A stretch of DNA of 64,000 bases, from NCBI GenBank assembly GCA_023957015.1, contig JAMLHR010000008.1, forward strand, positions 1 through 64,000, given 5' to 3'. Positions 1-64,000 of the stretch are shown here, piece by piece (position 1 is the first letter of the stretch; every line of letters begins with the position of its first letter). This DNA comes from Thermomicrobiales bacterium (GTDB taxonomy: Bacteria; Chloroflexota; Chloroflexia; Thermomicrobiales; UBA6265). The translations under genes and the position numbers were made by a program. The notes under the pieces are model-generated. The model was not told the origin of the DNA and searched no databases. It worked only from the letters and a program-made list of their open reading frames with translations.

Positions 1-613
1 TGCTGATGACGTGATCAGCCGAAGGCAGTACATCCCACAACGCGTCAAACGACACACACCGCTCGAAGCCGTCAATCTGGCGACCTGAACGCGAGGCGCC
101 GATCATCTTGCACCCAAAGGCGCCAAGCCGCCGGGCGATATCCTGACCGATGCTGCCAGTACCGAGACACAACACCGTCTGACCACCCAGTTCGAAGTAG
201 GTGGGCTGCTCATCCCAGTGTCGCCACCAGTGTTTCTCCTGATCCCGGACGAAGCGGGGAATCTCGCGGGCAAATGCCAGCATCATCGCGATCACGTGCT
301 CGGCGATATTGGCGCTATTCACGCCACTGCCATTGGTCAGCACGATGTTCTTCTCGCGAAGAGCTGGTGTCAGCGTCCCCTCAACCCCCACCCAGGGAAC
401 ATGCTGCCAAACGAGCTGATCTGCAATCGCGATCTCATCATCGGAGAGTCCGCCACCAATGACCATCTGGGCATCGGGCAAATGCCGCACACGTTCCTCA
501 GGTGTCGTAGCAAACACCACCTCGGAGTGAGGCATCGCCTCAGTAACGACTTCGAATGTGTGCTGATTCGGGTAACCAACAAAGACGATTTTGCGAAGCT
601 CTGGTCGTTGCAT
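1..613 (-). CDS. D-isomer-specific 2-hydroxyacid dehydrogenase, partial
   Basis: The N-terminal 204 codons of an NAD-dependent 2-hydroxyacid dehydrogenase; the 3' part lies beyond the left edge. Reading leftwards from the ATG at 613 (MQRPELRKIVFVGYPNQ), the substrate-domain half is followed by a Rossmann segment with the glycine motif CLGTGSIGQDIARRLGAFG near residues 154-172 and a basic residue after the following strand (ASRSGR), which may favour NADP. The family reduces 2-keto acids or glyoxylate/hydroxypyruvate to the D-hydroxy acid in the cytoplasm. The exact substrate cannot be assigned. It is transcribed in the same direction as the purine permease gene but is separated from it by a hairpin terminator. 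Confidence 0.8.
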   Translation of the reverse strand, partial: MQRPELRKIVFVGYPNQHTFEVVTEAMPHSEVVFATTPEERVRHLPDAQMVIGGGLSDDEIAIADQLVWQHVPWVGVEGTLTPALREKNIVLTNGSGVNSANIAEHVIAMMLAFAREIPRFVRDQEKHWWRHWDEQPTYFELGGQTVLCLGTGSIGQDIARRLGAFGCKMIGASRSGRQIDGFERCVSFDALWDVLPSADHVIS

Positions 614-639
614 TGGGATCCTGTTCATTGCTTGGAGAC

Positions 640-670
640 AAAGGAGAGGACTCAGGTGAGTCCCCTCCTC
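640..670 (-). terminator. Rho-independent terminator of the purine permease gene
   Basis: On the minus strand a GGAG(G)GGACTC arm pairs with GAGTCC(T)CTCC around a short loop and is followed by TTTG. It lies about 75 bases past the stop of the permease gene and before the dehydrogenase start. Confidence 0.55.
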
Positions 671-745
671 CAGTGTATCGAAATCTCAGCGTCAGAGACT
701 AAACTCCTCCGCCATGGCTTGGGCGGATTGCCCTACTCCACCACT

Positions 746-2161
746 CTAGAACTGTGCGTCGAACAATGCCCAGCGCAGGAAATACAGCAGGAACAATGCA
801 GCAATGACATACATCGCCGGATTGACTTCCTTCGCCTTACCGCGCGCGAGCTTGATGATCACATAGCTAACGAAACCGGCACCGATACCGTAGGTGATGT
901 TGAAGGTGAAGGGCATGACCAACATAGTGAGGGCCACCGGGAAAGCATCCTCCATATTGGACCAATCGATGCCCTTACGCTGTCCGTGACGATCCTCGCC
1001 CTCATCATCGGCAAGGGTGTTCATCATGAGCAGACCGACGACGATCAGCGCCGGAGCGGTCGCGACGGCGGGTACCGCACCGACCAGCGCCACAAATGGC
1101 AGCGCAAGTAAGAAGAGGATACCGGTAACGACGACGGTAAGACCCGAGCGACCACCGACACTGACACCGGCCGTCGATTCGATATAGGAGGTCGCTGAGC
1201 TGGCGCTGGCAGCACCACCGGCCACGGCGGCCAGGGAGTCGATCAACAGCGGCTTCTCCGCATCCGGGAACTCACCCTTCTCATCCAGGTAGCCAGCCTG
1301 ACCACCGACAGCGATAAGCGTACCCATCGTATCGAAGAAGTCGGTCATCAGGAGGCTGATCACCACCAGAATGGCAGTGAGCGCGCCCAGCTTGCTGAAG
1401 TATCCGAAGCTGAAATCGCCAAGCAGCGCGAAGTCCGGACCAGAGAACGGATGATCCGGGAAGACGGCGACATTGCCGGGAACGATGTAGGCGACGATCG
1501 TGGCGATAATCATGCCCCAGAAAATGGCAGCTTTCACGTTGCGGGCCATGAGGATGATGATGGCCAGCAAACCAATGATGGCGACGAAGATCGGCCAGGT
1601 GTTGAGCGGTGCGAGATCGAGTCGGCCAGCGGTGCTACCCTCGGCGGTGAAGTCACCGCTGTGGAACATGATGACGCCAGCATTCTTGAGACCGAGTAAC
1701 AGGATGAAGAGGCCGATACCGACACCAATGGCCTTCTTCATGATCAGCGGGACCATCTCCAGCACATAGCGACGGACACCGGTGAGCACCAGCAGGGTAA
1801 CGATGATACCCTCGGTCACCACCACACCCATCGCTTCCGGGAAGGTCAGACCCATCGATCCGACCAACGTGAAGGCGACGATGGCATTGATGCCAAGACC
1901 TGGTGCCAGAGCGACCGCGCGGTTCGTGTAAAGACCCATGGCGATCGACATCACGCCAGCAACCAAACAGGTAACCGTTGCGACCTGCTTGATATCGAGA
2001 CCGGATCCGCCCATGTTGAGCGTGGCCGGATTCACGAAAATGATGTAGGCCATAACCATGAATGTGGTTAGGCCAGCGATAAACTCCGTACCGAGATTAG
2101 TGCCGAGTTTGGACAACTTGAACTGCTTCTCAAGGAATCCACCGGCGTCGACGGATGACAT
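746..2161 (-). CDS. NCS2-family purine permease (AzgA-like)
   Basis: Membrane permease of about 471 residues for hypoxanthine, guanine, adenine or xanthine, driven by proton symport. The sequence shows the AzgA-type N-terminus (GTEFIAGLTTFMVMAYIIFVNP), the following NTATCL-like helix (VATVTCLVAGVMSIAMGLYTNR), APGLGINAIVAF, and the later signature SATSYIESTAGVSVGGRSGLT, with 12-13 hydrophobic segments. The start at 2161 is preferred over an upstream in-frame start at 2221 because GAGGGGGAG sits just before it. No purine riboswitch is visible in the 130 bases upstream. It follows moaA on the same strand. Confidence 0.88.
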   Translation of the reverse strand: MSSVDAGGFLEKQFKLSKLGTNLGTEFIAGLTTFMVMAYIIFVNPATLNMGGSGLDIKQVATVTCLVAGVMSIAMGLYTNRAVALAPGLGINAIVAFTLVGSMGLTFPEAMGVVVTEGIIVTLLVLTGVRRYVLEMVPLIMKKAIGVGIGLFILLLGLKNAGVIMFHSGDFTAEGSTAGRLDLAPLNTWPIFVAIIGLLAIIILMARNVKAAIFWGMIIATIVAYIVPGNVAVFPDHPFSGPDFALLGDFSFGYFSKLGALTAILVVISLLMTDFFDTMGTLIAVGGQAGYLDEKGEFPDAEKPLLIDSLAAVAGGAASASSATSYIESTAGVSVGGRSGLTVVVTGILFLLALPFVALVGAVPAVATAPALIVVGLLMMNTLADDEGEDRHGQRKGIDWSNMEDAFPVALTMLVMPFTFNITYGIGAGFVSYVIIKLARGKAKEVNPAMYVIAALFLLYFLRWALFDAQF

Positions 2162-2291
2162 TGCTACTCCCCCTCTTTCCCCAAAGAGATCGCGATCAAC
2201 CAACTGCGAAATCGATTCCATTGTGGGATGCTGCGGAGATTGTTACAAGATGTACAAACGACCGTGTCGGATAATTCCCGACCGGACACGC

Positions 2292-3320
2292 CTATCCACC
2301 GATCTGGGACATGCCTCGAATCGTGCGGATGTGTTCCTCCCAGGCCGCGTGACCCCACGGTTTGGTCCACACACCCTGACGAATCAGATCAGCGAGCTCA
2401 GCGTTGCTCGCTCCTTGCCGCATCGGATCGCGCAGATTGACCTCGTCGCCGTGCAGGAGGCAGAGTCGGAGATTACCGTCAGCCGTCAATCGGACACGAT
2501 TGCAAGTCTCACAGAATGGTTCAGACATGGGTGAGATGAAGCCAATCGTGCCGGCCGCACCGGGAATCCGCCAGACGCGAGCGGGATCGGAATCGTGAGA
2601 TGGCAGCTGTTCCAGGGGACCGAACTCGGACTCGAGATCGGACAATGTCTCCGCCGATGTGACTAATCCATCCTCGTAGATCATACCGACTCCTTCCATC
2701 GGCATGATCTCCAGGAAACGCACCTGCCATGGACGGGTAAGCGTTAGCCTGGCGAGCTCCAGTACATCGTTCTGATTGTGATCACGGACAACAACGCTAT
2801 TGAGCTTGATGGGGCCAAGTCCAACATGATCAGCAGCCTCGATCCCCTGCCAGACGAGATCAAGGCGCCCGCCTCGGGTCATGAATCTGAATCGCGCCGG
2901 ATCAAGTGTATCGATGCTGACATTGACGCGATCCAGTCCCGCATCCTTGTAATCTTGGGCCTTGTTTGCCAACAACAACGCATTGGTTGTCATCGCCATC
3001 TCGCGAATACCCGGGAAGGATTTGAACGCCCGAATCAGATCGGTGAGATGCGGTCGGATAGTGGGTTCGCCGCCGGTCAACCGAATCTTGGTCACACCTT
3101 GCTCGGCGAAGATACCGACGAGACGAATCAGTTCGTCATCCGTCAGTATCTCGTCTCGCGGTTGGAACTGCATACCGCTCGCGGGCATGCAGTAGAGGCA
3201 ACGGAAGTTGCATCGATCGGTGAGCGAGATGCGCAGGTAATCCATTGTGCGGCCGAACTGATCCTGCAGTCCGGGCGTCACACCCAAAGGGTAGATTGTG
3301 AGTGGCTGAATCGTGGCCAT
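2292..3320 (-). CDS. moaA: GTP 3',8-cyclase (molybdenum cofactor biosynthesis)
   Basis: Radical-SAM enzyme of 342 residues that converts GTP to the cyclic intermediate of molybdopterin synthesis together with MoaC. The N-terminal cluster motif is CNFRCLYC (C37, C41, C44), followed by LTGGEPTIRPHL, and the second 4Fe-4S site is formed by CETCNRVRLTADGNLRLC near residues 268-285. The protein ends in the Gly-Gly tail typical of MoaA, which is needed for activity. GGAGGTGAC precedes the ATG. No other moa/mod gene lies in the window, so the pathway must be completed elsewhere. Confidence 0.95.
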   Translation of the reverse strand: MATIQPLTIYPLGVTPGLQDQFGRTMDYLRISLTDRCNFRCLYCMPASGMQFQPRDEILTDDELIRLVGIFAEQGVTKIRLTGGEPTIRPHLTDLIRAFKSFPGIREMAMTTNALLLANKAQDYKDAGLDRVNVSIDTLDPARFRFMTRGGRLDLVWQGIEAADHVGLGPIKLNSVVVRDHNQNDVLELARLTLTRPWQVRFLEIMPMEGVGMIYEDGLVTSAETLSDLESEFGPLEQLPSHDSDPARVWRIPGAAGTIGFISPMSEPFCETCNRVRLTADGNLRLCLLHGDEVNLRDPMRQGASNAELADLIRQGVWTKPWGHAAWEEHIRTIRGMSQIGG

Positions 3321-3354
3321 GTCACCTCCACCCCGATGGTAGCATGCGGCTTAT

Positions 3355-4971
3355 CTAAGCCAGCACCGTACCAATACGGCTCATGTCATCGATAAGCTCG
3401 TTCGGGTACTCGGAACACATCACCGCTAACACGTCGCCGGGCTTGAGCGTCGCTACTGTTTCCAGCGTTGCAGTGCGCTCATCGCCGAACTCGACCACGC
3501 CAACGTCCGGTCGATTGGCCGCGGCGACACCTTCCCGCAGAGGCACCAGCATGGCACCTGGCTCACGCCCCCGCAGATAACGGGTGGAGTCTTTCAGCAC
3601 AACCCGATCCGAGGACTCCGTTGCGCGTTGCGCCATCGCTGCCACGGCCTCATCTTCGCGATCACCGGCGGTTCCGACAATCGTGACCAACTGCGCGCCT
3701 TCCGCCACATAGGTTCGGGCGAAGTTGAGGAGATGAACCAATCCGGCTTCGTTATGGGCGAAGTCGATGATCACCGTGGCGTCGTTCACCGAGAAGAGGT
3801 TCAATCGACCCTTGCTTTCCTCTGGAGAACTGCGGAAGGCTTCGAGTCCGATCCGGATATCGTCGAACGAGATACCCAGACCGATGAGCGCCGCAATGGC
3901 AGCCATCGCGTTCTCGACCTGATGCATCGCTCGACCACCAAAGGTCATCGGGATATCGCGGACATTGGCAACGACAACGGACGCCTCACCATCGAGCCAG
4001 GTGATATCACCGGACTCGGTGTAGATGATCGCCTTGCCACCCGTCGAGATGTGAGAGGTAACGGCTTCACTCTTCGGTTCGCGACTGAACAGCACGGGTA
4101 CACCCGTGGTTCCATCCTTCATAGGAAGTGTGTACTCGTTGTCCGCATTGAGAACGCAGAACCCGCCGGGGCGAACAATGCGCGTGACGATCGCCTTAAC
4201 GGAGGCAAGACCGTCTACCGTAGTGATACCGTGCAAGCCCAGATGATCCACCGTAACGTTCGTGACGACGACGACATCGCAGGCATCGTACCCGCAACCT
4301 CTCAGCAACATACCGCCGCGGGCGGTCTCCAGTACGGCGTACTCGAGACCTGGTTCCGCCAGAACACGGCGCCCACCGGACGGACCGGAGTAATCGCCAG
4401 CGATCACCTGTTCGCCATCGATATAGACACCGCTGCTGGATGTCAGCCCGGTTTTGTGCCCCGCGTGTCGCAGAACGAACGCGATCAAACGTGATGTTGT
4501 TGTCTTCCCATTGGTACCGGTGACCGATATGACCGGCACACCAACCTCGGCGGTGTGCACCATCAACGGAGCGTCATCATCATCCGGATGTTCAAGTGTG
4601 GCCTGCAAATCCGCGATTATCGCCTCGGCGTCCGACCGCTCGCCGATGACTAACTGCGCTGCCCAGGTACCGAGGCTGCGAGCGAAAGCGCGATGCTCCC
4701 AACCAAATGCAACCGCAATGTGTCCGTCTCGATCCATGCGGGTGCTGACAATATCCGGCACCGGCTGACCGGAAAGATTGTGCAGTTGCTCCACCGTATC
4801 GGAGAGCTCAAGCATGATATCCGCTGCACGTGCCTCATCAACATCAGCGAGCTCTACCTTGATCGCTGGCTGCGTCAGAAAGAGATTGGGACCATCCAGG
4901 TCACGGATTTCTTCAATACGCATTGGGTTCACCCGGGTAGGCGCTGACAGCAGCGCTGCGATTCTCTCCAT
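3355..4971 (-). CDS. Mur-ligase family protein (cyanophycin-synthetase-like ligase half)
   Basis: ATP-dependent amide ligase of about 538 residues. A weak N-terminal region of about 145 residues is followed by a Mur central domain with the P-loop VTGTNGKTTTSRLI (near 152-163), the downstream ETARGGML and NVTVDHLGLHGI segments, and a C-terminal ligase domain (VIIDFAHNEAGLVHLL). These match the C-terminal half of cyanophycin synthetase rather than canonical MurC-F, but the ATP-grasp half is absent. The substrate is unknown. The start is uncertain: ATG 4971 has a weak ribosome site, and ATG 4923 (MRIEEIRDLDGPN) is an alternative. Confidence 0.75.
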   Translation of the reverse strand: MERIAALLSAPTRVNPMRIEEIRDLDGPNLFLTQPAIKVELADVDEARAADIMLELSDTVEQLHNLSGQPVPDIVSTRMDRDGHIAVAFGWEHRAFARSLGTWAAQLVIGERSDAEAIIADLQATLEHPDDDDAPLMVHTAEVGVPVISVTGTNGKTTTSRLIAFVLRHAGHKTGLTSSSGVYIDGEQVIAGDYSGPSGGRRVLAEPGLEYAVLETARGGMLLRGCGYDACDVVVVTNVTVDHLGLHGITTVDGLASVKAIVTRIVRPGGFCVLNADNEYTLPMKDGTTGVPVLFSREPKSEAVTSHISTGGKAIIYTESGDITWLDGEASVVVANVRDIPMTFGGRAMHQVENAMAAIAALIGLGISFDDIRIGLEAFRSSPEESKGRLNLFSVNDATVIIDFAHNEAGLVHLLNFARTYVAEGAQLVTIVGTAGDREDEAVAAMAQRATESSDRVVLKDSTRYLRGREPGAMLVPLREGVAAANRPDVGVVEFGDERTATLETVATLKPGDVLAVMCSEYPNELIDDMSRIGTVLA

Positions 4972-5025
4972 CAACCGTTATCGCCGAAAACTTGTGTGTA
5001 TTGTGGTGGTTTCGAGCGGATTTCG

Positions 5026-5970
5026 CTAGAGGACCCACACCTGCAGGACGACCACGATCAGGTTGTAGGTAGCGTGGGCGATGACGGCGGCCATGGTGCC
5101 ATATCGCTTCGCTAACCATCCAAAGGTCAACCCCATCAGGAACAGACCCAGAAGAATCCAGGTAAAGCCATATTGGGCGTGCAGGAAGGTGAATAGCAAT
5201 GCTGTTAGCACCATACCCAGGCGGGGTTGCAGCGCACCGCGGAAGAAGACTTCCTCCCCGATACCGGAGCTAAGAGCCAGCACGAGTGCCACGAATGGAT
5301 TCGTCACACCCGCAACAATCGCCTGAACACTCTCCTCAATGCCGTGAACAGCATCGGGTTGAAGCCATTGCGTGAGGAGACCACCGATGTTGGCGGCTAC
5401 GAATGCCACCACCACACCGCCAAGACCCGCGATAATCTGCTGCTGTGTGGGGCGCTGGATACCCAGTCGAGCGGTGGCTTCTTCGCCGGTGCGGTAGTTA
5501 CGATAGCCCACCGCCACATAGGCAATCATGACGAAGGCGACAAGCTGTTGCAGAAGTCCACTGGTGAGCGCAACGCCACTATTGCCAGAGACTACTTCAG
5601 GAGCCGAATCGACGAACGCGGTGGGAATGAGGAATCCGAGCAGGGCCAGAACGATAGCGAGACCCGAGTAGTCGATCGGCGAATCCGGATCCATCGGAGT
5701 GACTTTCGCCACCAGGTTCCGAAACGGCCTGAGCAGCGGCAGGGCCAGCCCCAGTCCGATACCAAGCACCGGTGCACCCTCGCCACGTCCATTGGTGGCC
5801 AGTGCAAGTCCAGCAACGAACATCAACACACCGGGCATACCCCAGAGGAGATACAGCCCCATAACGGCTGCTTTATCCCCGGTGGACGCTTTCTGACACC
5901 AATTGACCAATCCGAAAACAGTCGCGATAGCGATGAAGCTGGCGAACAACGTCGCGGTAAACGTGAGCAT
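5026..5970 (-). CDS. CPBP-family intramembrane metalloprotease
   Basis: Polytopic membrane protein of 314 residues with about eight hydrophobic helices. The CPBP (Abi/Rce1-like) motifs are all visible: EEVFFRG near residues 243-249, a histidine in FLHAQYGF, and HATYNL near the C-terminus, which together supply the catalytic glutamates and metal ligands. Members process prenylated proteins or bacteriocin-type substrates or act as membrane chaperones; the target here is unknown. GAAGGATAATC before the ATG at 5970 supports this start over the upstream one. Confidence 0.85.
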   Translation of the reverse strand: MLTFTATLFASFIAIATVFGLVNWCQKASTGDKAAVMGLYLLWGMPGVLMFVAGLALATNGRGEGAPVLGIGLGLALPLLRPFRNLVAKVTPMDPDSPIDYSGLAIVLALLGFLIPTAFVDSAPEVVSGNSGVALTSGLLQQLVAFVMIAYVAVGYRNYRTGEEATARLGIQRPTQQQIIAGLGGVVVAFVAANIGGLLTQWLQPDAVHGIEESVQAIVAGVTNPFVALVLALSSGIGEEVFFRGALQPRLGMVLTALLFTFLHAQYGFTWILLGLFLMGLTFGWLAKRYGTMAAVIAHATYNLIVVVLQVWVL

Positions 5971-6087
5971 GATTATCCTTCGAAAAGCGATCAAGTGGCC
6001 GGTTACGATGCCTTCGGCGCACCTCGGCAAGTATAGCCGCCAGCGGTGCTAGACTTTCGGTACATTCGGCGTGGATGGGAGTATCTG

Positions 6088-7023
6088 GTGACGGAATCGG
6101 CGAAATCACAACCGACTGGACGAAGCAGCGCCAAGCAACGTCGCGGCGGGCTTGGTCGTGGCCTGGGTTCGTTGATCCCAACAGGCCCAGTTGAGTTTGA
6201 GGCCCCTGTCGAGTCCACGTCTGAGACCGGACTCCTCCAGATATCGATTACTTCAGTGCGCCCGAATCCCTGGCAACCTCGTCTCTCGATGCGACAGGAG
6301 CAGCTTGACGAGTTGGTGGCCAGCATCCGCGTACACGGTGTGATGCAGCCGCTGGTTGTGTCTCCGGCGGACGACACCGGCGTACACACACTTATCGCCG
6401 GCGAACGCCGGTGGCGAGCCTCGACGATTGCCGGACTGGAAGTCGTCCCGGTGGTGGTTCTGGAAGCAACGCCCCAGGCGATGCTTGAGCTGGCCATCGT
6501 TGAGAATGTCGTGCGCGCGGATCTCTCTCCATTGGAGGAGGCGCACGCGTATCGTCGGTTGGTTGAGGATTTCAATCTCACCCAGGGTGAGGTGGCCGAG
6601 CGCGTTGGCAAGAGCCGCGTGGCAGTGACCAATACGTTACGGTTGTTGAACTCACCGGAGCAGGTGCAGCAGGCGTTAGTGGACGGCGACATCACCGAGG
6701 GGCACGCCAGAGCGTTACTTGGGTTAACCACTATCGCCGATCAGCTGGCCGCATTAGACACGGTGATAGCAAAATCGCTGAACGTCCGGCAAACCGAGCT
6801 CCTGGTGCGAAACTGGTACATCACGCCAAAGCAAACTCCGGTCGCACCGAGAGAAATCGATCCGGAGATCGCGCGTATCGAGAGCAAGTTACGCAGCGTG
6901 CTCAACACGCGTGTTTCACTTAAGCGCAATGCCAAGTCGGTTGGGGCAATTACGATCGAGTTCTACTCGGATGAGCAGTTGCAGGCAATCTACGACAAAT
7001 TGGTCGAAGAGGAGCTCTGGTAA
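6088..7023 (+). CDS. parB: Chromosome-partitioning protein ParB
   Basis: 311-residue ParB/Spo0J. The N-terminus carries the ParA-interacting basic patch RRGGLGRGLGSLIP, followed by the CTPase/ParB-N domain (LVVSPADDTGVHTLIAGERRWRA), the ENVVRADLSPLEEAHAYRRL segment and a helix-turn-helix (QGEVAERVGKSRVAVTNTLRLL) that binds parS. The C-terminal dimer domain is present. I chose GTG 6088 because GGGAG lies 7 bases upstream. ParA is not adjacent, which is unusual, and no canonical parS 16-mer was noticed in the window. Confidence 0.93.
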   Translation: MTESAKSQPTGRSSAKQRRGGLGRGLGSLIPTGPVEFEAPVESTSETGLLQISITSVRPNPWQPRLSMRQEQLDELVASIRVHGVMQPLVVSPADDTGVHTLIAGERRWRASTIAGLEVVPVVVLEATPQAMLELAIVENVVRADLSPLEEAHAYRRLVEDFNLTQGEVAERVGKSRVAVTNTLRLLNSPEQVQQALVDGDITEGHARALLGLTTIADQLAALDTVIAKSLNVRQTELLVRNWYITPKQTPVAPREIDPEIARIESKLRSVLNTRVSLKRNAKSVGAITIEFYSDEQLQAIYDKLVEEELW

Positions 7024-7260
7024 CTAGCCTACTAACCGACTCGCTGCCTGAATTTCGCGGCGAGCCAACTCGGCGAGTTCCCGTCCATATGCAACAGGCG
7101 TTATGTTTCCGTCTTCGTCTTCGATCTCCAGGGCAAGAGAATCGGTATCTCCAGGCCCATTCCGCTCAATACCATTAAGGACGAGCGCCAGAGCATCTCG
7201 TCTATTGTCGAAGGATGCGACAAGATTGATAGTGTCGGTATCCCAAAGAGCATAGAGCAT
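7024..7260 (-). CDS. Small hypothetical protein, 78 aa
   Basis: An acidic cytoplasmic protein (MLYALWDTDTINLVASFD...) that I do not recognise as a characterised family. It starts with AAAGGAGG 8 bases upstream, a very strong ribosome site, so it is almost certainly translated. The pattern is a short beta hairpin (YALWDTDTINLVASF), a helix (RRDALALVLNGIER), a strand with acidic residues and a C-terminal helix. It lies 20 bases downstream of the next gene on the same strand and converges on parB, its stop abutting the parB stop. Confidence 0.7.
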   Translation of the reverse strand: MLYALWDTDTINLVASFDNRRDALALVLNGIERNGPGDTDSLALEIEDEDGNITPVAYGRELAELARREIQAASRLVG

Positions 7261-7280
7261 CTGACTTCCTCCTTTCTGAT

Positions 7281-7682
7281 CTACACAGGCTCGACTCTCA
7301 CTACATACCCTAGGATATCATGGGCATCTCCCCACAACGTAAAATGCTCGCGACCGCCTGTCTTCTCTATCGCGAACGTTCCTTCAGGGAACACAAGTTC
7401 CGCGATGAAGGCATCTCCAAGCCAAGGCTTACCTAACGCCTGGTGCCGAGCCCGGTCAAAGGATGCGAAAAGCGAAAGTCCACGGGAAAGTCTGCGTGCT
7501 TCCGGACTGTCATGGCGCAATGGGATACCCATCTCCGCATATGATTTCATGTCATCAACCGTAGGTATCGCTGCACGACAGATACGATATAGAGTGATGC
7601 CATCCTTCACCTGGGTTCTCCCCAACCACGGTGCAACGTTCGTTTTCCCCGTACTCATGGGCATTTCTACTACGGTGATCAT
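7281..7682 (-). CDS. Hypothetical protein, 133 aa
   Basis: Soluble protein of unknown family. It contains helices with RRLSRGLSLFASFDRARHQA followed by beta-rich sequence ending in GYVVRVEPV. The ribosome site before ATG 7682 is weak (CAGAGCAGAT), so a start a few codons later is possible. It probably forms a two-gene unit with the 78-residue protein that follows 20 bases later. The size pairing resembles small two-gene modules such as toxin-antitoxin loci, but no toxin or antitoxin motif is visible. Confidence 0.6.
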   Translation of the reverse strand: MITVVEMPMSTGKTNVAPWLGRTQVKDGITLYRICRAAIPTVDDMKSYAEMGIPLRHDSPEARRLSRGLSLFASFDRARHQALGKPWLGDAFIAELVFPEGTFAIEKTGGREHFTLWGDAHDILGYVVRVEPV

Positions 7683-7701
7683 ATCTGCTCTGACATCATA
7701 T

Positions 7702-7980
7702 CTAGGAGAGATTCCTCACCGTATAGGTGCGGCTCTGCATGAAATTATCAGGCGCCCGCTCACTCACAGCGACGACCTCCCACCCTTCCAGCGCCAGCTC
7801 GATTCCCAGCGTTTCCTGGACCAGCTGATCGATCACCCAGGCAGAATCCTCGCCTTCGAGCATCGCTGGCACGACATCGTCGCGGACAACAACAGTTTCA
7901 TCCCTGGTCTGCAGCATGACGGTAAACCAGCGTTCGTTCTCGCCAATACCGAGTACCCCAGAGACGGTGCCAAAGCGCAT
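7702..7980 (-). CDS. Hypothetical protein, 92 aa
   Basis: Small protein beginning MRFGTVSGVLGIGENERWFTVM and ending SRTYTVRNLS, unknown family, mostly predicted beta strands with an acidic middle (EGEDSAWVIDQLVQE). I chose ATG 7980 because GAGGA lies 8 bases upstream; the longer open frame overlaps the prfB coding region and has no ribosome site. It is transcribed divergently from prfB, with 78 bases between the two starts. Confidence 0.6.
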   Translation of the reverse strand: MRFGTVSGVLGIGENERWFTVMLQTRDETVVVRDDVVPAMLEGEDSAWVIDQLVQETLGIELALEGWEVVAVSERAPDNFMQSRTYTVRNLS

Positions 7981-8058
7981 GGGCGCAGTCCTCGTATACT
8001 TGCCTGCATGATGTGATCGCACCGTGCGATCGACGTATCTACCAGGAGATTGTGCACC

Positions 8059-9175
8059 ATGGCCTCGCGTGACGACCTCTCCAGGAGCCTGACCGAGCTG
8101 CAACAGCGCCTCGAGTCGCTCCGGGGGAGCCTTTGACATCGATAGCGATGAGCGGGAGATCGCCGATCTGGAACACCGCAGCGGTCAGCCAGAGTATTGG
8201 GATGACCCAGATACCGCCCAGAAAGAAATGCGACGGCTCGGCGAGCTGAAGGCTAGGGTCGATAGTTTTTCCAGCACCGAAACCGCGGTAAATGACTACC
8301 TCGAGATGATCGAGCTGGCCGACGATGAGCCGGAGATCCTTGATGAAATAGACGCTGAACGCAACGAGCTGATCGCAGTTGTGGATCAGCTTGAGCTCGA
8401 GTCAGCGCTGGACGGACCACACGATCGAGCAAACGCGATTCTGGTGATTCACTCGGGCGAGGGTGGTGTTGACGCCCAGGATTGGGCCAGCATGCTCAGC
8501 CGGATGTACCTGCGTTGGGCGGACAAGCGTCACCTCAAGGCCGAGTTGTTGGACACGACCGATGGTGAAGAAGCCGGTATCAAAAACGCCACGATCGAGG
8601 TCCAGGGACAGAATGCATACGGCTTCCTCAAGGGTGAAGGCGGTAGCCATCGTCTAGTGAGACTCTCACCATTCGATTCAGCCCATCGTCGGCATACAGC
8701 GTTCGCGTTGGTAGAGGTGCTGCCTGAGATCGAGAACGACAACGACATCGACCTCAAACCAGACGACGTGCGGGTGGATACCTATCGCGCATCCGGTGCC
8801 GGTGGTCAGCACGTCAACAAGACGAGCTCGGCTATCCGCCTCACTCACTTGCCAACCGGTATCGTGGTCACATGCCAGAACGAACGCAGCCAACTGCAGA
8901 ACCGGGAGAGTGCGTTCAAGATTCTGCGTTCTCGCCTACTCGAGAAAAAGCTGCGTGAGGAAGCCGCGGAGCGAAACGAACTCAAAGGTGACGCGATCGC
9001 GGCCGGATTCGGTAGCAGGATTCGCTCCTATGTGCTCCATCCGTACACGCAAGTAACCGATCACCGCACTGATGTATCGGTGGGCGATGCCCAGGGGGTA
9101 CTGAACGGTAACCTCGATCCGTTTGTGGATGGCTATCTGCAGTATCTGGTGAAACCCGCGGATGAGAAGGGCTAG
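8059..9175 (+). CDS. prfB: Peptide chain release factor 2, with programmed +1 frameshift
   Basis: RF2 terminates translation at UGA and UAA. The frame opened by ATG 8059 (AGGAG upstream) runs 25 codons to an in-frame TGA at 8134-8136. Skipping one base continues the protein (GAC ATC GAT...) to the stop at 9175, giving about 371 residues, normal for RF2. Visible motifs are the stop-codon-reading SPF tripeptide (RLSPFDSAHRRHTAF) and the peptidyl-hydrolase GGQ loop (SGAGGQHVNKTSSAIRL). The gene reads straight into a ferredoxin-like gene 2 bases later. Confidence 0.95.
8122..8137 (+). promoter_or_regulatory. prfB: prfB autoregulatory +1 frameshift site
   Basis: The sequence GGGGGAGC CTTTGAC has the classical RF2 arrangement: a Shine-Dalgarno-like GGGGG, three bases of spacer, the slippery CTT codon and an in-frame TGA followed by C. 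When RF2 is scarce, ribosomes pause at TGA and slip +1, restoring RF2 synthesis. The site layout is seen directly; the mechanism is known for the family. Confidence 0.93.
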
Positions 9176-9177
9176 GC

Positions 9178-9693
9178 ATGTACTGGACTGAACGACACAT
9201 CTTTGCCTGCACAGGAAATCACTGCAATCAGAAGGGGGCAGCCAAGGTCATCAATCGACTGCGGTTCGAGTTAATGCGCAAGGGGCTGAACACGCGAGTC
9301 CACATGAATACCTGCGGCACGATTGATCTGTGTGATATCGGACCCAACATCGTCGTCTATCCGGACAACATCGTGCTCAGCAATGTGGAAGAGAACGATG
9401 TGCCCGATATCGTCGCATTTCTGAGCGGTGGAGATGTCCCTGAGCGTCTGCTCCTGAATGCTGACACGCCTGCGGAGAGGACCAGAGAAAGGTTCTACGC
9501 AACTCTCCAAAACCAGGGCAACCGCGCATCGCGCGAGTCCATTGAACCGCTCGCCACGAACCACGGATTGGATATGGGCTGGATCGAGGAACAACTGCGA
9601 CGCGGATTCATGAGTAAGAAACCAGATGACGCTAGCGGTGACGATGTCTATGCGATGACCAGCAAATCCCTCCACCGATATCGTTTGGGTTAG
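9178..9693 (+). CDS. Thioredoxin-like (2Fe-2S) ferredoxin domain protein
   Basis: 171 residues. The N-terminal 90 residues match the thioredoxin-like 2Fe-2S ferredoxin fold, with cluster cysteines in CTGNHC near residue 11-16 and in CGTIDLCDIGPNIVVYPD near 47-52. The second half (RTRERFYATLQNQGNRA...) is helical, charged and unassigned. It follows prfB by 2 bases and is probably co-transcribed. GAGAAGGG lies before the ATG. The redox partner is unknown. Confidence 0.75.
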   Translation: MYWTERHIFACTGNHCNQKGAAKVINRLRFELMRKGLNTRVHMNTCGTIDLCDIGPNIVVYPDNIVLSNVEENDVPDIVAFLSGGDVPERLLLNADTPAERTRERFYATLQNQGNRASRESIEPLATNHGLDMGWIEEQLRRGFMSKKPDDASGDDVYAMTSKSLHRYRLG

Positions 9694-9732
9694 TATTAGT
9701 GACCCGGTCCGTTTTTCGACAGGAAGAACCCG

Positions 9733-10731
9733 ATGAGCGGCGAACAATCCGAACCAGAAACACAACCTGAGAAGCCCGAGGGTAGTTCCAATCGATTTGC
9801 GGCGTACCTAACCACCGAGCGCATCATCCGCGGTTGGATCGGTGTGCTGTTGGTGGCGGTATCGCTCTTCATGAACGACCGTCAGTTCCTTATCTGGGGA
9901 CTGATCGCGGCGCTCACCGTGGTGTTTGTACCCACGGGACGCGCACGCTACTTCGTGGCGGGAATTGTGCCGTATGCCTCGGCATGGTTCGCGTTCTCCT
10001 TCCTGCGATCATTCGCGGACGAGACACTCTTCGCCAAGACGTTGAACCTGGAAGTCTTTAAGTTTGAGCTATGGGTGTTTAACGGTCAGCTTCCGACCGT
10101 GACCCTCCAGTCTCGCTTCCTCCATGTCCACGACCTCAACTGGTGGGACTACTACCTCACGTTTATCCACTGGAGTTACTTCCTGATACCACACAGCGTT
10201 GCGCTCTGGCTCTGGTGGAAGCACAAGCGAGCCTTTCAGCACTACTTGCTGGCGCTAACCATGACGCTCTTTCTCGGGTTGGTGATCTACTTCATCATTC
10301 CGGCGAATCCCCCCTGGATGTCACCACCCCCGATCGACTCGCCCTCAGCTCCGTATGTCCTACGACCGATGGAGCAGATCGCGCTGAGTATTGGTGGAGG
10401 TCTGTACCAGGCTGGTTACAAGATCGTTGGCGAAAGCAATCCGATTGCCGCCATGCCAAGCATGCACTTCGCCATCACGTTCATCCTGGTCTGGGTCGCC
10501 CGTGGTCGCGGGCGATACTGGGAGATATTCGCCTGGCTGTATGCGCTCAGTATGGGTCTGGCGCTGGTCTATCTGGGCGAACACTATGTCATCGATATCG
10601 TGGTCGGTGGCGGAGTAACGACCTTCTCCTGGTTCGCCACGAGATCCTGGATGAATAGCAACATGGCAGAACCCGAACCGACCGAGATTCGCAGCGAAGC
10701 GGAACCTGAACTGGTGCCTGCTGCGACCTAG
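9733..10731 (+). CDS. PAP2-superfamily membrane phosphatase/transferase
   Basis: 332-residue polytopic membrane protein. The PAP2 catalytic elements AMPSMHFA (histidine of the second motif) and GEHYVIDIVVGG (third motif, active-site histidine) are clear, after about four membrane helices. The overall length and the widely spaced first helices resemble the Aur1/inositolphosphotransferase branch rather than simple PgpB phosphatases. It acts on lipid phosphates or transfers a polar head group on the outer face of the membrane; the substrate is not determined. The C-terminal tail is acidic (EPEPTEIRSEAEPE). AGGAAG precedes the ATG. Confidence 0.85.
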   Translation: MSGEQSEPETQPEKPEGSSNRFAAYLTTERIIRGWIGVLLVAVSLFMNDRQFLIWGLIAALTVVFVPTGRARYFVAGIVPYASAWFAFSFLRSFADETLFAKTLNLEVFKFELWVFNGQLPTVTLQSRFLHVHDLNWWDYYLTFIHWSYFLIPHSVALWLWWKHKRAFQHYLLALTMTLFLGLVIYFIIPANPPWMSPPPIDSPSAPYVLRPMEQIALSIGGGLYQAGYKIVGESNPIAAMPSMHFAITFILVWVARGRGRYWEIFAWLYALSMGLALVYLGEHYVIDIVVGGGVTTFSWFATRSWMNSNMAEPEPTEIRSEAEPELVPAAT

Positions 10732-11495
10732 TGTTCGCGAAGCCAGCGCTCGAACTCTGGATTCAAGCGCTCGTAGATCGTCTCGAATCCAGGCGTGTCC
10801 AACATCGCACGCCACCGGAGCGACTCCCTGATATCTTCACCAAGACGCGCTTCATTCGTGTCCTGATCGCGTGTGAACCACGCCTCCAGGACACGACTCC
10901 AACAGGCACTGAACCGCTGGATCACACCCTGCATCTGTTGCTCAGGCATGTGTATCAGCTGTGCTGGCGGCCAATCGCCGACTCTGGCTGGCGGCCATTG
11001 CTCGGGATCAAATCCCGGGAAGTCACCGAAGCCCACAAGCGTGTTATCCGTGACGGAAACCACAACCTGACGCGGAGGCGAGTACAACCCACGATGTCCG
11101 GTGTCATCCACGGCGAGGATCGGCATCGGCACGGCCAGGGCATACTCATACGCCCGTGCGGGCACGGGGAACCGCGGCAGACTACCTGGATGATGAGGAG
11201 GATTCGCCTCCGCGAACTGCGCCGCGATGTGCATGATGTCCTCTATCACACCGGTACGGTCCACACCTGAGCCCTCAAGCGATTCGTCTGGAGTCGCTTC
11301 CATGAATGGCACATGGATCGTCTCATCGGTGACCAGGCGAATCTCCAGGATCTCCTGCGTCTCGCCTTCCGGGGTGAGCTTCATCGTCTGCGAGATGGTT
11401 CGCCAGGTTCCGTCCGGTCCGAACGTGGCGTAGAGCCAGGCAGCCTGCTCTACATCTGAGTCGATGTAGACCACCGGGTGAAGGCTATTCGCCAT
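10728..11495 (-). CDS. Hypothetical protein, 255 aa
   Basis: Soluble protein of unknown family starting MANSLHPVVYIDSDVEQAAW. It has alternating beta-rich segments and tryptophan/proline-rich stretches (PEQWPPARVGDWPP) and no recognisable catalytic motif. Start ATG 11495 is chosen because GGAGGAGACCAGTG precedes it; this start overlaps the stop of the upstream gene by 11 bases, indicating translational coupling. The 3' end overlaps the end of the convergent PAP2 gene by 4 bases. Confidence 0.7.
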   Translation of the reverse strand: MANSLHPVVYIDSDVEQAAWLYATFGPDGTWRTISQTMKLTPEGETQEILEIRLVTDETIHVPFMEATPDESLEGSGVDRTGVIEDIMHIAAQFAEANPPHHPGSLPRFPVPARAYEYALAVPMPILAVDDTGHRGLYSPPRQVVVSVTDNTLVGFGDFPGFDPEQWPPARVGDWPPAQLIHMPEQQMQGVIQRFSACWSRVLEAWFTRDQDTNEARLGEDIRESLRWRAMLDTPGFETIYERLNPEFERWLREH

Positions 11496-12096
11496 CACTG
11501 GTCTCCTCCGTTTGCTGGAGTTCGCGATTTCGGTTACCCACCTGTTCGGCAAACGCAAGGTCTGTAAGGAATGTCTCGGGATCCGGAATCTGGTTGCGAC
11601 CTTTGATCGGACGGGCAACACGCACCACGCCGGAACCAGGTGTGTACTCGACCTGCACCCAGTCGGTTTCCAGCGGCTGTAGCGGTGCGATCGATTCAGC
11701 CGTCCAGGTCTCCAACCAGGAACGAATAACATCGGACTTGGTGATGATATCGATCTCCGCTTCGGGACTCGTCTTCTTCGGATTGGGCCGAGAGTATACG
11801 AAGTTCCACCCGTGACCACCAGCGGAATCGATCAAATCGGTTTGCCATAGCGTGACGGTACCTGCCGCGGCACGCGCCATTCGTCCAAAGACCAAGGCAC
11901 CATGGTACTTACCCTTCACTTCGGCTTCCTCGGCATCACCGACGCCGTCTTCCAGGCTCTCGGCCAGAGGTGTGATCAAGCGTTCGACATCTGCTTTGGC
12001 GCGGCGGGTGAAGTAAACAGCCAGGTAACCGGTGCCAATAAGGGCTATGAGGATGACGACACACATCGCCAGACCGGTTGCGAGATAGGGATTCAC
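11485..12096 (-). CDS. Hypothetical single-pass membrane protein, 203 aa
   Basis: One N-terminal membrane helix (LAMCVVILIALIGTGYLAVYF) followed by an acidic linker and a soluble domain of unknown fold (GKYHGALVFGRMARAAAGTVTLWQ). First gene of a two-gene operon with the 255-residue protein. The pairing of a membrane-anchored and a soluble unknown protein suggests they work together, but no role can be stated. Confidence 0.7.
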   Translation of the reverse strand: MNPYLATGLAMCVVILIALIGTGYLAVYFTRRAKADVERLITPLAESLEDGVGDAEEAEVKGKYHGALVFGRMARAAAGTVTLWQTDLIDSAGGHGWNFVYSRPNPKKTSPEAEIDIITKSDVIRSWLETWTAESIAPLQPLETDWVQVEYTPGSGVVRVARPIKGRNQIPDPETFLTDLAFAEQVGNRNRELQQTEETSDGE

Positions 12097-12255
12097 GAGT
12101 GACGACTCCTGCTAGATTTGCCCGCGCCCTGAGCGCGACCACACCGATTGTACGGCAGAACCGTCCCCGGGGTTGGCTGCATTCCCGGACACAATTACCA
12201 TTATCCGGGGTGCGGTCAGCAAAGATCGCCGCTTTGATTTGTGGCGAGGACATAC

Positions 12256-13461
12256 ATGCGATTTCGCTGGGATATCGGTCTGGGCAAAGAGCTGGGGCTC
12301 GTCTTCTGGTCGCTCACCCTCTTCGAAGCTGCCTATGGCACCTGGGCAACGATCTGGCCGCTCTGGATCGAGCATCTCGGCGCTGGTATTGGCACCGTCG
12401 GGATCGTGCTGAGCCTGGGCGGATTTCTTCGCCCGATCATCCTGCTTGGTGGTTCGTTGCTGAGCGATCGCGTGAACGTCCGCTGGATGCTGGTGATCGC
12501 CCGATCGACCATGGTGGCAGGTGTTGTCTTCGCGGCGTTCGCACGGTCCTGGGAATATCTGCTAATCACCGTCTTCCTCATCGGATTCGGTGAGCTAGTC
12601 TTCCCGGCGTTGCATGCCCATATTCCGGTCCATGCCGGTGAGAACATCGGACGAGCCTTTAGTATCACTTGCACGATCGGTCCCTCGTTCGCGCTCCTGG
12701 TAACACCACTCATCGCCAGTGTGGTCATTGATGCGTTTGGTATGAAGGGCGGTATCCTCTTCGCTGCCGCGCTCAGCGCAATCGGTACACTCTTCCTGGC
12801 CCAAATGAACTTCAGCAAGGATCGCGAGTTCGCACAGGATGCCGAACCAGGTTCGATTCGGGATCTCGTACGCCATGCGGATACACGGGATATCGTGATC
12901 ATTCACGCGCTCACGGTTCTCAGCCTCGGTGTTGGCGGTATGTTGCTCCCCAATTTCCTGCAGGACATCCGCGGTCTGAGTCCCGCCGTCATCACGATGC
13001 TCTCCGCTGGCAGTGCTCTAGGGACGTTGGCATTCGGTTGGGCGGGATTGCGGATCAAGTTTATGGCCCGCGAACCCTTCCTGGCGGCAATCTGGTCTGT
13101 TTCGGTAACAGCCCTCGGGTACGCCCTCTTCGCCGTATCGCCATGGATTCCCGCCATCGCAATCGCGTATATCTGCCGGGGTGGGTTCTTCGCAACCTGG
13201 CAGTTCCTGATCGCCACGATCGGTCAATACGCACCCCAACGTCTCCAGACACGCGCCTTCGCGATGGTGGAGGTGCTGGGCGGCACCGCGCTCAGCTTCT
13301 CGCCACTGATTGCTGCCGGACTCTACGGGTGGAGCGCCTTCCTGCCATTCATTGCCTCGGTTCTTGGCTGTATCGCGATGTGCGGTGCGATCGCGTGGAG
13401 GTATCGACGCGGATTGGGAGAATCGACCCCTAATTCCGAACCAGTACCGTCCGTCACGTGA
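12256..13461 (+). CDS. Major facilitator superfamily transporter
   Basis: 401 residues with 12 hydrophobic helices. The loop after helix 2 (GGSLLSDRVNVRWMLV) fits the MFS motif-A position (GxLaDRxGrkxxl), and the same theme appears in the second half. Start ATG 12256 is favoured by GAGGA five bases upstream; an upstream GTG at 12241 is in frame. Substrate unknown; drug or sugar efflux are the usual possibilities for this size. Confidence 0.8.
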   Translation: MRFRWDIGLGKELGLVFWSLTLFEAAYGTWATIWPLWIEHLGAGIGTVGIVLSLGGFLRPIILLGGSLLSDRVNVRWMLVIARSTMVAGVVFAAFARSWEYLLITVFLIGFGELVFPALHAHIPVHAGENIGRAFSITCTIGPSFALLVTPLIASVVIDAFGMKGGILFAAALSAIGTLFLAQMNFSKDREFAQDAEPGSIRDLVRHADTRDIVIIHALTVLSLGVGGMLLPNFLQDIRGLSPAVITMLSAGSALGTLAFGWAGLRIKFMAREPFLAAIWSVSVTALGYALFAVSPWIPAIAIAYICRGGFFATWQFLIATIGQYAPQRLQTRAFAMVEVLGGTALSFSPLIAAGLYGWSAFLPFIASVLGCIAMCGAIAWRYRRGLGESTPNSEPVPSVT

Positions 13462-13538
13462 TACCATCAATCGCGATGAGCGGGTGCCCAAAGGGGCGCA
13501 CCGCGTGATTTCGAATGCCTGATTTCAGGGGGTACTCC

Positions 13539-14987
13539 ATGGCGGTTGAGCCGTTGATTTTCGAACTGAGCAAGCCGGGTCGACGCGGTGTGCGCTTCCC
13601 GCAATCCGAGGTTCCCGCCGTTGAACCACCAGCCGAAATGCAGCGTGATTCGCTGGCGTGGCCCGAGGTGAGCGAGATCGATGTGATCCGCCACTTCACC
13701 CGCATGAGCCAGAAGAATCACGCCATCGACATCGCGATGTACCCGCTCGGCTCCTGCACGATGAAGTACAACCCCAAGATCAACGAGGCGGTTAGCCGCC
13801 TGCCGGGTTTCGCCAATCTCCACCCACTTCAACCAGCGGACACGGTACAGGGCGCGCTGGAGCTGATGTATGAGTTGCAGGAGATACTGGCCGAGATCGC
13901 TGGCTTCCACGCCGTGACGCTGCAACCAGCAGCCGGCGCGCACGGTGAACTCACCGGCTGTCTCATTATCCGTGCCTACCACGAAGAGCGTGGCGATACC
14001 GCTCGCACCAAGATGCTCATCCCCGACTCCGCTCACGGCACCAATCCAGCGACGGCGGTCATGGCTGGTTTCGATATCGTCAGCATTCCCTCCGATGACC
14101 GCGGCAATGCCGATGTTGAGGCCCTCAAAGGGTTGCTTGGACCAGATATCGCTGGTCTGATGATCACCAATCCAAACACGCTCGGTTTGTGGGACGAACA
14201 TATTCATGAGATCATCGAGCTGGTCCACGGCTGTGGTGGTCTGGTCTACAACGATGGTGCCAATTTCAACGCCATTCTCGGCATCGCGCGCCCGGGTGAT
14301 CTGGGTGTGGATGTGATGCATTACAACCTGCACAAGACATTCAGCACACCGCACGGCGGTGGCGGACCGGGTTCTGGACCAGTTGGTGTGCGTGAGGGAC
14401 TGGAGGACTATCTGCCAGCACCGCGCGTGGCCAAAGATGGTGACGTGTATGTCTGGGCCGATCCGCCAAAGACCGTCGGTCGATTGCACAGCTTCAACGG
14501 CAACTTCGGTATGTTCGTGCGGGCATACACCTACATTCGCATGCATGGTGCCGAGGGACTTCGACTAATTAGCGAGGATGCGGTCCTCGCCGCCAACTAC
14601 CTGATGGCACGGCTGGAGGATCGCTTTGATGTCCAGTTCCCGCGCTCATGTATGCACGAGTTCGTGGTAAATGGCACTCGTCAGAAGAAGCAGGGTGTGA
14701 AAACGTTGGATATCGCCAAGCGATTGCTCGACTTCGGTGTCCATCCACCCACAACCTACTTCCCGTTGATCGTGCCGGAAGCGCTCATGATCGAGCCCAC
14801 CGAGACCGAGAGTAAGGAGAGCCTGGATTACTTCGCCGATGTCATGCTGCAGATCGCGGACGAAGCGGAGAGCAATCCGGAAATCGTGACCAGTGCCCCG
14901 CACAACACCGAATACAAGCGACTGGATGAGGTCGGCGCGAATCGCAATCCGAACCAACGCTGGTTGCCGGAACACGCTGCGGATTAG
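13539..14987 (+). CDS. gcvPB: Glycine dehydrogenase (P-protein) subunit 2
   Basis: C-terminal half of the split glycine decarboxylase, 482 residues. It begins [21 protein letters not shown], contains the conserved [28 protein letters not shown] and the PLP-lysine region [18 protein letters not shown]. It releases CO2 from glycine and passes the aminomethyl group to lipoyl GcvH. ATG 13539 follows a GGGGG ribosome site. GcvPA, GcvT and GcvH are not in the window, which is unusual since gcvPA normally precedes this gene. Confidence 0.95.
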
Positions 14988-15004
14988 CACATCAACATGC
15001 GTGC

Positions 15005-15044
15005 AAAGAAGCCGGGCAGTGCAATCGCACCGCCCGGCTTCTTT
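15005..15044 (+). terminator. Terminator of gcvPB
   Basis: A perfect 13-base inverted repeat, AAAGAAGCCGGGC / GCCCGGCTTCTTT, around a 14-base loop, with the terminal T run, 17 bases past the gcvPB stop. The A-run on the left also permits activity on the opposite strand. Confidence 0.85.
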
Positions 15045-15088
15045 GCTGATGCGCGACATCTCTTCAAGCCAACAACTCACGGTCGCAG

Positions 15089-15123
15089 TTGGTCGCCAGG
15101 CATATCTGACGCCTGGCGACCAA
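15089..15123 (-). terminator. Hairpin downstream of leuS
   Basis: A perfect 13-base inverted repeat TTGGTCGCCAGGC / GCCTGGCGACCAA with a 9-base loop, 10 bases past the leuS stop. It lacks a T run, so it may be a weak terminator or a 3'-end stabilising structure. Confidence 0.6.
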
Positions 15124-15133
15124 TCACTGCGGG

Positions 15134-17617
15134 CTACTTCACAACGATGTTCACAAGTCGCCCAGGTACAGACACTTCCTTTACGATCTGCTTGCCCTTT
15201 ATCTGAGCAGCGATCTTTTCCAGCGCTTTCGCCGCGGTGAGTTGCTCATCGGCGGATGCACCACTTGCCACTACGATACGATCTCGCACCTTACCGTTAA
15301 CCTGTACCGGAATCTCGATGCTCGCTTCCACCGCCAATGCGGGATCGTAAACGGGCCAGTTCTGCTGGTGGACACTGAACGGCTTGCCCAGTATCTCCCA
15401 CATCTCCTCGGCCACGTACGGCGTACTCGGAGCCATCAGAAGCACCAATGTCTCCACCGCCTCTCGCCAGACCGGTGACGTGATGATGTCTGTCTCCTTC
15501 AGCTTCATCACCTCATTCACATACTCGATCAGTGCGGACACCATGGTATTGAAACCGAAGGTGTCGATCTGATCGGTTGCCCGCTTGATGGTGCGATGCT
15601 GCAGCGCGATCAACGAACGCTCGGCGTCCGAACCCGTGACGGTACCGGATGCGGATGTACCCAGTTCGCTGACGACCGTGTAGGCACGGCGGATGAAACG
15701 CTCCATACCGGTGATGCCACGGTCATTCCACGGGCCACCCTGTTCCCACGGTCCCAGGAACATCAGATGAAGGCGCAACGCATCGGCACCGTACGCGGCA
15801 ACGAGCTCGTCAGGTCCGATCTGGCGACCGCGACTCTTGCTCATCTTGCGACCGTCCTCGCTCAGAATCATGCCCTGATTGCGCAGACGGCTGAACGGCT
15901 CTTCGACATCAATCATGCCGAGGTCACGAACGACCTTGGTGAAGAAGCGCGCATAGAGAAGATGCAGAATCGCGTGCTCGATACCACCGCAATAAAGTGC
16001 CACTGGATTCCATTGCTCTGCGGCCTCGCGATCGAACGGGCCGTCCTCGTAGTTCGGACTTGCGTATCGGAACCAGTACCACGAGGAGTCCATGAACGTA
16101 TCCATCGTGTCCGTTTCGCGGCGAGCACTGCCGCCACACTGCGGACAAGTCGTGTTCACGAACGACTCATGCGTAATCAGCGGACTCTGACCCGTCGGCT
16201 TGAACTCGGCATCCAACGGCAACACCACTGGTAGCTGATCCTCCGGCACGGGCACCATGCCACAGGTATCGCAGTAAACAATCGGAATCGGTGTACCCCA
16301 GTATCGCTGACGGCTGATCAACCAGTCGCGCAGACGCCAGCTGATCTCGGCCGTACCCCGTCCCTGCTCGCCCAACCACTCGATCATCTTCGGCAATGCC
16401 TCAGATTGACGTAGACCATCGAACGGTCCAGAGTTCACGACGATACCATCACCGTGATACGCCTCGGTCATGGTGGCGCCATCCAACAGCGGCTGATCTT
16501 CCGGCTGCACCGTCGGGATGATCGGTAGGTCAAACTGGCGCGCGAACTCAAAGTCGCGGGTATCCCCGGACGGAACCGCCATAATCGCGCCGGTACCGTA
16601 GGTCATGAGCACATAGTCAGCAATCCAGATCGGAATGCGGGCATCGTTAACCGGATTGATCGCGTAGGCACCAGTAAACACTCCAGACTTCTGCCGCGAA
16701 GCATCTGTGCTCTGGCGCTCGATCTCCGTCTTGGTCCGTGCCTTCTGCGCGTATGCATCGACCTCAGCGCGTTGCTCGTCAGTTGTGATACGCGCCACCA
16801 GGGGATGCTCGGGAGCGATCACCATGAATGTCGCACCGAATACGGTATCTGGTCGGGTGGTGAACACCTCCAGAGACTCACCATTCTCCAGCGCGAAGCT
16901 GAGACGAGCACCTTCGGAACGACCGATCCAGTTTCGCTGCATCGTCTTGACGCGCTCTGGCCAATCCAGGCCGTCCAGACCCTCCAGGAGTTCCTCCGCA
17001 TAATCGGTGATGCGCAGGTACCACTGCTCCAGATCACGCTTGTAGACCTCAGCACCACAACGCTCGCAGATGTTGCCATCGATCACCTGCTCATTGGCGA
17101 GCACGGTCTGATCGTTTGGACACCACCACACGGATCCGCCAGCACGGTAGGCCAGTCCCTTCTCCAGCATTTTGAGGAAGAACCACTGGTTCCACTTGTA
17201 GTACTCGGGATCGCAGGTGACGACCTTGCGGTCCCAGTCGATCATCGCGCCCATCAGATCGAACTGGCGCGACATCTCGTCGATGTTCTCATAGGTCCAC
17301 TTCGCCGGATGGATATTGTGCTTGATAGCGGCGTTTTCAGCCGGCAGACCGAAGGAATCGAAGCCCATCGGGTACATGACGTTGTAGCCGCGCATGCGCT
17401 GGGCACGGGCGAACACATCCGGAATCGAGAAGGCGAACCAGTGGCCGACATGGAGCACACCGGATGGATACGGGTACATCGTCAGGCTCATCCAATTCGG
17501 CTTGTCCGAATGATTCGCCGCCTTGTAGATGGCGGATTCCTGCCAGCGAGCCCGCCACTTTGGTTCAATCACGGCTGGATCGTAGCCGGTCTGGATCTGG
17601 TCAGTAATATCTGTCAC
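15134..17617 (-). CDS. leuS: Leucyl-tRNA synthetase
   Basis: Class I aminoacyl-tRNA synthetase of 827 residues that charges tRNA-Leu. Visible are the HIGH-type motif HVGHWFAFSIPDVFARA with PMGFDSFGLPAENAA, two zinc-type cysteine pairs (CPNDQTVLANEQ..CERCG and CDTCG..CPQCG), the CP1 editing domain and the KMSKS loop (GRKMSKSRGRQI). The GTG at 17617 is the likely start because AAGGGAG lies 7 bases before it. An upstream ATG overlaps that ribosome site. Expression is controlled by the Leu T-box leader immediately upstream. Confidence 0.96.
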   Translation of the reverse strand: MTDITDQIQTGYDPAVIEPKWRARWQESAIYKAANHSDKPNWMSLTMYPYPSGVLHVGHWFAFSIPDVFARAQRMRGYNVMYPMGFDSFGLPAENAAIKHNIHPAKWTYENIDEMSRQFDLMGAMIDWDRKVVTCDPEYYKWNQWFFLKMLEKGLAYRAGGSVWWCPNDQTVLANEQVIDGNICERCGAEVYKRDLEQWYLRITDYAEELLEGLDGLDWPERVKTMQRNWIGRSEGARLSFALENGESLEVFTTRPDTVFGATFMVIAPEHPLVARITTDEQRAEVDAYAQKARTKTEIERQSTDASRQKSGVFTGAYAINPVNDARIPIWIADYVLMTYGTGAIMAVPSGDTRDFEFARQFDLPIIPTVQPEDQPLLDGATMTEAYHGDGIVVNSGPFDGLRQSEALPKMIEWLGEQGRGTAEISWRLRDWLISRQRYWGTPIPIVYCDTCGMVPVPEDQLPVVLPLDAEFKPTGQSPLITHESFVNTTCPQCGGSARRETDTMDTFMDSSWYWFRYASPNYEDGPFDREAAEQWNPVALYCGGIEHAILHLLYARFFTKVVRDLGMIDVEEPFSRLRNQGMILSEDGRKMSKSRGRQIGPDELVAAYGADALRLHLMFLGPWEQGGPWNDRGITGMERFIRRAYTVVSELGTSASGTVTGSDAERSLIALQHRTIKRATDQIDTFGFNTMVSALIEYVNEVMKLKETDIITSPVWREAVETLVLLMAPSTPYVAEEMWEILGKPFSVHQQNWPVYDPALAVEASIEIPVQVNGKVRDRIVVASGASADEQLTAAKALEKIAAQIKGKQIVKEVSVPGRLVNIVVK

Positions 17618-17636
17618 TGCATACTCCCTTAAACGC

Positions 17637-17984
17637 AAAAACGCCTCATCCCCTGTCAGGGACGAAGACGTCTACACGCTCCGCGGTACCACCCCGCTTG
17701 ATCGATCTCGCCATTCTTGGTGGAGCCGAGGGGACTCGAACCCCTGACCCCCACACTGCCAGTGTGGTGCTCTCCCAGCTGAGCTACGGCCCCAAGCTGC
17801 GCGAAACTGATCCGCTCTTTCTCCCTGATAACGGTGGGTCACCGGCAAGGACTACTGCGTTCACCCCTGCTGCTCACGGACGAGTTCGATCCAAATATCG
17901 CCTCGCACCGTCCGGCGACTCTCTAGAGACGGATCTACTACTTCCGGTCATCGCGCGCTCGTTCCGGGTATTCCCGTTCGGAGC
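17637..17984 (-). promoter_or_regulatory. Leucine T-box riboswitch leader of leuS, containing a tRNA gene
   Basis: All parts of a transcriptional T-box are visible on the minus strand. Stem I has the AGTA/GAA loop-E pair closed by GATCC (17935-17931) with GGATC (17892-17888). The specifier CTC (Leu) is at 17884-17882, followed by G, and the k-turn GATGA/TGAGC lies below. The apical AGAGAG and the GGTGCGA loop between TCGCC and GGCGA are present. The stem III CGGTGACCCACCG and purine linker follow. The T-box GGGGTGGTACCGCG is at 17695-17682, and the terminator hairpin ends in TTTTT at 17641-17637. UGGU would pair with the ACCA end of uncharged tRNA-Leu. A 76-base tRNA-Ala gene interrupts the linker between stem III and the antiterminator. 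Confidence 0.9.
17718..17793 (-). tRNA. tRNA-Ala (anticodon GGC)
   Basis: Complete cloverleaf with encoded CCA. The acceptor stem GGGGCCG pairs with CGGCTCC (one G-U), discriminator A. The D arm is GCTCAGCTGGGAGAGC. The anticodon stem CCACA/TGTGG holds loop CTGGCAG with anticodon GGC. The T arm is CAGGGGTTCGAGTCCCCTC. It lies inside the leuS T-box leader, on the same strand, about 190 bases after the predicted transcription start and 22 bases before the T-box motif. No separate promoter is visible, so it is probably processed from the leuS leader. Confidence 0.96.
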
Positions 17985-17990
17985 AAAAGC

Positions 17991-18020
17991 AGTATAGGCG
18001 TTCCCGCTCACCGTCGTCAA
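17991..18020 (-). promoter_or_regulatory. Promoter of the leuS leader / tRNA-Ala transcript
   Basis: TTGACG (18020-18015) and TATACT (17996-17991) with 18 bases between them, placed just upstream of T-box stem I. This gives a predicted start near 17984. It would drive both the embedded tRNA-Ala and leuS. Confidence 0.75.
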
Positions 18021-18087
18021 TGCGAAAATGGGGACAGATCACACTTTGGCGCGGTTCAGCGCTGCTCACACTCCGGGAGACCGACAC

Positions 18088-18722
18088 ATGGATAAACTCA
18101 CGCTCGATGTCAATGAGGCGATCACGCGAATGTCCACACGATGTCAGCGGCGCGAGACACCGCCGTCAATAGAACGCGCACCATCGTCCGTCTGAGCGCC
18201 AATGCCGTGCGGTCGCTCCATCGCGGTGAGGACGCTTCCGCTACGCTGGCAGAGGCCGGTGCGATGCTGGAGGATGTGAAGCGGTACACGTCGGATTACC
18301 CCTCCGTGTACTGGGCTGGCTATGTCCAGGATGCGATGAAGGAGTATGCGGAAGCGCTGATCACCCAGGCACTGCTCAATGGAACTGCGGTCCCCGATGC
18401 CCGAGCTATTGGGGTCGAGGATCCCGCCTGGCTGAATGGATTGGCGGAAGCGGCGAGCGAACTCAGACGCGATGTCCTGGATACGCTACGCCACGATCAC
18501 ACGGATCAGGCCGAGCAACTCCTGGCAAACATGGAGCAGGTCTATGACCTGTTGATCACCGTCGATTTTCCGGACTCGATCACAGGTGGACTCCGCCGCA
18601 CGACCGATCAGTTCAGGGCTGTGCTGGAACGCACCCGAGGGGATGTAACGATGAGCATCCGCCAGGCACGGCTTGAGAGGGCGTTAGGTGCAGCGGAAGC
18701 CAGGATCTCTGACGCCGATTAG
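18088..18722 (+). CDS. Translin-family protein, apparent frameshift near the 5' end
   Basis: The distal frame from 18141 encodes an all-helical protein (RTIVRLSANAVRSLHRGEDA...YPSVYWAGYVQDAMKEYAEALI...VEDPAWLNGLAEAASELRRD) typical of the prokaryotic translin family, a nucleic-acid-binding fold. The ATG at 18141 lacks a ribosome site. A well-supported start (GGGAG then ATG 18088, MDKLTLDVNEAITRMSTR) lies upstream in another frame, and joining the two by one inserted base near 18130-18141 gives the expected helical N-terminus. Either the gene is recently broken or one base is missing from the sequence; a shorter protein from 18141 is the alternative. Confidence 0.6.
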
Positions 18723-19222
18723 TTCGGGATACCTGGCACTCCACTCAGATCCACCGGCGTACCGGGTCCGTAGCCATGTGCCTTGAGCCATCCGGCATCC
18801 ATCTCCAGCACGTAGGTTACCGGGACACCGGAGAGATATGTTTGGCGCTCACTATCGATCGTGCCTTCGGGGTCCGGGCAGACGGATTCCGCCGCACCCA
18901 CAATACGACCATCCTCGATCCAGATGATATCCAGGCAAAATCGCATGCCTTTCATCCAGAATGTCTTCATATGCGGCTCAGAACCGAGGAAGAGCATGCC
19001 ATGATCCTCATCAAGGCCATTGCGATATCCCAATCCAAGCCGCTGCTGCTCGCTCGTCATGGCCAGGTCAACGGTCACCTCACGATCTCCGACAAGGATC
19101 GTTGCCTGCTGTCTCCCCTCGGGCAAGGGACGTCGCCAGGGAGGGAGTGTTGCATCCTCAGCGTTCGCTATCGGACTCCAGATGGCGAACAACATTACGA
19201 TGACGGCGATTACCTTAAGCAT
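18719..19222 (-). CDS. DUF192 family exported protein
   Basis: 167 residues with an N-terminal signal peptide (MLKVIAVIVMLFAIWSPIANA) and a DUF192 domain: RQQATILVGDREVTVDLAMTSEQQRLGLGYR, DEDHGMLF and MKTFWMKGMRFCLDIIWIEDGRIV. The family fold is an exported small beta barrel of unknown function, sometimes near starch or sugar genes. GGAGGATCAGC precedes ATG 19222. Its start overlaps the end of otsB by 8 bases, so the two are co-transcribed. Its end overlaps the translin gene by 4 bases. Confidence 0.85.
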   Translation of the reverse strand: MLKVIAVIVMLFAIWSPIANAEDATLPPWRRPLPEGRQQATILVGDREVTVDLAMTSEQQRLGLGYRNGLDEDHGMLFLGSEPHMKTFWMKGMRFCLDIIWIEDGRIVGAAESVCPDPEGTIDSERQTYLSGVPVTYVLEMDAGWLKAHGYGPGTPVDLSGVPGIPN

Positions 19223-20027
19223 GCTGATCCTCCAATATCGCCGCGACTTCGGTGATCGTCTGAATAAACTCCCCGACTGAAGGAACAATCACATCGGCAT
19301 AGATGGCGACATCCGGGTGGGAATCGACAGTAACGACCCCAACCGAGAGCGTATGTTTGCCTTGTTGGCGCATTTCTGCCAGCGAGCGGAAGCCATCGAC
19401 ATCGGTCACATCGTCGCCTGCGAAAACGACGGCCTGCAAGTCGTGCTTACGGATGAGTTCAACCAGCGCGGTCCCCTTCGAGACATGCTCCTTCGGCCGA
19501 AACTCGACGATCATCTTGCCAAAGGTGACTCGCAGGTCGTTCTCCTCAGCCAACGGCACCACAATCGGCAGCAGCGCACTCTCAACCGTAGCGGGGTCGG
19601 CGGTGTTACGAAAGTGGACGGTGCTACTGAGGAGCTTGTTCTCCCAAATCATCCCCTCGGTATCGATCGCGCCCTCGATCTGGCGCTGTGTCTCACTCAT
19701 GACATGGTTGATGGCTTCGATAGCGCGAACACCAGCGGGATGATCGGTGCGGCTCCCCTTCTCCCACCATTCGAGGCCATGGTTGCCAACGACCGTGTAA
19801 TCGTCGATCGGAAGCATCGTCGCCACGGAGTCCACCGCGCGACCGGTGATAATGCCAGCAGCCGCTACATGGTGAGAGATGGTGCGGAGCGCCTCGGCGG
19901 CTCCGGGATAGGCGAAGGCCGATTCCGGTGTCGGCGCGATCTCGCTCAGCACACCATCGAAATCGGAGAAGAATCCAGCCGGAGATGAGGTAAGCACCTC
20001 GAGCATACGATCACGAACTGTCGACAT
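19215..20027 (-). CDS. otsB: Trehalose-6-phosphate phosphatase
   Basis: HAD-superfamily phosphatase of 270 residues that removes phosphate from trehalose 6-phosphate. Motif I is FFSDFDGVLSEIAPTP, the cap-domain segment is GNHGLEWWEKGS, the lysine motif is in VEFRPKEHVSKGTALVEL, and the metal-binding acidic motif is VFAGDDVTDVDGFRSL. OtsA is not adjacent. The downstream DUF192 gene overlaps its end. Confidence 0.92.
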   Translation of the reverse strand: MSTVRDRMLEVLTSSPAGFFSDFDGVLSEIAPTPESAFAYPGAAEALRTISHHVAAAGIITGRAVDSVATMLPIDDYTVVGNHGLEWWEKGSRTDHPAGVRAIEAINHVMSETQRQIEGAIDTEGMIWENKLLSSTVHFRNTADPATVESALLPIVVPLAEENDLRVTFGKMIVEFRPKEHVSKGTALVELIRKHDLQAVVFAGDDVTDVDGFRSLAEMRQQGKHTLSVGVVTVDSHPDVAIYADVIVPSVGEFIQTITEVAAILEDQHA

Positions 20028-20041
20028 GAGATAAATCCCTG

Positions 20042-20683
20042 CTAGCTAGACGGTGTATACACATGCACCGAGTAATCGGTCATCGAAATCCAGACATCAA
20101 TGACCACATCCTGCTGCTCCACCGCGATATGCGCGTACACGGAGCCGGCTTCAGTCGTGGGTGGGCCAAACGGCATCTGCGGCGTGTTGGTCTTGATGGT
20201 TACACCACCCGCCGCGGTCAACAAAAGGTCGTCGGTGAAGCCATAGGTGATCAAGGCATCATAGACCAGCGACATCCTGAATCGATCCGGCGCGAGCGTG
20301 GGGATGAGCTTGGGATCAACCTCCACCGGGTCAACCAGGCCGGTATCCGTCTCATAGAATGCCTGGGCGGATTCGGAGAAGAACACACCTTCCCACTTCA
20401 CACCGGTGACAAACAGCGGACAGCCCAGACGCAGAGTGTAGAGGCGTGAATCCTTCTGCCACTGCTGCGCTTCCTCAGTCGCGCGTTTCACGCCTGGTTC
20501 GATGGTGTCATCAATGGATTTGAGATCACGCACCCGCAGACGACTATCGGCGCAGGCAGCGTTTTCGTCTGTGGAGAAACCACCGGCGGGTGTGGAATCC
20601 TGCGCGTTGACGACTGGTACCACGCTCAGACAGAGAACCATCACCAGTAAGAGAAACGATCTGAAACGAGTGCCTAACGCCAT
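20042..20683 (-). CDS. Secreted hypothetical protein, 213 aa
   Basis: Signal peptide (RFRSFLLLVMVLCLSVVPVVNAQ) followed by a mature region with two cysteines (CADSRLRV and LGCPLFVTG) that could form a disulphide. Unknown family. GGGAGATTTT precedes ATG 20683. It lies 14 bases upstream of otsB on the same strand and has its own promoter. Confidence 0.7.
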   Translation of the reverse strand: MALGTRFRSFLLLVMVLCLSVVPVVNAQDSTPAGGFSTDENAACADSRLRVRDLKSIDDTIEPGVKRATEEAQQWQKDSRLYTLRLGCPLFVTGVKWEGVFFSESAQAFYETDTGLVDPVEVDPKLIPTLAPDRFRMSLVYDALITYGFTDDLLLTAAGGVTIKTNTPQMPFGPPTTEAGSVYAHIAVEQQDVVIDVWISMTDYSVHVYTPSS

Positions 20684-20721
20684 AAAATCTCCCAGGTACA
20701 ACACGCGCCGTATTCGCTACC

Positions 20722-20748
20722 AGTATAGATAGGAATGGGATCGGACAA
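20722..20748 (-). promoter_or_regulatory. Putative promoter of the secreted-protein/otsB operon
   Basis: On the minus strand TTGTCC and TATACT are separated by 15 bases, about 40 bases upstream of ATG 20683. The spacer is short, so confidence is moderate. Confidence 0.4.
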
Positions 20749-20861
20749 TGGGCTTCGCATGACGAAGTTTGCTGGTACACTGCATTTCGTGAAGTTACGG
20801 TATTTCTTGTAGTGTTGGCCGCCAGCTTCGTCTGCGGCTCATGATCCAGAGGATCCTCCAC

Positions 20862-22064
20862 ATGCGCCTATTCAACTCTCAGTCGCAGCAGATCGAGGAA
20901 TTCGTCGTTGACGACGATAACGTAGGTATCTACGTTTGTGGTGTCACGCCCTACGATACAACCCATATCGGTCATGCGTTCACCTTTCTCACCTTCGATG
21001 TGCTGGTGCGATACCTCCGTTTTCAAGGCTACAACGTTACCTATGTGCAGAACGTAACCGATATCGACGATGACATCATCCGCAAGTCGCGAGAGCGAGG
21101 TATGAGCTGGCGCGAACTCGGTGATTCGGAAACGAATCAGTACCTCACCGATATGAGGAACATGAACGCGATCCCGTTCGATCACTACACCGCCGCCACC
21201 GCACATATTCCGGAAATGATCGAGTTGATCCAGGTTCTTCTGGACAAAGGTTTCGCCTACCAGGCGGGTGGGAGCGTCTATTTCTCGGTCGGAAAGTCCG
21301 CCGATTTCGGTAAGCTCAGTCACCTGCCCCAATCCGAGTGGCTGCCAACAGCCAATGAGCGTGGGAACAATCCCAACGATCCCAACAAACAGGATCCCCT
21401 GGACTTCGTGCTCTGGCAGGCGGCCCAACCCGGTGAACCCACCTGGGAAACGCCATGGGGCGAAGGGCGACCTGGTTGGCATATCGAGTGCACGGCGATG
21501 GCGCAGAAGTACCTGGGTGATACCTTCACGATCCATGGCGGTGGCTACGATCTGATCTTCCCGCACCACGAGTGCGAGATCGCCCAGGCGGAGAATGCGA
21601 CGGGCAAGGCTCCATACGTTCAGTACTGGATGCACGCCGCGATGGTCGACTATCAGGGTGAGAAGATGAGCAAATCTCTCGGCAACCTGGTCTATATCCG
21701 TAACCTGCTGCAGGAATACACCCCGGATGCGGTTCGTATGAGCCTGCTTGACCATCACTATCGTTTCCGCTGGGAGTTCCTTGATGAGGATATGCCCCGC
21801 TACGCGGCAAACGCGGCGGCGCTGGCCGCGGCGGCGAGCCAGGTGTCTGGTGGCGGTGAGGTACTGGATGCCGACCCATACCGCGAGCGCTTCCTTGCAG
21901 CCATGGACAACGATCTGGACACCATCGCTGCCGTTGCAGCACTGGACGCTCTGGCGGAAGAGATCATGCAGCAGCCAGGTGCGGACACACGATCCGCTCA
22001 GGAAACGCTACGCGAACTGGCATTACTGCTCGGTTTAACCCTGGAAAACTCCCTGGTCGCCTGA
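20862..22064 (+). CDS. Cysteinyl-tRNA synthetase family protein (CysS or MshC-like)
   Basis: About 400 residues. Class I catalytic core with YVCGVTPYDTTHIGHAFTF, YVQNVTDIDDDII, zinc ligands in the first CG, WHIECTAMAQ and FPHHECEIAQ, and GEKMSKSLGN. The GVTPYD form and the short C-terminus resemble mycothiol ligase MshC, while CysS usually reads GPTVYD and is 50-60 residues longer. It either charges tRNA-Cys or ligates cysteine to an amino sugar; in the absence of another cysS in view I cannot choose. ATG 20862 follows AGAGG; 20841 is an upstream alternative. Confidence 0.82.
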   Translation: MRLFNSQSQQIEEFVVDDDNVGIYVCGVTPYDTTHIGHAFTFLTFDVLVRYLRFQGYNVTYVQNVTDIDDDIIRKSRERGMSWRELGDSETNQYLTDMRNMNAIPFDHYTAATAHIPEMIELIQVLLDKGFAYQAGGSVYFSVGKSADFGKLSHLPQSEWLPTANERGNNPNDPNKQDPLDFVLWQAAQPGEPTWETPWGEGRPGWHIECTAMAQKYLGDTFTIHGGGYDLIFPHHECEIAQAENATGKAPYVQYWMHAAMVDYQGEKMSKSLGNLVYIRNLLQEYTPDAVRMSLLDHHYRFRWEFLDEDMPRYAANAAALAAAASQVSGGGEVLDADPYRERFLAAMDNDLDTIAAVAALDALAEEIMQQPGADTRSAQETLRELALLLGLTLENSLVA

Positions 22065-22212
22065 TTGGCGAGCGATAGTATCGAGGCGGTATACTGATCC
22101 GTCGGGGCCTTGCAGTGCATGGTTCCTGTTCTGTTATGTGTGAGCGGCGGAGCCGCCCCACCTTTCTCTGCCGTCAATCGATGACGGCGGAAACCCAAAG
22201 GAAGGAAACCTT
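22065..22212 (+). promoter_or_regulatory. rpsF operon promoter and leader
   Basis: TTGGCG (22065-22070) and TATACT (22090-22095), spacing 19, form a possible promoter right after the preceding gene. The leader then contains two hairpins, GGCGGAGCCGCC-type near 22145-22157 and CCGTCAATCGATGACGG near 22172-22188. Many bacteria have an S6:S18-binding leader at this position; the second hairpin is a candidate but the match is not proven. Confidence 0.45.
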
Positions 22213-22704
22213 TTGGAAACCTCTCAATACATCAAGGCGCGCCAGTATGAGCTGATGGTCATCCTGGTGCCAGATCAGCCAGAAGCCGAAATGCAGGCCG
22301 CAGTCGAAGCCTTTGTTGGATATATCACCGACGAGAACGGCACGATCGATAGTCTCTCCACAGATTCCCCGTGGGGTCGCCGTCGACTCGCCTACACCAT
22401 TCGTCACGAGGGTGTTGATTATCGTGACGGCTTCTATGCCCTGGCCTATTTCACCGCCATGCCGGATGCGATCAGCAACATCGAGCGCGAGCTGAAGCTG
22501 GACACCAACGTGATCCGCTACCTGCTTCTCTCCTATGACGAGAACATGGGCGAGAAGGTCGATGAGACCGCCGTTGAGGCCGAAGATGAGGAAGCAGAAG
22601 CTGAGGTCGAAGTGACCGAAGAGGTTGCGGAGGAAGCGACTGCCGAAGAGCCAGTCGCCGAAGAAGAAGCTGCAGCCGACGAGGAAGATGCGGTCGCAGA
22701 GTAA
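22213..22704 (+). CDS. rpsF: 30S ribosomal protein bS6 with long acidic tail
   Basis: 163 residues. The first 110 residues are a normal bS6 (RQYELMVILVPDQ, WGRRRLAYTIRHEGVDYRDGFYALAYF). After residue 115 comes a 45-residue tail of almost only Glu, Ala, Val and Asp. bS6 binds 16S rRNA with bS18 in the 30S platform. Translation starts at TTG 22213, behind AAAGGAAGG. First gene of the rpsF-ssb-rpsR operon. Confidence 0.95.
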   Translation: METSQYIKARQYELMVILVPDQPEAEMQAAVEAFVGYITDENGTIDSLSTDSPWGRRRLAYTIRHEGVDYRDGFYALAYFTAMPDAISNIERELKLDTNVIRYLLLSYDENMGEKVDETAVEAEDEEAEAEVEVTEEVAEEATAEEPVAEEEAAADEEDAVAE

Positions 22705-22725
22705 CCGTATCGGAAGGAGCCCCGC

Positions 22726-23232
22726 ATGAGTTTCGCCAAAGTCGCAATTGTTGGCCGTTTGGGCCAGGATCCTGAATCTCGGTATCTTCAGTCGGGACGC
22801 CTCGTCGTTTCGTTCTCGATGGCCGCTGATGGGCGACGACGGAGCGGTGGCGAGCAACCGACGACCACCTGGTTCCGCGTGAGCGCGTTTGGCGAACAGG
22901 CCGAACGACTCGCAAATATGGTTCAGCGTGGGTATATCGCCAAGGGACGCCAGCTCTATGTTGAAGGTCAGTTGGAAGCCCGCCAGTATCAGGGTAACGA
23001 TGGCCAGATGCGCACGTCCCTTGATGTGAACCTGTCCGATTGGCAGTTCATTGGCAGCGGTCAGCAGGATCAGCAAGGGGGCCAGGGCGGCGGCAACTAC
23101 CAGAACCGCGCAAGCAACACTGGTGAGTTTGATCCCAGCCAGGGTGGCGGTAGCAGCTACGGTGGCTCCGATTACGGCAATCAGTACGGCTCTGACGACG
23201 ATCAGAGCGATTTGAACGACGTGCCGTTCTAG
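22726..23232 (+). CDS. ssb: Single-stranded DNA-binding protein
   Basis: 168 residues. OB-fold (FAKVAIVGRLGQDPESRYLQSGRLVVSFSMA, TTWFRVSAFGEQAERLANMVQRGYIAKG), a Gln/Gly/Ser-rich linker and the acidic C-terminal tip DLNDVPF that recruits replication and repair partners. Located between rpsF and rpsR as in many bacteria; GGAAGGAG precedes the start. Confidence 0.97.
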   Translation: MSFAKVAIVGRLGQDPESRYLQSGRLVVSFSMAADGRRRSGGEQPTTTWFRVSAFGEQAERLANMVQRGYIAKGRQLYVEGQLEARQYQGNDGQMRTSLDVNLSDWQFIGSGQQDQQGGQGGGNYQNRASNTGEFDPSQGGGSSYGGSDYGNQYGSDDDQSDLNDVPF

Positions 23233-23264
23233 TCAGCGGCATTTAGGAAACCAGGGATAGATCA

Positions 23265-23606
23265 ATGACAGACACACACAATTCTGAGAACTCGGAATCC
23301 CGTCCAAGCCGCTTCGGTGGCGCTCAGGGCGGAGCTCGCGGTGGTGCTCGCCGTCCCGGTGGCGGTGGTGGCCGCGGCAACTTCGGCGGTCGCCGCAAGG
23401 TTTGCCAGTACTGCGCGGATAACATTCGCCACGTTGATTACAAGGATCTCGCCCGTCTTCGCCGCCACGTCGGTGAGCGTGGCAAGATCGAACCGCGGCG
23501 TAAGCTGGGCACCTGCGCCCGACATCAGCGTTCGGTAACAGTTGCGATCAAGCGCGCCCGCTATATCGCCCTGTTGCCGTTCACCAGCAGCGCTCCGCGC
23601 GGATAG
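23265..23606 (+). CDS. rpsR: 30S ribosomal protein bS18 with Gly/Arg-rich N-terminus
   Basis: 113 residues, about 35 longer than typical bS18. The conserved core ([27 protein letters not shown]...[29 protein letters not shown]) carries the zinc-type cysteines of a C-plus ribosomal protein. The added N-terminal 40 residues are Gly/Arg-rich ([17 protein letters not shown]). Last gene of the operon; rplI does not follow as it often does. Confidence 0.95.
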
Positions 23607-23626
23607 TCCGCCAGCAACTATGGCTT

Positions 23627-23677
23627 GAATGGCGCGCTTCAGGGGTTGGACGATTCATCCCGTGATGCGCGCCATTC
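23627..23677 (+). terminator. Hairpin after rpsR
   Basis: Perfect 11-base inverted repeat GAATGGCGCGC / GCGCGCCATTC with a partly self-complementary interior, 20 bases past rpsR and 50 bases before the next gene. There is no T run, so it may be a processing or attenuating structure rather than a strong terminator. Confidence 0.5.
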
Positions 23678-23728
23678 TCATATATCGTTTGCGGCTCTTC
23701 GGAGCATCGTCGCCACATGAGGACACAG

Positions 23729-25234
23729 ATGAGTGACGAGAACAACCAACGTCCGGCCGGCAATGCTCCTCGGGGATCCAGTCGAAACCAGCCAACGAGC
23801 AAACAATCTCGCCCCAAGCGAGGGAGCACGGGATCGGCTGCACCTCGAAAGTACATGACCCAGCAGCAGAAAGAAGCGATGTATCAGCGCTGGCTCTACA
23901 TCGGTCTTGGTGTGGCGGCAGCGGTCATCGTGCTGGCACTCGGTGCGGGCGCCCTCTGGCAGTACCGCATCATGCCCAACCAGGTTGTGGCATCGGTCAA
24001 TGGCCAGGAGATCACGCGCAGGGATTACTGGAAGTATCAGAACATCTCTCTGTACAACCAGGCCCGTCTCTATGAAGAGCTGGCCCTGCAGTACACCGGT
24101 CAGGAACAATCGCAGTTCCTCCTCTACTCCGCTCAACTGGATGCTGCTCGCAAGGACGTCAAGGGTACTACCGATGTGAGCGAGGCAACGCTGACCCAGA
24201 TGATCGAAGATCAGCTGTACATCAGCGCGGCAGAGGAACAGGGCGTGGATATGAGCATGCCCGTGCTGCGACAGCAGGCGCTGAACAGCTTCGCACCCAG
24301 CGACACGCCAATCGTGACACCGATTCCGTCCCCGACGCTTATCCCGGAACGGGCTGAGTGGGCGACACAGACGGCCGAGGCTATCCAAACCCAGGAAGCG
24401 GAACAGGCGGCCATGCTCGGTACACCGATGGCCACACCTGTAGGTGTTGGCACACCGGGAGCAACGCCGGTCGTAGATCCGACGCCGGATATGACCGCGA
24501 TCACCTCCACTGCCGAGAGCGACTATCAGGCATTCGTCAACGATGTGCTGCCCGAAGCTGGCCTGACCGAGGAGCAATATCTCAACCTCTTTGCCAAGCC
24601 ACTTGTGGCCAGAGACCATGTCAATGCCGAAATCGTGGCAGGTGTGCCACAATCAGCACCGCAGGTTGATGTGGCACACATCCTGGTCAATACCGAGGAA
24701 CTCGCCAACGAGATCGAAGGTAAGCTGCAGAGCGGTGAGCTGACATTCCAGGATGCCGTTGCGATTTACTCGCAGGACACGGCCACCTCCACCAACGATG
24801 GCAAGCTCGGATGGGTTGCCGAAGGCGAGCTGCCGGAGGAGCTGGATGCTGTCATCTTCACGATGCAAGCGGGTGATGTCTCCGCCCCGATTCAGTCCAG
24901 TTATGGTTGGCATATCGTGCAAGTGATCGACACGGACGAGGATCGCGCCCTGACAACCAGTCAGTATGATGCGGCCGTTGCCCGAGCGAAATCCGACATG
25001 CTGGATGCTCAGCGAGCTAATGCCGAGATCAAGTCTGACTTCTACAACCCAACACCGACAGCGACCTCGACGGTCTTCACACCGCCGGTCAACGCGCCAA
25101 CTCCAGTTGTCGCAACACCTGTCATGGCGCCAGATCTGAGCGCGACGCCGATCGCCGGACCGACGTTCATCCAGGCATCGCCAGAAGCATCGCCGGTTGG
25201 ATCACCAGTCGCATCGCCTTCTGCGACACCGTAA
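23729..25234 (+). CDS. Membrane-anchored parvulin-type peptidyl-prolyl isomerase
   Basis: 501 residues. A short basic Ser/Gly-rich cytoplasmic N-terminus, one membrane helix (WLYIGLGVAAAVIVLALGAGALW), a SurA/PrsA-like helical domain starting VVASVNGQEITRRDYWK, then a parvulin domain (VDVAHILVNTEELANEIEGKL...GKLGWVAEGELPEELDAVIF...SSYGWHIVQVID). Proline/threonine-rich linkers separate the parts and form the C-terminus. It likely folds exported proteins on the outer side of the membrane. GAGGACACAG precedes ATG 23729. Confidence 0.88.
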   Translation: MSDENNQRPAGNAPRGSSRNQPTSKQSRPKRGSTGSAAPRKYMTQQQKEAMYQRWLYIGLGVAAAVIVLALGAGALWQYRIMPNQVVASVNGQEITRRDYWKYQNISLYNQARLYEELALQYTGQEQSQFLLYSAQLDAARKDVKGTTDVSEATLTQMIEDQLYISAAEEQGVDMSMPVLRQQALNSFAPSDTPIVTPIPSPTLIPERAEWATQTAEAIQTQEAEQAAMLGTPMATPVGVGTPGATPVVDPTPDMTAITSTAESDYQAFVNDVLPEAGLTEEQYLNLFAKPLVARDHVNAEIVAGVPQSAPQVDVAHILVNTEELANEIEGKLQSGELTFQDAVAIYSQDTATSTNDGKLGWVAEGELPEELDAVIFTMQAGDVSAPIQSSYGWHIVQVIDTDEDRALTTSQYDAAVARAKSDMLDAQRANAEIKSDFYNPTPTATSTVFTPPVNAPTPVVATPVMAPDLSATPIAGPTFIQASPEASPVGSPVASPSATP

Positions 25235-25239
25235 GACGG

Positions 25240-25274
25240 CATAGCGGATATCGCCAGTGGCGATATCCGCTATG
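25240..25274. repeat. 35-bp perfect palindrome
   Basis: Arms CATAGCGGATATCGCCA and TGGCGATATCCGCTATG (17 bases each) around a single central G, starting 6 bases past the PPIase stop. It can act as a factor-dependent terminator or a binding site for a dimeric regulator; no T run follows on either strand. Confidence 0.85.
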
Positions 25275-25322
25275 ATTACTGGCAGAGCAGCATCAGTTGT
25301 GGCGAGAGAGGATTCTGCATTC

Positions 25323-26162
25323 GTGACATCTCGAGATGGATCCAACCGATACGGACGGCAACCCGCCCCCAAACCACCCCGATCCAATCAACAGGGTCAG
25401 TTCGGGCTAGACGCTGACGAACTTGATCGATACATGTCCGGTCAGCCCGCCAAGCAACCCCGTTTCGATCCGTACGGTCGTTCCCAATCAACAGGTCAGA
25501 CACGAACGGTACGCCCGGCACCAGCACCACAGCCGCAATACCAGCAACCAGTGAACGAGACCTATCAGGAATGGGATCACCAGGAGTACGATGACGGCTA
25601 CGAGTATGACGACTACGAGCCGATTCAACCCGAACCTGCCCCACGCCAGTCGACCCGCAGTCGTCGTCAGCCCGTACAGGAATACGACGAGGATCTCTAC
25701 GAGGACCCGTATGTCCTGGACGAAGACGAGATCGCGGAGCGACCACAACGGCGGTCCCAGCGAGCACCGCGAAAACGAACCTCGGCAACAGCAGCCGCAG
25801 GTGGATTCGCCATGCCTTCCTTTATCGCTGAGGCTCCGGTTCTCAAGGATCGTACCTCGTTGATCATGCTCGGCACCGGTCTCGCCAGCGTCCTGTTGAT
25901 GATCATTATCGTAGCGATGAAACGCAGTGGGCTTGGTGACGCGATTCCTACCCACATTAACGCCAACGGTGAGGCGCAGGTCATCGAAACCAGCGGCGCG
26001 ATCTGGCAACTCCCTCTCATCGCCGCGATGGTGACGCTTATCAGTAGTGTTGTTGCCTGGTTCCTCGCGAAATGGGGCGCGTTTCTCCCGAGATTCCTCC
26101 TTGGAGGTAGCCTGGGCGTGCAGTTCATCGTCTGGGTTGCGGTCTACGCATTCCTCTTCTAG
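25323..26162 (+). CDS. Membrane protein with disordered N-terminus, DUF1648-like
   Basis: About 279 residues. The first 170 are proline/glutamine/arginine/acidic low-complexity sequence. The C-terminal part has three membrane helices (LIMLGTGLASVLLMIIIVAM, LPLIAAMVTLISSVVAWFLA, LGGSLGVQFIVWVAVYAFLF) with AIPTHINANGEA after the first, resembling the PtHxxxxG motif of DUF1648 proteins. Start GTG 25323 is the best supported (GAGAGG upstream); function unknown. Confidence 0.65.
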   Translation: MTSRDGSNRYGRQPAPKPPRSNQQGQFGLDADELDRYMSGQPAKQPRFDPYGRSQSTGQTRTVRPAPAPQPQYQQPVNETYQEWDHQEYDDGYEYDDYEPIQPEPAPRQSTRSRRQPVQEYDEDLYEDPYVLDEDEIAERPQRRSQRAPRKRTSATAAAGGFAMPSFIAEAPVLKDRTSLIMLGTGLASVLLMIIIVAMKRSGLGDAIPTHINANGEAQVIETSGAIWQLPLIAAMVTLISSVVAWFLAKWGAFLPRFLLGGSLGVQFIVWVAVYAFLF

Positions 26163-26171
26163 CGAAAGACC

Positions 26172-26215
26172 AGCGATGCTGATCGGAGTCCCCCGATCAG
26201 CATCGCTTCTATTTC
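26172..26215. terminator. Bidirectional terminator
   Basis: AGCGATGCTGATCGG / CCGATCAGCATCGCT with a 6-base loop, followed by TTCTATTT on the plus strand. It sits between two convergent genes, and its 3' flank reaches the stop codon of the minus-strand gene. Confidence 0.75.
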
Positions 26216-27401
26216 ACTCATCAGATAGATTGCTGAAGGCTTCCTCGATGACCTGATTGAAGGCATCGGGAAGACGCGGTGCAATGGCACGCGCTGCCTC
26301 ATGGACCTGGGTCAGGACGACGCCGATATCCTCAACCGGACCCGGTATAACACCGAGCATTTCGTCGAACTGACGACGATACCAGCCGCCAATCGCCCGG
26401 CGGACGCTGTTGATCGAGGGAGCGTCGACGCCACGGAGTGCAGATTCGGCCTCGATTCGCTCGCGCAACTCTGCGCTCCGCATCGGCAGCGCCATAGCGC
26501 CGTTAACGGCCTCTCGTTGGCGCTTGACGTACTCCGCCCGTGCATCCCAGGTCATAACGACCTGCCAGGAGTTCTGCGACGATCTGGCGATCTCTATGAC
26601 CTGTGACTCGAGTTCCGAATCGTCGGCGCTGACCACTTCGTATCTCCCCACTAACGGTGTGATCGTCTCGATCCAGGCTCCATAACACGCCCGCACAAGA
26701 CGGAAGTAGTACATGGCCAGCAGCATGTTGGTACGAATCTCCTGGCGGAATCCATCTAGGGTCGCCAAGGTACCTAGCAATCGGGCGCCTTTCATCGGCT
26801 TCAGGAAGGAAACAGGTGAAGTCGTGAGCAACGTGACGCTGCTTCCCGGAACCCGGGAGGCAAGGCGACCACGTCGCAGTTGGAGCACATAGTGCGTCAA
26901 CGCTACATCAGGCGAGAGGAAGTAGCCATCACGAACCGCTGCCTCGATATCGAGTTGCCCGAGATGGTCCGTGATTGCCGGTCCGACCTCCAACAATGCT
27001 CGAAGCACCTCCGCTGAGACCTGCGGAGACTTGGCGGTATCGATCGAGAACTTGGCATCCATGCTCAAAAGCACATTCTCGCCGGCGATCATGCCACGCA
27101 CCAGGAAATCCGGATTCTGAAGTCCGCGTTTGGAAGCGACCCGCGCGATACCCGGTTTGGCATCGAGCCGATGAACCGCTGAGACAAGCATCCGTTGGCT
27201 ATCGGGGAGCGTGAGCACCGATTCCGGCCAGGTTTCGATGGCGTCCGTGCAAACATCGGACCAGCGATCACCGATCATGTTGCTGGCAAGGCCGCGATCC
27301 GAGAGTCGGGTTACATCGCGGTCATAGTAGGACTCAAGCAATCGACCCTGGGGAAACGCCTCACTGGTGAACCACAACTCATCGAACCGGGATTGTGGCA
27401 C
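26214..27401 (-). CDS. Hypothetical protein with PD-(D/E)xK-like motif
   Basis: 395 residues, unknown family. The segment NPDFLVRGMIAGEN followed by LLSMDAKFSID has the spacing of a PD...(D/E)xK nuclease core (PD at 117-118, DAK about 17 residues later), with a glutamate-containing helix upstream. The C-terminal half is helical and basic (WDARAEYVKRQREAVNG). Start GTG 27401 has GAGGAG upstream and overlaps the preceding membrane-protein gene by 23 bases. The nuclease idea rests on one motif only. Confidence 0.6.
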   Translation of the reverse strand: MPQSRFDELWFTSEAFPQGRLLESYYDRDVTRLSDRGLASNMIGDRWSDVCTDAIETWPESVLTLPDSQRMLVSAVHRLDAKPGIARVASKRGLQNPDFLVRGMIAGENVLLSMDAKFSIDTAKSPQVSAEVLRALLEVGPAITDHLGQLDIEAAVRDGYFLSPDVALTHYVLQLRRGRLASRVPGSSVTLLTTSPVSFLKPMKGARLLGTLATLDGFRQEIRTNMLLAMYYFRLVRACYGAWIETITPLVGRYEVVSADDSELESQVIEIARSSQNSWQVVMTWDARAEYVKRQREAVNGAMALPMRSAELRERIEAESALRGVDAPSINSVRRAIGGWYRRQFDEMLGVIPGPVEDIGVVLTQVHEAARAIAPRLPDAFNQVIEEAFSNLSDE

Positions 27402-29445
27402 CTGGAGACTCCTCGTTGGAGGTGGGACGTATGCGCCGACCAGCGAATGCGAACACTAGTGTACCAGTGAGTCCCGCCACACTCGCAGCGCGAGATGTCC
27501 AGTCCAAACCGGTGACGGCGTAAGTCAGCGACAGGGAAACCGTTCCATCGGGTACTGGAATGCGCATGTAGCCATCTTCGGTCCGTTCAATAGGTAAACG
27601 TTCGCCATTAACCTCGGCCTGCCAGCGGGGGAACCAGTTTTGGCGGATGACAATATCGCCACTCCCCTCGTCCCAGGTAGCCTGGATGTCTTGGTTGGTC
27701 ACGGAAACCGAAGCCGGTGCGGTATCGCCACGACTGACGACGTAGCCGGGATCAATCACCGCATAGACATCCCAACTGCCAAAGCTACCCACGTATCGCA
27801 ACAGATCGCTCTCCGCAGCAGCCTGGCGGGGCGGTGTTCCGCTCGGCACCCACATATCGCTGACCATCACCACACCGATACCGTGGCGATGGAAATACTC
27901 GGTGGTGAAGGCATCTGATGGATTGGGGATGAAGTAGCCATCGGTGGGATCGTATGGCCCCGTCTGATCTCCATGCCAGTACCACATCCAGTCGTCATAC
28001 TGATACGTGCCGTACTCGATGCCAGGTGCCCACAATTGCTCGTGCCACCACGTCTGCTGGTTACCGATGATAAAAACGGTGGATCCATCGGGTCGGGCAT
28101 CATTAGCAGCGCGTACCGCATCCTCCAGATCGGCGAAGCGTTGATCTCCAACCGTCTCGACCTCGTACATCGCGATCTCGTTCGCCGGTATCTCACGATC
28201 CAGTGAGATCGCTGTGCGTATACCACCAATGCTCACCGTCAGTACCAGGGCAGCAATGATGAGTTCACGCCACACATACGGCAGCCGCTGGGTGAGTTGC
28301 TGCACCACATAAACAACCCCGATGGCTACCAGCACGATCATGAGTTGTCGCTGAAATGGCATGAGGCGCGGGGCTTCCAATTGCTCCACCAACGGTGGCG
28401 GATTGCTCGTCGTGGCAACCCACATCGTGAACAAGGTGTAGATACCAACCGTCAGCGCAGTCGCCTGGGAAATGCGAAGTCGACGACCCCGGAACAGGAG
28501 AAGCAATGCCAATCCACTCCCAATCGCGATCAGGAGCACACGCTCCGTCAGAGCCAATACAAGCGCGTCCCAATAGGTCTCCAGCGGCTCATAGAACTGA
28601 TAGTGGAGAAAGAAATACTGATCGCTGTATCGCATCAGCGAGGTGACAACCGGGGCAGCAATCAGGAATGCAAGTCCACCGACAACACCTATGGAGACGG
28701 CAGCATCACGCAGTCGGACGCGGAGCGGAGTCTCGGTCTCGACCAGCAGATACCACACGCCTATTGCGATGGTGGCGATGACGATTCCGAAGAGCGAGCG
28801 AGGATTGCTCACCGTCGCACAGGCGATGGCAATGACAGCACCAACTCCACTCCAGTGGTATCGGTACAACACGTACCGTCCCAGCAGAACCGTCGCGAGG
28901 ACACCGAAGGTCGCACCGGTGACGTTCGTGACCAGGCCCCAACCAACCAGCTCCTCATACCCTCCGCTCAGCCAGTAACCCGGTATGGCGATGTGAATGG
29001 ATGTGGCCAGGAAGGCCGCCGATGGGTGAATCCTGTCTCCCCGCACCAAAAGCCAGTACGCCAGCGCCGGAAGAACAAAGATAAGCCCCACCACCAGTTT
29101 GTGAACGGCGAGGATCGAGAACTGGCCGAAGAGTAGCGACCATACACCCACATCCAGCCAGGCAACACCGAGCGGGTAAAACTCAACGGGATATCCACCC
29201 TGGTGGCTCCCCATCCAGCGCACCAACTCGCCATGCTTTAGGGCATCCAGAACGGCCGCAGCGCGGGCGGCATGGAAAGGATGATCAACCGTCGCGTAGG
29301 CATTGGGTATGACTTGACCGGAATCGAGCGTGATGGTGAGATCGAAACCGCCGATTTTTCTCAGCGCATAGGCACATAAGGCCACGAGCGCGATACCCCA
29401 ACCGAAGGTAAGGTAGCGCTCGGCCTTTGGCTCAAACGGTTTCAT
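27379..29445 (-). CDS. Large polytopic membrane protein (glycosyltransferase-C-like)
   Basis: 688 residues with about 12-13 membrane helices in the first 450 residues and a large extracytoplasmic C-terminal domain ending with one more helix. An acidic pair after helix 1 region (TLDSGQVIPNAYATVDHPFHAARAAAVL) and the overall plan resemble membrane glycosyltransferases that use lipid-linked sugars, but I see no decisive motif. It overlaps its upstream neighbour by 14 bases and its downstream neighbour by 23, forming a three-gene operon. Confidence 0.65.
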   Translation of the reverse strand: MKPFEPKAERYLTFGWGIALVALCAYALRKIGGFDLTITLDSGQVIPNAYATVDHPFHAARAAAVLDALKHGELVRWMGSHQGGYPVEFYPLGVAWLDVGVWSLLFGQFSILAVHKLVVGLIFVLPALAYWLLVRGDRIHPSAAFLATSIHIAIPGYWLSGGYEELVGWGLVTNVTGATFGVLATVLLGRYVLYRYHWSGVGAVIAIACATVSNPRSLFGIVIATIAIGVWYLLVETETPLRVRLRDAAVSIGVVGGLAFLIAAPVVTSLMRYSDQYFFLHYQFYEPLETYWDALVLALTERVLLIAIGSGLALLLLFRGRRLRISQATALTVGIYTLFTMWVATTSNPPPLVEQLEAPRLMPFQRQLMIVLVAIGVVYVVQQLTQRLPYVWRELIIAALVLTVSIGGIRTAISLDREIPANEIAMYEVETVGDQRFADLEDAVRAANDARPDGSTVFIIGNQQTWWHEQLWAPGIEYGTYQYDDWMWYWHGDQTGPYDPTDGYFIPNPSDAFTTEYFHRHGIGVVMVSDMWVPSGTPPRQAAAESDLLRYVGSFGSWDVYAVIDPGYVVSRGDTAPASVSVTNQDIQATWDEGSGDIVIRQNWFPRWQAEVNGERLPIERTEDGYMRIPVPDGTVSLSLTYAVTGLDWTSRAASVAGLTGTLVFAFAGRRIRPTSNEESPGATIPVR

Positions 29446-29794
29446 CGGTCAGATGAGCGGCGTGAATGGCTTCCCAGGATTCATTATGAGGATCGTCGTC
29501 TGGTGTGCCCAGAATCAACCAGAGTCCCGCAATCGTGCCCACAACGACAAATGAGATCGACAACCAGAAGAGCATGGAGATGAGACCAGCAGCAGGTAGT
29601 TCGGGCAGGTTTCGGCCGAAGTAGGTCCACATCCCTGCGATACGACGATCCAGTAGATTGAGTTGACCCTCAATCCAGACGCGCGCCTGTATCTCGCCGA
29701 ATCCCACCCATAGCAGGAATCCTGCGGACAACACGGTGAACAGCACCAGCCTTGCCGGATGAACCTGTGCCTGCTTTTGTTCGTGCTGTTCCAT
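29432..29794 (-). CDS. Small membrane protein, 120 aa
   Basis: Two membrane helices (LVLFTVLSAGFLLWVGF and LISMLFWLSISFVVVGTIAGLWLIL) separated by an amphipathic region. The start is uncertain (ATG 29794, weak ribosome site, or TTG 29830). It is the first gene of the operon with the 688-residue membrane protein and may be its partner subunit. Unknown family. Confidence 0.6.
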   Translation of the reverse strand: MEQHEQKQAQVHPARLVLFTVLSAGFLLWVGFGEIQARVWIEGQLNLLDRRIAGMWTYFGRNLPELPAAGLISMLFWLSISFVVVGTIAGLWLILGTPDDDPHNESWEAIHAAHLTDETV

Positions 29795-29851
29795 GCTGTT
29801 CAGCGTCCAATGGATCCTGCCCAGGATCAACCCGGGAGGAACGACGTTCCT

Positions 29852-31327
29852 CTAACCAACCTGCGCGGGAGATACCTTCTTCATCTCATGGTACTCCTGG
29901 TCCGCGTTGACGTCTTCCAGGTCGTAGTGCGCACCGAGGATATTCTTCGCAGCGAGCATACCGGTCTCGATACTGTGATCGGTGTTGTTGTAGCGGAAGG
30001 AGCCGCCGCGACCAATGTACTGGAGATTCTCGATGGACTTGATGTAATCCTTCATCTTGCCCAGAGGTTCCTCGTATCCCATGCCATAGACCGGATAGGC
30101 CTTGGTGGCTCGCAGGGTGAAACCGCCGATAACCTCATCAGGAGTGACGAAGTGCAGATCCTCGACCAGGTGCTTGATCGTCTGGTTCACCAGTTGCTCA
30201 TCGGTCATGTTCCAGATGTGATCACCCTTGGTGCAGAAGTACTCGACAACCAGCGACGTGTACTCGTCGCTTGGTACCATCGCCGGACTCCAGTTCTTGG
30301 GTTCATGGAAGCGACCGAAGAGGATGTTCTTGTCGTGGACGTACAGCCAGGTGTCGGTGGTCACCTGCTTCTTCTTGAACATCATGTTGACAGTGATGAT
30401 ATCCCGGAAGTCGAGCGAGTTTGCTGCTTCCAGAACATCTTGCGGTGCTGGAGGGTCGGTGATCTTGCAGAGCACCGTCATCGGGATGGAGGAGATGAAG
30501 TTCTCCGCCTCCAACAGCTGCTCGCCCTGTTCCGTCTGCACCAGGATTCCCTTGACGCGGTTTCCGTCCAACACAATCTTGCGGACCGGATGCTTCAGCA
30601 ATACCTGGTTACCAGACGCCTCAACAGCGTCAGCCATACGTTCGCTAAAGCGACCGAAGCCATCACGCGGATACATAAACTCATCGATCAGGCTGACGAC
30701 CTCACCCTTGGATGGAATGATCGCGTCCTTCACGGCGGTCCAGAGACTCATATCCTTGGTGCGTTGCTTCACCCAGTCTCCACTGAGCTGATCGCACGGG
30801 CGCCCCCACAGCTTTTCCGAGTAGTTCTTAAAGAAGAGCCCATAGAGCGTGTTGCCGTACTGGTCCCGGTAGCGATCCTCCATGGTCAGTAACTCCTCGT
30901 CGCTGAAGCGACGGCGGAGCATGCTGACACCGTAATCGACAACGGCACGGGCACTAACGACTGGGTTAAGCGAGGTGAGAGCGCTCTTGAACTTCAGCGG
31001 GTAATCGATGAATTTCCCATCGAAGTAGATACGGCTGATGCGGTTAACCCACAGGAGCTCGTCATCAACGACCTCCTTGAAAAGGTCGTTGAGCTCATCA
31101 TTCTTGGTAAACCAGCGGTGACCACCGATATCGAACTTGAATTCACCGAACTCGGTTTCCCGCCTGATTGTGCGCGCGAGACCACCGACAAATGGGGCGG
31201 ATTCCACCACGGTAACCGGTGCTCCGGCTTTGCTAAGGACGTAGGCGGAGCAAAGTCCCGCGGGACCGGCTCCCATAACGATTGTGTTGCCAGGTGTATT
31301 GCTCATGGATGCTGAAGCATCAGCCAT
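29852..31327 (-). CDS. FAD-dependent oxidoreductase, UDP-galactopyranose mutase-like
   Basis: 491 residues. The N-terminal dinucleotide motif MGAGPAGLCSAYVLSKAGAPVTVVE is followed by GGLARTI and FDIGGHRWFTKNDELNDLF, then YFDGKFIDYPLKFKSAL, features shared by the UDP-galactopyranose-mutase/protoporphyrinogen-oxidase-like group found in polysaccharide clusters. It probably isomerises or oxidises a nucleotide sugar or polyprenyl-linked intermediate. GAGGGAATACCGGAAC precedes ATG 31327. The GtrA gene upstream suggests an envelope-glycan role. Confidence 0.75.
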   Translation of the reverse strand: MADASASMSNTPGNTIVMGAGPAGLCSAYVLSKAGAPVTVVESAPFVGGLARTIRRETEFGEFKFDIGGHRWFTKNDELNDLFKEVVDDELLWVNRISRIYFDGKFIDYPLKFKSALTSLNPVVSARAVVDYGVSMLRRRFSDEELLTMEDRYRDQYGNTLYGLFFKNYSEKLWGRPCDQLSGDWVKQRTKDMSLWTAVKDAIIPSKGEVVSLIDEFMYPRDGFGRFSERMADAVEASGNQVLLKHPVRKIVLDGNRVKGILVQTEQGEQLLEAENFISSIPMTVLCKITDPPAPQDVLEAANSLDFRDIITVNMMFKKKQVTTDTWLYVHDKNILFGRFHEPKNWSPAMVPSDEYTSLVVEYFCTKGDHIWNMTDEQLVNQTIKHLVEDLHFVTPDEVIGGFTLRATKAYPVYGMGYEEPLGKMKDYIKSIENLQYIGRGGSFRYNNTDHSIETGMLAAKNILGAHYDLEDVNADQEYHEMKKVSPAQVG

Positions 31328-31485
31328 GTTCCGGTATTCCCTCTCATCATGCGTGTACCAAGTACCGATCCGACGCAAACCACGTAGGCACTCGCTCACG
31401 CATCTCGGAGTATCTCCGACAAAGACATCGTGGTAGTTATACCATTATCGGTGCCACGGCTTACCTCTGGCTTACCGATCCTGGT

Positions 31486-31911
31486 TTACTTTCTCCAGGT
31501 AATGGCGTTATTGAGACCGAAGTTCCATATCGCCGCCAGACCCGCACCGACGATATTGGCGAGCAGATAATGCACTCCCCATTGGTCATGAAGCATAGTG
31601 AGGACGCCCCAGTTAATGAGGAGACCACCGAGGTTGATAGGGATGTAGGACTGCGCCCTGCGTAGCCAGTTCGGGCCACCACGGTCGTGCCAGGTCCAGA
31701 TCTCATTGAGGTAGAAGGTAACAGCCATCGAGATGAGAATCGCGACGGGAGAGGCGGAGCGCACAGGCACCTGAAACTGCTCATGCAGCAGCCACAGGAA
31801 GCCCTGATTCGTGGCAAAACCGATCGCACCGACAACCAGGAACTTCTGGAATCGCTGCGTGAACGCCCACAGTCGCGCAAAGGATTCGGGCATATTCTCT
31901 GTGGAGATCAT
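31486..31911 (-). CDS. GtrA-family membrane protein
   Basis: 141 residues with four membrane helices. The first (FLVVGAIGFATNQGFLWLL) and the SYIPINLGGLLINWGVLTML and NIVGAGLAAIWNFGLNNAITWR segments match the GtrA/DPMS family, which flips or binds polyprenyl-phosphate sugars. GAGGGAACA precedes the ATG. It is upstream of the mutase-like gene on the same strand. Confidence 0.88.
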   Translation of the reverse strand: MISTENMPESFARLWAFTQRFQKFLVVGAIGFATNQGFLWLLHEQFQVPVRSASPVAILISMAVTFYLNEIWTWHDRGGPNWLRRAQSYIPINLGGLLINWGVLTMLHDQWGVHYLLANIVGAGLAAIWNFGLNNAITWRK

Positions 31912-31977
31912 TGTTCCCTCAAGCGCGGATCACGCGGGTCAATCGAAGCAGCAATGGGCCGTCTTGAGTCTCACGGT

Positions 31978-32014
31978 AATGCCGGATGCCATTCACATGA
32001 TAGCATCCGGCATT
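31978..32014 (-). terminator. Terminator after the S41 peptidase gene
   Basis: AATGCCGGATGC / GCATCCGGCATT, 12 perfect pairs with a 13-base loop, immediately past the stop of the S41 peptidase gene and upstream of gtrA. Confidence 0.65.
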
Positions 32015-32025
32015 CACTCAGATTC

Positions 32026-33294
32026 CTAGGAATGCAGCGTGACGAAAGCTTGATGAAGCTGTGGATCTTCCAGTACGTCGAAGGCCGCCTGATCCAACTT
32101 CTCACCTTCTATCAACAACAATGCCGGGAACCTGGGATAGTCAAGTGGATTGGCCGAGAGAGCGACTTCATGATCCGGAACAACGCCGACGTGGTAGATA
32201 TCGTTGCCCTGACCGGTGAGGAAGAGCTGGATTCCAAGAAGTGCCATCGATCCGTCGCTCATTTCGAACGGCAGAAGCACGGTACCAGTGCCAGCGGTGG
32301 TGATGCCGACTACTTCGGCCCTTCCTGTCTCCTGCAAGGCTGAGGCGGTGATCTCCGAAGCAGAAGCGGATCTGCTGTCCACCAGAACCACTAGCGGGCC
32401 ATCGAGGTATGCGCCGTTCTTCACCGCCGTGGTGGTCGTCTCGATATTGCCGGCAGCATCTAGCTCCTGCAACATCGGTGTACCGGGTGGCAGGAACTGA
32501 CCGATAATCACTCGCGCCTCGTTGACGTAGCCGCCTCCATTGCCACGAAGATCAAGAATGACGCCCGTCATTCCCTGCTCCTTGCCCCACTCAAGCCCTG
32601 CCACTAACCGCTTTGACGAACCAGACGAGAATCGCGATAGATGCAGCCACAACGTACCGTCTGGCAACATGGCATATTCGACAGGATCTTCGTCGAGACG
32701 GGCACGGTTCACGGTGATCTCGTAGGGTTCTGTTTCACCTTGATGAATCAGAGTGAGCGTGACCGGTGTACCCTCCTCGCCTCGAATCATGTCGAGTGTC
32801 TCCTGGACATCGACATTCGGATCGCGGAGATCGATGCCATCCACCATGATGAGCGTATCGCCGGGAAGAACACCCGCCTCCATTGCCGGGGAGTTCTTAA
32901 GCGGGTAGTTGATGACAGGCAGGCCATCAACCATGTTGTAGTTAATGCCCACACCGACAAAGGATCCGTCGAGTCCCTGGGTAACACGCAGAGCTTCGGA
33001 TGGCGTCAGGAAAACGCTGTGATTGGTGTCTCCAAGTGTGTCCACCATTCCGGACGCGGCGCCCCACACCAGTTGCTCATCGGTGAACTCGTCCTGGAGC
33101 ACGTAGTTCTCGCGGATGGCGTCATAGGTCTCACCGATGACACTGTAGTTACTGGCATTGGAAAATCGATCGGATGCCTCGCCGACTTCGACAAGCACAC
33201 GATCCATACCGGCACCAACAAAGAGTGTGCCCACAATGGCCACACCATATCCTAGCTTCTTGAGCGACCGCCCAAACGGCAACACATTACTCAT
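32026..33294 (-). CDS. S41-family C-terminal processing peptidase with altered catalytic lysine
   Basis: 422 residues: N-terminal membrane anchor (LGYGVAIVGTLFVGAGM), helical domain (YDAIRENYVLQDEFTDEQLVWGAASGMVDTLGD), PDZ domain (VGINYN...SPAMEAGVLPGDTLIMVDG) and S41 core (ILDLRGNGGGYVNEARVI, VVLVDSRSASASEITASAL). The nucleophile serine is S311 with E314 at +3. At +25, where CtpA-type enzymes have the base lysine, there is T336 (AGTGTVL). It may use another base or be a non-hydrolytic PDZ protein. GGAGG precedes ATG 33294. Confidence 0.85.
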   Translation of the reverse strand: MSNVLPFGRSLKKLGYGVAIVGTLFVGAGMDRVLVEVGEASDRFSNASNYSVIGETYDAIRENYVLQDEFTDEQLVWGAASGMVDTLGDTNHSVFLTPSEALRVTQGLDGSFVGVGINYNMVDGLPVINYPLKNSPAMEAGVLPGDTLIMVDGIDLRDPNVDVQETLDMIRGEEGTPVTLTLIHQGETEPYEITVNRARLDEDPVEYAMLPDGTLWLHLSRFSSGSSKRLVAGLEWGKEQGMTGVILDLRGNGGGYVNEARVIIGQFLPPGTPMLQELDAAGNIETTTTAVKNGAYLDGPLVVLVDSRSASASEITASALQETGRAEVVGITTAGTGTVLLPFEMSDGSMALLGIQLFLTGQGNDIYHVGVVPDHEVALSANPLDYPRFPALLLIEGEKLDQAAFDVLEDPQLHQAFVTLHS

Positions 33295-33382
33295 ACAACC
33301 TCCGAACGGACCGTGGGTATTCCAACCCACGGACGTCAATCGACAAAATGATATACGTAACGCCCCGACCGGAGGTTCCCGT

Positions 33383-34309
33383 TTAGTTGTAGACCGATGT
33401 CAGCCAGTTGGCATAGGTGGGATTCTCGCCCCGGAATATGCCCAGCAGCATGGTCTCCAGCTTGCGCGTTATCTCGCCCATCTGGCCAGTCCCAATGGCA
33501 TAGTGATCGACCTCGACGATCGAGGTGATCTCGGCCGCGGTGCCGGAGAGGAAGACCTCATCCGCCAGATAGAGTTCCGTGCGGTCAACGGTTCTCTCCA
33601 CCACATCCATACCAAGATCGCGCGCAAGCGTAATCACCGCATTCCGAGTGATGCTCTCCAGAATGCCGCTGGAGACATCCGGTGTAATCAATGTGTTGTT
33701 TCTGATCATCATCAGGCAGGCACCTGGAGCTTCCGAGACTTTACCCTGTGGGCTCAGCATGAGTGCGCAATCATAGCCATCCAGCTTGGCCTCGTAATTG
33801 GCCAACTGACCATTGCGATAGTTGGAGATGTTCTTGATGCGCGGTGGCATCACATTATCGGAAATCCTGGTCCAGGAACTGATGCGCGCACGCTGCGTGA
33901 ATCCCGTGCACAGGTGTGTCGCGCTCGGGTTTGTACGCATATACATCGCGGCAACGAGCGAAGTCGGATCATTGCGTTTTGCCATATCTCCACCGGAATG
34001 CACCAACGGGAAGATGTACGTGTCCTGGTGGATATCGTTAGCACGGAGAAGATCGATAGTGAATCCAACAAGCTCATCGACGCTATAGGAGATCGGCAGG
34101 CGTACCATTCGCGAAGAGTCGCGCAGACGTTGCATATGCTCTGGGAGACGAAAGACATTGAGTCCCTGACCGTCTGCGGTACTATAGGCGCGAATTCCCT
34201 CGAAGACGGCACCAACGGCACCCCAGGCGAGATCGGTGAGATGGATGGTGGCATCCTCCCACTTCACGAGCTCACCGTTTCGCCACAGATAGTCAGGATG
34301 CGCAGCCAT
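33383..34309 (-). CDS. ilvE: Branched-chain amino acid aminotransferase
   Basis: 308-residue class IV PLP aminotransferase performing the last step of Ile, Leu and Val synthesis. Visible are AVFEGIRAYS near the N-terminus, the PLP lysine region MPPRIKNISNYRNGQLANYEA, GKVSEAPGACLMMIRN and LSGTAAEITSIVEVDHY. GGAGTACAAAC precedes ATG. No other ilv or leu gene is adjacent. Confidence 0.93.
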   Translation of the reverse strand: MAAHPDYLWRNGELVKWEDATIHLTDLAWGAVGAVFEGIRAYSTADGQGLNVFRLPEHMQRLRDSSRMVRLPISYSVDELVGFTIDLLRANDIHQDTYIFPLVHSGGDMAKRNDPTSLVAAMYMRTNPSATHLCTGFTQRARISSWTRISDNVMPPRIKNISNYRNGQLANYEAKLDGYDCALMLSPQGKVSEAPGACLMMIRNNTLITPDVSSGILESITRNAVITLARDLGMDVVERTVDRTELYLADEVFLSGTAAEITSIVEVDHYAIGTGQMGEITRKLETMLLGIFRGENPTYANWLTSVYN

Positions 34310-34388
34310 GTTTGTACTCCAGGGTCATAGGTAACCATCACCAGTCTGCGTCATGGTACAACCGCTTCGGATACCCGTATAGGGCAAA

Positions 34389-34426
34389 ATGGCGGTGGGG
34401 CTGATGCACACCAGCCCCACCGCCAT
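34389..34426 (-). terminator. Terminator of the ROK kinase gene
   Basis: ATGGCGGTGGGGCTG / CAGCCCCACCGCCAT, 15 perfect pairs with an 8-base loop, followed on the minus strand by TTTT. It is 12 bases past the ROK kinase stop. Confidence 0.85.
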
Positions 34427-34437
34427 CATCCCGGCAC

Positions 34438-35394
34438 CTAATCAAATGTCATAAATGCGAGTGCGCCAGCACCATAGAGTCCGGTATCGCCACCAAGCGA
34501 GGAATAGACAACCGGGACATCCCTGCGCATATCCACGAACGAGTACTGCGGGATCATCTTACGCGCCGGTCCCATGAGTGCCTCGCCGAGCGTGGCGACT
34601 CCACCACCGATCACGATCATCTCGGGATCGAACATATTGATAAACGAACCGATCGAAGCACCAAGCGCGCGGCCAGCGCGCTCGAGGATCGCGATCGAGG
34701 CCTGGTGTCCTTCGGCGGCGGCCGTGGCGACAACGCCGGCGTGAATATGACCATCCGTCGCCAGTTCCCGCAGTCGATCACCATCGGCGGTCGTCGCGAC
34801 CTTCATCGCTTCCGCCTGGATAGCCCAGCCCGAGGCGTACGCTTCCAAACAACCAATACTGCCGCAGGTACAACGCGGACCGTCGATGGAAACAAGCGTA
34901 TGCCCGATCTCGGCACCAAGTCCATTCTTGCCGTCTATAAGTACGCCTTCGGTGACGACACCACCACCGATACCGGTACCCAGCGCCAAATAGACCAGGT
35001 TCTTGCAGCCACGAGCGCTGCCGAACCGGAGTTCGCCGAGCGCGGCGCAATTGCCATCGTTCGCGAGGGCGACCTTACGACCCGTCAGTTGCTCAAGCTT
35101 GGAAACAACAGGAACATCACGCCAGCCGGGAAGGTTCGGTGTGTAATGCACCACACCTGTGCGCGGATTCAGAGGACCGGGCGATGCTATTCCAACCGGG
35201 ATATCGGCGCCGATACCGGCTTCCGCAGCTACGGCTGCAATCAGATCGGCAATGCGATCAATGACGGCATCCGGTCCCTGCTCGGAAAGCGTCTTCGTGC
35301 GCGACGCGTGGCCAATACTCCCATTGGCATCCAGCACTGCTACCCGGATATTGGTTCCACCAAGATCGACGCCAAGAACGTGCGGGAGTGCCAT
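34438..35394 (-). CDS. ROK-family glucokinase
   Basis: 318 residues. The phosphate-binding DLGGTNIRVAVLDANG, the NDGNCAALGE substrate loop, ALGTGIGGGVV and the zinc motif CTCGSIGCLEAYAS place it among ROK sugar kinases, most like glucokinases. It has no N-terminal helix-turn-helix, so it is an enzyme rather than a repressor. GAAAGG precedes the ATG. It phosphorylates glucose or a related sugar at the start of glycolysis. Confidence 0.9.
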   Translation of the reverse strand: MALPHVLGVDLGGTNIRVAVLDANGSIGHASRTKTLSEQGPDAVIDRIADLIAAVAAEAGIGADIPVGIASPGPLNPRTGVVHYTPNLPGWRDVPVVSKLEQLTGRKVALANDGNCAALGELRFGSARGCKNLVYLALGTGIGGGVVTEGVLIDGKNGLGAEIGHTLVSIDGPRCTCGSIGCLEAYASGWAIQAEAMKVATTADGDRLRELATDGHIHAGVVATAAAEGHQASIAILERAGRALGASIGSFINMFDPEMIVIGGGVATLGEALMGPARKMIPQYSFVDMRRDVPVVYSSLGGDTGLYGAGALAFMTFD

Positions 35395-35478
35395 GAGTGA
35401 CCTTTCAGGAGTTGGATATGCGGTTACGTCAGATCATCGTGCACAGAACACGATGATCAGTTGAAGTGTACAGCCAAA

Positions 35479-35510
35479 CCGCCCGGTTTCCTGTGGGGAA
35501 AACCGGGCGG
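35479..35510 (-). terminator. Terminator of topA
   Basis: CCGCCCGGTTT / AAACCGGGCGG, 11 perfect pairs and a 10-base loop, with TTTGG next on the minus strand, 23 bases past the topA stop. Confidence 0.75.
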
Positions 35511-35532
35511 CTTCATGATCCTGAGAGTGAGG

Positions 35533-37752
35533 CTACTGCTCAGAAACTATGGCGGTCTTGTCGCCCTGCCAACCGCAGGAGTTGCATTTGAGACGCTCAC
35601 CACCGCGACCAATCTCGCCCAAGACTCCACCGCAATTCGGGCAGGGCTCCTTGACGGGTTTGTTCCAGGAGACGAAATCGCAGTCCGGATAACGCTCGCA
35701 GCCGTAGAACTTGCGCCCCCGCTTGGAGCGGCGTTCGACGATCTCGCCCTGATGACATGTCGGGCATTCAACACCAATACGGGTCAGGAGTGGTTTCGAG
35801 TTGCGGCACTCCGGGAAGGCGCTACATGCCATGAATTTGCCGAACTTGCCCAACTTGATCACCATCGGGCTACCGCACTTCTCGCACACCTCATCCGTTG
35901 GCTCGTCCCGAATCTTCACCCGCTCCATCGTCTGTTCGGCGTTCTTCAGCGTGGCGGTGAAGGGAGCATAGAACTCGGCCAGCGTTGGCACCCAATCGCG
36001 TTCGCCGCTGGCGATATCGTCGAGTTCGGCCTCCATCTGGGACGTGAAGTTCACATCAAAGATGTCCGGGAAGTGCTCGACCAGCAGGTCGTTGACGACG
36101 AAGCCAAGCTCAGTTGGTACTAGCTTGCGCTCTTCCAGCGTCACATAGTTGCGCGCCTGAAGTGTGGCGATCGTTGGTACATACGTCGATGGTCGCCCGA
36201 TGCCCTGCTCCTCCAGCGCCTTCACCAACGTCGCTTCCGTGAAGCGCGGAGGTGGCTGCGTAAAGTGCTGCTCTGGCAACAGCTTGAGGATATCCAGCGG
36301 TTCGCCCTCGGCCAACTCTGGCAAGGCACCCTTGTCCAGCTCATCGGTCTCGCCTTCATCGCGACCGGTCTGATAAATCGCCATCCATCCCTGGAAGGTC
36401 ACAATCGAACCGGTGGCGCGAAAGATAAACGGAGCACTCTTCGCCTCAATCTCAACCGCAGTACCGGCGGCGATATCGGCTCGAGTACTATCCAGCAGTG
36501 CCGGAGCCATCTGGCTAGCCATATAGCGTTGCCAAACCAGGTTGTACAGCCTAAACTGTGGGGCACTGAGAAACGACTTTACCGACTGCGGATCGCGGGC
36601 GGGATTGGTTGGACGAATCGCCTCGTGCGCTTCCTGAGCGCCTTTGGCGCGACTCTTGTAGATCGGTGCAGTCCCTGGCACGTATTCGCTACCGAATCGC
36701 TCCGCGATAACACCGCGCGTGTCCTGTTGCACCTGACTCGAGATATTCGTGGAGTCGGTTCGCATGTAGGTGATCAAACCCTGCGTGCCTTCGGCACCGA
36801 GGTCAACACCCTCGTAGAGTTCCTGGGCGAGCTGCATGGTGCGGCGCACGGAGTAGCCAAGCTTGCGCGAGGCTTCCTGCTGCAAAGTGCTGGTGGTGAA
36901 GGGTGGCTGCGGCTTACGACGCGTCTGACGTCGCTGTACCGTCTCCACCTGCCACTTGGCACCATCAAGCTGGGCAACGATATCGTTTGCCTCTTCGCCA
37001 GTGGCCAGTTCGGCCTTTCTGCCGCGAATGCGATTGATGGAGGCGCGGAACTGATCGCGCTTTGTTGACTTGCCATCGGTGAGCTTGGTCAGATCGGCAT
37101 CGAGGCTCCAATACTCAACAGGTTGGAACGCCTCGATCTCGCGCTCACGCTCGACAACAATGCGCATCGCCGCCGATTGAACCCGGCCTGCCGAAAGGCC
37201 ACGCTTCACCTTCTTCCAGAGAAGCGGGCTGACACTGTAACCGACAATGCGATCAAGGATGCGGCGGGCCTGCTGCGCATCTACCAGATCCATATCGATC
37301 TCGCGCGGATGCTCCATCGCTGCTGTCACTGCGCTCGGTGTGATCTCGTGAAAGACCACGCGGTGCACCGGCTTGTTCTCGGCCTCGGTGGCTGCCACCA
37401 AATGCCAGGCAATCGCCTCACCCTCGCGGTCAGGGTCGGTCGCGAGATAGATTTCCTTGTGCGCCTGGACGCTGCTCTTGAGCTCCTTGACCAACTTGCT
37501 CTTGTCTCGGGGAATCAGGTATTTCGGCTCAAAATCCGCATCGACATTGACGCCCATGGTGCTCTTCGGCAAATCGCGCACGTGGCCCATAGAGGCCTTC
37601 ACGGTATAACCACGCCCAAGGTAGCGACCGATTGTCTTCGCTTTGGCGGGAGACTCCACGATCACCAGCTTGCCGCGCCCGGCAGAGGGCGTTTTAGCCT
37701 TGCTCTTGACGGCCGGTTTACGAGTGGTTTTGGATGGTGTTGCTGTCGACAT
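35533..37752 (-). CDS. topA: DNA topoisomerase I
   Basis: 739-residue type IA topoisomerase that relaxes negative supercoils. A lysine-rich N-terminal extension (TTRKPAVKSKAKTPSAGRG) precedes the TOPRIM domain (KLVIVESPAKAKTIGRYLG, DPDREGEAIAWHL). The active-site tyrosine is in QGLITYMRTDSTNIS. The C-terminus has zinc-finger repeats: CEKCGSPMVIKLGKFGKFMAC, CPTCHQGE and CPNCGGVLGEI with CNSC. It is expressed from its own promoter overlapping the dprA 3' end. Confidence 0.96.
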   Translation of the reverse strand: MSTATPSKTTRKPAVKSKAKTPSAGRGKLVIVESPAKAKTIGRYLGRGYTVKASMGHVRDLPKSTMGVNVDADFEPKYLIPRDKSKLVKELKSSVQAHKEIYLATDPDREGEAIAWHLVAATEAENKPVHRVVFHEITPSAVTAAMEHPREIDMDLVDAQQARRILDRIVGYSVSPLLWKKVKRGLSAGRVQSAAMRIVVEREREIEAFQPVEYWSLDADLTKLTDGKSTKRDQFRASINRIRGRKAELATGEEANDIVAQLDGAKWQVETVQRRQTRRKPQPPFTTSTLQQEASRKLGYSVRRTMQLAQELYEGVDLGAEGTQGLITYMRTDSTNISSQVQQDTRGVIAERFGSEYVPGTAPIYKSRAKGAQEAHEAIRPTNPARDPQSVKSFLSAPQFRLYNLVWQRYMASQMAPALLDSTRADIAAGTAVEIEAKSAPFIFRATGSIVTFQGWMAIYQTGRDEGETDELDKGALPELAEGEPLDILKLLPEQHFTQPPPRFTEATLVKALEEQGIGRPSTYVPTIATLQARNYVTLEERKLVPTELGFVVNDLLVEHFPDIFDVNFTSQMEAELDDIASGERDWVPTLAEFYAPFTATLKNAEQTMERVKIRDEPTDEVCEKCGSPMVIKLGKFGKFMACSAFPECRNSKPLLTRIGVECPTCHQGEIVERRSKRGRKFYGCERYPDCDFVSWNKPVKEPCPNCGGVLGEIGRGGERLKCNSCGWQGDKTAIVSEQ

Positions 37753-37848
37753 GCGAACTCAGTTCCTAAATACACGTTAATGAAAGCACCACATGACGTG
37801 ATGAATGCCTCTTCTACGATTCGTAGCGTAGCGGACGTTGTCAAACTG

Positions 37849-37877
37849 ATACTGAAATGTGAACCCGGCTATGTCAA
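37849..37877 (-). promoter_or_regulatory. topA promoter
   Basis: TTGACA at 37877-37872 and CAGTAT at 37854-37849 with 17 bases between, on the minus strand, overlapping the dprA stop. A second TTGACA lies at 37842-37837 within the same leader. Confidence 0.55.
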
Positions 37878-38980
37878 GTGCGAATGTAAAAACCTGCACC
37901 AACTGACCGCGCAAGTCCCTGTAGTTCAAGCATCATCAGCTGACCAGATACGTCAGGCACCGGTCGAGAAGCCTTCTCGGCGATATCGTCGATATGCTGT
38001 GCTTGGCCTGTCAGAAGGCTCAGGAGATGGCGATCCTCTGAGGACAGGGGCAGGGCGGTTTGAACGGGTTCCATAGGCGCCGAGACCCGCCGAATATGCA
38101 GATCCTCCAGGATATCCTCGGCGTTGCGCACCATGGTGGCACCTTCGCGAATGATACGCAGGCAGCCAGCACTGGCCGAAGCATGCACCGGCCCCGGGAC
38201 CGCAAAGGCATCTCTTCCCTGCTCCGCCGCGAAGTTCACGGTGAGCAGAGCGCCCGAACGATCGGGTGCTTCGGTGACGACGACTCCGAGCGCAAGTCCG
38301 CTAATAATGCGATTACGGGGCGGGAAGTTAAACCTGTCCGGCTTGGTGCCCGGCGCATAATCGCTGATCACCGCACCCTGATCGGAAATGCGTCTGGCGA
38401 GATCACGATGCTCACCTGGATAGATCACATCGATACCGCTTCCAAGCACGGCGATGGTACGACCGCCAGCTTCCAGCGCGGCCCGATGGGCGACGCCATC
38501 AACACCGAGCGCAAGACCGGAGACGATGCTAACGCCAGCCTGGGCAAGGTCGTAAGCGATCCGATAGGTGACATCACGGCCATAGACAGTGGCTCGGCGG
38601 GTACCGACAATCGCCACAGAAACGGAATCCGTCTCCTGCAACTGACCACGGATGTAGATAACGGGTGGTGGTGCCGGTATCTCCCGCAGCAATGCGGGAT
38701 ACTCATCGTCCAGCCAACACGCCACGCGCACACCGCCCCGAGTCGACCTCTCCCATAGTTCCTCGACATTGAGAGAGTCGCGAGCGGTCAGAATCTCGGC
38801 GGCCGTACGGGCATCAAGGGCGGAACGAAGTTCCTGAGCGGAGGCGTGCCAGGCATCCTGTACGCTTCCGAAGTGTTCCAGCATGATACGAAACCGACCA
38901 GGACCGATCTGCGAAACCTGCTTCATCGCCAGCCACCAGGCACTTTCCGGTAAGGTCGTGTGGGTGCCTGTTTCGCTCAT
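37874..38980 (-). CDS. dprA: DNA-processing protein DprA
   Basis: 368 residues. A helical N-terminal SAM-like domain, then the Rossmann fold core (SVAIVGTRRATVYGRDVTYRIAYDLAQAGVSIVSGLALGVDGVAHRAAL, GGRTIAVLGSGIDVIYPGEHRDL, FPPRNRIISGLALGVVVTEAP) and a C-terminal winged helix. DprA loads RecA on incoming single-stranded DNA during natural transformation. GAAGGAAG precedes the ATG. No com genes are in view. Confidence 0.95.
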   Translation of the reverse strand: MSETGTHTTLPESAWWLAMKQVSQIGPGRFRIMLEHFGSVQDAWHASAQELRSALDARTAAEILTARDSLNVEELWERSTRGGVRVACWLDDEYPALLREIPAPPPVIYIRGQLQETDSVSVAIVGTRRATVYGRDVTYRIAYDLAQAGVSIVSGLALGVDGVAHRAALEAGGRTIAVLGSGIDVIYPGEHRDLARRISDQGAVISDYAPGTKPDRFNFPPRNRIISGLALGVVVTEAPDRSGALLTVNFAAEQGRDAFAVPGPVHASASAGCLRIIREGATMVRNAEDILEDLHIRRVSAPMEPVQTALPLSSEDRHLLSLLTGQAQHIDDIAEKASRPVPDVSGQLMMLELQGLARSVGAGFYIRT

Positions 38981-39036
38981 CGGAGCTTCCTTCTATACTG
39001 TCTCAACATCGGTCAGAACCATTGAAAGGTGACGTA

Positions 39037-39814
39037 ATGGTACGCACAAATACGGTCAAAGAGAAACTCGCGGCGGGCGAACATGTGTTCGGATGCTTCA
39101 ATCCGCTCAGCTCTCCCGAAGTAGTGGAGATTCTGGCTCTAGCAGGCTTCGATTTCGTCCTGCTGGACAACGAGCACGGCCCGCTGACGGCGGAAACAGC
39201 GTATCGGCTGATTCTCGCGGCGGAGGCTCGTGGGATCGAGCCGCCTTCGCGCGAGTCGGCGTCCGCGATAAGCAGGAAGTTCTGAAGTTCCTGGATGCTG
39301 GCGCCACCGCGTTATGACGCCACAGGTGAATAACGCCGCCGAGGCAGCCGCTGCCATTGCTGGTACCAAGTTCTACACCGAGGGTGTGCGTGGACTGGCC
39401 GGTATGCGGACGTTTGATTTTGGCATGAACGGATCGCTGGACTCATTCGTGACCCCACTCAACGATCGCGTGCTCAACATGATCCAGTTCGAACATGTTG
39501 ACACGTTGGAGCACCTCGACGACATGCTGGCCCTGGACGGCCTCGACGTTCTCTTCATCGGACCGAGTGACCTTGCGCAGTCGTTGGGGTTACCCGGGCA
39601 ACCAAACCATCCCGAGGTAACCAGGGTTGCCGATCAGGTGATCGCCCGTTGTCAGGCCGCAGGTGTGAAGACGGGAACCGTGGCTTATTCTTCGGCGCTA
39701 GTTGCGAACTGCCTGGATCGTGGATTCGACATGATCGTGGCAAGTGTGACGGCTTTTATCGGCAATGCTGCGATCGGATATCTTGCCGATGCCAAATCTC
39801 ATGGGGCCGGATAA
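39037..39814 (+). pseudogene. HpcH/HpaI aldolase family gene broken by two frame changes
   Basis: Three consecutive frames together encode one HpcH/HpaI-type aldolase, which cleaves 2-keto-3-deoxy acids to pyruvate and an aldehyde. The first frame covers VFGCFNPLSSPEVVEILALAGFDFVLLDNEHGP up to ARGIEP. A short middle frame gives FARVGVRDKQEVLKFLDAGAT. The last frame, from 39314, gives MTPQVNNAAEAAAAI to the stop. Breaks lie near 39245 and 39308; one missing base at each restores the family sequence. GAAAGG precedes ATG 39037. Real decay or sequencing error cannot be separated here. Confidence 0.7.
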
Positions 39815-40051
39815 TGCAGATTGCACAGCCGGATAGACATGTGGGTCATTGTCTCCCAGGAACGGCTGTGGTACTGTGCTTAAAGATTGTGAAAGGCTTG
39901 AGGGCCCACATTCCGGTGCGATGATGCACTCAGCGCAATGGCGGTGGATTGAGAAACGAAATCCTGATCGTCAACTGTGCTGACGCAGTGTATCCTCGTT
40001 CAAATTACGGTTCTATCGTGTTGAGTTTGTGCCAAGGGGAGAGGAGCAAGG
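39815..40051 (+). other. Intergenic region before oppD
   Basis: About 240 bases with no convincing gene. It presumably holds the oppDF promoter, but I see no clear -35/-10 pair. A strong ribosome site (GGGGAGAGGAG) ends it. Confidence 0.5.
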
Positions 40052-41206
40052 ATGGCTGCTGAGCCACAAACCACCACTTCTGCCGTTTCGAATGGCAAGG
40101 GCGACGCTCCATTGCTTGAAGTTAAGAATCTGCAGACGCAGTTCTTTACTCAGGATGGCGTTGTACGGGCTGTCGACAACGTTTCGTTCTACATCAAACC
40201 TGGTGAAACTCTGGGTGTGGTGGGCGAATCTGGTTCCGGCAAGAGCATCACCGGGCTTTCGCTGATGCGGCTAATCCCAAGCCCTCCAGGAAAGATCGTG
40301 AACGGCGAAGTTATCTTCCAGGGCAAAGATGTCCTGAAGATGAGCGACGAGCAGGTCCGGAATATCCGCGGCAATGAGATTGCCATGATTTTCCAGGATC
40401 CGATGACCTCTCTGAACCCGGTGTTGACCATCAATCGGCAGATCAGCGAATCACTGATCCTGCACATGGGTATGAACAAGGAGCAGGCGAAGGCCCGCGC
40501 TATTGAACTGCTCAAGATGGTCGGTATCCCGAACGCGGAAGCTCGCGTCGATCAATACCCTCACCAGTTCTCCGGTGGTATGCGTCAGCGCGTGATGATC
40601 GCTATGGCGCTCTCCTGCAATCCGAAGCTGCTGATCGCCGACGAGCCGACCACCGCGCTCGACGTGACGATTCAGGCCCAGATTCTGGATCTGATGCGTA
40701 ACCTGCAGAAGGAAACCGGTGCCGGTGTGATGATGATCACCCACTCGATGGGTGTGGTGGCCGGTATGGCCGACCGCGTACAGGTTATGTACGCCGGTCA
40801 CATCGTGGAAACCGCGACGACCGAAGAGATCTTCGCCAATCCTCGTCACCCGTATACCATCGGTCTGATGAAGTCGATCCCGCGCCTTGATGCGCGAAGC
40901 AAGGAAAAGCTCCAGCCGATCCGCGGTCTTCCACCTGATCTTATTGACCTGCCGGATATGTGCCCGTTCGTACCGCGCTGCAACTATGCGCGAGCCGAGT
41001 GCGAGGCCAAGAATCCGCCATTGATGGAGGTTTCTCCGGGTCACCTGAGCGCCTGCTGGTTCTACAAGGAAGTCAGCAAGGACGATGATCAGGACGAAAT
41101 CGCGGCCAAGTACGGTCACCCGATCCCATCTGATGCAGCTGCTGAGGCCGATCCGGATGCTCCGGATCTCGGAGTCAGCTCCGCCCAGATGTCGAATCCA
41201 CACTAG
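40052..41206 (+). CDS. oppD: Oligopeptide/dipeptide ABC transporter ATPase, OppD type
   Basis: 384 residues. Walker [10 protein letters not shown]-loop [14 protein letters not shown], signature [15 protein letters not shown], Walker [13 protein letters not shown] and switch histidine MITHSMG. The C-terminal oligopeptide-transporter extension has [14 protein letters not shown] and a following cysteine. It powers peptide or nickel import as a heterodimer with the next gene. No permease gene is adjacent, so the channel is encoded elsewhere. Confidence 0.92.
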
Positions 41207-41223
41207 TCAGCGGAGGAGTAACC

Positions 41224-42255
41224 ATGTCTGCTGTGATCGAACAGCCGCAAACTGCAGCGCCAGCCAATAGCGCTCCGCTGCTGGATGTCAAGAATTTGGT
41301 GATGCACTTCCCGTTGACGGAGGGTATCATCTTCCAGCGCCAGGTTGGTGCCGTGCAGGCCGTGGATGGCGTTAGCTTCCACGTGAACCGCGGTGAGACG
41401 CTCGGACTCGTGGGTGAGTCCGGTTGTGGCAAGTCCACCACCGGCCGCGCGATTCTGCAGCTCTACAAACCAACCTCGGGCGAAGTCAACTTCGACGGCA
41501 AGGATCTAACCAAGCTGGATGGTGGCGATATGCGCAAGATGCGCCGTCACCTGCAGATGGTATTTCAGGATCCATACGCATCGTTGAATCCGCGCATGAC
41601 GGTCGGTAACATCGTTTCCGAACCCATGCAGATCCACAAGCTGGTGCCGAAGAATGAGCGCACCCAGCGCGTGCAGGAGCTCCTACAGACAGTAGGTCTC
41701 AACCCCTACTTTGCCAACCGCTATCCTCACGAGTTCTCGGGTGGTCAGCGTCAGCGTATCGGTATCGCCCGCGCGCTCGCCGCCAATCCGGACTTCATCG
41801 TCTGCGACGAGCCGGTCTCGGCGTTGGACGTGTCGATTCAGGCGCAGGTAGTGAACCTCCTTGAGGATCTGCAGGACAAGCTGGGTCTGACGTATCTCTT
41901 CATTGCCCATGACCTCTCGGTCGTCCGCCATATCTCCGATCGCGTTGCCGTGATGTACCTCGGCAAGATCGTGGAGATGGCCGACCGCAATGCGTTGTAC
42001 GATGATCCGTTGCACCCGTACACCAAGGCGTTGCTCTCCGCCGTGCCGATTCCGGATCCGGTGATTGAGCGCAAGCGCGAGCGCATCATCCTCACGGGTG
42101 ACGTTCCCAGCCCGATCAACCCACCGTCTGGCTGCCACTTCCACACACGCTGCCCGTATGTGATGGATGTCTGCAAGCAGCAGGACCCGGCATTCGTCGA
42201 TCAGGGCGGCGGACACTTCGTGGCCTGCCATCTGTATCCGGGTTCAACCACGTAG
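41224..42255 (+). CDS. oppF: Oligopeptide/dipeptide ABC transporter ATPase, OppF type
   Basis: 343 residues. Walker [22 protein letters not shown], signature [15 protein letters not shown], Walker [19 protein letters not shown], then the C-terminal [16 protein letters not shown] cysteine segment. The insertion after the first strand ([22 protein letters not shown]) is typical of OppF. It begins 17 bases after oppD with GGAGG upstream; same operon. Confidence 0.92.
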
Positions 42256-42280
42256 GATTCGTACCTGACGTACACTTAAG

Positions 42281-42318
42281 CGCGGGAGAGCGTATCTACG
42301 CTCCCCGCGTTTCTGTTT
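42281..42318 (+). terminator. Terminator of oppDF
   Basis: CGCGGGAGAGCG / CGCTCCCCGCG with one bulged base and a 6-base loop, followed by TTTCTGTTT, 25 bases past oppF and just before the next gene. Confidence 0.75.
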
Positions 42319-42328
42319 AGAGGTGCCC

Positions 42329-43000
42329 GTGGGATTCTCGAATCGCTCAACCCAGGACGTTATCTACATTCTCGTGTCCTTCGTGATCGCCATCACGATC
42401 CACGAGTTCATGCACGCCTACACCGCCTATAAACTGGGCGATGATACCGCCAAACGACTTGGGCGTATCACCTTCAATCCGATCTCCCACTTCGATCCAA
42501 TCGGGTTCTTCGGGATGGTGATGATCGCACTTGGTTACCCGTTCATCGGTTGGGGCAAACCAGTACCGGTTCAACCCGGAAACTTCCGCGGTCGTTGGGC
42601 ACGGCGACGTAAGGAAGGCATGCTTCTGGTAGCGGCTGCAGGGCCACTGAGCAATATCGCGCAAGCGATCATCGCCGCCGTTCCCTTCCAGATCATGTGG
42701 CGGGAGGGTATCGGCTCTCGCGACGCTATGATGTTTCTGCAAACCTTCATCTCGATAAACCTGCTCCTGGCGGCGTTCAACATGATCCCGATTCCACCGC
42801 TGGATGGTTACAAGATCCTCACCGGTATTCTGCCCAGCTTCTGGACACCGATCCTGCGACCTCTGGAGCAATACGGCTTCATGATCCTGATCCTGTTCAT
42901 CTTCGTTGGGAATCGTATGGGTGGTGGATCAGTGCTGAGCGCCATGACCAGTCCGGTCATAAATGCCCTCCAACAGATCGTCTATGTGGGACTGATATGA
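42329..43000 (+). CDS. Site-2 protease family (M50) membrane metalloprotease
   Basis: About 223 residues with the zinc motif HEFMH in the first helix (IAITIHEFMHAYTAYKLGD), VAAAGPLSNIAQAII, and the third ligand region NMIPIPPLDGYKIL. A compact S2P without PDZ or CBS domain, of the type that performs regulated intramembrane proteolysis or protein turnover. GTG 42329 and GTG 42323 are alternative starts. First gene of a tightly overlapping operon with HD, scpA and scpB. Confidence 0.85.
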   Translation: MGFSNRSTQDVIYILVSFVIAITIHEFMHAYTAYKLGDDTAKRLGRITFNPISHFDPIGFFGMVMIALGYPFIGWGKPVPVQPGNFRGRWARRRKEGMLLVAAAGPLSNIAQAIIAAVPFQIMWREGIGSRDAMMFLQTFISINLLLAAFNMIPIPPLDGYKILTGILPSFWTPILRPLEQYGFMILILFIFVGNRMGGGSVLSAMTSPVINALQQIVYVGLI

Positions 43001-43533
43001 ACATGAGTCTCAGTCTCCCCTACCGCTTGCGCCAGGTGCGTGCGTACTCCGCGACATCCCAAGACATTGCACCAACGCTCTGTGCTGACGCTCAGCATCG
43101 CCTCACCGAGCCCATGGCGCACCAGTTCAGGATTCTTCCCAAAGGCGATCAGCGACATTTGGTCGCGGTCTACCAGCGTCTCCTGAACGAGACTGACGAT
43201 GACGACACGATCACCGCCGGTTTGATACACGATGTCGGGAAGGCCTGTGCCAAGTGTCGGATCACACTGATGGATCGAGGATTCCACGTCATTCTGTCTC
43301 GCATCGCTAAAGGGCCATACCGCGCCTTCGCGACGCGTGAGACAGCTCCGGGCTGGTGCCGAGGGCTCCACCGACTAGCAAATCATGCCGAACGCGGAGC
43401 ATTGGCGGCTGAGCAGGCTGGTTACAACGACCGCGTTATCTATCTCATCCGCTGCCATGAGCGTGGTGGAGACCCATCTGACACACAACTCGCGTTGCTC
43501 AGACGCATCGACGACGAAGTCTGGCGCAGCTAA
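42997..43533 (+). CDS. HD-domain protein
   Basis: 178 residues with LIHDVGKAC as the HD doublet and later histidines (LHRLANHAERGALAAE, LIRCHERGGD), the usual layout of a metal-dependent phosphohydrolase. Substrate unknown; nucleotides are common. Its ATG overlaps the preceding stop (ATGA), and its stop overlaps the scpA start, indicating translational coupling through the cluster. Confidence 0.75.
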   Translation: MNMSLSLPYRLRQVRAYSATSQDIAPTLCADAQHRLTEPMAHQFRILPKGDQRHLVAVYQRLLNETDDDDTITAGLIHDVGKACAKCRITLMDRGFHVILSRIAKGPYRAFATRETAPGWCRGLHRLANHAERGALAAEQAGYNDRVIYLIRCHERGGDPSDTQLALLRRIDDEVWRS

Positions 43534-44324
43534 TGGCCAGTGATCACGGGGAGCTGCCGCTCCATGGCTACCAGACTCGACTGCCATCGTTCGAGGGTCC
43601 ACTTGATCTCCTGCTTCATCTGATCGAACGGCAGAAGCTGGATATCAGCGAAGTGTCTTTGGTAGCGGTGACAGATCAGTTTCTGGATCATGTCGCAAAG
43701 CTGGACCAACGGGCTCCACACATCATCGCTGAGTTCACGAGCGTTGGCACCAGACTGACGGTGCTTAAAAGCCGGTGGTTGTTACCGAAACCACCCATAA
43801 CTGACGACGAGGTTTCACCTGACCCTGATGATCTGGTAGAACAGCTCCGAGCATATCAGCAACTCAAGAAGGCGGCCGCCCAACTCGGCCAGCGCGTCGA
43901 CGAAGGTCTCACTTCATACACCAGCACCGGCGTTGGTCCCATTGTGCGGGTTCAGTCCACCGAAAATGTCAGACTGGCGACCTATGAACCAAAGGTGCTA
44001 CTGGCCGCGATTCGCCGCCGCTTGTCGGTGGTGCCCAAAACGATCCAGGCCATCCGCACTCGCAAAATCGTGAGCATCCGCGAGATGACGGATCGTATTC
44101 TGACGGCGGTGACCGAGCGTGGCCGAGTGAGCTTCTCCTCAATGACGGAAGATGCACGAACCCGTACCGACCGGGCGACCGCGTTCCTGGCTACGTTGGT
44201 GCTTGTACGTCGGCAAATCATCAGCGCTGAACAGAATGATCTCTTCAGCGATATCGCACTGATCAAAGGCAGTGAGGTGGATCCGGATACGCTGATTGAT
44301 ATGGAGAGCGATTTTGTCAACTGA
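43533..44324 (+). CDS. scpA: Segregation and condensation protein A
   Basis: 263-residue kleisin of the SMC-ScpAB condensin. The N-terminal SMC-head-binding region is LPSFEGPLDLLLHLIERQKLDISEVSLVAVTDQFLDHV. The middle is helical and binds the ScpB dimer, and the C-terminus is a winged helix (RVSFSSMTEDARTRTDRATAFLATLVLV). It acts on the nucleoid and functions with ParB; smc is not in the window. Confidence 0.95.
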   Translation: MASDHGELPLHGYQTRLPSFEGPLDLLLHLIERQKLDISEVSLVAVTDQFLDHVAKLDQRAPHIIAEFTSVGTRLTVLKSRWLLPKPPITDDEVSPDPDDLVEQLRAYQQLKKAAAQLGQRVDEGLTSYTSTGVGPIVRVQSTENVRLATYEPKVLLAAIRRRLSVVPKTIQAIRTRKIVSIREMTDRILTAVTERGRVSFSSMTEDARTRTDRATAFLATLVLVRRQIISAEQNDLFSDIALIKGSEVDPDTLIDMESDFVN

Positions 44325-44949
44325 TGCTGCTGCACAACCTGGACTACCCGCCGAATGGTTACCCGCTGACTACACCACTGTGGAGTTGGCGGCACTGATC
44401 GAGGCGATCCTGCTGGTATCACCCGAACCACCCACGATCGAAGAGATCGCCGCGGGGACTGAGTTGGCAACCGACGAGATCGAAACCGGCCTGGCGTTGC
44501 TGGAACAGCGAACCGATCGCGGTTGGCTGGTGCAGCGTCACGGTCGCCGACTCTCGTTGGCGACCAATCCTCGCTACGCGGATCGCGTGCGAATGTTTCT
44601 CGGACTGGATCGCGAAGCCAAGCTGAGTTCGGCCTCGCTGGAGGCACTGGCACTGGTGGCATATCAGCAACCCGTGACTCGTGCCGAAGTGGAACGAATC
44701 CGTGGCGTTGACTCATCCGGCGTACTGGCCACGCTCCACGCCCGCGGACTGATCGAGCCGGTGGCACGCCTGGCAACAGTCGGCAATCCGATCCAATACG
44801 GCACCACGGCTCTCTTTCTCAACCACTTCGGATTGCAGTCTCTGGATGATTTGCCGCCGATCGGGGTGATCAATGGCAAGGATGGTGCCGAGATGCTGGC
44901 CGCAGCCCAGGCAGAAGCGTGGACAGACGAAACGAGCGAGGGCGAATGA
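44314..44949 (+). CDS. scpB: Segregation and condensation protein B
   Basis: 211 residues with two winged-helix domains: LAALIEAILLVSPEPPTIEEIAAGTEL and SSASLEALALVAYQQPVTRAEVERIRGVDSSGVLATLHARGLIE. It bridges ScpA in condensin. TTG 44314 is the preferred start, with GGAGAG five bases upstream, overlapping scpA by 11 bases. Confidence 0.94.
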   Translation: MSTDAAAQPGLPAEWLPADYTTVELAALIEAILLVSPEPPTIEEIAAGTELATDEIETGLALLEQRTDRGWLVQRHGRRLSLATNPRYADRVRMFLGLDREAKLSSASLEALALVAYQQPVTRAEVERIRGVDSSGVLATLHARGLIEPVARLATVGNPIQYGTTALFLNHFGLQSLDDLPPIGVINGKDGAEMLAAAQAEAWTDETSEGE

Positions 44950-45911
44950 GCGACGCCGTTCCAGCCATCACCTTGCCAAACGGACTGATCATCGGTAGCG
45001 AGACTACCGCTCAGTACCTCTGGGGAGGTCGTGAGACTGGGCTTCAATGGCTCGCCCAGCTACCTGATCTCCTAAACGCAATTTGCCAGCAACACACTAT
45101 CACGCTCTCGAGCGAAATTCCCGAACAGAGCATGAATCTGGTGCTCTTTGGCGAATCGGCAACACGTGGGCCAGTAGTGCTCAAGCTGGCACCACCACAC
45201 GAGGAGATCGCCTCCGAGTTCGCGATGACCATGCACGTCGCCGGGCACGGCTATCCGCAGGTCTTTGGCGGTGACATACGTGCCGCCTGGTTGTTGATGG
45301 AGCGCGTTCTGCCAGGAACAACACTGCAGGAGCTGGCGATGAATGGAGCGATCCCGGATGATGAAGCGACCGAAATCGCGGCTGACCTACTCTTGCGCAT
45401 CGATACCCCCTTGCCCGCTGAGGGAGCGTTTCCCGACCTGCGACGCTGGCTAAAATCGTTATTCGAGTACAAGGATCGCCACGGAACAACCGGTCCGCTA
45501 CCGATCGATCAGGTCGAGTTGGCGTTGCGGCACGCGGAGTGGTTGCTTCATCTCGACGAAACGCCCCGACTGCTTCATGGCGATTTTCACCACGGCAACA
45601 TCATCAAGGGCGCTGATGGCTGGATGCCGATTGATCCGAAGGGCGTGATCGCCCCGCCGCCGTTCGAGCTGGGGCCATGGTTCTATAACCCACTTGAGGT
45701 CGATAAGCGTCCGAACCTGCAGGAGTTATTCGCGAAGCGAATGGATATCTTTTCGCAGCGGCTTGGTATCGATCGAGTCACGCTATGGAGATCGGTCTTC
45801 GTGGCGTGCGTGCTGAGCGATTGCTGGACGGTGGAGGACGCGCATCCGGAATATTGCCACCACAGCAGTATTACCAGGGCACTGCTGGAACTGCCGGAGG
45901 CTCCCGGCTGA
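44946..45911 (+). CDS. Aminoglycoside phosphotransferase (APH) family protein
   Basis: 321 residues. Kinase-like fold with LLHGDFHHGNIIKG as catalytic loop (Asp and Asn) and MPIDPKG as metal-binding Asp; LVLFGESATRGPVVLKLAPP provides the ATP-binding lysine. It resembles the streptomycin 6-kinase/hydroxyurea-phosphotransferase branch. It may phosphorylate an antibiotic or a metabolic alcohol. Its start overlaps the scpB stop (ATGA), so it is the last gene of this operon, which argues for a housekeeping role. Confidence 0.8.
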   Translation: MSDAVPAITLPNGLIIGSETTAQYLWGGRETGLQWLAQLPDLLNAICQQHTITLSSEIPEQSMNLVLFGESATRGPVVLKLAPPHEEIASEFAMTMHVAGHGYPQVFGGDIRAAWLLMERVLPGTTLQELAMNGAIPDDEATEIAADLLLRIDTPLPAEGAFPDLRRWLKSLFEYKDRHGTTGPLPIDQVELALRHAEWLLHLDETPRLLHGDFHHGNIIKGADGWMPIDPKGVIAPPPFELGPWFYNPLEVDKRPNLQELFAKRMDIFSQRLGIDRVTLWRSVFVACVLSDCWTVEDAHPEYCHHSSITRALLELPEAPG

Positions 45912-45946
45912 TCAATGTTACGTGGTGTCGCACCTACGAGTTGGGA

Positions 45947-47126
45947 CTACCGACCCGCCAACGTCCGGATTCGACTAACCACCTCAGCCAATGCATCTGC
46001 GGCACGGTCCATCTCTTCAATGCTATTCCCGCGACCGACAGTGAGTCGCAAACTGGCGCGTGCCCGCTCCTCACTGAGTCCCATCGAGAGCAGCACATGG
46101 CTCGGCTCCGAGTTGCCAGTCGTGCAGGCACTACCGGCCGAAGCTTCGACACCCATCATGTCCAGACTCAGCAGAACGGTTTCGCCCTGCACACCATCAA
46201 TCGTGATATTGAGGTTGTTGGGGAGACGGTCGGGTCCAGTGGCGGGTCCGTTGAGGGTCACATCTCTTACACGTTCCTGGATCGCGTGCCAGAGATGATC
46301 CCGGAGCTGCGTGGTGAAGGCGACATAGGCATCGCGCGATACCTCAGCACGCTCCAATGCTTCGCCCATACCAACGATGTAGGGCGTATTCTCGGTACCG
46401 CCGCGGCGGCCGGATTCTTGGCCGCCACCCTCCTGCGTCCACTCCAGCCTCGTACCCTTACGGACATAGAGTGCACCAACGCCTTTCGGACCGTAGAACT
46501 TGTGCGCGGAAAGCGAGAGGAGATCGATGTTCAACGTTGACATCGATCGGCAAGGAGCCAGCAGCTTGCACGGCATCGGTGTGCATGAGCACTCCCCGTT
46601 CGCGCACCAATGCTCCGATCTCGGCCACCGGCTGGATGGTGCCAACTTCATTGTTCGCCAACATCACGCTAACGAGACATGTCTGCGGTGTTAGGGCGGC
46701 CACGACATCCTCAGGCAACACCCTTCCCCGCGTATCACCTTGAACCAGGGTTACCGTGAAACCCTGCCGCTCCAGCGCTTCTAATGCGTGCAGTACCGCA
46801 TGATGCTCCACCACCGTGGAAACGATATGAGGCGTGACCTCCGGGTTGTGAAGTCTGGCAGCCCAGGCGGCTCCCCGAAGCGCGAGACCAATACTCTCTG
46901 TGGCACCGCTGGTGAAAATGACCTCTGACGTGCGACAACCAAGTACCCTGGAGACCTGCCCCCGGGCACGATCGAGTCCAGCATGTCCCTCCTGACCGGA
47001 GCGATAGATACTGGATGGATTTCCAAACTGCTGGGAAAAGTACGGCATCATCACCTGCACCACTGCCGGGTCAACGGGCGTGGTGGCAGCGTGATCAAGG
47101 TAGACCGACTCTCGACCGTAGGTCAT
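45947..47126 (-). CDS. iscS: Cysteine desulfurase, frameshifted
   Basis: Two frames join into a full NifS/IscS of about 390 residues, which supplies sulfur for Fe-S clusters and tRNA. The first frame has VYLDHAATTPVDPAV, ATESIGLAL and HTDAVQAAGSLPIDVN. The second has NIDLLSLSAHKFYGPKGVGAL (PLP lysine), ESGRRGGTENTP and the catalytic-cysteine loop SAGSACTTGN. The change of frame lies near 46530-46545. All catalytic residues survive. The enzyme is normally essential, so a one-base sequencing indel is plausible, but it is unproven. It follows its RrF2 regulator by 7 bases. Confidence 0.8.
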
Positions 47127-47133
47127 GGGGATG

Positions 47134-47607
47134 TTAGCTTACGACTGGCTCGATTGGGGTGACGTACTCACCGCTCTCATGCACCGGGCCGGATTCGGGC
47201 TTGGCAGCCAGATCGGCCAACGTGGTGCTATCGAGTGCTGACGCCATGGCATCGCGCAGTTTGAGCCACATTGGGCGCGTCTCGCAGTTCTCGATAAGCG
47301 GGCAATTCTGATCCGTCAATTCTTCGGAAACGCAATCCATCGGCGCGATGGGACCTTCCATGACACGATAGACCTCGCCGACCGCGATGCTTTCTGGCTC
47401 ACGGGACAGGACATACCCACCGTGCGCGCCTCGCTTACTCACCACGAGTTCGGCACGACGAAGTGGAGCGATCAGTTGCTCCAGATACGCTGGTGGGATA
47501 TTCGTTTGTCGAGCGATCTCGGCAATGGACATTGGACCTTCACCGTAATGGTGTGCCAGCGAAACCATGGCCCTGACGCCGTATTCGCCTCGCGTTGAAA
47601 CCTTCAT
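47134..47607 (-). CDS. Rrf2-family Fe-S transcription regulator (IscR-like)
   Basis: 157 residues. N-terminal winged helix (STRGEYGVRAMVSLAHHYGEGPMSIAEIARQTNIPPAYLEQLIAPLRRAELV) and three cysteines CVSEELTDQNCPLIENC spaced like the cluster ligands of IscR. It probably senses Fe-S status and represses itself and the downstream cysteine desulfurase. A promoter with an overlapping palindrome lies upstream. Confidence 0.9.
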   Translation of the reverse strand: MKVSTRGEYGVRAMVSLAHHYGEGPMSIAEIARQTNIPPAYLEQLIAPLRRAELVVSKRGAHGGYVLSREPESIAVGEVYRVMEGPIAPMDCVSEELTDQNCPLIENCETRPMWLKLRDAMASALDSTTLADLAAKPESGPVHESGEYVTPIEPVVS

Positions 47608-47637
47608 GCCGATAGCCCTGCCACGATTATCTTACAC

Positions 47638-47674
47638 ATAGTAACTACTATACCTAGTTGAGAACAATTGTCAA
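47638..47674 (-). promoter_or_regulatory. RrF2-iscS promoter with overlapping palindromic operator
   Basis: Minus strand TTGACA (47674-47669), 16 bases, TATAGT (47652-47647). The inverted repeat ATAGTA-GT-TACTAT (47651-47638) overlaps the -10 box. This placement suits autorepression by the RrF2 protein encoded 30 bases downstream. Confidence 0.7.
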
Positions 47675-47686
47675 TAGCGGCGGAAG

Positions 47687-48853
47687 CTACTTCCGTCGCG
47701 TCCAGCGCTGAAAGTTCGCCAGCACGGCTTCGCGCCACTCTTCGTTGATCTCCCAATCGCGTTCCTGTAGCCCAGGTGCGATCTGGCGGTAGAGATTCAG
47801 GAACCGATCAGCGGAGAAGACGCCGCGATAGAGCCCCTTCTCGGTCACCGGTATCGCACGGGTATTGTGCTCGCTCATGTGGCGCTGTACATCCCATAGC
47901 GATTCCGAGACATCGGCGATATACAGTGGATCCTCCATGATATCGGCCACGATACGACCGGCAACACCACCGTCCAGATGTTCCAACAACCGATTTCGCC
48001 AGAGCATCCCGACAACGCGTCCCCGTTGGGTGACGACCATGTCACGCGGGCCACCGCGAAGGGCGAAGCTCAGCGGCACCTCCGGAGAGATCCCTCCTCC
48101 GTCCCAGAGAGCGTAGGAGCCAACCAATAACCGCTGCATCTGATCCTCGATCCGGACAATGCGAACCTCGGAGAACGCAGCCCAAAGGATGAAGGCACCC
48201 AACAGCGGCAGGAGATACTCCCGCTGTATCACACCGATAGCGATAAGCAGTACCGCGATGCCCACACCGATACGACTGGCTATCACGGTGGCGCTATGAC
48301 GACTCATTCGGGTGGAAAGGTAGGCGCGCAACACCCTGCCACCGTCGAGCGGGAAGGCGGGAATCAGATTGAATATCGCCAGACCAAGGTTGAAGACGGC
48401 GGTGGCCGCCACAATGCTGGTGATATTGAGATTGCGGAAGCCATCACCCACGCCAAAGAGCGAATCAGCACCGGCGAGTACAGCAATGATGAGAACGATG
48501 GGCAGGAGCGTGACGAAAATCGCCAGATTCACCGCCGGTCCGGCGAGGGCGATCATCAACTCCGCTCGAGGCGAGGTTGAAGCCTGTTCCACCTTCGCCA
48601 CACCCGCCAGCGGCGAGATGCTCACGTCCAGCACCTGTACACCGTTCTCGCGCGCCATCAAGGCGTGGCCCAGTTCTTGCGCTAGTACCGACAGGAAGGC
48701 CAGCACAATCAGCAGGCATCCCCATAGAAAAGCAGAAATAGAGCCTTGGTATCCCCAATGGAACCAGGCAACGATAAAGAGCGGTATGAAACTGATATCG
48801 ATGCTGATATCCACGCCCAGCAATCGAAACAGGTTGATGGGCCGAATCATCAC
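47687..48853 (-). CDS. Site-2 protease family protein with CBS domains and altered zinc motif
   Basis: 388 residues: six hydrophobic segments, then a C-terminal pair of CBS motifs (VPLSFALRGGPRDMVVTQRGRVVGML, VADIMEDPLYIADVSESLWDV). This is the Rv2869c-unlike SpoIVFB/CBS group of M50 proteases. The expected HExxH is QELGH (Q59, H63), encoded by CAA, while the distal NLIPAFPLDGGRVLRAYL is intact. Loss of the first histidine would weaken zinc binding. It diverges from rpoN. Confidence 0.82.
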   Translation of the reverse strand: MMIRPINLFRLLGVDISIDISFIPLFIVAWFHWGYQGSISAFLWGCLLIVLAFLSVLAQELGHALMARENGVQVLDVSISPLAGVAKVEQASTSPRAELMIALAGPAVNLAIFVTLLPIVLIIAVLAGADSLFGVGDGFRNLNITSIVAATAVFNLGLAIFNLIPAFPLDGGRVLRAYLSTRMSRHSATVIASRIGVGIAVLLIAIGVIQREYLLPLLGAFILWAAFSEVRIVRIEDQMQRLLVGSYALWDGGGISPEVPLSFALRGGPRDMVVTQRGRVVGMLWRNRLLEHLDGGVAGRIVADIMEDPLYIADVSESLWDVQRHMSEHNTRAIPVTEKGLYRGVFSADRFLNLYRQIAPGLQERDWEINEEWREAVLANFQRWTRRK

Positions 48854-48956
48854 TCAGGCCTCGTGTTGTTGGGTGGTGCTCACGCCCGAAGTTAAGACGC
48901 TGCCCACCCTATCCGCTATTCTACAGGGACACAGATGATCTCAGAGGAGTGCATAC

Positions 48957-50468
48957 ATGCCATCGATGGACCAACGACTGCAAGCCTCTCAGGAGATGCG
49001 GGCATGGATTTCACCCAGCCTGATCGAGGCGAATCACATCCTCAGTCTGTCCCAACAGGCGCTCCAGGCATTGGTGCAACAAGAGATGGCGGAGAATCCG
49101 GCGCTGGAGTTGGAGTCCCTGGCCACCTGTCCTGTCTGCCAGTCGCCACTTGAGAGCACCTGGTGCCCCAACTGCCAACAGACAATGGATCGCATGCGCT
49201 CCACTGAATCACTGGATGCGATGGACGACTATGAGGTTCCCTCCGCACCATCTTCTCCTACCTTATCGGCGGAAGAGTTTGATCCAATGACAATCATCGC
49301 TTCCGCGAAGAGCCCTCGTGAGCAATTGCGAGAGGATGTTTTCGCCAGTCTGCACGATGACGATCATCCGATCGCTGACATGATCATCGATTCGATGAAC
49401 GACCGTGGCTTTCTGACAATGTCCACAAAGGAGATAGCGGAACGTCTCCAGCTTGAGGAGTCCGATGTCGAGGATGTGCTGGCTGTAGTGCAGAGTGTCG
49501 CGCCGGTAGGTGTTGGTGCGCGCTCATTGCCGGAGTGCCTGACACTCCAGATCCAGTACCTCCAGGAAAAGAACGCGACCATCCCCGCGCATATCGATGT
49601 TGTTGTCCGCGACTACTTGGACGAGCTGGGTGCCCATCGCTATGGATTCATCCAGAAGCAACTCAATGTCACGGCGGAGGATCTGGATGACATCCGCGAC
49701 TTCGTACGACAACATCTGAGCCCGTTTCCGTTGCAGAGTCACACCGCGGAAAGCTGGCAATCTCCAAGCGATGACGGGCATGTAACACCGGATGTGATCA
49801 TTGATCTGATTGATGATCAACTCTCCGTCCGGATCGCCGACAACTCCTACTTTCACCTGCGAACGAACGGACTCTATCAGCAACTCTCGGCGGAACTTTC
49901 ATCGCGACGCATCAGCGAGGCGGTCGTTAAGAGTGAATCATTGCAGGACCAGTCCGACGCAGATCCTGAATTGCTAAACGATATCGCCGATGCTGCGGCG
50001 AACGTCAATGACGAGGAACGTGCCCATATCCGGTCCTACACGCAACGGGCGCAGCAGTTCATGAACAATATCGAGCAACGACAATCCACCCTGCTACGCA
50101 TAGCGGAGTGTACCTGTCGCTTTCAGGAGGATTTCCTGCGAGAAGGTGTCCGCGAGATTCGACCGTTGACCCGCGCGATGGTTGCGCAGGAAGTCGGTGT
50201 GCATGAGAGCACTGTCAGCCGGGCCACCGCAAACAAGTTCGTCCAACTTCCAACCCGGAAGGTCATCCCCTTCTCAGATTTCTTCACCGCGAATCTGGGA
50301 GCAAAGGATGCGATCCGGCAAATCATCGAGCGCGGTTCGGTGGACGGCGAGCCACTGACGGATATCCGCATCGTGGAACTCCTGCAGGATCAGGGTATTC
50401 GCATCGCCCGTCGTACAGTTGCTAAGTACCGCGGAGAGCTGGGGATTCTGCCGTCGTCGCTGCGCTAG
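48957..50468 (+). CDS. rpoN: RNA polymerase sigma-54 factor with zinc-ribbon-like insert
   Basis: 503 residues. Region I is Gln/Leu-rich (QRLQASQEMRAWISPSLIEANHILSLSQQALQALV). The core-binding domain starts near residue 110 (SPREQLREDVFASL). The HTH is RPLTRAMVAQEVGVHESTVSRATANKFVQLP and the RpoN box is ARRTVAKYR. Between regions I and III is CPVC...CPNC (C58, C61, C70, C73), not part of standard RpoN. It directs transcription from -24/-12 promoters with AAA+ activators, none of which is in view. GAGGAG precedes the ATG. Confidence 0.95.
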   Translation: MPSMDQRLQASQEMRAWISPSLIEANHILSLSQQALQALVQQEMAENPALELESLATCPVCQSPLESTWCPNCQQTMDRMRSTESLDAMDDYEVPSAPSSPTLSAEEFDPMTIIASAKSPREQLREDVFASLHDDDHPIADMIIDSMNDRGFLTMSTKEIAERLQLEESDVEDVLAVVQSVAPVGVGARSLPECLTLQIQYLQEKNATIPAHIDVVVRDYLDELGAHRYGFIQKQLNVTAEDLDDIRDFVRQHLSPFPLQSHTAESWQSPSDDGHVTPDVIIDLIDDQLSVRIADNSYFHLRTNGLYQQLSAELSSRRISEAVVKSESLQDQSDADPELLNDIADAAANVNDEERAHIRSYTQRAQQFMNNIEQRQSTLLRIAECTCRFQEDFLREGVREIRPLTRAMVAQEVGVHESTVSRATANKFVQLPTRKVIPFSDFFTANLGAKDAIRQIIERGSVDGEPLTDIRIVELLQDQGIRIARRTVAKYRGELGILPSSLR

Positions 50469-51136
50469 TCTATTACGTTGATACGACCAGTCATATGCGG
50501 ATGTGGCCCACAGTAGTAGTCGTACGTTCCCGGTTCATCGAAGGTGTATGCGTACTCACCACCCGAGGGAATGGGCGCGGAATCGTTTAAATCCAGGCTC
50601 GTCCATGTCACCTGGTGCGCGCTGAAGGCATCAGTGTTGCGCCAGATAACTGTACCTCCACTCGTCACAGTCGTGGAAACCGGTTGAAACCCATTCTGCC
50701 CGATATCAACCAGGGTGAACTCGTCGCCAGGTGACGCTCCCGTATCCGACTCGTGCACAACCAACGTTGGAAAGTATGTCGGTGCCCACGATCCGGGGCG
50801 GATGTACCACTTGTACTCACCTGCGTCGGGGACAACGATCTCGGTGGAGTACATTCCCACGCTCATACCATCACCCTTGGCTCCGGGAACCGTGAAGATG
50901 AGTTCGTCACCGCCGGATCTCGGCACAAGATGGATCTCGGCATCGAAGCCATTCCAGAGGTGATCCACCATATCGTGGCCCAGCACCAGAAAACGAATCC
51001 GCAGCGTTTGGCCGGCGATCGCTCGAGGTAGATCGCCAACCAGATACACCACGGCCATACCACCTGCCAGCGTCTCTGATGACTTCAGAGCGAGCGGCAA
51101 AGCTGCAATGACACCGAAAGCCTTGCGTCTGTTCAT
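50465..51136 (-). CDS. Exported cupredoxin (plastocyanin-like) protein
   Basis: 223 residues. A basic N-terminal signal (MNRRKAFGVIAALPLALKSS), a central beta domain of unknown type, and a C-terminal cupredoxin with type I copper ligands: H in DAFSAHQVTW, then C, H and M in YYCGPHPHMTGRI. It probably carries electrons or binds copper outside the membrane. AAGGAGG precedes ATG 51136. It converges on rpoN with a 4-base overlap. A short motif upstream is shared with the ECF sigma gene. Confidence 0.85.
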   Translation of the reverse strand: MNRRKAFGVIAALPLALKSSETLAGGMAVVYLVGDLPRAIAGQTLRIRFLVLGHDMVDHLWNGFDAEIHLVPRSGGDELIFTVPGAKGDGMSVGMYSTEIVVPDAGEYKWYIRPGSWAPTYFPTLVVHESDTGASPGDEFTLVDIGQNGFQPVSTTVTSGGTVIWRNTDAFSAHQVTWTSLDLNDSAPIPSGGEYAYTFDEPGTYDYYCGPHPHMTGRINVID

Positions 51137-51168
51137 TGGGAACCTCCTTGATAGCGTCCAACTACTTC

Positions 51169-51179
51169 CCTGTACAGGT
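51169..51179 (-). promoter_or_regulatory. CCTGTACAGG motif upstream of the cupredoxin gene
   Basis: The minus-strand sequence ACCTGTACAGG contains the perfect palindrome CCTGTACAGG, 33 bases before the cupredoxin start. Ten of eleven bases recur upstream of the ECF sigma gene. Possible regulator site. Confidence 0.4.
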
Positions 51180-51202
51180 GGAGCGAACAAGAGGTTCCAT
51201 CA

Positions 51203-51949
51203 TCATCGATGCTCTAAGCTCTCAGCAACGAGAATCGAGGTATCACGATCGAGTCCAGACTCCAAACGATAACCACGGTTATCAGACAACCAGATCAGAA
51301 CATGTCCACTCACGCGAGAGTCGGTGCCAGAGGTGGTTCCCAACCGACCGTCCTCAATCCACCAACCGGGTCCGACACCTGTGCTCACCGGTTCACTGGT
51401 AGCACTCGGCAAGATGGTCTTGACCAGCCATGGCTGATCGCCACTCCCTACCATTTGGGTGAAGATGGCACCAACTCCGGTGTCTGCAATGCCCGGAAGA
51501 TCGTCTGTCGCGGCGTAGACCATCGTGATGCTGGTCAACCCGGAACTACCCTCGGGTTGAAGGAGATAGATGGCTGCGGGAGGCTCTGGCAACACATGTG
51601 TTGGGATGACCAATGGACGTCCAAAAGCGATCTCGGCTTCCTCCAGAGACACCGGCACACCGAATAAGGATTCATCCAACAACGGGAGATCGGTTCCGTT
51701 CATCTCACGGTCTGAGATCCTAACCTCGATACCCACTGCATCAAAGACCGACTGGATTGCAGCCCTGGCTGGAGGTGTGAGCAACAGTAGTGCGATCAAG
51801 GCTACGGTCATCAACGCACCGGGAACACGAGGCGGTCGTCGGTGTGGTATGGAACGCTTCACACGTTCGGAGATAACAGGCGTGGGTGGAAACACCAGCT
51901 CCTCAGAGAGCAGGTGCAGCATTTGCTCGAGTTCCGCGTGATCATTCAT
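51203..51949 (-). CDS. Membrane-anchored anti-sigma-like protein
   Basis: 248 residues. A cytoplasmic N-terminal segment (LEQMLHLLSEELVFPPTPVISERVKRSI), one membrane helix (GALMTVALIALLLLTPPARA) and a large outer domain rich in strands (DUF4367-like appearance). Its start overlaps the stop of the ECF sigma gene, the standard arrangement for a cognate anti-sigma factor. The zinc HxxxCxxC motif of ZAS proteins is absent, so the inhibitory mode would differ. Confidence 0.7.
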   Translation of the reverse strand: MNDHAELEQMLHLLSEELVFPPTPVISERVKRSIPHRRPPRVPGALMTVALIALLLLTPPARAAIQSVFDAVGIEVRISDREMNGTDLPLLDESLFGVPVSLEEAEIAFGRPLVIPTHVLPEPPAAIYLLQPEGSSGLTSITMVYAATDDLPGIADTGVGAIFTQMVGSGDQPWLVKTILPSATSEPVSTGVGPGWWIEDGRLGTTSGTDSRVSGHVLIWLSDNRGYRLESGLDRDTSILVAESLEHR

Positions 51950-52490
51950 TCGGATCAACCACCTCTCGTAGCCTCGCCAACGCCCGATGAAGTCGCGATT
52001 TCACCGTCCCGCGAGGAATCGCCAATGTTGCTGCAATCTCAGCTTCAGAGAGATCCAGGGCGTATCTCATCAACACGATCTGTTGGTCGTTAACGGAGAG
52101 CGTAGAAATCGCGTCCAGCAACGCCGCTGATGTCTCACTGCGTCCCACAAGTTGATCGGGAGTTCCGCCTGGAGATATCTCAGTGCTTTCCATACCGAAA
52201 ACGTGAGTTTGCCACCACCGCCATCGACTCGCACGCCGGTTCTTGGCTTCGTTAGCAACAACTCTCAGCAGCCAGGGACGAAAGGGATCGCTGACACGGA
52301 AGGTGCCGATCGCCTTCCACGCCTTGAGAAATGCCATCTGGGTGGCATCCTGCGCGTCCTGCTCGTGGAGGAGAATCACCCAGGCGGTACGGAAGGCAAG
52401 CTCCTGATAGCGACGCACGAGGGCGTCGTACGCAACGTTGTCGCCTCGCTGCGCACGGGCAATTAGCTCGTCATCGGAACTCGACTCCAC
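51942..52490 (-). CDS. ECF-family RNA polymerase sigma factor
   Basis: 182 residues. Region 2 (DNVAYDALVRRYQELAFRTAWVILLHEQDAQDATQMAFLKAWKAIGTF) and region 4 (LSVNDQQIVLMRYALDLSEAEIAATLAIPRGTVKSRLHRALARLREVV) are complete. GTG 52490 is preceded by AGGAGG. It is co-transcribed with the anti-sigma-like gene, and the cupredoxin gene downstream may be a regulon member. Confidence 0.92.
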   Translation of the reverse strand: MESSSDDELIARAQRGDNVAYDALVRRYQELAFRTAWVILLHEQDAQDATQMAFLKAWKAIGTFRVSDPFRPWLLRVVANEAKNRRASRWRWWQTHVFGMESTEISPGGTPDQLVGRSETSAALLDAISTLSVNDQQIVLMRYALDLSEAEIAATLAIPRGTVKSRLHRALARLREVVDPNE

Positions 52491-52508
52491 AGCTCCGCCT
52501 CCTGCATA

Positions 52509-52519
52509 CCTATACAGGT
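52509..52519 (-). promoter_or_regulatory. CCTGTATAGGT motif upstream of the ECF sigma gene
   Basis: ACCTGTATAGG lies 19 bases before the GTG start and just after a TTGAC, and differs by one base from the motif upstream of the cupredoxin gene. Its nearness to the start suggests an operator or promoter core element. Confidence 0.4.
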
Positions 52520-52566
52520 GTCAATCGCCATTGGTTCCCTGATGGTACAGAGTTCGGAGAAGACTG

Positions 52567-53058
52567 TTAGCGGTCTTCAGAACGGGCACGGTCCATGGCC
52601 CGTTTGGCATCACGCTCGGCGCTCGCCTGACGCTTGTCATAGAGCTTCTTACCACGGGCGACGCCGATATCGACTTTGGCCTTGCCACGTTTGAGCCGAA
52701 TCCGGAGCGGGACGATGGTTAGCCCCTTCTGTTCGGTGGCACGGCGCAGTTCGTCGATCTCGCGAGAATGCGCGAGTAACTTGCGCGGTCGGTCCGGATC
52801 GTGGTTCGTCCAACTGCCGTGGGTGTACGGAGTGATATGGCTGCCGATCAGCCAGAGTTCGCCGTTCTGGATTCGTACATAGGCCTCCGAGATCGTTGCC
52901 TTGCCTTCGCGAATCGACTTGATCTCGGTGCCACTGAGTACGACTCCGGTTTCCAGCTGTTCCTCAATGAAGTAATCGTGAAAAGCGCGTCGGTTCTGGG
53001 TAACCACGCGATCCTTGTTAGCGTTTTCGTCTGGTTTGTTGCCCTGCTTCTTTGCCAT
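52567..53058 (-). CDS. smpB: SsrA-binding protein
   Basis: 163 residues. The SmpB barrel begins VTQNRRAFHDYFIEEQLETGVVLSGTEIKSIREGKATISEAYVRIQNGELWL, followed by the basic C-terminal helix YDKRQASAERDAKRAMDRARS. It delivers tmRNA to stalled ribosomes. The ATG at 53058 lacks a ribosome site; a possible -10 (TATTAT, 53071-53066) sits 7 bases away, hinting at leaderless translation. The first five codons lie inside the element's direct repeat, so the element is inserted exactly at this 5' end. No ssrA gene is in the window. Confidence 0.95.
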   Translation of the reverse strand: MAKKQGNKPDENANKDRVVTQNRRAFHDYFIEEQLETGVVLSGTEIKSIREGKATISEAYVRIQNGELWLIGSHITPYTHGSWTNHDPDRPRKLLAHSREIDELRRATEQKGLTIVPLRIRLKRGKAKVDIGVARGKKLYDKRQASAERDAKRAMDRARSEDR

Positions 53059-53120
53059 ACGCGCAATAATACAACGTCCTGAATTCCCTCAATGCCATCC
53101 GACAAATCACAGGTTTTTCC
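53044..53120. repeat. Left attachment-site repeat of the integrated element
   Basis: 77 bases from CTGCTTCTTTGCCATACGCG to ACAGGTTTTTCC, matching 58932-59009 except for one extra C in the other copy. It contains smpB codons 1-5, the start codon and 62 bases upstream. At the inner end the junction forms ACAGG-TTTTT-CCTGT, an inverted repeat not present at the other copy. Confidence 0.93.
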
Positions 53121-53401
53121 TGTAAGGGGAATCGATCTTATTTACGACGTATCTATCGCTCCTTCAGACCCTATCGTTAATTACGCAGAACCACATAATG
53201 TGGGCAACGTGACCCAATTGCAACAGACATGCGCGCAATCTGGCATGTCATAGTCATATTAACACCATTACCGCAGGCGTGAAGTAGCTCCACTCTCGTA
53301 TTCTTCGCTCACGTCGAGCGCTACGTTCCATTGATCCATTCTGCGTACCTTGTATTTGATAATAATTCGTCAGTGATCTCTTTAGGTCTGTAATGTTATG
53401 T
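53121..53401. other. Element left end, no gene seen
   Basis: About 280 bases with no open frame having a ribosome site. Contains a few short AT-rich inverted segments and the end of the convergent-free minus-strand gene that follows. It may hold integrase arm sites but none is recognisable. Confidence 0.5.
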
Positions 53402-53896
53402 TTAGTTCTCGGCCTCAACCAAGGTGTATCCAAACGGGATGACAGGTACCCCTTCCGTAAGCACTGAAGTAATGATCCAATACAGATCGGACCTGGGGGC
53501 TGTTCCAGCGACAATTAACATCCGCTGTGCATTACCATCCGCGCACACATATATTTTGATCACAGGTTCGGAAAAGGGGTTACTTCGATAAAATGTGCAG
53601 TACTCAACGACCACCAATTCTCTTGCGTCAATAAACATGTCTGTTGCTGAACTCTCTACATTCACTTGAACATCAAGACTCGCAATGCTTTTTAGCTGTT
53701 CAGGGTCACTTCCTAGAAGCAAATCAACAAAACTCTTAGCCTTATCTCTGCTCTCCTCTGATAGTTCAGAAATGTCAACCTGAATCCAATCCCCGTCAAC
53801 AGACTCTAATTCAAGCTGCATCGAAAGAGATACCTGGGCTGATCCCGAACTAAAGTTCAGTACTAATGCAACAAGAATCAGTATCGCTGCTTTCAC
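53402..53896 (-). CDS. Exported hypothetical protein of the element, 164 aa
   Basis: Starts at GTG 53896 with AAAGAGGAG upstream. A signal peptide (VKAAILILVALVLNFSSGSAQ) precedes a mature domain of acidic beta/helix character with two cysteines (VVEYCTFYR, KIYVCADGN). Unknown family. An exported cargo protein in so small an element is notable. Confidence 0.7.
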   Translation of the reverse strand: MKAAILILVALVLNFSSGSAQVSLSMQLELESVDGDWIQVDISELSEESRDKAKSFVDLLLGSDPEQLKSIASLDVQVNVESSATDMFIDARELVVVEYCTFYRSNPFSEPVIKIYVCADGNAQRMLIVAGTAPRSDLYWIITSVLTEGVPVIPFGYTLVEAEN

Positions 53897-54324
53897 GTTA
53901 TAGTTCTCCTCTTTAGCAGACCTACTACTGAGGAAAATGCTACCACGGCGATGAATCAGTAATTGCCGCAAGTGGCACAAAGAACGGGTATGGAGGGCCT
54001 TACATTGCCCTATATGGAACGATAGGGGCACTACTGGACTCTGGATATGGGTGCACCGCTCACTCACTCGACAAACATCCCTCCCACATTCACCAGGTTC
54101 ATAACGTCAATCGCAAATGTGGTAACGTTCTCTAGCAAGTTGTTCAAGTCACACAAGTACGTTAAGTGCTTCTACAATACTCATGTCTGATAATAGTTAT
54201 GTCATAGTGCATTTTTACCTTATTTATCATTGACGCGTATTGAAACGTGCTCTATGCTCATTCCATGATGAATCGAGGCACCAAATCGGTGTCTATACAT
54301 CAGTCAGGACATAGGAGATGAGTC
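53897..54324. other. Divergent intergenic region of the element
   Basis: About 430 bases between two divergent genes, no coding frame supported. Near its right end are the promoter at 54230-54258 and a small hairpin GGCACC-AAATC-GGTGTC near 54272-54288 just before the next gene. Confidence 0.5.
54230..54258 (+). promoter_or_regulatory. Promoter of the 99-aa element gene
   Basis: TTGACG (54230-54235), 17 bases, TATGCT (54253-54258), 66 bases upstream of the ATG at 54325. Confidence 0.55.
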
Positions 54325-54624
54325 ATGTACGAGATCAGGACGTTTGTTGTCGATACCTATGATTTTGACCCTCTTCTAGATGCAGAGGGATTGGCGGATG
54401 CTATCGATAGTTCCAGCGAAGCAATGCTTGATTCATTCTCCTATATCGTTCTTGGTAGTGGATTTGAGACACTAAATGCGCTTTGGCGACACGTTGATGA
54501 ATGGCTACCGCGCCTCAGCCACCTGAAGGGACTGTATTACGACTACGAGACAGACAACTCGTGGTATCCATGCGAACAGGTAGGCAGAAAGGCATTGCGC
54601 ATGGTGAAGATTGCGGAGGTGTAG
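54325..54624 (+). CDS. Hypothetical acidic protein of the element, 99 aa
   Basis: MYEIRTFVVDTYDFDPLLDAEGLADAIDSS... has AGGAGATGAGTC before its ATG and a matching promoter. It is acidic, with predicted mixed helix/strand and one cysteine (YPCEQVGRK). Unknown family; small acidic proteins on mobile elements are sometimes inhibitors of host nucleases, but nothing here shows that. Confidence 0.65.
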   Translation: MYEIRTFVVDTYDFDPLLDAEGLADAIDSSSEAMLDSFSYIVLGSGFETLNALWRHVDEWLPRLSHLKGLYYDYETDNSWYPCEQVGRKALRMVKIAEV

Positions 54625-54648
54625 TTGACGTGAGGGGGTACACGCTTT

Positions 54649-55032
54649 CTACCCCCTCAGCTCATCAAGAATGATCTCAAACGTGCCCTCTCCCTCAATC
54701 TCTAACAGACTATCCGTCAATGTGGTGAGTTGATATTCATCCTTTACCACCCATACGCCATTTCTGATGTAATCCTCGTTATAGTTTTCTACTTCTAGAA
54801 GAACTTGGCTGATGAACTGTTTGGGGTCTCCAATCGAGTAATCATTAAACACCACACTGCTGATGTACTCAGCCCGTAAGATCAGTGGCAACCTCATGTG
54901 CGAAAAGAGTGGGATGACCTTTCCGTTCTTGGATTCTCGATGAAACCACGCCTCATTGGTGAAGCGATGACGGCAGTCAGCCAAGTTCGCGAACTCACCA
55001 ACAACACCGATAAGAACCTTTGTAGTAGCCAT
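54649..55032 (-). CDS. Hypothetical protein of the element, 127 aa
   Basis: Starts MATTKVLIGVVGEFANL at 55032 with GGAGG upstream. The early hydrophobic strand followed by GEF, then histidine/arginine-rich CRHRFTNEAWFHRESK and an acidic C-terminus. Unknown family. It converges on the 99-residue gene with 24 bases between stops. Confidence 0.65.
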   Translation of the reverse strand: MATTKVLIGVVGEFANLADCRHRFTNEAWFHRESKNGKVIPLFSHMRLPLILRAEYISSVVFNDYSIGDPKQFISQVLLEVENYNEDYIRNGVWVVKDEYQLTTLTDSLLEIEGEGTFEIILDELRG

Positions 55033-55759
55033 TGACACCTCCAAACAGGCAGAAACCGCACACTGCTTTGTGTTGGGAATCACTCACCCAAAAGCATGGA
55101 CCACTACTCCACCATACCTCTGAACTCCACAACTCCTACAAAGATCAGCAGGAGAGCACAAGAACGGTATGGGCGGAGTACGTATTTAGCTCTTACGGCA
55201 TCCTCTCATGCTGCCACGGTTATGGGAGATGTTTTGTAAACAGCAGGTTGCGCATTCCTTCACGATAAAGCCATTGATGACTCGTACTGAGTTAGCGAAC
55301 CACGATGTACGATCAAACGGTAACCATCATTACTCGCAGACCATCAGGATGAACCACAGGAACACCCGTAGAACGGCTCAGGATAGCCTGTATCGAGCGA
55401 TAGTTACGCGAGTGAACAGTGTAAGCGGCAAAGTTTTCGATGACACAATTTGTTAACATGAATGACACCAAATAGACACATTATCACCATGCTTCTGTTC
55501 TTCATTGTGGTACAATTCAAGATGAACCAGCATATGATTGGTATTTTGTTGTGCATCATTTATAGATGATGCACTGATGCCTCTTCCATACCTTCTGTGT
55601 GGGCAAACCATAGCTGGAACACCTATTCATCTACAAACCAACAAGGAGGCATGTTGTGATACGTGATCACCCGTGACAGAGCGTAGGGTGCTATTGATGT
55701 AGCATCGCTAGATACCAAATGAATATGTTTTTAGGAAGATTATCAGGACATACAGTATT
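55033..55759. other. Long AT-rich gene-free region before the ATPase gene
   Basis: About 730 bases without a supported gene. It contains the perfect hairpin GTGCATCAT-TTATAG-ATGATGCAC (55551-55574). A strong AAGGAGG at 55642-55648 is followed only by a six-codon frame starting GTG. Lying directly upstream of a RepA-like ATPase gene, it is the best candidate for a replication origin or a control region of the excised form. Confidence 0.5.
55551..55574. repeat. Perfect hairpin in the putative control region
   Basis: Nine-base arms GTGCATCAT and ATGATGCAC with a six-base loop, AT-rich on both sides. Possible origin or operator element. Confidence 0.7.
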
Positions 55760-56767
55760 TTGATTAGCACTATACCGCAAAATGAGAAGTTATTTATTAC
55801 CGCACAAGAACTGATGGAACAACCAAAACCAAAGTGGCTTGTGAAAGGACTGATTCACGAGGGTACGTTGGCATTCTTGAGCGGATATCCATCTACAGGG
55901 AAGAGCTTCATAGCACTTGAACTCGCGGCATGTATATGTGAAGGTAAACCGTTCTTTGGCCAAGAGGTTACGCAAGGTGAGGTGCTATACGTTGCCTTTG
56001 AGCGTGGCGATTTCACAGGTCAGCGCCTAGAAGGTTTGACAAAGGAAAAGGGATACACGCTGACTGGTTTTTACGCGAACGACCCATACACGGTACTGAC
56101 GCTAGATTTGGGTGAAGGCGAAACGCAGCTTTGTGAGTTTCTGGACAATCAAGGTATCAAACCAAAGCTGATTATCTATGACACGCTACGAGCGAGTTTT
56201 GAAGGAGATGAGAACTCATCATCTTTGGCGCAGAAAGTAATGACTACCATGCGCAAGGTCAATAAAAGATACGATTCCACCGCGTTGGTGGTACATCATC
56301 TGAACCAATTCGGTAGACTTCGAGGTTCTACTGCGTTTATCGGTGATGCTGACACCGAACTCGTAGTAACAGAAGGCACAGGCGCAAATATTGACAAGGT
56401 GTACCTGAAATCACGAAAGCAGAATAACGCCCGAAAGTTTGAGAAGTACACGTTGACAAAGCAGAAGGTGGAACTAGAAGGCGATGAAACAACGATAGTG
56501 TTCAATCTGGAAGCACGTTTGGAGGAAGACACGTCACCAGAAGAAGACTCACTACAAACCGATAGGCAGAGGTTGATTTGTGAGATTGTCAACAACCAGC
56601 AGGGAGTTATGTCCCTGCGAGGAGTATCTGATGCGATGAAGGAGGAAACAGGGACGGAGCCAAACCGCGAAACCCTCAAGAAAGAGCTTAGGTTGCTGAA
56701 TGCCTCTGGTGAACTTAACTATGCAGTAGAAGGCAATATTCACAAGATTTGGGCTGTCGCGGCCTAG
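55760..56767 (+). CDS. RepA-like AAA/RecA-fold ATPase
   Basis: 335 residues. Walker A GYPSTGKSFIALELA (near 43-49), an ERGD segment after the next strand (LYVAFERGD), Walker B LIIYDTLRASFEGDENSS and LVVHHLNQFGRLRGSTAFIGDADTELVV match the AAA_25/RepA replicative-helicase family carried by plasmids and phages. The C-terminal 80 residues look like a winged helix (RQRLICEIVNNQQGVMSLRGVSDAMKEETG). The start is a TTG at 55760 with a weak ribosome site. It likely unwinds or loads at the element's origin. Confidence 0.8.
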   Translation: MISTIPQNEKLFITAQELMEQPKPKWLVKGLIHEGTLAFLSGYPSTGKSFIALELAACICEGKPFFGQEVTQGEVLYVAFERGDFTGQRLEGLTKEKGYTLTGFYANDPYTVLTLDLGEGETQLCEFLDNQGIKPKLIIYDTLRASFEGDENSSSLAQKVMTTMRKVNKRYDSTALVVHHLNQFGRLRGSTAFIGDADTELVVTEGTGANIDKVYLKSRKQNNARKFEKYTLTKQKVELEGDETTIVFNLEARLEEDTSPEEDSLQTDRQRLICEIVNNQQGVMSLRGVSDAMKEETGTEPNRETLKKELRLLNASGELNYAVEGNIHKIWAVAA

Positions 56768-57366
56768 TGGAACAGTGGGACAGTGGAACAGGGACACCCT
56801 ATAGTAACTGTTCCACTCACGTACGCACTAGCGTGCGTTGTGCGTATGTGGGTGGGGACTGACAGAATCTCTTGAGTTGCTGACTGTTGCAGTATGGGTG
56901 GCAGGTGCTCTATGGAGCATTTGCCACTCATGCTGTTTACAGGCAGTTGAGAGCGTAGCGAACTACTGACTCCACAGAGAACACTCTACCGACGGTATGG
57001 TGAACGGGTACACCTTTCTTAGGGGTGCGTTCTCCAGCATATGGCGGTGTACCATTTATCCACCGCAAGTGGTTTTGCATCGTGTCATGACATGAGGTGT
57101 TCAACAGAGTTCCAGGGAGCAAGATTTCTCTACGGTATTGTCGTATGCAACAACATTACTAAATGTTGATGTTCTGCTATTTGTGCAGTACATATGTATG
57201 AACATATCGATAAAGGTTTACTTTCGCGCAGCATACATGCTGATGACGCAACACAAAGCGGTGTACCAAAACTCAGAGAATGCTGATTCAACATCATGCA
57301 TTATCGGTGATACGCAGACCTCCGACGATGTGGGGGTGCCCCTCAATTTCGCTCCATTTTGCAACG

Positions 57367-57389
57367 AAAAAGGACACCCGCAGGTGTCC
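57367..57389 (-). terminator. Minus-strand terminator downstream of the integrase gene
   Basis: On the minus strand GGACACC-TGCG-GGTGTCC is followed by TTTTTCG. It lies about 480 bases past the integrase stop, so a transcript running from the integrase gene would end here with a long untranslated tail. Confidence 0.7.
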
Positions 57390-57492
57390 AAACGATTCGA
57401 GGGCGATTTTTCAACTGCGTTTGACAATACTTACCATAATATTGACTTCCTATAAGAGCAATCATGTGCAGATTGTCTGATCGTCAAAGAAC

Positions 57493-57531
57493 CGCAATCT
57501 ATATATGACTATAGATGAGTCAACGATTGCG
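57493..57531. repeat. Nested inverted repeats
   Basis: Outer arms CGCAATC / GATTGCG and inner arms ATCTATA / TATAGAT share bases, so two alternative hairpins are possible. Position downstream of int suggests a regulatory RNA or integrase arm site. Confidence 0.55.
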
Positions 57532-57871
57532 CCCGTCTCAGGTTGGCAACGGATGAAGTCAATCCAACACGGCTGCCCTGATTGCCAGGCGCGAGCGCGT
57601 CCTTGCTACAGACCGTATCAAGTTGTGACGACTTGCCCCCTGAGCATCACGTCATGAAAGGGGTGTTTTTGGTGGTACATCTGCGAAACGAGAAGGAGGT
57701 GCATCTCTTTCTGAACAATTCCAACCAACCATACTGATAAGCAAATGAATCTCAATAGCCAAAGGTCTCACGCAGCTATATGTGTTTGACCTTTTCACCC
57801 CAACTGCGGGCAACGACAAGATGGCTGAGGAGACAATGGGATTCCACTGACTCCAAAGGTCTTCTGAGTTT

Positions 57872-58798
57872 CTAGTGCTTTCTGCGGTCTAGGTTGGTGA
57901 GCGGCGATGCCATGGCATGTACCCTCGACAAGTCATCTGTAACCATCTCAATGTACTTGTTAGTCATTTCCAGTGTTGTATGTCCCAAGATGCGTTGCAG
58001 TGTCAGCGGATCACCTCCATTACGAAGATAAAACACTGCGAAGGTGTGCCTGAACCTATGGGTATAAGCATCATCTACACCAGAACGATCCGCCGCACGC
58101 TTTATCATGGTCAGAACTCCACTCACACCCATCTTCTTCTTGCGTTTACTGAGAAATAACGGCTCACTATTAGCAAGCGCATTTGGCCTCACTCGGTTCA
58201 GGTAACGCGTAATAGCTAAAACGGCCTTTGGTGACAGCGGGTTGACGCGATCCTTCTGTCCCTTGCCTTGGCGAACGATCACCAGACTGGCATCGTGATG
58301 GATAATCACGTCACCAACTGTCAGGTTGCATACCTCTGAGGCGCGTAATCCCGTATCAAGAAGTAGGTACAGAATCGCAGTATCGCGAAGGCTGTTCTGT
58401 CTGCCCTTTACGGCATTAAACAAACCATTCAGATCATCGTCACTGTATGGCTGCTTCCTAACTACAGGGAGCTTTGGCTTCTTGACTTTAGATGCAATGT
58501 CATCGTCAATTAGCCCTTCTGCATGCAACCAGTGGAAGAACACCCATATCGAGTTGCAGTAGGTGCGGACACTGGTTCCTGAGATTGGTACACCTTTTTC
58601 TGGTTGCTCTTGTTCGCGCAACCACACGATGAATCCCCGCAAAGTGTCGCGTGTCCAATCATTCGGGAACTGCGATAGGCCCTGCGCCTCGAGAAATAGC
58701 CTGAACTTCCTCAGCGCTGTTGTGTGCCATGCAATAGTTGCTGCTGTTACCCCCATCGCCGAACGATCCAGTAGAAAGCTCTGAACAAAGGCATCCAT
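57872..58798 (-). CDS. Tyrosine recombinase (integrase) of the element
   Basis: 308 residues. N-terminal SAM-like DNA-binding domain (AATIAWHTTALRKFRLFLEAQGL) and catalytic domain with Arg in LLLDTGLRASEVCNLT (R152), lysine hairpin VRQGKGQKDRVNP, HRFRHTFA (H247, R250), GHTTLE (H273) and nucleophile in NKYIEMV (Y282). ATG 58798 is chosen because AAAGGGGGGGAG lies 4 bases upstream; 58849 is a longer alternative. It is similar in size to XerD-type phage/plasmid integrases and faces away from the right repeat, 134 bases from it. Confidence 0.93.
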   Translation of the reverse strand: MDAFVQSFLLDRSAMGVTAATIAWHTTALRKFRLFLEAQGLSQFPNDWTRDTLRGFIVWLREQEQPEKGVPISGTSVRTYCNSIWVFFHWLHAEGLIDDDIASKVKKPKLPVVRKQPYSDDDLNGLFNAVKGRQNSLRDTAILYLLLDTGLRASEVCNLTVGDVIIHHDASLVIVRQGKGQKDRVNPLSPKAVLAITRYLNRVRPNALANSEPLFLSKRKKKMGVSGVLTMIKRAADRSGVDDAYTHRFRHTFAVFYLRNGGDPLTLQRILGHTTLEMTNKYIEMVTDDLSRVHAMASPLTNLDRRKH

Positions 58799-58931
58799 GA
58801 TCTCCCCCCCTTTTGTCTGTCTAAATAGGTGCTCGAGACAGGCGCGCAATACTGTTACGATTTCGCGAACTAGTGGAAAAACCGCGCAACAATAGGGGGT
58901 TCAGCAAGGGGATCGACTCAGAAAGACATTG

Positions 58932-59009
58932 CTGCTTCTTTGCCATACGCGCAATAATACAACGTCCTGAATTCCCCTCAATGCCATCCGACAAATCACA
59001 GGTTTTTCC
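58932..59009. repeat. Right attachment-site repeat with duplicated smpB start
   Basis: 78 bases matching 53044-53120 with one added C. It retains the smpB ATG and codons MAKKQ on the minus strand; the frame then runs into element sequence (QCLSESIPLLN...) and stops after about 40 codons. The chromosomal smpB upstream sequence continues to the right of it. Confidence 0.93.
58955..58981 (-). promoter_or_regulatory. Duplicated smpB promoter pointing into the integrase gene
   Basis: Minus strand TTGAGG, 16 bases, TATTAT, with the duplicated smpB ATG 7 bases after. The same boxes in the left copy are 15 bases apart because of the single-base indel. Transcription from this copy would enter the integrase gene. 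This is an inference from box similarity only. Confidence 0.4.
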
Positions 59010-59096
59010 CGCCGGTAGTGAGCGAAACGCTTTCTATACTTGTGGAGGATGCCCGCGACTGTGCCGGTATCCCACAGGGAAACAAAGGTTTGATCG

Positions 59097-60347
59097 ATGG
59101 ATCAGGTAGTTGCGCTCGTCGGGCTCGTGGCGATCTTCGGACTGGCGTTTTGGCGCAACCTGAATATGGGCGCGGTGGCGCTCGCGTTCTCCTATCTGTT
59201 CGGTGTCTTCTATTTCGACCTGGATGCGAAAGCGATCTCCGCAGGATTCCCCGGCAATCTCGTCATCACGCTTCTGGGTGTCACCTATATCTTCGGTATC
59301 GGTCGCGTTAACGGCACGGTGGACCAGATCGTCCGCACGATGGTGCGAGGGGTTCATGGTCGGGTTGTACTGATTCCGTGGGTGTTCTTTCTGCTGGCAG
59401 CGGGTATCTCCGCCAGTGGTGCTCTCACCATCGCCACCTACGGTATCCTGGTGCCGATCGGAATGGCATTGGCCCAGAAACATCGCATCAATCCCGTGCT
59501 GATGGGTCTCTCAATTATTAATGGAGCCAACGCCGGCGGTTTCTCTCCTGTCGCTGTCTACTACACCATCATCCAGGGCACACTCAATCAGTGGGAGTTG
59601 GACGCGGCCCCGATTCCGGTCTTCATCTGGACCTTTGTCGGTAGCCTCGTCGTCAATATCATCGCGTTTCTCATCTTCGGCGGCATGAAGCTGATCCGCA
59701 CCTCGAAGGAGCGGAACGTCACACCGATCGAGGCCGATCTGGTGGCTGAGCCAAAATGGACACGCGTGCAGTACGCAACAGTCGCCATATTCCTCTCCAT
59801 CGTGATTGGTGCGCTGATCTTCGATCTGGATGTGGGCTTCCTGGCCATGATCGGTGCTGTGTTTATCGCTGCGTTCACGCCTGAAGACGCCAAGGCGGGT
59901 CTTCAGCAGATCGGATGGGGTGTTGTCCTCCTGATCGGCGGTATCGTCACGTATGTCAATATGCTCGATTCCACCGGTACAATCACCGATCTGGCACACC
60001 AGGTAGCCGGAGTCGGGACGCCGATGCTGGCGGCACTCCTCCTGCTCTATATCGCAGCAATCGTTTCGGCTTTCGCATCAACGAACGCGATGTTCGTGAT
60101 TCTGGTACCACTGGCGGTGCCGTTGCTACAGAGTGGCGATGTCGCCGTGCTAGGATTCACGATCGCGTTGGCGCTCTCGGCCGTTGTGGTCGATACCAGT
60201 CCGTTCAGCACCGCAGGTGCGCTGGTGGTCGCCAATACGGACGAGCATCGCTCCGATCGCGTGTTCCGTGGTCTACTATGGTGGGCAGCCGCCATGATGG
60301 TGCTCGCGCCGCCCGCGACCTGGGCAGCGTTTGTAATCTGGATGTAA
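59097..60347 (+). CDS. MatC/SLC13-type membrane permease
   Basis: 416 residues with about 12 membrane helices. The N-terminus (MDQVVALVGLVAIFGLAFWRNLNMGAVALAFSYLFGV) and the helix-reentrant segments SGALTIATYGILVPIGMALAQ and ASTNAMFVILVPLAVPLLQ followed by VVDTSPFSTAGALVVAN match the dicarboxylate carrier MatC-like branch of the ion-transporter superfamily. Likely a C4-dicarboxylate or malonate importer. AAAGGTTTGATCG precedes the ATG. It lies immediately beyond the right attachment repeat and was originally divergent from smpB. Confidence 0.85.
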   Translation: MDQVVALVGLVAIFGLAFWRNLNMGAVALAFSYLFGVFYFDLDAKAISAGFPGNLVITLLGVTYIFGIGRVNGTVDQIVRTMVRGVHGRVVLIPWVFFLLAAGISASGALTIATYGILVPIGMALAQKHRINPVLMGLSIINGANAGGFSPVAVYYTIIQGTLNQWELDAAPIPVFIWTFVGSLVVNIIAFLIFGGMKLIRTSKERNVTPIEADLVAEPKWTRVQYATVAIFLSIVIGALIFDLDVGFLAMIGAVFIAAFTPEDAKAGLQQIGWGVVLLIGGIVTYVNMLDSTGTITDLAHQVAGVGTPMLAALLLLYIAAIVSAFASTNAMFVILVPLAVPLLQSGDVAVLGFTIALALSAVVVDTSPFSTAGALVVANTDEHRSDRVFRGLLWWAAAMMVLAPPATWAAFVIWM

Positions 60348-60359
60348 CCAGGCAGATTG

Positions 60360-61121
60360 ATGCCAACGTACGACCCCTATGCCGAGATCGTGGAACTCTA
60401 CGATCTGGAGCACAACGATTACTTCGACGATATCGAGCTGTTGGTTGCCCTCGCCGAACTCGGCGAGGGACCAATTCTCGAGTTGGGTTGTGGCACTGGC
60501 CGCGTGATCCAACCGCTGGCCGAAGCTGGACACACCGTTATCGGTATTGACGCTTCGGAACCGATGCTGGCAGCGGCGCGAGCGCGACTCACCGGGCTCC
60601 CGGCAACGTTCGTTCCTGGAGATATGGCAGACATGCAGGCTGTATCGGGCGGTCCGTTCGGTATGATCATCGCCTCGCTCAATAGCCTCATGCACCTGAC
60701 CACACCGATAAGCCAACTCGCAGCGATTACCAGCGCGTACGCGTCGCTGGGAGATGGAGGTCGATTGGTTATCGATACGCTCAATCCCAGTCTGTCGCAA
60801 CTCAACCATCTGATGAACACGACCCATCTCGAAGGTAGCTGGACGCGAGATGATGAGACAACTATCGATAAATGGGGCTATCGTCGCGCGGGGGAGGATC
60901 CACAGATTATCGATACCCTGCTCTGGTACGATTCGGTTCAGAGCGATGGTGCTGTGCATCGGGTTCGCACGCGATTCGATCTGCGCTATGTGCATCAGAG
61001 CGAGCTGGCACTCATGTTGCGAATCGCTGGCTTTGATCGCATCGACTGGTATGGCAGCTATGAGCTCGATCCCTGGTATGCGGACGCGGACCGAATCATC
61101 GCCGTTGCACACAAGGATTAG
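60360..61121 (+). CDS. Class I SAM-dependent methyltransferase
   Basis: 253 residues. SAM-binding motif I ILELGCGTGRVIQPLAEAG, motif II acidic residue in VIGIDASEPMLAAAR, then VPGDMADMQ and FGMIIASLNSLMHLT. Substrate unknown. ATG 60360 follows the permease by 12 bases and is probably co-transcribed with it. Confidence 0.85.
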   Translation: MPTYDPYAEIVELYDLEHNDYFDDIELLVALAELGEGPILELGCGTGRVIQPLAEAGHTVIGIDASEPMLAAARARLTGLPATFVPGDMADMQAVSGGPFGMIIASLNSLMHLTTPISQLAAITSAYASLGDGGRLVIDTLNPSLSQLNHLMNTTHLEGSWTRDDETTIDKWGYRRAGEDPQIIDTLLWYDSVQSDGAVHRVRTRFDLRYVHQSELALMLRIAGFDRIDWYGSYELDPWYADADRIIAVAHKD

Positions 61122-61123
61122 GC

Positions 61124-61336
61124 ATGTCGTTCTTCACCACTCGCATCTCGATGCGGCATCTACATATCCTCAGCCTGGTCATCATCATGGTGGCGGTTCT
61201 CTGGATCGTCTACGGCCTGTTTCTGGCACCAGATCCTATCTGGGTGATTCCTGGTCTCTTCCTGCTCCTGACAGGCGTGATCAAAGTCGTTGGTCTGCGT
61301 ATCTGGGAGCGGATGGATGCCGCTGAGAAGCGGTAG
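61124..61336 (+). CDS. Small membrane protein, 70 aa
   Basis: Two membrane helices (HILSLVIIMVAVLWIVYGLFLA and IWVIPGLFLLLTGVIKVVGLRIW) joined by a short loop. Unknown family. It starts 2 bases after the methyltransferase stop, so it is the next gene of the same operon. Confidence 0.65.
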   Translation: MSFFTTRISMRHLHILSLVIIMVAVLWIVYGLFLAPDPIWVIPGLFLLLTGVIKVVGLRIWERMDAAEKR

Positions 61337-61345
61337 ACTAGGACT

Positions 61346-61612
61346 ATGAGTCAACGACCTGATCACACCAAACAGCAGCGCCCCTATCGTCGCCAGGTAC
61401 TGGCGGGCGACGCCGTTCGTCCGATGCCAGATCCGTGGGATCGCGCCGCTGGTAGGCTGCCCATGACAGCGTTGCAGCGCAACTTCCTGATCATCACACT
61501 GGTGTTCCTGGCAATCAGCGGGTTACTGATCGTGCTTGACCTGGTGCTGCTCGCCACCGTGCCGTTGTTCCTGCTGGCGTTGTTATTGATAGCGGGCCGG
61601 TTCGTTTTTTAG
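61346..61612 (+). CDS. Small membrane protein, 88 aa
   Basis: A basic/proline-rich cytoplasmic N-terminus (RPDHTKQQRPYRRQVLAGD) then two closely spaced membrane helices (FLIITLVFLAISGLLIVLDLVLLA, PLFLLALLLIAGRFVF). Unknown family; 9 bases after the preceding small membrane protein gene. Confidence 0.6.
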   Translation: MSQRPDHTKQQRPYRRQVLAGDAVRPMPDPWDRAAGRLPMTALQRNFLIITLVFLAISGLLIVLDLVLLATVPLFLLALLLIAGRFVF

Positions 61613-61758
61613 GGCGACGGGATGCCCTGATAGGTAGCGCCGATGCCGAAGTGCTCGGCGAAATATCTTCCAGGCACATCTTCGCCGGCCATTTCAGGCC
61701 AGCGCTACCAATTCCAACCGATCTGCCCAGATCTACAAGACCGACACGGCGCAACACC

Positions 61759-63249
61759 CTACCGCGTCAATGGCAACACCCACTGATCGGCGCGAGGAGA
61801 CCAGGCGGCGGCCTTTTCCGAGACGCCGCTGACATTCACCAGATTCCAGAGAAACACCGCCGCGGCGTCATCATGCAACAGGTTCGCGACCTGACGATAG
61901 GTTTCCGCGCGCGCCACCTCATCCATCTCGGTCGAAGCGGAACTGAGGAATTCATCCACATCCGCGTTCGCATAACGACTGAGGAAACCGCCGGAACTCC
62001 AGACAAACCCCAGGAGCGTGGATGGATCGAACAGTGGACTCCAACTGGCCATGCGCAACTCAGGAGCGGATGGGTCCATCCAACCTGCGTTGAAGGTCGC
62101 CTTATCGCTCACCACCAACTCCACATTCACCCCGACTTCCGCCCACTGAGCGATCATCGCTTCACAGACCGGCACATAGGCATCCGTTGTGATCTCGAGT
62201 CGACAGGATAGATCGGTGATTCCTGTCTCCTCAAGCAAGCGTTGCGCTTGCTCGGGATCGTAGGCAAAGGGAGCGAGATCGGGATCGAATCCCAGTGAAC
62301 CCGGACCTGGTTGGATAGACGCCAATCGGGTGCTGCCTTCATGAATCAGCGCACTAGGGAAGGCATCCAGATCAAGCGCGAGGTTCAGAGCCGTCCGAAC
62401 GCGCACATCGTCAAACGGAGGTGTATCGGTTGCGATGCGTACGAACCAGGAGCCGGAGACGGCGGTATGGTTCACCTGCAATCCGGCATCACGCAGCGCG
62501 CCAGCGCTATCCAACGGCATGAAGGTGGCGATATCGGAGGCACCACTGATGACATCCGAAGCCCGTGTAGTTGCCTCCGGGACAAACCGCCAGGAGACGA
62601 TGTTGGCGATCGGTGAGCCCTTCGCTGCGGAAGGCTGATAACCGCTATACCGGTGCACCGCGATCTGCTCACCACGCGCCCATTGGTCGAAGATATACGG
62701 ACCGCTACCAATCGGCACATTCGGATCAAATGACTCCGGCAGGAGTACGTGCCACTGTGCCATTTGGGCCGGCAACCAGGGACTGGGTGCGCTCACATGA
62801 ATACGAGCCGTAAGCTCGTCGACGATCTCAATGTGCTCAACGATACCGAAGATATCGCGCACCTGCGATTCGCTGCCGGATACGAGGTCGAACCCGCGAG
62901 CAATCGCCTCGGCGGTCACGGGGGCAGTATCGTGAAAGGTCAATCCCGGGCGCAGCGCAACCTCCCAGGTGGTGTCATCAATCACCTCGAAGCGTTCGGC
63001 TGCGATCGGTCGCAGGGCACCATCGGCATCGAATCCAATCAAGGCATCGAAGATCGAATGCACGATCGACCATTCGATATCGGAATAGGCATTGGCGGGA
63101 TGAATGGTATCCGGTTCAACCGGGAGGTCAAAGACGATCGCATCAACGACCTCTACTCCCGGTATCGATTGGGCCAGCGCAGGCGACACGCGCGGCGCGA
63201 GCATGCCAATCGCTGCGGATGTGATCAGGTTGCGTCTGCTCAGGTTCAT
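61759..63249 (-). CDS. Family-5 ABC transporter substrate-binding protein
   Basis: 496 residues. A signal peptide with two arginines (MNLSRRNLITSAAIGMLAPRVSPALA), possibly Tat-dependent, then the SBP_bac_5 fold: IFDALIGFDADGALRPIAAERFEVIDDTTWEVALRPGLTFHD and DDVRVRTALNLALDLDAF. It binds a peptide, nickel or sugar acid for an Opp/Dpp-type importer. It might feed the oppDF ATPases at 40 kb, though it is far from them. Its start overlaps the upstream paralogue (ATGA). Confidence 0.88.
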   Translation of the reverse strand: MNLSRRNLITSAAIGMLAPRVSPALAQSIPGVEVVDAIVFDLPVEPDTIHPANAYSDIEWSIVHSIFDALIGFDADGALRPIAAERFEVIDDTTWEVALRPGLTFHDTAPVTAEAIARGFDLVSGSESQVRDIFGIVEHIEIVDELTARIHVSAPSPWLPAQMAQWHVLLPESFDPNVPIGSGPYIFDQWARGEQIAVHRYSGYQPSAAKGSPIANIVSWRFVPEATTRASDVISGASDIATFMPLDSAGALRDAGLQVNHTAVSGSWFVRIATDTPPFDDVRVRTALNLALDLDAFPSALIHEGSTRLASIQPGPGSLGFDPDLAPFAYDPEQAQRLLEETGITDLSCRLEITTDAYVPVCEAMIAQWAEVGVNVELVVSDKATFNAGWMDPSAPELRMASWSPLFDPSTLLGFVWSSGGFLSRYANADVDEFLSSASTEMDEVARAETYRQVANLLHDDAAAVFLWNLVNVSGVSEKAAAWSPRADQWVLPLTR

Positions 63250-64000
63250 ATCAATCTCCTTAATGCGAGCACGTACTCATCGCCACGCGGTGTCCACCCC
63301 TGGATGGTGCTGGAAACACCGAAGTTCGTCACCAGATTCCAGAGATAGATGGCCGCGGGTGAAGATTGTAGCTCCCGGCCAATCTCGGCATAGTAGTCGT
63401 TCCGAGTACCCTCATCCGGCTCGGTTGCGGCCGTGGCGATCAGCTCATCGACCGCGGGGTTCGCGTATCGACTCAGGTAGCCATCCGATTTCACCACCAG
63501 ATTCACAAAGGTGTATGGATCATACATCGGTCGCCAGGTGGCATATCGCAACGCAGGGGCCTCCGGATTCGGCCAGTCCTGATTGAAGGCAGCGAGCTCA
63601 GCGGTCTCGATCGTGACGCGGACACCGACTTCCTCCAACTGCGCGGAGATGGCCTCCAGAATATCGGTGCGCGATCCGGCGGATATCTGGGCATGTGTCT
63701 CAAATCCATCTGGATATCCCGCTTCCGCAAGCAATGCCCGAGAAAGGTCCTGATCGAACGCGAACGGTGCCAGATTCTCATTGAAGCCGAGTCCGCGCGC
63801 ATCCGGGAAGAAGCTGGCCAACCGCATCGCCTCAGGAGAAACGAGCGTGTCGGCGATCGTCTGCACATCGACCGCATGATTCAGCGCCTGGCAGACACGA
63901 GGATCATCAAACGGTGCGGCATCCGTAGCGATGCGGATGAACGATGTTCCCACGACAGGCGATGACACCGCGATGTGACCAGCCCGCTCAATCCCGCCCA
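63246..64000 (-). CDS. Family-5 ABC transporter substrate-binding protein, partial
   Basis: C-terminal 251 codons; the 5' part lies past the right edge. The frame GIERAGHIAVSSPVVGTSFIRIATDAAPFDDPRVCQALNHAVDV aligns with ALRDAGLQVNHTAVSGSWFVRIATDTPPFDDVRVRTALNLALDL of the downstream gene, showing a tandem duplication. Both end with a WSP/GWTPRGDEYVLALRR-type sequence. AAGGAG within its last codons is the ribosome site of the next gene. Confidence 0.87.
   Translation of the reverse strand, partial: GGIERAGHIAVSSPVVGTSFIRIATDAAPFDDPRVCQALNHAVDVQTIADTLVSPEAMRLASFFPDARGLGFNENLAPFAFDQDLSRALLAEAGYPDGFETHAQISAGSRTDILEAISAQLEEVGVRVTIETAELAAFNQDWPNPEAPALRYATWRPMYDPYTFVNLVVKSDGYLSRYANPAVDELIATAATEPDEGTRNDYYAEIGRELQSSPAAIYLWNLVTNFGVSSTIQGWTPRGDEYVLALRRLI

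Follow-up and report, generated by a model that had tools for sequence, protein, structure and literature searches.

The leader of leuS in the window, a 64,000-nt stretch of genomic DNA from a Thermomicrobiales bacterium, is confirmed to be a leucine-specific T-box with a complete tRNA-Ala(GGC) gene inside it. We consider it probable (about 80%) that this leader acts as a bifunctional RNA: a transcription-attenuating Leu T-box with a functional tRNA-Ala(GGC) on the tip of its stem III. One short leader RNA would probably be leucine sensor and tRNA precursor at once. The anatomy of the leader, its conservation, the covariation of stem III, the single copy of the tRNA gene, and the position of the promoter were read directly from the DNA.

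The Rfam T-box model RF00230 matched the leader end to end at 17655-17960 on the minus strand, where all features described below are located (86.7 bits, E-value of 2.2e-19). The first-pass annotation had recognized classical T-box parts in the leuS leader and had proposed a search with the T-box model; the full-length match bears out this assignment and spans the tRNA as a 99-nt insertion, which consists of tRNA-Ala(GGC) and its linkers. The curated gathering cut-off of the family is 93; the leader scores just below it and is lost at the default Rfam threshold, probably because of the tRNA insertion. A nested tRNA may likewise explain why some other T-boxes score below the standard model cut-off.

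Stem I (about 17862-17960, alignment positions 1-104) contained the AGUAG bulge, the AGAGA/GGUG apical motifs, and the specifier loop. The specifier codon CUC (17882-17884), found in the context GAA-CUC, encodes leucine and agrees with the downstream leuS. Stem II and the stem IIA/B element (...CCGUUA) occupied 17828-17871, with approximate borders. The antiterminator (17659-17695) included the T-box sequence GGGUGGUACCGCG...CGUCCC with the UGGU bulge at 17691-17688; the T-box sequence of the leader was GGUGGUACCGCG, containing the UGGN complementary to the NCCA end of tRNA. All of these elements were placed by the RF00230 alignment. An intrinsic terminator was found at 17636-17667 (hairpin 17667-17644 and a U-run), and its 5′ strand was common to the antiterminator, which gives the antiterminator-versus-terminator choice typical of the family. 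The discriminator was present as GAGCG-stem III-AA; its stem III covaries and bears the tRNA on its tip. Antitermination dependent on tRNA-Leu is predicted from these elements. When the entire leader (345 GC-rich nt) was folded as a single sequence, the MFE structure did not reproduce the T-box/tRNA fold, which counts against the bifunctional reading, although folds of this kind are weak evidence. The controlled gene, leuS, encoding leucyl-tRNA synthetase, was identified at 15134-17617 from the ORF list, LeuRS homologues, and a LeuRS tree; its ORF is readable from 17638, and the likely start is GTG at 17617, preceded by AGGGAG.

The tRNA-Ala(GGC) gene at 17718-17793 was detected by both ARAGORN and RF00005 (65.1 bits). 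It has a complete cloverleaf, the GGC anticodon, G3:U70, A73, and an encoded CCA end, in agreement with the earlier description of a complete CCA-encoding gene on the T-box strand. Matches to tmRNA over the same gene were partial and below the cut-off and were rejected. The first-pass annotation had also advised looking for another tRNA-Ala(GGC) gene; none further was found in the window genome, in which the nested gene is the sole GGC alanine tRNA gene found (the genome is approximately 91% complete, and a missed second copy is possible, although unlikely given the relatives). The gene was single in most genomes tested, namely in nearly all relatives and the Bacillota checked, and several Ktedonobacteria had two copies, a point against the bifunctional reading. 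Its status as the sole gene suggests that the tRNA-Ala(GGC) of the leader is functional, i.e., expressed, processed, and charged.

The tRNA had originally been assigned to a linker connecting stem III with the antiterminator. The RF00230 alignment corrects this position: in the Rfam model, the insertion falls within the loop that caps stem III, the helix immediately 5′ of the antiterminator, and the element earlier taken for stem III is stem IIA/B. Stem III has as its 5′ strand GAUCAGUUUCGC (17801-17812), which directly follows the RRRxG motif (GAGCG) and was located by helix scan and cross-locus covariation; the 3′ strand, GCGAGAUCGAUC (17700-17711), directly precedes the conserved AA and was located by the RF00230 alignment and helix scan. 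The RRRxG and AA motifs flanking stem III define the T-box discriminator (PMC7583486). Eleven of the twelve positions pair (17812-17801 with 17711-17700). In the window, linkers of 7 nt (5′) and 6 nt (3′) join stem III to the tRNA; their lengths vary widely among loci.

Pairing of stem III was further analyzed across 122 loci with anchors chosen independently of pairing. At least four of the first five positions paired in 70% of the loci in the correct register, compared with 2-21% when the 5′ strand was shifted by 1 to 4 nt in either direction. Differing Watson-Crick pairs were found at each of positions 1-5, and pairing was above that in all 500 shuffles; the slid-register control corrects for relatedness, while the shuffles ignore kinship. 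This register test supersedes an earlier duplex-energy test of stem III (native mean of -12.8 kcal/mol, swapped -8.8 kcal/mol, upstream-shifted control -10.2 kcal/mol). The insertion was inside stem III in every RF00230 alignment inspected, for the window as well as for representatives of other groups. The covariation across loci indicates that the stem III formed around the tRNA is real. A helix rebuilt around the tRNA also fits the earlier suggestion that the tRNA fold may bridge the two halves of the riboswitch.

A good sigma-70 leader promoter with 10 of 12 consensus matches was found at 17991-18020: a -35 element TTGACG (18020-18015), an 18-nt spacer, and a -10 element TATACT (17996-17991), with a predicted transcript start at approximately 17984. 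Apart from this promoter, no promoter-like sites were found within 17600-18100 on either strand, consistent with the first-pass remark that the tRNA has no visible promoter of its own. In related leaders, strong sigma-70-like sites cluster approximately 180-245 nt 5′ of the tRNA, i.e., before stem I. In a sister species (G002), a solo tRNA-Ala with a terminator of its own has retained the -10 element of the window and the initial ~35 nt of the leader (TATACTGCTTTTGCTCCGAACGGG...CGAGC); the T-box and leuS of this species are found 8 kb from it, under a different promoter. This natural rearrangement is an argument that the tRNA, too, is transcribed from the promoter before stem I.

A tRNA promoter inside the leader, with the upstream T-box half being a separate or decayed element, was considered as an alternative. 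It would be in line with a conserved TTGTCG-17-TATAAT-like motif inside stem IIA/B of many Ktedonobacteria (L072-L090), approximately 40 nt before the tRNA, which could be an internal promoter or a chance overlap with T-box sequence. It would also be in line with a locus of Chloroflexota (L221, minus strand) where a tRNA-Ala(CGC) gene directly preceded by its own promoter, TTGACA-17-TAGCAT, is followed by a T-box antiterminator/terminator and then by ilvE and leuS; no evident stem I adjoins the T-box 3′ half there, and the locus is perhaps a decayed nested T-box. However, the window has no such internal site, stem I and the specifier are conserved, the solo tRNA of the sister species kept the leader promoter, and the motif of Ktedonobacteria overlaps conserved stem IIA/B sequence. 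We regard this alternative as very unlikely overall; in Ktedonobacteria, the motif may nevertheless act as an internal tRNA promoter, a point against the bifunctional reading.

The occurrence of the layout in relatives, proposed earlier as a check, was assessed in 61 genomes related at the level of the order or more closely; 51 of these could be judged from their loci. The tRNA was nested in the T-box in 38 of the 51, belonging to five families. It was located just upstream of the T-box in nine genomes and elsewhere in three (G002, G005, and G047). In one genome (G007, locus L110), tRNA-Ala(GGC) lies ~200 nt directly before leuS and the T-box is absent; possibly, the T-box was lost and the tRNA-leuS pair left behind. 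Nesting is thus not obligatory, since some relatives have the tRNA upstream of or apart from the T-box, and this counts against the bifunctional reading.

A broader search used a pattern in which the T-arm of any tRNA precedes any T-box motif; as the patterns were exact, the resulting numbers are lower bounds. Matches were found in 57 of 400 Chloroflexota genomes (approximately 46 of them real on inspection) and in 39 of 299 genomes of the phylum of Syntrophomonas wolfei, while the reversed-pattern control gave 1/400 and 0/299, respectively. A scan of named genomes revealed at least 120 stretches, and ARAGORN identified tRNA-Ala(GGC) in nearly all of the matches listed. In representatives from Bacillota, Atribacterota, Caldisericota, Coprothermobacterota, Armatimonadota, and other Chloroflexota, the RF00230 T-box spanned the tRNA with 70-125 bits, so that related nested leaders reach up to 125 bits; such a span was also confirmed in most Chloroflexota loci tested. 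In total, the nested layout of tRNA-Ala(GGC) in the leuS T-box was found at no fewer than about 190 loci in Chloroflexota/Thermomicrobiota, Bacillota, Armatimonadota, Atribacterota, Coprothermobacterota, and Caldisericota. Among the groups possessing it were Thermomicrobiales and Ktedonobacteria (Chloroflexota) as well as Syntrophomonas and Desulfotomaculum-like lineages (Bacillota).

Many records with the layout are metagenome bins, which might point to an assembly artefact. However, it was also present in the cultured strains Syntrophomonas wolfei, S. palmitatica, Ktedonobacter robiniae, Dictyobacter kobayashii, and Desulfallas, and the number of loci is large; the probability of an artefact or of chance juxtaposition is practically negligible. 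The layout is a widespread conserved architecture, a point missed by the first-pass annotation, and chance is excluded by its recurrence and the reversed-pattern controls.

Among the matches listed, tRNA-Ala(GGC) was the tRNA in 194 of 200 juxtapositions with a T-box motif. The other six comprised Gly, Ser, Tyr, and Thr tRNAs and tRNA-Ala(CGC) at L256 and L221. The Gly, Ser, Tyr, and Thr cases look like chance, T-box context being missing on inspection, and so does the match at L256. G3:U70 and A73 were present in all 164 distinct nested tRNAs among the matches listed, and the seven acceptor pairs were all kept in 161 of the 164. The specifier was CUC in 154 of 161 related nested leaders according to a strict rule, and the remaining seven were CUC by eye. 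LeuRS, recognized by ORFs and tblastn, was encoded downstream in nearly all loci with enough sequence, sometimes after ilvE or another gene.

Several loci differ in their gene surroundings. At L149 and L208 (Desulfofundulus), the nested T-box is followed first by a gene other than leuS, which stands before leuS or in its place; at L208 it is an acyl-CoA synthetase-like ORF, and leuS is not reached in the available sequence. In Ktedonobacteria and several other Chloroflexota groups (L075, L083, L087, L102, L133, L174, L201, and others), the leuS T-box enclosing tRNA-Ala(GGC) is closely preceded by a tRNA-Ala(CGC) gene, so that the sensing half has an alanine tRNA gene on either side.

The LeuRS tree of the nested loci had two main clades, one dominated by Bacillota and the other made up of Chloroflexota/Thermomicrobiota/Armatimonadota, and changes of phylum were few; thus, two deep lineages of LeuRS have the nested layout. 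The leader may have been inherited vertically and lost in places, or it may have been transferred. Two records titled as Proteobacteria (L160) and Desulfovibrio (L253) had LeuRS grouping with Chloroflexota or Bacillota and are likely misbinned or mislabelled. The recurrence in several phyla with one isoacceptor suggests an old, selected arrangement.

The bifunctional leader would work as follows. Transcription from the single promoter before stem I would produce stems I, II, and IIA/B, the stem III 5′ strand, the tRNA, the stem III 3′ strand, and the antiterminator/terminator, in this order. Stem III would join the two ends of the tRNA, and the T-box would keep its normal RRRxG-stem III-AA-antiterminator core. 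The T-box decision would probably be taken during transcription, with the leader RNA still tethered: uncharged tRNA-Leu would base-pair with both the CUC specifier and the UGGU bulge, leading to read-through into leuS, and with charged tRNA-Leu the transcript would terminate. Since the tRNA lies upstream of the terminator, both outcomes should yield pre-tRNA-Ala, as the first-pass annotation had anticipated, and synthesis of tRNA-Ala should be largely independent of leucine status. RNase P and 3′ processing would free tRNA-Ala from terminated and read-through transcripts alike. Maturation would sever stem I from the antiterminator and the mRNA, making the switch a single-use one; the leader geometry agrees with the earlier expectation that RNase P parts the sensing half from the antiterminator. 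As a cut at 17793 would separate them, sensing would have to come first, or early cleavage would act as an off signal. The order of events, the processing, and the single use are the parts of this model that we infer.

Two readings share this anatomy and differ in whether the tRNA matters to the switch. According to the first, a sub-version of the bifunctional-leader explanation, the tRNA is a passive passenger tolerated in a variable loop, with ordinary tRNA-mRNA cotranscription and with sensing unaffected; the layout would persist as the sole tRNA-Ala(GGC) gene shares the leuS promoter and is hard to separate from it. Both the stem and the loop of stem III are generally variable among T-boxes (PMC7583486), and the tRNA is upstream of the T-box in 9 of the 51 judged relatives or separate from it in some, which speaks for such tolerance. 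However, the same isoacceptor occupies the same loop in several phyla, whereas variation would be expected of a neutral passenger. We give this reading close to an even chance.

According to the second reading, which we put forward tentatively, the nested tRNA tunes the switch: it may delay the antiterminator (~90 extra nt to be transcribed), stack on stem III, or provide an off signal through RNase P cleavage ahead of the decision. Leucine sensing would then be coupled to RNase P activity. The strongly conserved place and identity of the tRNA argue for it, as does the geometry, in which processing inevitably separates the sensor from the antiterminator; the widely varying linker lengths argue against precise stacking. 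In its most extended form, the nested leuS T-box would be an ancient dual-output switch with the tRNA as a working part: the decision between stem III and antiterminator would be delayed and shaped by tRNA folding, and the sensor would be destroyed when RNase P frees the tRNA, giving a single-use leucine sensor tied to tRNA maturation and to the supply of the sole tRNA-Ala(GGC). We offer this version as a possible one, with considerable doubt.

A tRNA-sensing riboswitch encoding another tRNA in its own fold links three processes that are usually considered separately: the sensing of amino acids, the supply of tRNA, and processing by RNase P. The nested layout makes it possible to test the timing of the T-box decision against tRNA processing and what stem III tolerates. 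No account of a T-box with a tRNA gene nested inside it was found in the open literature, with the main older subscription surveys outside the scope. The leader shares with the Leu T-box of leuS described by RF00230 stem I with CUC, stem II, stem IIA/B, RRRxG-stem III-AA, the UGGU bulge, and the terminator, but differs from it in having a complete tRNA gene of another amino acid at the stem III apex. Insertions occur in every T-box domain, their structure and function being unknown, and the review stating this says no more (PMC7583486).

The leader resembles cotranscribed tRNA-mRNA operons in having one transcript from which the tRNA would be released by processing. The thrU-tyrU-glyT-thrT-tufB operon of E. 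coli is of this kind. In contrast to such operons, where tRNAs are located beside the mRNA, the tRNA of the window lies within a regulatory fold, upstream of the attenuator, and tRNA synthesis would therefore continue with the mRNA off. The paired 5′ and 3′ flanks looping out a stable RNA are also known from the leader-trailer helices of rRNA and tRNA precursors, but the helix of the window is at the same time a functional stem of the riboswitch discriminator domain. Some riboswitches are cleaved by RNase P, and some T-box leaders are processed, e.g., that of B. subtilis thrS. The leader of the window is similar to these in the proposed RNase cleavage within a regulatory leader; unlike them, it encodes a bona fide tRNA substrate, and cleavage is therefore expected.
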